Shown piece after piece: positions 1 to 19,960 of a stretch of 19,960 bases of DNA (the first letter of the stretch is position 1; each line of letters starts with the position of its first letter). Both the position numbers and the translations under genes were made by a program. This stretch comes from Bacteroidota bacterium. Its GTDB lineage: Bacteria > Bacteroidota > Bacteroidia > Bacteroidales > Prolixibacteraceae. A model generated the notes under the pieces. The model was not told where the DNA came from, ran no database searches, and saw only the letters and a program-made list of their open reading frames with translations. Where the stretch lies: assembly GCA_030691295.1 (NCBI GenBank), contig JAUYEQ010000221.1, forward strand, positions 1-19,960. Reading direction: 5' to 3'.

Positions 1-1
1 A

Positions 2-658
2 GCCGGATGTCAGAATTCGGGAATTAAAGGTGACACCAAGCTTGCCAACAACAACGATTCGGTAAGTTATGCATTGGGCGTACTTATTGGCGAAAACAAC
101 AAACAACAGATGAAAGATGCACCTGGCGTGGATCAGCTTAACAAGGAAATTATAATTGCTGCCTTCCAGAAAGCATTTTTAGGCGATTCAGTTCAAATCA
201 AAGCTGACAACGCCAACGGAATGATTCAGGCATATTTCACTGAAATTGCAAAAGTAGAAGCTGATAAAAACATTAAGGCAGGCGAAGAATTTCTTGCTGC
301 CAATGCAAGTAAATCAGGAGTTGTAACTCTTCCAAGTGGTTTGCAGTATGAAATCATTACAGCTGGAAAAGGACCAAAACCTACTCCTGCTGATCAGGTA
401 AAATGTCATTACCATGGAACTACCATTGAGGGCAAAGTATTTGACAGTTCAGTTGATCGTGGCGAACCTGCTGTATTCCCGGTTGGAAATGTAATTCCGG
501 GCTGGACAGAAGCACTGCAATTAATGCCTGTTGGATCAAAATGGAAACTATTTATCCCTGCTGCCCTTGCTTATGGCGAAAGAGGAGCTGGTGCTGATAT
601 TAAACCAAATTCAACACTTATTTTTGAAGTTGAATTGTTGGAAATTGTTAAAATATAG
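2..658 (+). CDS. FKBP-type peptidyl-prolyl cis-trans isomerase, lipoprotein (5' end outside window)
   Basis: Catalyses cis-trans isomerisation of Xaa-Pro bonds; the FkpA/MIP type acts as an envelope folding factor. The reading frame is open to the left edge, so the start lies upstream. The first visible residues read A-G-C-Q-N-S, a likely lipobox whose Cys (bases 8-10) would be lipidated; the preceding signal peptide is cut off. An N-terminal FKBP_N-like helical region follows, containing SYALGVLIGEN as in MIP dimerisation domains. The FKBP fold then runs to the end, with the family signatures VKCHYHGTTIEGKVFDSS, PVGNVIPGWTEAL, LMPVGSKWKLFIP and LAYGERGAG. The protein ends at a TAG and a strong terminator follows. 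A TTG at 74 could be read as a start, but it would cut into the conserved N-terminal domain. The family call is secure; the outer-membrane or periplasmic location is inferred from the lipobox. Confidence 0.93.
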   Translation, partial: AGCQNSGIKGDTKLANNNDSVSYALGVLIGENNKQQMKDAPGVDQLNKEIIIAAFQKAFLGDSVQIKADNANGMIQAYFTEIAKVEADKNIKAGEEFLAANASKSGVVTLPSGLQYEIITAGKGPKPTPADQVKCHYHGTTIEGKVFDSSVDRGEPAVFPVGNVIPGWTEALQLMPVGSKWKLFIPAALAYGERGAGADIKPNSTLIFEVELLEIVKI

Positions 659-674
659 TATTTAACACAACCTG

Positions 675-713
675 AAAAGCACTCTTGCAAAAGTCTGCAA
701 GAGTGCTTTTTTT
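675..713 (+). terminator. Intrinsic terminator of the FKBP gene
   Basis: A perfect 15-bp inverted repeat (675-689 with 696-710; core AGCACTCTTGCA) encloses a 6-nt loop (690-695). The right arm runs into a T tract ending at 713. It begins 17 nt after the stop codon and separates this gene from the DUF3127 gene. Confidence 0.93.
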
Positions 714-740
714 ATTACTGATAAGCTAAACATACAAACA

Positions 741-1115
741 ATGAGCATACAAGTAAAAGGAACAGTGATTCAGATTTTGAAACCTGAGTCAGGAGTAAGT
801 AAAGCTGGCAAAGAATGGAAAAAGCAGGAATTTGTTATTGAAACAAATGAGCAATTCCCCAAAAAGGTGTGTTTTACGCTATTTGGCGACAAAAGCTCTT
901 TGCTCGATGGAATTGCTGAAGGCGCAGAAGTTGAAGTCTTTTTCTCGGTTGAATCGCGCGATTTTAACGGAAAATGGTTTCATAACATCAATGCATGGAA
1001 AATTGAGACTGCAACGGCAGCTTCCGGGTCAAAAAGTTATCCTCCTGAATTTTCGACCGGTGATATTCCTCCTCCGGAACAAGGTGAGGACAATGGCAAC
1101 GATCTGCCGTTCTAA
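741..1115 (+). CDS. DUF3127 domain protein with SSB-like acidic C-terminal tip
   Basis: A 124-residue protein of a family common in Bacteroidota and lacking a firmly assigned function. Residues ~1-90 form the DUF3127 domain, which looks OB-fold-like; typical phrases are VKGTVIQIL, GKEWKKQEFVIET, FPKKVCFTLFGD and ESRDFNGKWF. Residues ~91-110 are low-complexity and Ser/Pro-rich. The last residues are E-D-N-G-N-D-L-P-F, closely resembling the acidic D-D-x-P-F tip with which single-stranded DNA-binding protein recruits partner proteins. This suggests a nucleic-acid-binding or SSB-mimic role, which is inference. The ATG at 741 lies 27 nt after the upstream terminator, with no Shine-Dalgarno sequence, as is normal in this phylum. 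It is transcribed alone and ends at a convergent terminator. Confidence 0.85.
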   Translation: MSIQVKGTVIQILKPESGVSKAGKEWKKQEFVIETNEQFPKKVCFTLFGDKSSLLDGIAEGAEVEVFFSVESRDFNGKWFHNINAWKIETATAASGSKSYPPEFSTGDIPPPEQGEDNGNDLPF

Positions 1116-1161
1116 ATTAAAAAGGCAACATTCTTTACAGAGTGTTGCCTTTTTAATTTTT
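1114..1161. terminator. Bidirectional intrinsic terminator between convergent genes
   Basis: A perfect 17-bp inverted repeat (1114-1130 with 1143-1159) extends inward by four more pairs (one G-U) to a TTAC tetraloop. Both arms end in A/T tracts, so it can end transcripts from the DUF3127 gene (plus) and from the response regulator gene (minus, stop at 1188). The plus-strand hairpin starts within the DUF3127 stop codon. Confidence 0.92.
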
Positions 1162-1187
1162 GCGTATTAACTACCGCGTGAAACAAG

Positions 1188-2270
1188 TTAAATTTCAATC
1201 AACCTGTTTTTTAGAGCGAAAATAATAACTTCAATCATATTGCTCGATCCGGATTTCTCCATCATCTTTGTACGGTATTTTTCGACCGTACGGTCTGAAA
1301 TTGAAAGTTTATCGGCAATAATTTTAATTGGTAATCCTTCCATCGACAAACAAAGCACTTCATTTTCCCTTTTTGTAAAAAATGTATTGTTTTGGTTTTT
1401 GATGTTTAGCGTTTTCTGTTTAAAAATGTTGGTAATCTTTTCGCCCAAGGATTCAGAAATCCTTACATTTTCCCGTTTGAGCAAATTATTTACCTCATCT
1501 GCATAATCATACGTTCCGATTGACACAGTAGTCTTTGCCAGTGAAGTAAATAATCCTATGTAAAGTTTATGATCCGAAAACTTTTTAATTTCTGAAACAA
1601 CGAGATTGATTGGCAGTTCTTCTCCATCGTATGTTTTTACAATAACTTCATCATTAAAAATTTCGCTTTTATCTGAAAGGTATTCCTGGACATTTGCCTT
1701 TAATTTCTGAATCGACTGACTGTCAATGAAGTTTTCAATTAAGGTTCCAAGCACCTGCTCACCATTATTAATTACAAGCTTCCTAAATGCAGGATTTGCA
1801 TGCAGGACTTTGGTACCATCGAATAAAAAAAGTCCAATCGGAGAAAGATTGAATAACCGGTTAAATTCCCGATCTGCTTCCTCTCTTATCATCCTGAATT
1901 TTTCAAGTCGTTTTTCGATTGATTTGATCAAATCGTCGTTGCGAAACGGCTTTACTAAATAATCATCAGCGCCAAGCGACATTCCAAACCGAATATCGTC
2001 TAATTCCGAACTTCCCGTCAAAAATATAAAAGGAGTTCTATTAAGGATTGAGCTTTCTTCCAACACTTTAAAAACCTGATACCCATCAATTGGATCCATA
2101 CCAATATCGCACAGTATCAAATCAGGATTGTATTCGAATGCTCTTTGAATTCCGGAAGCGCCATTATTTGTATAACAAACATCGTATCCGCTGAAACTTA
2201 GAATGTGTTGAATGGTATTCCCCAATTCCTGATCATCTTCAATAACCAGTATTTTTTGCTGAAATTTCAT
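1188..2270 (-). CDS. Response regulator transcription factor: REC-PAS-LuxR HTH
   Basis: A 360-residue cytoplasmic signalling protein. Residues ~6-120 are a receiver domain with the acidic pair D12/D13, phospho-acceptor D55 (in LILCD), T85 (in FLTGSS) and the K107-P108 pair (in YLVKPF). Residues ~135-245 resemble a PAS sensor domain (LFNLSPIGLFLFDG). Residues ~298-358 are a LuxR/NarL-type helix-turn-helix (FTKRENEVLCLSMEG, then SISDRTVEKYRTKMMEK). Phosphorylation and possibly a PAS ligand would control DNA binding. No histidine kinase gene is nearby, so it is an orphan here. Its ATG follows directly after a duplicated ~150-nt leader unit; the leader end that precedes this ATG also occurs in the upstream copy. 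A candidate promoter box at 2649-2656 would put both units in its 5' UTR. Targets are unknown. Confidence 0.93.
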   Translation of the reverse strand: MKFQQKILVIEDDQELGNTIQHILSFSGYDVCYTNNGASGIQRAFEYNPDLILCDIGMDPIDGYQVFKVLEESSILNRTPFIFLTGSSELDDIRFGMSLGADDYLVKPFRNDDLIKSIEKRLEKFRMIREEADREFNRLFNLSPIGLFLFDGTKVLHANPAFRKLVINNGEQVLGTLIENFIDSQSIQKLKANVQEYLSDKSEIFNDEVIVKTYDGEELPINLVVSEIKKFSDHKLYIGLFTSLAKTTVSIGTYDYADEVNNLLKRENVRISESLGEKITNIFKQKTLNIKNQNNTFFTKRENEVLCLSMEGLPIKIIADKLSISDRTVEKYRTKMMEKSGSSNMIEVIIFALKNRLIEI

Positions 2271-2412
2271 CCGAATATATCGTTATTAATTTGTTGATTA
2301 TTTGAGCGTTCGGATGGATCTCTCATGCCAGTAGATTTCCACTTCGAACTATATTTTCATATCTTTTTGCGCCGCCTCCTTTAAAATTAATTCCGCGGCA
2401 TGATCGTTTCAT
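2271..2412 (-). repeat. Tandem leader unit A (proximal copy) upstream of the response regulator
   Basis: First of two diverged tandem copies. Features shared with unit B, read on the minus strand in order, are ATGAAACGWWCATGCCG, a block around AAAAGATATGAAAAT (AAAGATGAGACTGAAAAT in B), CTGGCRTG, GAACGCT and finally TTAATAAYGATATWTTCG. The RR start codon follows this last block directly, so the RR ATG sits where a third unit would begin. Unit A contains a 29-codon ORF on the minus strand (2412 to 2323) not preserved in unit B, so coding function is doubtful. Confidence 0.75.
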
Positions 2413-2418
2413 TCGAAA

Positions 2419-2580
2419 ATATCATTATTAATTAATTGACTATTAAGCGTTCTCATAGCTTGTCCCGATCTTTCGGGAGAACTCACACGCCAGAAAGTGG
2501 TCATTTTGAACTTTAATTTTCAGTCTCATCTTTGTGACGCCACATTTGAAATCATTTTCTACGGCATGTTCGTTTCATTT
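2419..2580 (-). repeat. Tandem leader unit B (distal copy) with inserted hairpin
   Basis: Second copy of the unit, longer than unit A chiefly because of an inserted segment around 2458-2480. This holds a short hairpin with stem TCCCGA (2463-2468) / TCGGGA (2473-2478) and loop TCTT. Unit B also begins on the minus strand with ATGAAACG and ACATGCCG, but its reading frame closes after 8 codons. The bases from here to 2760 are AT-rich and contain no recognisable gene. Confidence 0.72.
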
Positions 2581-2648
2581 TAAATGCGTTAGTTGTTTGG
2601 TTGTTTTCAAAACATAAAATATTCTAGAATAAGAACAAATCAATTTGA

Positions 2649-2656
2649 CAAACATA
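2649..2656 (-). promoter_or_regulatory. Candidate -7 promoter box for the response regulator transcript
   Basis: On the minus strand the bases read TATGTTTG, an exact match to the Bacteroidota -7 consensus TAnnTTTG. A TTTG that could act as -33 element lies at 2673-2676, but the spacing of 16 nt is shorter than the usual 19-21. If used, the 5' UTR would be about 370 nt and would contain both tandem units. Confidence 0.4.
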
Positions 2657-2761
2657 CTGTATAAATATATCACAAAACATTCAGTTTTCAATATATTTTA
2701 AACAAAAAAAACAAGTTAAAATTAGAATTGTTTAGAAAAAAGCAAATAAGGTTCTGGTAAA

Positions 2762-5377
2762 TTAATTGTCCCTCCATGAACTTTGTTTGCTGATTTTGAG
2801 GTCGCGTAGCATGGCAGAACTTGCCGAAAGATTAAAGCTGTAACTTTTACGCTCGCCAAAAGGAACGAAGCTAAACGACATACTCCAGCAATGCAAGGTG
2901 CGGCTTACATTGACGGTGGTAAATGAAAATTTCATTGCCTGAATATCGAAATTGGTATTCATATCCATGTTCCATTTTTCGGTTAAGTTTAATCGTCCGC
3001 CAAAATTTAAACTTTGCATTATTTTTTTTGCATTTTCATCCTTCGGATTGAATGAATTCGTATAATAAAACGAGTAATCGAAACGAAAACTCCATGGAAT
3101 ATTAAAATCCACATATTGGGAGTACGATCCGGGAAGAGCCTTGTCTTCATCAATTAACTCTTTATTTTCCTCTGCTTCCTTTTTGCCCTTTTTCGATTCA
3201 AAATTCATCCCGAACGATAAATTGGCATTGGTCAACCTTCCAAGTTTATTAAGACCTTTCAGGTGATTCCATACATATTCATCGTAAATTTTCCCTTCCG
3301 TATCTATCATGTATGGGTTCAAATTAGCCCCCATGTTTACGCTTACACCCTTGATTGTTGTACGCGCTGAGATGGAAACCGGAGTGAGTTTCATCGAATC
3401 GGCAATCATATTGTAAGATGCATTCATTCCCAGATTATCGATGATCTTCACTTTTTTAAATACAGGTTTATTGTCATCTGTTTTTGTAGTATCATTTACT
3501 TCCAGCACCTTTGCTTCAAGGTTCTGGCTTAAACTGAAACTCATCGCTCCGCTTTCTCCCCTTCCGGTATAACCAAAAACACCTTTCTCAAAATGTGAAT
3601 AATACTGAGGTCTGCCGCTTGCATCTATATAGGAATCCCAAAACCTGAATTTTTTCTGTCCAAAATCAGGCGTATAACTAAAACTTACCGATGGAGTTAT
3701 TTTATGCCGGATCGCTTTAATTTTCGAATTAGGGTTTCGCATTATATACATCCCGTAAATATTTGTCGAAGAACTCAGGCTGTACGAATATTCATAATTT
3801 CTTCTGAATGCATAAACTGTATCAACAAGCACATGTTCCGGCCCACCGGGTATCGGATTGATGTATGTTGGATCATACGTTTTATTTATATAGTTGGTGT
3901 ACCAGCGTTCAGAATAATTAAAACTTGGGCTCAAATTTATGTACTTCATCAAATTAAACGATGGCAGTGAAATCGGGATCGAATGTCGTATTCCGTTTTG
4001 CCAGTCGCGGACCAGCGATTTTTGGAGTATTTCCTTTTCCTTAGAGGTAATTGAATTTTTCAAACTACCGGAATAGCTGAAACTGATCTTTTCGTACCAC
4101 TTTACCGGCCCTATCCTGCTCTTAACCTTAAACGGATTGACTTTCGACATATTCATTGTCATTTCAGGTAAACTCAAGGAAATGGTTGTATCACGCGAAT
4201 TTTGCGAATGGCGCAAGTTCATCGACATGTTGAAAGGAGTGTTTTCGAACCTTTTTGAATAGGAAATACTCGACGATTTTTGCGTTTGCAGGTACGACCT
4301 TACGGTAAGTGAGTTTTCCTTGTCAAATGAACTGGTTGATAAATTTACATTGGCAGAAAAAGTACGGTTTGGATTTGCCTTTGAATCCTGGGAATGCGAC
4401 CATGTTAAACTAAAACCCTTGGTAGTCTTTGCATCGGGCAGTGGTTCTTCCGAGTATTTATTGAGGTTATAACTGAAATCCAAACTTCCGTTGTATTTGT
4501 ATCTGACTTTGTAATTGGTATGCAACTTGCCGGCCCACGATCCTTTTGAATAAATATCGCCACGAACTGACAGATCAAAAAACTCATTGGCCGCCCAGTA
4601 ATAACCACCCTCGCGAAGGAAAAAGCCACGGCCTTGTTCTTCTCCATAAGTTGGTATCAGTATTCCTGAAGTATAGGTAGTTGAATTCGGGAAATACCCA
4701 AAAGGCAACATCGGGAAGTAAATCGGAAAATCTTCAAGTACCATATAGGCAGGACCGGTTATTATCTTCTCGTTCGAAATTACCTTTGCCCTGGTCATGC
4801 GAAGATAAAAGTGAGGATGATCGGCATCGCAGGTTGTATATTTTCCTTTCCGAAGTATAAATTCATCTTTGCTGATTTTCTTTGTCAGCTCACTGTGCAC
4901 AAAACCATCTCCCTGCGAAGTCTTTACTTCAGTAATATAACCCTTTTGAGTTTCAAAGTTGTATCGCAGCGTTTTCGATTCAAACTCCTCATCTCCATCT
5001 TTAAAAACCGGATTTCCAACCTTTGTTCCGGTTGAGTCGGGCAAACCTTCAGCATAAACTTCCTTATTAACAAGGTCGAGCATAATGTAATCAGCCTTCA
5101 GCTCAATACTTTGATAATTTACCACTCCCCCTTTGTACATGAAAACTTTCTGGTTTTCAAAATCGGCAATGGTCGAATCAATAGCTGAATATGTAATTGT
5201 TGCTTCAAGTACCGGTTTGACTATAGAATCGCTGGCAGTTTTAAATGGTGTAATTATTGTAGAATCACTCAGAATCATCAACGATGGATCAGGAATCGTA
5301 TCAGATTGCTGAACTAGCTGACCAAAGGAAGAGATGGCAACTAAAAATAATATATTTGTTAGAAGATTTTTAATCAA
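2762..5377 (-). CDS. lptD: LptD-like outer-membrane LPS assembly protein (OstA family)
   Basis: LptD inserts lipopolysaccharide into the outer leaflet of the outer membrane. From the TTG at 5377 the protein is 871 residues and starts with a clean signal peptide, M-I-K-N then ILFLVAISSFGQ. An ATG at 5458 is in frame, but it lies upstream of the promoter box at 5421-5428 and adds a non-signal-like extension, so 5377 is preferred; GTG at 5383 is an alternative. The N-terminal part is an OstA jellyroll-like region (FMYKGGVVNYQSIELKADYI, later GKYTTCDADHPHFYL and YMVLEDFPIYFPMLPFGYFP). The remainder has the alternating aromatic and Ser/Asn-rich pattern of a large beta-barrel, ending in short strands typical of outer-membrane proteins. 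It is divergent from the amidase gene, an arrangement I recall as common in Bacteroidota. The family call is strong and the exact start moderately so. Confidence 0.87.
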   Translation of the reverse strand: MIKNLLTNILFLVAISSFGQLVQQSDTIPDPSLMILSDSTIITPFKTASDSIVKPVLEATITYSAIDSTIADFENQKVFMYKGGVVNYQSIELKADYIMLDLVNKEVYAEGLPDSTGTKVGNPVFKDGDEEFESKTLRYNFETQKGYITEVKTSQGDGFVHSELTKKISKDEFILRKGKYTTCDADHPHFYLRMTRAKVISNEKIITGPAYMVLEDFPIYFPMLPFGYFPNSTTYTSGILIPTYGEEQGRGFFLREGGYYWAANEFFDLSVRGDIYSKGSWAGKLHTNYKVRYKYNGSLDFSYNLNKYSEEPLPDAKTTKGFSLTWSHSQDSKANPNRTFSANVNLSTSSFDKENSLTVRSYLQTQKSSSISYSKRFENTPFNMSMNLRHSQNSRDTTISLSLPEMTMNMSKVNPFKVKSRIGPVKWYEKISFSYSGSLKNSITSKEKEILQKSLVRDWQNGIRHSIPISLPSFNLMKYINLSPSFNYSERWYTNYINKTYDPTYINPIPGGPEHVLVDTVYAFRRNYEYSYSLSSSTNIYGMYIMRNPNSKIKAIRHKITPSVSFSYTPDFGQKKFRFWDSYIDASGRPQYYSHFEKGVFGYTGRGESGAMSFSLSQNLEAKVLEVNDTTKTDDNKPVFKKVKIIDNLGMNASYNMIADSMKLTPVSISARTTIKGVSVNMGANLNPYMIDTEGKIYDEYVWNHLKGLNKLGRLTNANLSFGMNFESKKGKKEAEENKELIDEDKALPGSYSQYVDFNIPWSFRFDYSFYYTNSFNPKDENAKKIMQSLNFGGRLNLTEKWNMDMNTNFDIQAMKFSFTTVNVSRTLHCWSMSFSFVPFGERKSYSFNLSASSAMLRDLKISKQSSWRDN

Positions 5378-5420
5378 AACCACAGTGTATAAAATAAGCG
5401 CACAGGCGCTGATTGGATTG

Positions 5421-5428
5421 CAAAAATA
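5421..5428 (-). promoter_or_regulatory. -7 promoter box for lptD
   Basis: The minus strand reads TATTTTTG, an exact TAnnTTTG match. Transcription would start around 5413, downstream of the in-frame ATG at 5458. This argues that lptD starts at TTG 5377 or GTG 5383. No convincing -33 element was found at the usual distance. Confidence 0.55.
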
Positions 5429-5480
5429 TAAATAAGGCCTATACCTAAACGTGAACAAACGTAAAATAATTTTAAATTTC

Positions 5481-5488
5481 TATTTTTG
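5481..5488 (+). promoter_or_regulatory. -7 promoter box for the amidase gene
   Basis: TATTTTTG matches TAnnTTTG exactly. The upstream in-frame GTG at 5488 begins within the box, so the real start should be the ATG at 5509, leaving a very short 5' UTR. It is divergent from the lptD box about 55 nt away. No clear -33 element. Confidence 0.55.
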
Positions 5489-5508
5489 TGAAGAAATATA
5501 TCCGTATT

Positions 5509-6738
5509 ATGAATAATCTAAACTATTCGAAGCCTTTACTGGCGTTAATATTCTGTCTTTTTATTGCAGGAAATTCATTTTCCATGACTTCAGTAAATAC
5601 AAATACAAAACAATTGGTAGTAGTAATCGATCCGGGGCATGGAGGAAAAGATCCGGGAGCTGTAAATAAAAGCATCCGCGAAAAGGACATCGTTTTAGGA
5701 ATCGGGCTTAAATTAGGGAAACTGATCAACGAGGCTCACCCCGATGTGAAAGTTGTTTATACCCGCAGTACCGATGTTTTTGTTCCATTGATTGAACGTT
5801 CGCGAATTGCCAATAAGAACAAGGCAGATCTGTTCATTTCGCTTCATGCCAATGCTTGTGGCACACCTGCAACCAAGGGTACAGAAACTTTTGTTTTAGG
5901 GCTCCACCGCTCGAACGATAACCTTGAGGTTGCCAAGAAAGAAAACTCGGTAATTTTACTTGAAGAAGATTACACCACCACTTACGAAGGTTTTGATCCT
6001 AACCTGTCTGAATCTTACATCATGTTTGAATTGGTTCAGGATTTATACATGGATCAAAGCTTAATTGTTGCCGACGCGATACAACAACAATTCAGCTCTA
6101 GAATTAATTCACCCAACCGGGGTGTAAAACAGGCTGGATTTCTCGTACTCAGGCAAGCATCAATGCCAAGCGTATTGGTTGAAGCTGGATTTCTCAGCAA
6201 TTTAAATGAGGCAAATTACTTGAATAGTGAATTAGGGCAACGCGATATCGCACTGTCTGTTTTTGAAGCATTCAAAAAATTCAAGGATAAAACCTCAGGA
6301 GCTTCAAATGTAAAATCTCCTGAAATTGTTGCCAAAAATGAAAAGAAACAGGAAGTTGCGCCAAAACAAGAAGTTCGGGCCGAGAACAAAAAGAAGACAG
6401 AAATTGCTGTACAAGCAGTTACCGAAGAGAAAAATAAGCCGGAAACAGAAAAAACAATTATAACTCCTGATACAACTGCAAAGGGAAAATCAACAGAAAA
6501 CAGCATTTATTACAGCGTTCAGATTGGGGCAAATACAACGCCGATTGATCCGGTTGCTTCAAATTTCAAGGGATTAAAAAACGTAAGAAGGGAGAAAACA
6601 GATAAATATTACCGGTATTATTTTGGCAATGAAAAAACCATCGAAAAAATAACTGTTGAATTAAAGCAAATCAAACAGAAATTTCCGCAGGCATTTATAG
6701 TTTCATTTGTTAATGGCCAGCGTGTTCCTCTAAATTAG
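5509..6738 (+). CDS. N-acetylmuramoyl-L-alanine amidase (Amidase_3) with C-terminal SPOR-like domain
   Basis: A zinc hydrolase that cuts the MurNAc-L-Ala bond of peptidoglycan, acting in the periplasm during cell separation and wall remodelling. From the ATG at 5509 it has 409 residues. Residues ~1-25 are a signal peptide (LLALIFCLFIAGNSFS). Residues ~36-260 are the AmiC-type catalytic domain, with zinc ligands H44 (DPGHGG), E58 (REKD) and H113 (SLHAN) and catalytic E225 (VEAGFLS). A Lys/Glu/Thr-rich linker spans ~262-330. Residues ~333-409 form a SPOR-like domain (YYSVQIGA, FKGL, FPQAFIVSFVNGQRV), of the type that binds denuded septal glycan. The GTG start at 5488 is rejected because it overlaps the promoter box. 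It lies between lptD and the MCE gene, so the block is envelope-related. Confidence 0.92.
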   Translation: MNNLNYSKPLLALIFCLFIAGNSFSMTSVNTNTKQLVVVIDPGHGGKDPGAVNKSIREKDIVLGIGLKLGKLINEAHPDVKVVYTRSTDVFVPLIERSRIANKNKADLFISLHANACGTPATKGTETFVLGLHRSNDNLEVAKKENSVILLEEDYTTTYEGFDPNLSESYIMFELVQDLYMDQSLIVADAIQQQFSSRINSPNRGVKQAGFLVLRQASMPSVLVEAGFLSNLNEANYLNSELGQRDIALSVFEAFKKFKDKTSGASNVKSPEIVAKNEKKQEVAPKQEVRAENKKKTEIAVQAVTEEKNKPETEKTIITPDTTAKGKSTENSIYYSVQIGANTTPIDPVASNFKGLKNVRREKTDKYYRYYFGNEKTIEKITVELKQIKQKFPQAFIVSFVNGQRVPLN

Positions 6739-6781
6739 GTCAAAATAACAAGTACTCAAAAACCGAAACAAAAACAATTCA

Positions 6782-6813
6782 TTTGTTTTACTGACGAATG
6801 CTGTTTAGCTTTG
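6782..6813 (+). promoter_or_regulatory. Full Bacteroidota promoter for the MCE gene
   Basis: TTTG (6782-6785), a 20-nt spacer, then TAGCTTTG (6806-6813): both elements match TTTG-N19-21-TAnnTTTG. A start of transcription near 6820 fits the ATG at 6841 and excludes the upstream in-frame TTG at 6811. A 7-bp inverted repeat (6771-6777 with 6783-6789) overlaps the -33 element and could be a weak terminator or an operator. Confidence 0.72.
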
Positions 6814-6840
6814 TACAAGAAAACAGAAACAACTAAGAAA

Positions 6841-8094
6841 ATGATTAAAATATCTAAATATTCCAAACTGGGCTTTTTGGTTATTGCTTGTTTGGCGATA
6901 ATGGTTTGGGGAATCAACTTTTTAAAAGGAATTGACATCCTGAAAAGAAATACAAATTACTATGTAATATATGAAAAAATTGATGGCTTACTCCCTTCAG
7001 GTGAGGTTACTATCAATGGATATAAGGTTGGTCAGGTTTCAGAAATTAAATTTCTTAGCGACTATTCAGGAAGGTTAATCGTAACCCTTTCGCTTCAGGG
7101 AGATTTTAAAATTGCCAAAGGCTCAACCGCAAAAATAGTTTCGAGCGATATTATGGGGACAAAATCAATTAAACTTGAAATTGTCCATACTGTTGCCCAA
7201 TATTACAACGAAAATGATACTATTCGTGGCGATACAGAAAGCGATTTAAAAGAGCAGGTGAGTATGCAGGTTTTGCCATTGAAAAAAAAAGCGGAAGAAT
7301 TAATTGCATCCCTCGATTCGGCAATTACTGTGGTAACCTACGTTTTCAACGAACGCACCCGTGAAAATCTGGCTGAAAGTTTTGAAAATATTAACAGCAC
7401 AATTGCCAATATCGAAGCATCGTCGAATGAATTGAAGGTCATAATCGGCAGCGGCAGAATCAATTCGATAGTTGAAAATCTCGACAGCATTACGGGTAAG
7501 ATCAACAAGAATTCAGGCAAAATTGAAAACATCATCAATAATCTATCATCACTTTCCGATTCACTTGCCAAATTGAATATTAGTCCGGTATTTGAAGAAA
7601 TCAGTTCGTCGGTAGCCGGTATAAATGCTATTATTCAAAAACTGAATACAACCGAAAGCTCTGCTGGACTTTTATTAAACGATCCGGTTTTGTACCAAAA
7701 TCTGAATAATCTGACCGGAAGTCTGGACATGTTATTAAAAGATATCCGGATCAATCCAAAACGATACGTACATTTCTCAGCATTCAACATTGGGAAAGAT
7801 GTCTATATTACTGCAAAGCCAGCCCAACCTGACGAAAAAGACAAGGTGATTTTCAAGGTATTTCTGATTTCGAGTCCTGCACGACTTTCAACCGAATCTG
7901 CTTTTTTTAAAGGGCTTGGTACGATTGAAGAAATAAAGCTTAGCGAAATCTATAATTACATGGCTGGAAAATCGACCAGTTTCGAAGAAATTTCCAAACT
8001 ATTGGATACTGCCAGAATTAATTTTCCGAATGCAAATTTGGTGGCATTTAAAAATGGAAGAAAGATAAAATTGGAAAAAGCATTAAAAAACTAG
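6841..8094 (+). CDS. MCE/MlaD family protein with extra C-terminal SPOR-like domain
   Basis: MlaD-type proteins are the periplasmic substrate-binding part of ABC systems that move phospholipids between inner and outer membrane. From the ATG at 6841 it has 417 residues: a short basic start, one membrane anchor (residues ~10-28, LGFLVIACLAIMVWGINFL), and an MCE domain at ~38-115 (YVIYEKIDGLLPSGEVTING, GQVSEI, IMGTKSIKLEI). A long Ser/Asn/Ile-rich coiled-coil-like helical region follows at ~125-300. Residues ~334-415 (FKVFLISS, FKGLGTIEE, IYNYMAGKS, FPNANLVAFKNGRKI) look like a SPOR-type domain similar to that of the amidase upstream. Many MlaD proteins stop near 290-330 residues, so this tail is notable. 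No ATPase or permease gene lies next to it. The MCE call is firm; the tail assignment is inference. Confidence 0.86.
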   Translation: MIKISKYSKLGFLVIACLAIMVWGINFLKGIDILKRNTNYYVIYEKIDGLLPSGEVTINGYKVGQVSEIKFLSDYSGRLIVTLSLQGDFKIAKGSTAKIVSSDIMGTKSIKLEIVHTVAQYYNENDTIRGDTESDLKEQVSMQVLPLKKKAEELIASLDSAITVVTYVFNERTRENLAESFENINSTIANIEASSNELKVIIGSGRINSIVENLDSITGKINKNSGKIENIINNLSSLSDSLAKLNISPVFEEISSSVAGINAIIQKLNTTESSAGLLLNDPVLYQNLNNLTGSLDMLLKDIRINPKRYVHFSAFNIGKDVYITAKPAQPDEKDKVIFKVFLISSPARLSTESAFFKGLGTIEEIKLSEIYNYMAGKSTSFEEISKLLDTARINFPNANLVAFKNGRKIKLEKALKN

Positions 8095-8391
8095 CCAATT
8101 ATCTATCGAAATATAATGAATATTATTGTAAATATTCCCACAGCCCTTTACTGGCAGGATTATATGAATATTAATTATTCAAACTGCTGAATATCAGTTA
8201 TTTAATATTATTACAAAAATATTAATTTATTTTCATTTTTTAAATGCCTGACTTATAAAGTAGTTATCTTTTTTTTGTAAAAGTCAATAGCAAAACCATT
8301 TTTTTTATACTTTTTTTTTCACAAAATTTGTTTCAGGGAAATAAATCTAGGGAACACAGTTTTGTCAAATCTTTTAATATCCGGCTCCAAA
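8095..8391. other. AT-rich spacer upstream of dnaA
   Basis: No gene is visible. Over 8161-8340 I count 33 G+C in 180 bases (about 18%), far below the flanking genes. Long T runs and ATTAAT-like words dominate. I found no perfect DnaA box (TTATCCACA) or box cluster, so an origin is possible because of position and base composition but is not shown. A dnaA promoter probably lies here, yet no exact TAnnTTTG box was found. Confidence 0.4.
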
Positions 8392-9822
8392 ATGATTAAT
8401 GATCATCGTTTGGTTTGGGATCGTTGTCTGTCAGTCATCCGAGACAATGTACCAGGCATCAGTTTTAAAACTTGGTTTGAACCAATCGTTCCAGTGAATC
8501 TGGATGAGGAAGTTCTCACAATTCAGGTACCAAGTCCGTTTTTTTATGAATATCTGGAAGAACAGTACATTGATTTGTTGAGGAAAACTTTGCGCAAAGA
8601 AGTTGGACAGGGAGCCAAACTGGAATATGTAGTGGTTATGGGAAACAACCAAAGCAATTCTCAGCCATACACAGTTAAATATCCAACAAGCAATAACAGC
8701 AAAATTCAGAATAAACCGATGAGCATTCCGCTTAAAAACGACGGAAAGCAATCGATCAGGAATCCTTTTATTATTCCGGGAATTCAAAAAATACAGATTG
8801 ATCCGCAATTGCGGCTCGATAATACTTTTGACAATTTTGTTGAAGGTGAATGCAACCGCTTGGCACGCAGCGCAGGTTATGCTGTTTCGCAAAATCCCGG
8901 TGGAACTGCCTTTAATCCGCTGATGATCTATGGCAATTCAGGTCTTGGGAAAACCCATTTGGCCCATGCAATTGGCATTGAGGTAAAAGAAAGCCATCCG
9001 GATAAAGTGGTGCTTTATGTGAATGCCAATAAATTTCAAACACAGTTTACAGAAGCTACACGTAACAACAACCGAAACGATTTTCTGAATTTTTACCAAA
9101 TGATTGATGTCCTGATTTTGGACGATGTTCATGAATTTGCCGGAAAAGAAAAAACTCAGGAAACATTCTTTCATATTTTCAATCATTTGCACCAAAGCGG
9201 CAAGCAATTGATTTTAACTTCTGATAAACCACCGATTGAACTCAAAGGACTCGAACAGCGACTTCTTTCAAGATTTAAATGGGGTTTAACAGCAGATTTG
9301 CAGCAACCAAGTTTCGAAACCAGAATGGATATTCTGAAACGAAAAATTTATAAAGACGGAATTGAAATATCAAATGAAGTTCTGGAATACATTGCATCAC
9401 ACATCAGCAACAATATCAGGGAATTAGAAGGAGCTTTGGTTTCATTGCTTGCCCAGTCAACACTCAACAAAAAAGAAATCACCATCGAGCTTGCCAGCGA
9501 AATGATCAATAAGCTGGTGAAAAATTCGAAGAGAGAATTGTCGATTGATTACATTACAAAAGTTGTATGCGACTATTTTAATATGCCCGTTGACTCGCTT
9601 CAGGCAAAAACCCGCAAGCGTGAAGTCGTTCAGGCCAGGCAACTTGCCATGTATTTTTCGAAAAACATGACCAAATCGTCGCTCGCTTCCATCGGTTCGC
9701 AAATCGGGAACAAAGATCATGCTACAGTGCTACATGCCTGTAAAACAGTGAACAATCTGAAAGAAACCGACAAAAATTTCAAGCATTGTGTGGACGAAAT
9801 TGAAAGGAAATTAAAACTATAA
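8392..9822 (+). CDS. dnaA: Chromosomal replication initiator protein DnaA
   Basis: AAA+ ATPase that binds DnaA boxes, melts the origin and loads the helicase; it also acts as a transcription regulator. From the ATG at 8392 it is 476 residues, normal for the family. Domain I is at ~1-85 (LVWDRCLSVIRDNV, FKTWFEPIVP) and a variable domain II linker at ~86-138. The AAA+ domain III carries Walker A GNSGLGKTH (181-189) and Walker B LILDDVHEF (241-249), plus the arginine-finger region LEQRLLSRFKWGL. Domain IV ends with the DnaA-box recognition signature GNKDHATVLHACKTVNNL. The Walker B variant with DDVHEF is, as I recall, usual in Bacteroidota. An in-frame TTG at 8362 would add ten residues not expected in DnaA. 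A terminator follows directly. Confidence 0.97.
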   Translation: MINDHRLVWDRCLSVIRDNVPGISFKTWFEPIVPVNLDEEVLTIQVPSPFFYEYLEEQYIDLLRKTLRKEVGQGAKLEYVVVMGNNQSNSQPYTVKYPTSNNSKIQNKPMSIPLKNDGKQSIRNPFIIPGIQKIQIDPQLRLDNTFDNFVEGECNRLARSAGYAVSQNPGGTAFNPLMIYGNSGLGKTHLAHAIGIEVKESHPDKVVLYVNANKFQTQFTEATRNNNRNDFLNFYQMIDVLILDDVHEFAGKEKTQETFFHIFNHLHQSGKQLILTSDKPPIELKGLEQRLLSRFKWGLTADLQQPSFETRMDILKRKIYKDGIEISNEVLEYIASHISNNIRELEGALVSLLAQSTLNKKEITIELASEMINKLVKNSKRELSIDYITKVVCDYFNMPVDSLQAKTRKREVVQARQLAMYFSKNMTKSSLASIGSQIGNKDHATVLHACKTVNNLKETDKNFKHCVDEIERKLKL

Positions 9823-9829
9823 ATTCTTT

Positions 9830-9858
9830 AAAAGCAGGTCACTTCGATCTGCTTTTTT
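9830..9858 (+). terminator. Intrinsic terminator of dnaA
   Basis: Stem 9830-9840 with 9846-9856 (AAAAGCAG pairing with CTGCTTTT, extended inward by three pairs including one G-U), loop ACTTC, T tract to 9858. It starts 8 nt after the dnaA stop. Confidence 0.88.
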
Positions 9859-9891
9859 GTTGTCAGCTAATCCGGGTACAATGATCTACTG

Positions 9892-10491
9892 ATGGAAGAT
9901 ACTTATAAAACAATAGAAAGACCTTCGGAGGGATTGTTCAAGGACAAAGGAAGCAAGTTCATTTCATTTGCATTTCCGGTAAATTCAGAAGACGAAATCA
10001 AAGACATTGTGCAATCTATAAAGAAGGAACACCATTCAGCCCGACACCATTGTTATGCGTGGAGATTGGGCGCTGACCATTTGCATTTCAGGGCCAACGA
10101 CGATGGCGAACCTTCTTCCACCGCTGGCAAACCCATTTTAGGACAAATCCAGAGTTTCGACCTTACAAACATTCTGATTGTGGTTGTCAGGTATTTCGGA
10201 GGAACTCTACTGGGTGTTAGCGGATTAATCAACGCTTACCGAAGTGCTGCTTTGGATGCGATTAATCAGGCGGAAATTGTGGAGAAACTGGTTGAGAAAT
10301 GGTTATTGGTAGAATTTGATTACGGAGCGATGAACGAAGTAATGAAAATTTTCAAGGATGAAAAGCTTCCGCAGATTGAGTCGCAGTTCGAACTGAAATG
10401 CAAAATCAAAACACATATCAGGCTCAGCGAATTAAACCGGATTGAAGATACTTTGCAAAAGATTGAAGGTGTTAAGGTTTTCTGCATTTAA
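9892..10491 (+). CDS. IMPACT family protein (YigZ-like)
   Basis: Member of the YigZ/IMPACT family (UPF0029), whose eukaryotic relatives modulate GCN2; the bacterial role is not well established. At 199 residues it is of typical length. The N-terminal UPF0029 domain (~15-125) contains the hallmark phrases HHSARHHCYAWRLG, NDDGEPSSTAGKPILG and VVVRYFGGTLLGVSGL. The C-terminal part (~135-199) resembles DUF1949, a ferredoxin-like fold. The ATG at 9892 follows the dnaA terminator by 33 nt, so it is probably transcribed from its own, unidentified promoter. It is followed by a gap before the pyr leader. No oddities were noted. Confidence 0.93.
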   Translation: MEDTYKTIERPSEGLFKDKGSKFISFAFPVNSEDEIKDIVQSIKKEHHSARHHCYAWRLGADHLHFRANDDGEPSSTAGKPILGQIQSFDLTNILIVVVRYFGGTLLGVSGLINAYRSAALDAINQAEIVEKLVEKWLLVEFDYGAMNEVMKIFKDEKLPQIESQFELKCKIKTHIRLSELNRIEDTLQKIEGVKVFCI

Positions 10492-10562
10492 CTAGAAATT
10501 GGTTGTTAATAACCTTTTCATAACAATTGAATGCCACATGCGAATAACTTATAAAAACAAGT

Positions 10563-10570
10563 TAATTTTG
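10563..10570 (+). promoter_or_regulatory. -7 promoter box for the pyrBI operon
   Basis: TAATTTTG is an exact TAnnTTTG match. The expected transcription start is around 10577, so the RNA would begin at or next to the ATG at 10578 and carry a leader of about 215 nt before pyrB. No -33 TTTG is seen at the usual distance. Confidence 0.55.
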
Positions 10571-10577
10571 GATTTTA

Positions 10578-10791
10578 ATGAAACACCTGATAAAACAATA
10601 TTATCACTTCTTCGGTGAAATTATTCGCCCCGAAAAAGTATTTCCTATTTCCCTGAATTGTTTTCATCAGTCAAACGATTTGACACATTTCTTATTATCC
10701 AAGGAATTTCCCATTCCGGTTAAAACCAACAGAGAAGCTATTTCTGTTGGTTTTTTTTTGCTTCATACACACTTAAAAATCAATAAACAAA
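10578..10791 (+). promoter_or_regulatory. pyrB leader RNA, candidate transcription attenuator with leader ORF
   Basis: This leader lies between the pyr promoter box and pyrB. An ATG at the predicted RNA 5' end (10578) opens an 81-codon frame that runs through the terminator hairpin and ends at 10823, 32 nt inside pyrB in another frame. Its start reads MKHLIKQYYHFFGEII and it is rich in Phe, His and Leu. In E. coli, pyrBI is controlled by a leader peptide (pyrL) and a UTP-sensitive terminator; the geometry here is similar but the sequence is not recognisably homologous. The RNA can also form a hairpin GTCAAA-CGA-TTTGAC (10670-10684), and a GGAAT/ATTCC stem precedes the terminator. The mechanism is inference, and the ORF may simply be fortuitous. 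Confidence 0.55.
10722..10759 (+). terminator. Intrinsic terminator/attenuator 33 nt upstream of pyrB
   Basis: A perfect 12-bp inverted repeat (10722-10733 with 10743-10754; AAAACCAACAGA / TCTGTTGGTTTT) with a 9-nt loop, running into nine T (10751-10759). The YigZ gene ended over 230 nt earlier, and a promoter box lies between that stop and this hairpin. The terminator is therefore better placed to regulate pyrB than to end the YigZ transcript. Confidence 0.85.
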
Positions 10792-11703
10792 ATGAAGAAG
10801 AAAGACTTAATTTCGATTACTGATTATTCAAAAGAAGATTATCTGCGCATTTTGGAACTCGCAGCCGATTTTGAAAAAAATCCAAACCAGAGACTACTTG
10901 AAGGCAAGGTGGTCGCTTCTTTGTTTTTTGAACCTTCTACCCGAACCCGTTTGAGTTTCGAAACCGCTATCAACCGGCTGGGAGGCCGCATTATCGGATT
11001 TTCTGATGCCGGTTCGTCCAGTGTTTCGAAAGGTGAAACATTGCACGATACGATCCGAATGGTAAGCAATTACGTCGATCTGATTGTGATGCGCCATCAT
11101 TTGGAAGGCAGTGCCCGGTATGCGGCGGAGGTGGCGGATGTTCCGGTTATCAATGCCGGCGACGGAGCCAACCAGCATCCTACCCAAACCCTGCTCGACA
11201 TGTATTCAATCCTGAAAACACAGGGAACACTCGACAATATTAATATTTTCATGATCGGCGACCTGAAATACGGACGCACGGTTCATTCATTGCTTATGGC
11301 GCTGTCGGAATTCGAAAAACCGATTTTCAACTTTATTGCTCCTGAAGAACTGGCAATGCCCGAAGAATACAAGTTATTTCTGAAAGAAAAGGGAATCAGG
11401 TTTTTCGAACACACCGAAATCAACGAAAACATCAACCATGCTGACATCATTTACATGACCCGGGTTCAGAAGGAACGGTTTATGGATCCGATTGAATACG
11501 AAAAAGTAAAAAATGTGTATATCCTGAAAAACAACATGTTGAATGACACCAAACCCAACATGCGCATACTTCACCCCCTTCCAAGAATCAACGAAATTCA
11601 CCCCGACGTTGACAAAAACGAAAAAGCATACTATTTCACACAGGCCAAAAACGGTGTTTATACCCGTCAGGCAATCATTTCACACATTCTCAACCTTAAA
11701 TAA
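10792..11703 (+). CDS. pyrB: Aspartate carbamoyltransferase catalytic subunit
   Basis: Condenses carbamoyl phosphate with L-aspartate to N-carbamoyl-aspartate, the committed step of de novo pyrimidine synthesis. At 303 residues it has typical length. The carbamoyl-phosphate site is S49-T-R-T-R53 ([12 protein letters not shown]), with the mobile-loop lysine at K80 (SVSKGETL). The HPTQTLLD motif starts at H129, [13 protein letters not shown] marks the hinge to the aspartate domain, and HPLPRINEI is near the C-terminus. The regulatory-chain gene pyrI follows after 8 nt, so the enzyme should form the allosteric catalytic-regulatory complex. Expression is probably tuned by the upstream attenuator-like leader. 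Confidence 0.97.
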
Positions 11704-11711
11704 ATACGACT

Positions 11712-12182
11712 ATGCCTGATAGTTTTAAAAAGAAACTCAAACTGAAAGTCAGTGCAATTAACAATGGCACTGTAATCGACCACATTCCTTCAGAAAACCT
11801 GTTTAAGGTAATCTCTATCCTTGGGCTGCAAAAAGTAAAATCGCAAATTACATTTGGGTTCAATTTCGAAAGCGAAAAAATGGGCAGCAAGGCCATTATC
11901 AAAGTTTCGGATGTGTTTTTTGAAGACGACGAAATCAACAAAATTTCGCTGATTGCCAGAAATGCCAAGCTAAACATTATCCGCGACTACGAGGTAATTG
12001 AGAAGCGGGTCGTTGAAGTTCCGGACAAAGTAATTGGGATCGTGAAATGTTTTAATCCGAAGTGCATTACCAACAACGAAGAAATTACCACCTATTTCAA
12101 TGTAATTTCGAAAAAGCCACTCGACCTGAAGTGCAAATACTGCGAGAAAATTACACACGAACACCAAATGATGATAAAATAA
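11712..12182 (+). CDS. pyrI: Aspartate carbamoyltransferase regulatory subunit
   Basis: Allosteric chain of aspartate transcarbamoylase; in known systems it binds CTP/ATP and contacts the catalytic trimer. It has 156 residues, the usual size. The N-terminal nucleotide-binding domain (~8-100) includes LKVSAINNGTVIDHIP and FKVISILGL. The C-terminal zinc domain has four cysteines: C113 and C118 (KCFNPKCIT) and C141 and C144 (KCKYCEK), all present, so it should be functional. It starts 8 nt after pyrB and ends 7 nt before the GAF gene, indicating one operon. Confidence 0.97.
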   Translation: MPDSFKKKLKLKVSAINNGTVIDHIPSENLFKVISILGLQKVKSQITFGFNFESEKMGSKAIIKVSDVFFEDDEINKISLIARNAKLNIIRDYEVIEKRVVEVPDKVIGIVKCFNPKCITNNEEITTYFNVISKKPLDLKCKYCEKITHEHQMMIK

Positions 12183-12189
12183 CAGAAGA

Positions 12190-12645
12190 ATGACATCAAC
12201 AAATTTCACTGAAGTGTTTCAGAAAATAGCGGCATTGGTTAAAATCAATCCTGAAGATTTGCTGCTCCGAATCTGCGAACTTCTGAAACAGGAAGTTTAC
12301 CATTACGATTGGGTGGGTTTCTATATTCTTGATCAGAAAAAAAACGAACTTGTTTTAGGACCTTTTGCGGGAAAACCAACCCAGCATACACATATCGCAG
12401 TTGGAAAGGGCATTTGCGGACAGGTAGCCGAAAGTGGCCGGACAATGGTGGTTCAGGATGTGACGCAGGTTGAAAATTACATTTCTTGCGGCCTCGATGT
12501 TCAATCGGAAATTGTTGTTCCCGTTTTGAAAGACGGAAAGTTTGTGGCCGAACTCGACATCGACAGCCACTCTTCTGCCCCTTTTACTCTTGACGACAGC
12601 GAGTTTTTGGCCAAAGTTTGCGAAATACTGACGGATCGTTTCTGA
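12190..12645 (+). CDS. GAF domain protein, free methionine-(R)-sulfoxide reductase-like
   Basis: A 151-residue single-GAF protein of the fRMsr (YebR/MsrC) family, which reduces free methionine-R-sulfoxide with cysteine chemistry. Family phrases are YDWVGFYILD, LGPFAGKPTQHTHIAVGKGI, CGQVAESG, SEIVVPVLKDGKFVAELDID and DDSEFLAKVCEIL. Two of the three family cysteines are present: C76 (GKGICG) and C100 (YISCGLDVQSEIV, the proposed nucleophile position). The third, in the ACTRI-like stretch before the GKG loop, is replaced here (QHTHI). It may therefore use a two-cysteine cycle or have lost activity. It begins 7 nt after pyrI and probably shares the pyr transcript, with no obvious metabolic link. 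Confidence 0.85.
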   Translation: MTSTNFTEVFQKIAALVKINPEDLLLRICELLKQEVYHYDWVGFYILDQKKNELVLGPFAGKPTQHTHIAVGKGICGQVAESGRTMVVQDVTQVENYISCGLDVQSEIVVPVLKDGKFVAELDIDSHSSAPFTLDDSEFLAKVCEILTDRF

Positions 12646-12701
12646 AAAATTATCCTTTCAATTGTATTAAGCGGAGCAGAATAGACAATTGCGATTGAAT
12701 A

Positions 12702-12731
12702 TTTGTTTATTCGTCAAAAAAACTATTTTTG
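12702..12731 (+). promoter_or_regulatory. Promoter of the amino-acid permease gene
   Basis: TTTG (12702-12705), an 18-nt spacer, then TATTTTTG (12724-12731), an exact -7 box. Transcription would start near 12738, which places the true start codon at ATG 12754 rather than the upstream in-frame TTG at 12703. Confidence 0.65.
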
Positions 12732-12750
12732 GAACTCCTTAAAAATAGTT
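12721..12750 (+). repeat. Perfect 10-bp inverted repeat over the permease promoter and 5' UTR
   Basis: AACTATTTTT (12721-12730) is mirrored by AAAAATAGTT (12741-12750) with a 10-nt spacer, ending 3 nt before the ATG at 12754. The left arm contains most of the -7 box and the spacer spans the expected start of transcription. It could be a dyad operator; a second inverted pair, CAATTGT/ACAATTG (12659-12665, 12685-12691), lies upstream of the -33 element. Confidence 0.6.
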
Positions 12751-12753
12751 TTT

Positions 12754-14268
12754 ATGTCGAAATTATTTGCAACAAAACCAATTTCACAACTACTTAGCGA
12801 GTCAAAATCTGACCAGGGATTAAGAAGAACCTTGAGCGCCACCAACCTAACCACGCTTGGTGTTGGGGCAGTTATTGGCGCCGGAATATTTGTTCTTACC
12901 GGTCAGGCGGCAGCGCAGTATGCAGGTCCGGCAATCGTCATTTCGTTTCTTATTTCAGGATTTGCATGCCTTCTGGCAGGTTTGTGCTATGCAGAGTTCG
13001 CTTCGATGATCCCAATTTCAGGAAGTGCATACACCTACGCATACGCAACCATGGGCGAATTTATTGCATGGATTATTGGCTGGGACTTAATTCTGGAATA
13101 CCTGTTTGCAGCCTCCACCGTTGCTGTCGGATGGTCGGGTTATGTGGTAAGCTTTCTGAAAGATTTCGGCATCTTTATTCCTGCTCAGTTTACAGCAGCA
13201 TTTGGAACAGTTTTGGTCGATATTCCGCAGATTGGCTGGAAAACCCTGACTCCTGAACTGACAAAAAATCTTGCGGATTCAGGAATTTTCACTGAAAACC
13301 TTCCACATCTATCGGCCATTTTAAATTTGCCAGCCATGTTCATTGTAGCCGCAGTCACCATTTTGCTGCTTGTCGGGATCCGCGAATCGACCAGGTTCAA
13401 CAACCTGATGGTCATCATTAAAGTGTCAATCATTCTCCTGTTCATTGCCATTGGCGCGTTTTTCGTGACCAAAGCCAACTGGCAACCTTTTATTCCTGAA
13501 AACACAGGCGAATGGGGACATTACGGTTGGAGCGGTATTTTCAGAGGGGCAGCAGTTATTTTCTTTGCCTATATTGGTTTTGATGCAGTTTCGACGGCAG
13601 CTCAGGAATCAAAAAATCCGCAACGAGATTTGCCAATCGGTATTCTGGGATCTCTGGGTATTTCAACAGTTTTGTACATACTGATGGCCATCGTACTGAC
13701 AGGCATTGTAAGTTACTCATTTCTGAATGTGTCAGACCCTATAGCCGTGGGAGTTGATGCAATGGGCAAAGGCTTGTTCTGGTTGCGGCCAATAATTAAA
13801 ATAGCCGCCATTGCCGGATTAAGTTCAGTTATACTGGTTTTACTGATGGGACAGCCCCGTATTTTCTTTGCAATGTCGAAAGACGGATTGTTGCCACCTA
13901 TTTTCTCGAAGGTTCATCCCCGCTTTAAAACACCTTTTGCAAGCACGATCATTACCGGTTCAGTTGCATTTGTTTTGGCCGGAATTCTTCCAATCAATAT
14001 TCTTGGCGAACTGGTTTCAATCGGAACATTGCTCGCATTTGCAATTGTATGTGTTGGCATTGTTATTCTCAGAGTAAAGCGACCCGATATTAAAAGAACT
14101 TTCAAAACCCCATTTTCGCCCTTCGTACCGCTTTTGGGCGCAGGAATTTGTGTTCTGCAAATGCTTTCACTGCCCTTGGATACATGGTTGCGGTTAACTG
14201 TTTGGATGGCTTTGGGGATCGCAATATATTTCGCTTACGGAATCAGGAAAAGTAAATTACGGCAATAG
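12754..14268 (+). CDS. APC superfamily amino-acid permease (cationic amino-acid transporter type)
   Basis: Inner-membrane amino-acid transporter of the CAT/YfnA-like branch of the APC superfamily. From the ATG at 12754 it has 504 residues and about twelve hydrophobic segments. Signature regions are TTLGVGAVIGAGIFVLTGQAA (TM1, substrate-binding Gly motif), ISGSAYTYAYATMGEF, IIGWDLILEYLFAAS, and FFAYIGFDAVSTAAQESKNP before QRDLPIGI. Substrate cannot be read from sequence; cationic or broad amino acids are likely by family. It is monocistronic, with its own promoter upstream and minus-strand RNA cassettes downstream. The TTG at 12703 is rejected because it overlaps the -33 element. Confidence 0.92.
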   Translation: MSKLFATKPISQLLSESKSDQGLRRTLSATNLTTLGVGAVIGAGIFVLTGQAAAQYAGPAIVISFLISGFACLLAGLCYAEFASMIPISGSAYTYAYATMGEFIAWIIGWDLILEYLFAASTVAVGWSGYVVSFLKDFGIFIPAQFTAAFGTVLVDIPQIGWKTLTPELTKNLADSGIFTENLPHLSAILNLPAMFIVAAVTILLLVGIRESTRFNNLMVIIKVSIILLFIAIGAFFVTKANWQPFIPENTGEWGHYGWSGIFRGAAVIFFAYIGFDAVSTAAQESKNPQRDLPIGILGSLGISTVLYILMAIVLTGIVSYSFLNVSDPIAVGVDAMGKGLFWLRPIIKIAAIAGLSSVILVLLMGQPRIFFAMSKDGLLPPIFSKVHPRFKTPFASTIITGSVAFVLAGILPINILGELVSIGTLLAFAIVCVGIVILRVKRPDIKRTFKTPFSPFVPLLGAGICVLQMLSLPLDTWLRLTVWMALGIAIYFAYGIRKSKLRQ

Positions 14269-14286
14269 GCAACAGAAACGCTTATG

Positions 14287-14313
14287 AAAAAAAAAGGATG
14301 AATCTCTTCACCC
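14287..14313 (-). terminator. Terminator of small RNA copy 1
   Basis: Minus-strand stem GGGTGAA / TTCATCC (14313-14307 with 14302-14296), loop GAGA, followed by nine U (14295-14287). No T tract follows on the plus strand, so it serves the minus strand. Confidence 0.6.
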
Positions 14314-14376
14314 TTTCCTTACAAAACCAAACTTATTTTTTCTATGAAAAAAAAATGTACCCTTTACTCCTATTGC
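14287..14376 (-). ncRNA. Predicted small RNA, copy 1 of a paralogous pair
   Basis: Predicted from three elements on the minus strand: a -7 box TATCTTTG (14390-14383), a region of ~75 nt, and a terminator hairpin (14313-14296) followed by nine U. The RNA would be about 90 nt. It shares with copy 2 an internal U-run, then CATAGAAA and AGGTTTGGTT. The hairpin pairs fully only as minus-strand RNA (G-U wobble) but has an A-C mismatch as plus-strand RNA, which supports this orientation. No known family was recognised. Alternative: the plus strand reads like a leader ending in ATGAAAAAAA, as before TonB-receptor genes. Confidence 0.5.
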
Positions 14377-14382
14377 ATGTGT

Positions 14383-14428
14383 CAAAGATAGTACTGAATA
14401 AAGTTAACGCATCTGAACCAACGTTAAA
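14383..14428 (-). promoter_or_regulatory. Promoter and TTAAC sites of small RNA copy 1
   Basis: On the minus strand a TTAAC site (plus GTTAA at 14423-14427), a second site GTTAAC (14408-14403) 20 nt on, a 12-nt spacer, then -7 box TATCTTTG (14390-14383). The same order and the same two spacings occur in copy 2. Confidence 0.5.
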
Positions 14429-14474
14429 GATTCTTAATTCTATTTTTTTGAAATTGGAATTCAGTAAAAAGCAC

Positions 14475-14506
14475 AAAAAAAAAAGGATGGCCCCAACCAT
14501 CCTTTT
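14475..14506 (-). terminator. Terminator of small RNA copy 2
   Basis: A perfect 10-bp stem AAAAGGATGG / CCATCCTTTT (14506-14497 with 14490-14481 on the minus strand), loop TTGGGG, and a U tract to 14475. The plus strand has only four T after the stem, so the minus direction is favoured. Confidence 0.75.
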
Positions 14507-14567
14507 CGTACCTAACCAAACCTATTTCTATGAAAAAAAACTAATGCTCTATTGCTTATCTTTAACT
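14475..14567 (-). ncRNA. Predicted small RNA, copy 2 of a paralogous pair
   Basis: Same architecture as copy 1: -7 box TATATTTG (14581-14574), about 60 nt of RNA, an internal run of eight U followed by CATAGAAATAGGTTTGGTTAG, then a hairpin and ten consecutive U (including stem positions). Predicted length is about 93 nt. The two -7 boxes lie 191 nt apart. It is upstream of and antisense to the ppdK leader side, but does not overlap ppdK. Expression evidence is lacking. Confidence 0.52.
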
Positions 14568-14573
14568 ACGATA

Positions 14574-14654
14574 CAAATATAGTGTGGCAATCAGTTAACT
14601 TCTATCAAAGATCGTTAAGGATTGTTAAGATTTTAATGAATTAAAGTTTGTTAA
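14574..14654 (-). promoter_or_regulatory. Promoter and TTAAC site array of small RNA copy 2
   Basis: Minus-strand -7 box TATATTTG (14581-14574), 12-nt spacer, GTTAAC (14599-14594), then further TTAAC sites whose plus-strand GTTAA starts are 14614, 14624 and 14650. Spacings of 20 and 10 put three of the sites on one helix face. Confidence 0.5.
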
Positions 14655-14678
14655 GTTTTTTTGCTTCATCAATGAATG

Positions 14679-14686
14679 TATATTTG
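14679..14686 (+). promoter_or_regulatory. -7 promoter box for ppdK
   Basis: TATATTTG is an exact TAnnTTTG match. It predicts transcription from about 14693 and a 5' UTR of about 158 nt. That UTR contains a weak stem TTCGTT/AACGAA (14722-14727 with 14742-14747) and is otherwise AT-rich. No -33 TTTG lies at the standard distance. Confidence 0.45.
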
Positions 14687-14850
14687 TATTCGGTAGCGAT
14701 GCAAAACAATTTGAAATCTTATTCGTTTGCGTAGGAGGTTCAACGAAACCCAAAAAGTAAATAACTAAAAATTTCAACAAACAGAAAATTCTATTTTTAC
14801 TCAATTACAGCTAACAAATTTAATATCAATAATTTATAAATTTTAAATCT

Positions 14851-17574
14851 ATGACAAAGTACGTTTACACGTTTGGAAATGGTGCAGCTGAAGGAAAAGC
14901 TGATATGAAAAACCTGCTTGGGGGCAAAGGCGCCAACCTTGCTGAGATGAACCTGATTGGTGTTCCGGTCCCTCCCGGGTTTACAATCACTACTGAAGTA
15001 TGTGCCATTTACAATAAACTGGGTCGTGAAAAAGTGATCGAACTCCTTAAGGCTGAAGTTGAAGCAGCCATCGCGCAGGTTGAAAGTCAAACCGGAGGAA
15101 AATTCGGTGATGCTTCAAATCCGCTTTTGGTTTCGGTACGCTCAGGTGCACGCGCTTCGATGCCGGGTATGATGGATACCATCCTGAATCTCGGACTGAA
15201 CGACACAGTGGTGGAAGGCATGGCCAAAAAAACCGGTAATCCGCGTTTTGTTTGGGATAGCTACCGCCGTTTTATCCAGATGTACGGTGATGTTGTTCTC
15301 GACTTGAAACCAACATCTAAAACCGACATCGATCCGTTCGAAGAAATTCTGGAAGAATTAAAACACGAAAAAGGTGTTATCAACGACAACGAACTATCAG
15401 TTGATGCCCTGAAAGAATTGGTAACAAAATTCAAAGCTGCGGTTAAAATCAAAACCGGTCACGATTTTCCTGAAGACTCATACGAACAGCTATGGGGCGC
15501 CGTTAGCGCAGTATTCAACAGCTGGATGAACGACCGCGCCATTTATTACCGCCAGTTAAACCAGATTCCAGAAGAATGGGGAACAGCAGTGAACGTGCAG
15601 GCAATGGTATTCGGTAATATGGGCCTTTCATCAGGAACAGGCGTTTGCTTTAGCCGTGATGCCGGAACCGGAGAAAATATTTTCAACGGTGAATACCTGA
15701 TCAATGCACAGGGCGAAGATGTTGTAGCCGGTATTCGTACTCCACAGCAAATTACGCTGGAAGGTTCAAAACGCTGGGCTGTATTGGCCGGTGTTACTGA
15801 AGAAGACCGTGCCGCCAATTATCCTTCACTCGAAGAAGCAATGCCGCAGATGTACCAGGAATTGTTCACCATTCAGAAGAAACTTGATACTTACTTCAAG
15901 GACATGCAGGATATGGAGTTCACCATTCAGGAAGGTAAAATGTGGATGCTGCAGACCCGCAACGGAAAACGTACCGGCGCTGCAATGGTGCAAATTGCCA
16001 TCGACATGCTGAAAGAAGGTTTACTCGACGAAAAAACTGCCTTACTCCGCGTTGAACCCAATAAATTAGACGAACTTTTACACCCTGTTTTCGATAAAAA
16101 AGCGATTAAAGCGGCCAAAGTTTTGGCAAAAGGTTTACCTGCCTCTCCGGGAGCAGCAACCGGCCAGATTGTTTTCTTTGCCGACGAGGCTGAAGAATGG
16201 GTGGCACAAGGCAAAAACGTAGTTCTGGTGCGTATTGAAACTTCTCCTGAAGACCTTCGCGGAATGAACGTTGCCAAAGGTATTTTAACTGCCCGTGGCG
16301 GTATGACTTCACACGCTGCCGTTGTTGCACGTGGAATGGGCAAATGCTGCGTTTCGGGTGCTGGTGCTTTGCAGATTAATTACAAACAGCGCACCATGAC
16401 TGTTGGCGGAAAAGCTTTTCAGGAAGGCGATTTTATCTCGCTGAACGGAACAACCGGCGAAGTATATGAAGGCAAAATTGCTACCATCGATCCTGAACTG
16501 AGCGGTTACTTTGGAGAACTGATGGAAATCGCTGATAAATACAAACGGATGTCGGTCCGTACCAATGCAGATACACCAAAAGATGCACAGATTGCCCGCA
16601 ATTTCGGAGCTCAGGGAATTGGCCTTACCCGTACAGAACACATGTTCTTCGAAGGCGACCGCATCAAAGCAATGCGCGAAATGATTTTGGCCGACGATGT
16701 TGCCGGACGCGAAAAAGCGCTCGAAAAACTGTTGCCAATGCAGCGCAGCGACTTCGAAGGTATTTTTGAAGCAATGGCCGGTTACGGTGTGACCATTCGT
16801 TTGCTCGATCCGCCATTGCACGAATTTGTTCCTCACGAAGAAGCCAACCAGCTTGTTATGGCCAAAGAAATGGGCATTTCTGTTGAACAGGTAAAACACA
16901 AAGTAGAATCGCTGCACGAGTTTAACCCAATGTTGGGTCACCGTGGCTGCCGTTTGGGTATTACTTATCCTGAAATTACAGCCATGCAGGCCCGCGCGAT
17001 CATCGAAGCTGCAATGAACCTGAAAGCAAAAGGTATTGACGCACGTCCTGAAATCATGGTTCCATTGGTTGGTACTGTTGCCGAATTGAAAAACCAGACT
17101 GAAATCATCCGTAGTGTTGCCGAAAAGGTATTTGCTGAAGTGGGCGACCGCATCGACTACCAGGTAGGTACCATGATTGAAATTCCACGTGCTGCCTTAA
17201 CAGCCGACCATATTGCCGCCGAAGCCGATTTCTTCTCGTTCGGAACCAACGATTTAACCCAGATGACTTTGGGTTATTCGCGCGACGATGCCGGTAAATT
17301 CTTACCAGACTATCTGAACCGCGGTATCCTGAAACAAGACCCATTCCAGGTGATTGACCAAAACGGTGTTGGACTTTTAATGGAAATTGGTGTAACCCGT
17401 GGAAGAATGAACAAACCGAACCTGAAAATTGGTATTTGTGGCGAGCATGGCGGCGAACCAAGTTCGGTTGAATTCTGCGACAAATTGGGAATGAACTACG
17501 TAAGCTGTTCACCTTACCGCGTGCCGATTGCACGTTTGGCAGCAGCTCAGGCTAATATCAGACACAGTAAGTAA
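14851..17574 (+). CDS. ppdK: Pyruvate, phosphate dikinase
   Basis: Interconverts pyruvate, ATP and phosphate with PEP, AMP and pyrophosphate, serving glycolysis or gluconeogenesis in the cytoplasm. At 907 residues it matches the family. The N-terminal ATP-grasp domain begins with the [10 protein letters not shown] motif, followed by [11 protein letters not shown] and [20 protein letters not shown]. The swivelling phosphohistidine domain carries H488 in [15 protein letters not shown]. The C-terminal PEP/pyruvate TIM barrel shows [26 protein letters not shown] and the catalytic C863 in [10 protein letters not shown]. The ATG at 14851 follows a ~160-nt leader. It appears monocistronic; repeats and a terminator follow. 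Codon use is smooth and no defects were seen. Confidence 0.98.
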
Positions 17575-17578
17575 AAAG

Positions 17579-17705
17579 TCCGGAGACCGAAGACCGAAGT
17601 CCGGAGACCGGAAGACTCGCTCCCTGAGCGTTCGACTGAGCTCACGCCGAAGTCGCGAAGTGTATCGAAGGGAGCGTATCGAAGGGAGAAGACCGGAGAC
17701 CGGAG
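17579..17705. repeat. Heptanucleotide tandem repeat (WCCGRAG) split by a REP-like element
   Basis: Directly after ppdK come five near-perfect units: TCCGGAG, ACCGAAG, ACCGAAG, TCCGGAG and ACCGGAAG (17579-17614). Two ACCGGAG units (17692-17705) follow, with a palindromic element between the two blocks. The 109-codon open frame across this repeat is not a credible gene. Confidence 0.8.
17617..17689. repeat. REP-like palindromic element inserted in the heptamer repeat
   Basis: CGCTCCCT (17618-17625) is mirrored by AGGGAGCG (17669-17676), enclosing GAGC-rich half-palindromes of the style of extragenic REP sequences. A 14-bp unit starting GTATCGAAGGGAG is tandemly duplicated (17662-17675, 17676-17689). 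GAAGAC occurs at both borders (17611-17616, 17688-17693), as a target duplication would. Confidence 0.55.
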
Positions 17706-17715
17706 TTAAAAATAA

Positions 17716-17754
17716 AAAGGGGAATCATCCGAAAGGGTGGTTCCCTTTTGTTTT
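17716..17754 (+). terminator. Intrinsic terminator with GAAA tetraloop, copy 1
   Basis: A 15-bp stem (17716-17730 with 17735-17749, several G-U pairs) closed by a C-GAAA-G tetraloop, then TTTTGTTTT. It likely ends the ppdK transcript. It is nearly identical to the hairpin at 19462-19499. Confidence 0.85.
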
Positions 17755-17804
17755 GGCTGAGATATGGGCGTGTAACAAATATTTTTTGAATAAAAATGTA
17801 TATT

Positions 17805-17819
17805 TATTGATATTCAATA
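17805..17819. promoter_or_regulatory. Palindromic operator candidate TATTGA-TAT-TCAATA
   Basis: A perfect inverted repeat of 6 bp with a 3-bp centre, overlapping the -33 element of the DUF2975/HTH operon. The Cro/C1-type regulator encoded in the same operon is the natural candidate for binding it (autoregulation), which is inference. Confidence 0.45.
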
Positions 17820-17836
17820 TATATTTGTTATTTTTG
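17806..17836 (+). promoter_or_regulatory. Promoter of the DUF2975-HTH operon
   Basis: ATTG (17806-17809) with a 19-nt spacer to TATTTTTG (17829-17836), an exact -7 box. A second exact box, TATATTTG, sits at 17820-17827. Expected transcription starts near 17843, 20 nt before the ATG at 17863. Confidence 0.65.
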
Positions 17837-17862
17837 CGATATAACTTAAACATTTAGCAATC

Positions 17863-18399
17863 ATGGAAAAAAGAAACAACTTCGTATTTAAAGCCCTGCA
17901 CATTGTTGCGTGGATCATCTTTGTTGGCTTGAGCATTGAAGCAGGAGGTTTGATAGTCAATTTTATTTTCAGTCTCAACAAACCTGAATTTGTCCAAAAC
18001 CTATATCAAAAGTTGGACTTAAGTCAAATGTATAATCTTAATGAATGGGTGTTTTTCGGTGTGTATGGTTTTATCCTGATCATCGCGATTTTGAAAGCAC
18101 ACCTATTTTATATTGTCATCCTGCTAATTAGCAAACTGAATTTGTTAAAACCATTCAACAACGATGTTGCCGGTCGGATTAAAAATATTAGTTACTACAC
18201 GCTTTCCATTGGACTCATCAGTTACATGGCTCAACAAACTACCAAAAATTTACCGCATTATGGATTTGAAATCGACATCCTAAACCAGTTTTGGGCCGAC
18301 AGTCAGGCATGGATTTTAATGGCTGCTGTTATCTATGTTATTGCGACTATTTTTTCAAGAGGAGTTGAAATCCAGAACGAAAACGATTTAACTGTTTAA
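17863..18399 (+). CDS. DUF2975 family membrane protein
   Basis: A 178-residue integral membrane protein of unknown function. Four hydrophobic segments are visible: ~12-35 (LHIVAWIIFVGLSIEAGGLIV), ~62-90 (WVFFGVYGFILIIAILKAH and on), ~112-125 (ISYYTLSIGLISYM) and ~150-165 (AWILMAAVIYVIATIF). It ends in a short charged cytoplasmic tail. The family is typically followed by a small YozG-like HTH protein, as here after only 3 nt, so the pair probably works together, perhaps as a membrane protein modulating its regulator. The operon has its own promoter and operator-like palindrome. Confidence 0.85.
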   Translation: MEKRNNFVFKALHIVAWIIFVGLSIEAGGLIVNFIFSLNKPEFVQNLYQKLDLSQMYNLNEWVFFGVYGFILIIAILKAHLFYIVILLISKLNLLKPFNNDVAGRIKNISYYTLSIGLISYMAQQTTKNLPHYGFEIDILNQFWADSQAWILMAAVIYVIATIFSRGVEIQNENDLTV

Positions 18400-18402
18400 G
18401 CC

Positions 18403-18630
18403 ATGCCAATAATTGTAAACTTAGATGTAATGATGGCAAAGCGAAAGATGTCATTGAACGAGCTTTCAGAAAAAGTTGAATTAACTTTGTCTAATCTTTC
18501 TATTTTAAAAACCGGAAAAGCAAAAGCAATCAGGTTTACCACCCTGGAAGCTATTTGTAATGCTTTGGACTGTCAGCCGGGTGACATTCTGGAATACAAG
18601 GAAGATGAGAAAACAACAACGAACTACTAA
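18403..18630 (+). CDS. YozG-like Cro/C1-type helix-turn-helix regulator
   Basis: A 75-residue DNA-binding protein made almost entirely of one XRE-type HTH. Recognisable phrases are MPIIVNLDVMMAKRKMSLNE, LSEKVELTLSNLSILKTGKA and IRFTTLEAICNALDCQPGDILEY. It starts 3 nt after the DUF2975 stop codon, so translation is probably coupled. It is a candidate ligand for the palindrome at 17805-17819. The family call is strong; the regulatory target is inferred. Confidence 0.92.
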   Translation: MPIIVNLDVMMAKRKMSLNELSEKVELTLSNLSILKTGKAKAIRFTTLEAICNALDCQPGDILEYKEDEKTTTNY

Positions 18631-18644
18631 AACGGCAAACATAT

Positions 18645-19037
18645 ATGAACGCAGAAATTCAAACATACAACAACAGGCAACCAACGGTTGACAAAGAGGT
18701 TTTAGACTTGCTCGCAACGACAATTGACAGCGAACTGACTGAAGCGGAAAGCAAGATCTGGCACGCGCATCCTGTTTGGTTTTTAGACGGTAACCCAATT
18801 GTTGGTTACAGCAAACAGAAAGCAGGCTTGCGTTTGATGTTTTGGAGCGGAGCAAGTTTTGAAGAAGAAAAATTAAATGTAACCGGCATAAAATTTAAAG
18901 ACGCTTCTGTTTTCTACACTACCGCTGAACAAATCAATACAAATGACCTTGAACGCTGGCTGAAAAAATCAAGAGAAATTCAGTGGGATTATAAAAACAT
19001 AGTGAAAAGAAAAGGTCTGTTGGAAAGGCTGAAATAA
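18645..19037 (+). CDS. DUF1801 domain protein
   Basis: A 130-residue soluble protein of the DUF1801 (YdhG-like) family, a frataxin-like alpha/beta fold whose role is not established. The diagnostic stretch is HAHPVWFLDGNPIVGYSKQK followed by AGLRLMFWSGASFEE. The C-terminus is Lys/Arg-rich. It begins 14 nt after the HTH gene and may be co-transcribed. In my recollection, DUF1801 and DUF2200 genes often travel in small accessory clusters with regulators, which fits the setting here. Confidence 0.82.
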   Translation: MNAEIQTYNNRQPTVDKEVLDLLATTIDSELTEAESKIWHAHPVWFLDGNPIVGYSKQKAGLRLMFWSGASFEEEKLNVTGIKFKDASVFYTTAEQINTNDLERWLKKSREIQWDYKNIVKRKGLLERLK

Positions 19038-19068
19038 TTTGAGATAGTAACGTTAAAAAAATATAGAA

Positions 19069-19434
19069 ATGAATACTTCCGACATTCACAATCAGCGTAT
19101 TGCAAAAATGACTTTCGCCTTGGTCTATCCCATGTATCTGGAAAAAGTGGAGAAGAAAGGCAGAACAAAAGACGAATTGCACCAGGTAATTGAGTGGTTA
19201 ACCGGTTTTGATGAAAAAAAGCTTCAGGAACTCATTGAAGAAAAAGTAAACTTTGAAATATTCTTTCAGAAGGCGACAATCAACCCCAATGCTCAGCTCA
19301 TTACCGGTGTGATTTGTGGGTATAGGGTGGAAGAAATTGAAAATCCGTTAACACAGCAGGTAAGGTATTTGGACAAGTTGGTGGACGAACTGGCGAAAGG
19401 TCGTAAAATGGAGAAGATTTTGCGTGTTGCCTAG
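19069..19434 (+). CDS. DUF2200 family protein
   Basis: A 121-residue soluble protein with strong similarity to DUF2200: IAKMTFALVYPMYLEKVEKK, GRTKDELHQVIEWLTGFDE, LITGVICGYRVEEIENPLTQ and DKLVDELAKGRKMEKILR. Function unknown. The sequence is unusually conserved for a DUF, especially in its C-terminal half. It starts 31 nt after DUF1801 and is the last gene before the copy-2 GAAA terminator, so it probably closes the operon. Confidence 0.9.
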   Translation: MNTSDIHNQRIAKMTFALVYPMYLEKVEKKGRTKDELHQVIEWLTGFDEKKLQELIEEKVNFEIFFQKATINPNAQLITGVICGYRVEEIENPLTQQVRYLDKLVDELAKGRKMEKILRVA

Positions 19435-19461
19435 AGACTAACGAATCTTTAAACGAATACT

Positions 19462-19499
19462 AAAGGGAATGATCCGAAAGGGTTGTTCCCTTTTGTTTT
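19462..19499 (+). terminator. Intrinsic terminator with GAAA tetraloop, copy 2
   Basis: Stem 19462-19475 with 19480-19493, C-GAAA-G loop, then TTTTGTTTT across 19491-19499. Nearly the same sequence as the hairpin at 17716-17754, including the flanking TTTTGTTTTGG. Confidence 0.87.
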
Positions 19500-19854
19500 G
19501 GGTCAAATATGACAGAGATCGTTAACGACTGATTTTTTAACGACTAATGCTGTTCCTTGCCAGCCGCAGGCAGGCGTCCGAAAGATAGTTTTTGCCCTGA
19601 AAAAGGCTTTCGCGCGGACGGTTTTCATTATTGCCTTCATGTCCGTTGCCTAAAGGCAAACGGCAAATGATATCGCAACGAATAAACTGTTTCGCCGATT
19701 GTATCCACCCCACCACCTCCATGTTTTTCCTTTGGTTGAACTAGGTTTTTTATTGGGAGATATTTCCAAAACTGAAAATACACCTTGAAAAGTAAAATAA
19801 GATCGAAGTGAAGGGATGGGTAAAAATGAAATAAGAGTCGAGGATAATGCAATT
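19500..19854. other. Stretch without a recognisable gene
   Basis: Two open frames on the minus strand (19537-19722, 19637-19852) have unnatural composition and no known motif, so they are not called. Some secondary structure is visible: an imperfect palindrome with outer arms CGTCCG / CGGACG (about 19576-19621), and a small stem CCGTTGCC / GGCAAACGG around 19642-19662. A short GC-rich word, GCCAGCCGCAGGCAGGCG, lies near 19560. This could be a decayed repeat; no function is assigned. Confidence 0.4.
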
Positions 19855-19895
19855 TAAAAAGAAGGCTGCCACTTTTTCGATCGAAGGCAGCCTTC
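19855..19895 (-). terminator. Intrinsic terminator of the gene entering from the right (minus strand)
   Basis: A perfect 10-bp stem GAAGGCTGCC / GGCAGCCTTC (19861-19870 with 19886-19895), with a 15-nt loop that contains its own palindrome TTCGATCGAA. On the minus strand it is followed directly by five U (19860-19856). Confidence 0.8.
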
Positions 19896-19902
19896 CTGCT
19901 TT

Positions 19903-19960
19903 TTATAAGCTTTTTAGAAATAAATTGATATTGTTTTCAATTCTGTCCTGGATATTTTCC
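19903..19960 (-). CDS. 3' end of an unidentified minus-strand gene
   Basis: The last 18 codons read ENIQDRIENNINLFLKSL and end with TAA (19905-19903); the rest lies beyond the window. It is supported by the terminator 7 nt downstream of the stop on the same strand. The fragment is amphipathic and too short to assign to a family. Confidence 0.5.
   Translation of the reverse strand, partial: ENIQDRIENNINLFLKSL

Follow-up and report, generated by a model that had tools for sequence, protein, structure and literature searches.

A tandem pair of FopS-like small RNA genes beside ppdK in Prolixibacteraceae, with seeds predicted to pair with SusC start regions

Introduction

FopS is a family of paralogous small RNAs (sRNAs) of Bacteroides thetaiotaomicron (PMC11697453). 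In that report, FopS RNAs are described as repressing SusC translation by pairing with the start codon and as being antagonized by the RRM protein RbpB; 12-15 copies are given per Bacteroides genome, and the family is presented as conserved within Bacteroidaceae, with the addition of one phage (PMC11697453). Another Bacteroides sRNA, GibS, is described in PMC7366714 as pairing around start codons through a conserved, single-stranded seed in its 5' part; it also carries another seed, R2, and its promoter is PM2.

The present analysis concerns a pair of minus-strand cassettes in a 19,960-nt stretch of DNA (the window) from a Bacteroidota bacterium of the family Prolixibacteraceae. The comparative evidence identifies the cassettes as real sRNA genes, FopS-like in kind, with a predicted function. 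They resemble GibS in having a 5' seed predicted to pair around start codons, whereas their promoter is a TAnnTTTG box in place of PM2 and the second seed R2 is a feature of GibS. Compared with FopS, the promoter array, the 5' extension, the arrangement and the seed of the predicted RNAs are new. Full-text literature searches, at title level beyond PMC11697453 and PMC7366714, found no description of this Prolixibacteraceae module family.

Organization of the locus

The two modules, in tandem on the minus strand, are flanked by an amino-acid permease gene (12703-14268, plus strand; PF13520), which adjoins them here and seldom elsewhere, and their divergent neighbor ppdK, encoding pyruvate phosphate dikinase (14851-17574, plus strand; Pfam PF01326, PF02896 and PF00391). 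Measured from the box through the U-tract, they occupy positions 14287-14390 (copy 1) and 14475-14581 (copy 2), and they have diverged from each other while remaining alignable. Both follow the same order: an upstream element, a promoter box, 33 nt (copy 2) or 27 nt (copy 1), a U-run, CAUAG, an A-rich stretch, the motif [A/G]GUUUGGUU, a hairpin, and a terminal tract of U10 or U9, respectively. The main features of the original prediction, which described two diverged minus-strand copies in tandem, each with a box, a U-run and a terminator, are therefore present.

The TAnnTTTG boxes read TATATTTG in copy 2 (14574-14581, minus strand) and TATCTTTG in copy 1 (14383-14390, minus strand). A conserved upstream region had been proposed for both copies and was found in both, but it reaches position 14628, past the end originally given; TTAAC arrays were located on the minus strand at 14594-14628 (copy 2, no mismatches to the pattern) and 14403-14437 (copy 1, one mismatch). 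The seed of copy 2 consists of U8 followed by CAUAG (14528-14540, minus strand) and is antisense to [C/U]UAUGAAAAAAAA, and that of copy 1 consists of U9 followed by CAUAG (14342-14355, minus strand). The CAUAG motifs had been noted correctly, except that copy 1 reads AAGTTTGGTT, not AGGTTTGGTT. Intrinsic terminators are present on the minus strand at 14475-14502 (copy 2; hairpin 14502-14485, U10 14484-14475) and 14287-14313 (copy 1; hairpin 14313-14296, U9 14295-14287). As had been observed, the copy 1 hairpin contains a G-U pair on the minus strand that corresponds to an A-C mismatch on the plus strand, and the U-tracts exist on the minus strand only, as do the boxes.

The distance from the box to the end of the U-tract is 96-99 nt, so the RNA would be about 90-95 nt long; about 60-75 nt of RNA had first been proposed. 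The putative sRNA genes thus span 14475-14569 (type A, copy 2; minus strand), with the 5' end set 5 nt past the box following the FopS model, and 14287-14378 (type B, copy 1; minus strand), with the 5' end placed in the same way.

Conservation of the sRNA genes

An exact core pattern of the module was found in 18 of 61 genomes, the source genome included, with 17 of the 23 genomes of the genus among them; the reversed pattern gave no match in the same 61 genomes. A covariance model, R1, was built from 25 copies (alignment A4), which remained from 29 collected copies after near-duplicates had been left out; FopS was excluded, and both window copies were among the 25. At E ≤ 0.01, the E-values being rough, R1 matched 115 of 120 genomes assigned by record name to Prolixibacteraceae, the family of the source genome, with 1 to 15 matches in each. 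Such a search of relatives had been suggested as a check of the original prediction. The window copies, as members of the training set, scored 88.5 bits (copy 2, 14477-14539) and 79.1 bits (copy 1, 14288-14353).

Covariation in the terminator hairpin was examined in two alignments. In the alignment of 92 copies, which was fitted to the model and so leans towards the structure, 97.8% of the paired cells are standard pairs, double changes occur at all 11 of 11 pairs, the number of double-changed cells is 141 compared to 28.9 in shuffles, and none of 500 shuffles was as high on all five covariation measures. The free alignment A4 contains 94.8% standard pairs and 26 double-changed cells (9.5 in shuffles), but double changes at only 3 of 11 pairs and nine additional pair types, neither value exceeding that of the shuffles. 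The consensus fold of 13 type-A copies comprises an unpaired 5' part and the terminator. A generic terminator scan detected one terminator, that of copy 2 (0.3 expected), and missed that of copy 1, and a generic sigma-70-type scan found no promoter at the cassettes.

The folding energy favors the minus strand in both copies (-21.4 vs -8.7 and -21.6 vs -14.2 kcal/mol). The z-scores relative to shuffles point in opposite directions (copy 2: plus strand -4.0, minus strand -2.6; copy 1: plus strand -1.5, minus strand -3.0), and consequently folding alone does not indicate the strand. An alternative raised together with the original prediction is that the repeat is a duplicated plus-strand leader or small gene beginning at ATGAAAAAAA, as found before TonB-receptor genes. 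The likeness behind it is real: the plus strand reads TTTCTATGAAAAAAAA, which resembles many SusC starts, the seed being antisense to the SusC start regions. As a gene start, however, the plus-strand sequence had to be rejected. Frames from ATG (91 of the 92 copies carry the CAT) range from 3 to 83 codons, with neither a constant length nor a conserved frame, the U-tract and box lie on the minus strand only, and the start of ppdK itself lies some 320 nt downstream. A plus-strand leader or gene is thus hardly credible. Homologues that keep nothing but a plus-strand frame, which would have spoken against sRNA genes, were not seen, the frames being short and variable across the 92 copies. What supports the original prediction of duplicated minus-strand sRNA genes is that the module is conserved across the family, that its hairpin covaries, that it has terminators and a conserved promoter, and that no plus-strand frame is conserved.

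Promoter box and TTAAC array

TAnnTTTG is a known promoter element of Bacteroidota. Of 87 family copies examined, 81 have it no more than 75 nt away, although the boxes picked in L044 and L302 are probably wrong; this count refers to 87 of the 92 rows of alignment A6, five weak rows having been left out, while the frame and array counts refer to all 92. In copy 2, TTAAC occurs at -47, -37 and -17 from the box and TT at -27, in exact 10-bp steps. Of the 92 copies, 80 include a box together with the complete upstream sequence, and 78 of these 80 show TTAA at -37 as well as at -17. In a background of 185 boxes (the window and L247-L277) TTAA at both sites was found before two, equal to the window's own two. 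At most sites, whether beside ppdK or elsewhere, array and box stand at a constant distance from the sRNA. The 10-bp period matches a full turn of the helix; regulators of the OmpR/PhoB type use sites arranged in this way.

In the source genome, the array pattern with up to one mismatch matches only the twin. Among the matches at two mismatches, one lies upstream of a dispersed copy on contig C299 (described below); the total is six matches, compared to nine for a reversed control. PM2, near-palindromic at -10/-30 in the description given by PMC7366714, was considered as the upstream motif and rejected. Among the papers listed by a literature search on TTAAC repeats and response regulators in Bacteroidetes, none had a title that fitted.

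The TTAAC array was found in none of 30 FopS loci (L096-L125). In 17 of these loci a palindrome, TATGTT-N4-AACATA (up to two mismatches), precedes the box, and it was found in none of the 81 window-type copies with a box. The palindrome is possibly the site of a FopS regulator.

Copy types and distribution

Type A, represented by copy 2, is characterized by UAGGUUUGGUUAGG and the hairpin GGAUGG/CCAUCC, and type B, represented by copy 1, by AUAAGUUUGGUUUUGU. Within the genus the two types recur next to each other, about 160-220 nt apart, with the exception of L027, in which two A-like copies take the place of A and B. Other genera have longer arrays, such as the one in L045, where 3 kb contain seven copies, and a single genome can have as many as 15 matches.

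A mixed model including FopS and intermediates, R2, was built on alignment A9, from which the one reverse-strand row of A8 was excluded by a tighter E-value. In the source genome R2 found two dispersed copies (C299:9940-10018 and C70:5237-5315) and a weak fifth, and the count of two given by R1 was therefore too low. The dispersed copies carry the seed UUUUUUUUCAUAAGUUUAGG (CAUAAG), with 7 nt from the box to the U-run and 11 nt from the box to TTTTCAT. TTAA is kept at -47 and -37 in both, and is replaced at -17 by TTATA in one and by ATATC in the other. In the weak fifth relative (C598:349-409, L372), CATAAGTTAGGTTTGATTAG is present but the long U-run is missing; repeats resembling GTTTAGTTAGG come next, and then a terminator.

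Phylum-wide, R2 matched 9 of 247 genomes at E ≤ 0.001 (the source genome, two of the same order and six of the same class), and R1, in the class, matched 35 of 247 genomes at E ≤ 0.01; in several of these the matched place lacks the seed. On these counts a phylum-wide family is not established. Three weak R2 matches in a different family within the class (L348, L349 and L350; f80) have a common GGTTTTTCATAATTTAAAGTTTGGTTGGTTATTTAGG before the terminator and could represent a separate related family. The core pattern was also observed in twelve viral contigs (L235-L246), in which BLAST found none of the window proteins.

Relation to FopS

No Rfam family matched the window at the curated cut-off. 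At a loose threshold, RF04319 (FopS) was the best Rfam match of both copies, below its gathering score of 56 bits: copy 2 scored 33.7 bits (14473-14541) and copy 1 scored 23.5 bits (14286-14354), the latter at chance level given other matches of 23.4, 23.2 and 23.0 bits in the source genome. Copy 2 is the top RF04319 match of this genome (E 0.006), and copy 1 is absent among the matches listed for it. In the loci of 20 relatives, RF04319 accounted for 24 of the 30 Rfam matches listed (32.3-38.6 bits, E 0.036-0.59), each at an R1 copy, so that 24 of the 48 R1 copies in these loci were found, all below the threshold; there was no RF04319 match in L027, L034 and L064, nor in the family genomes G023 and G032. 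In the opposite direction, R1, made without FopS, matches the FopS RNA in all 30 FopS loci, which were taken as the best one per genome from an RF04319 search of the order (E < 0.01 for 27 loci and no higher than 0.091 for the other three). The initial statement that the RNAs belong to no recognizable family thus had to be revised. The other weak Rfam names (HrrF, STnc390, L20 leader and BTnc231) were taken as chance or U-run matches. An RF04319 match was obtained in 52 of 198 genomes from this order, above the cut-off in 34 of them and in many families, which shows that FopS is wider than Bacteroidaceae.

Both groups of RNAs comprise an unpaired 5' part followed by one terminator hairpin, and both have the seed UUUUUCAU (invariant in the 25 rows of A4, themselves collected by a pattern holding it), the UAG-UUU-GGUUA stretch, a TAnnTTTG promoter and a seed complementary to SusC start regions. 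Both are multicopy, with four copies and one weak copy in the source genome, although most family genomes have fewer than is the case for FopS. The window RNAs differ from FopS in staying below the Rfam gathering score (best relative 38.6 vs 56 bits) and in having the seed CAUAG, whereas most FopS loci have CAUGG. The distance from the box to TTTTCAT is 37 nt (copy 2) or 32 nt (copy 1), compared to 8 nt in 30 of 30 FopS loci; with the 5' ends placed by analogy, the window RNAs would have a 5' extension of about 25-30 nt and a seed lying off the extreme 5' end. The TTAAC array, the tandem arrays, the synteny with ppdK and the Prolixibacteraceae host are further differences.

Such features could also be explained by convergence, that is, by an sRNA of separate origin with a terminator and a U-rich seed antisense to AUGAAAAA, SusC starts being alike everywhere. 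The RF04319 scores below the cut-off and the different upstream control, with the palindrome confined to FopS loci and the array to window-type copies, are what convergence would lead one to expect, and a U-run together with a U-tract lifts any model score. However, the likeness to FopS continues past the seed, into the UAG-UUU-GGUUA before the hairpin (RF04319 alignment), intermediates (L071, L078, L080 and L093) occur in other families of the order, and the dispersed copies of the source genome lack the long 5' extension, with 11 nt from the box to TTTTCAT compared to 8 nt in FopS. We therefore regard a separate origin as unlikely and treat the cassettes as FopS-like sRNA genes.

Complementarity of the seed to SusC start regions

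The test set comprised 28 of the 40 SusC matches of the source genome, 10 without a locus and two without an N-terminus having been left out. These starts have T at -1 in 23 of 28 cases and C or T at -2 in 23 of 28. The median duplex energy of the copy 2 seed was -15.7 kcal/mol for the 28 SusC starts and -9.9 kcal/mol for 31 other starts (p 7e-6; this and the following p-values are too optimistic, since leaders are shared among SusC paralogues through common descent and MKKK is a frequent start). With ATGAAA starts only, the values were -16.1 for 21 SusC genes and -10.3 for 11 other genes (p 9e-4). The ATG is preceded by [C/T]T in 22 of 28 SusC starts and 6 of 31 others (p 5e-6), and when pairing was limited to the part through ATG, a small difference remained (p 0.013). 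Both window seeds separate SusC from other starts by duplex energy, and so does the C-type seed (p 2e-4), the pairing cases not being independent events because the SusC genes are paralogous. With 50 scrambled seeds, the SusC median averaged -10.2 and reached -12.4 at best, the real seed giving -14.8. A first control of 86 genes, which contained at least three SusC genes and consisted partly of loci chosen by the seed pattern, was biased against the claim; the 31-gene control left out seed-pattern loci, and in both sets starts were assigned by a rule favoring an ATG with a K or R codon next to it.

The comparison was extended to one FopS genome, G529 (15 FopS matches), in which 30 of 56 SusC matches were taken. 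On these starts its own FopS reached -13.8 and the window RNA -11.2, while on the SusC starts of the source genome the window RNA reached -15.7 and the FopS of G529 -11.9. This reversal of preference was significant for SusC (p 9e-7), and other genes showed no switch (p 0.35). The window seed also favors SusC in G529 (p 0.014; the control being eight non-SusC genes), so part of the pairing effect is generic. Some SusC starts pair poorly (L250, L256, L260 and L267), and some non-SusC genes pair equally well (L016, -20.7 kcal/mol). The seed pattern itself, with 20 matches, is no commoner than the reversed control, with 19, and SusC starts make up 5 of the 18 non-self matches.

SusC leaders ending in TCT pair best with type A or B (5 of 5), and those ending in TTT or CTT with the C type (8 of 9), a preference that is partly due to the seed letters themselves. 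To judge from this pattern, the SusC leaders may be shared out among the paralogues. One RRM_1 protein, of 156 aa and with a glycine-rich tail, is encoded in the source genome, on contig C269.

Proposed mode of action

Our preferred reading, to which we assign a probability of roughly 0.78, is that the cassettes are tandem paralogous genes for trans-acting, FopS-like sRNAs of about 90-95 nt that would repress SusC-type starts. It draws on the conservation, the covarying hairpin, the promoter array, the family distribution, the match between R1 and FopS, and a seed-SusC complementarity above controls. For the individual steps, we infer that transcription proceeds from the TAnnTTTG promoter to give the 5' ends placed above, and that it is probably switched by a DNA-binding protein reading the TTAAC boxes at 10-bp steps. 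Each RNA would consist of an unpaired 5' part with the U8-9/CAUAG seed, the motif [A/G]GUUUGGUU and the intrinsic terminator. The seed would bind across the start codon of mRNAs for outer-membrane transporters of the SusC type ([C/U]UAUGAAAAAAA...), and this pairing would block translation initiation and thereby repress the target, as in FopS. An RRM protein would probably act as a partner or antagonist of the RNAs. The predicted target class is SusC-like proteins with [C/T]TATGAAAA starts, and the window copies and the two dispersed paralogues (seed CAUAAG) may divide the SusC leaders among themselves.

Gene neighborhood

In 28 of the best 30 genomes, a set in which 19 belong to the same genus, the module and ppdK are divergently oriented, and the permease gene lies within the ~3-kb locus in 4 of the best 30; of the two neighbors named originally, ppdK is the better conserved. 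Among 20 chosen loci from 11 other genera, ppdK adjoins the module in ten, which fall in five genera, and no ppdK was found within the fetched ~2-3 kb on each side in the other ten. An AhpC-like gene adjoins the module in six of these ten ppdK-less loci, together with a desulfoferrodoxin gene in four of the six. Pfam confirmed AhpC in the four loci tested (L290, L300, L301 and L303) and desulfoferrodoxin in all four, and the AhpC names for L304 and L307 come from reading the translation.

The recurrence of ppdK, both in the best 30 genomes and in half of the loci chosen from other genera, would suit cassettes that mainly regulate ppdK itself, through divergent transcription or control in cis. 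This is at odds with the ten loci that have no ppdK in the fetched stretch, six of them beside an AhpC-like gene, with a seed that fits SusC starts, and with the spacing of array and box to the sRNA, fixed at most sites of both kinds. Regulation of ppdK as the main function is accordingly very unlikely, and trans-acting sRNAs directed at SusC-type starts remain the preferred reading.

In a wider and tentative interpretation, which we consider possible but rather doubtful, sRNAs antisense to SusC start codons would be a long-established system within Bacteroidales and perhaps throughout the phylum, with seeds and leaders changing together by lineage and each lineage coupling them to its own signal. 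In the present case a dedicated regulator of the TTAAC boxes beside a central-carbon gene, ppdK, would let the pyruvate/PEP state set which polysaccharide transporters are made. Apart from this interpretation, a FopS-related system in Prolixibacteraceae with seeds fitted to its own SusC leaders would make sRNA control of polysaccharide uptake older and wider, extending beyond gut Bacteroides. It would yield testable predictions for each leader and each paralogue, and the conserved promoter array would allow its regulator to be sought.

Among named species, the core pattern was found in 109 stretches, 31 of them with ppdK nearby; the ppdK-linked records include Prolixibacteraceae, Sunxiuqinia, Mangrovibacterium, Gaoshiqia and others, and many of the remaining stretches, in unrelated taxa, are probably due to chance. 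One MAG record, named Chitinophaga pinensis (L221), has a ppdK 97% and a permease 87% identical to those of the source genome, and its record name is probably wrong. The dispersed copy at C70:5237-5315 (L360) adjoins an oxaloacetate decarboxylase beta-subunit gene, again a gene of pyruvate/oxaloacetate metabolism.
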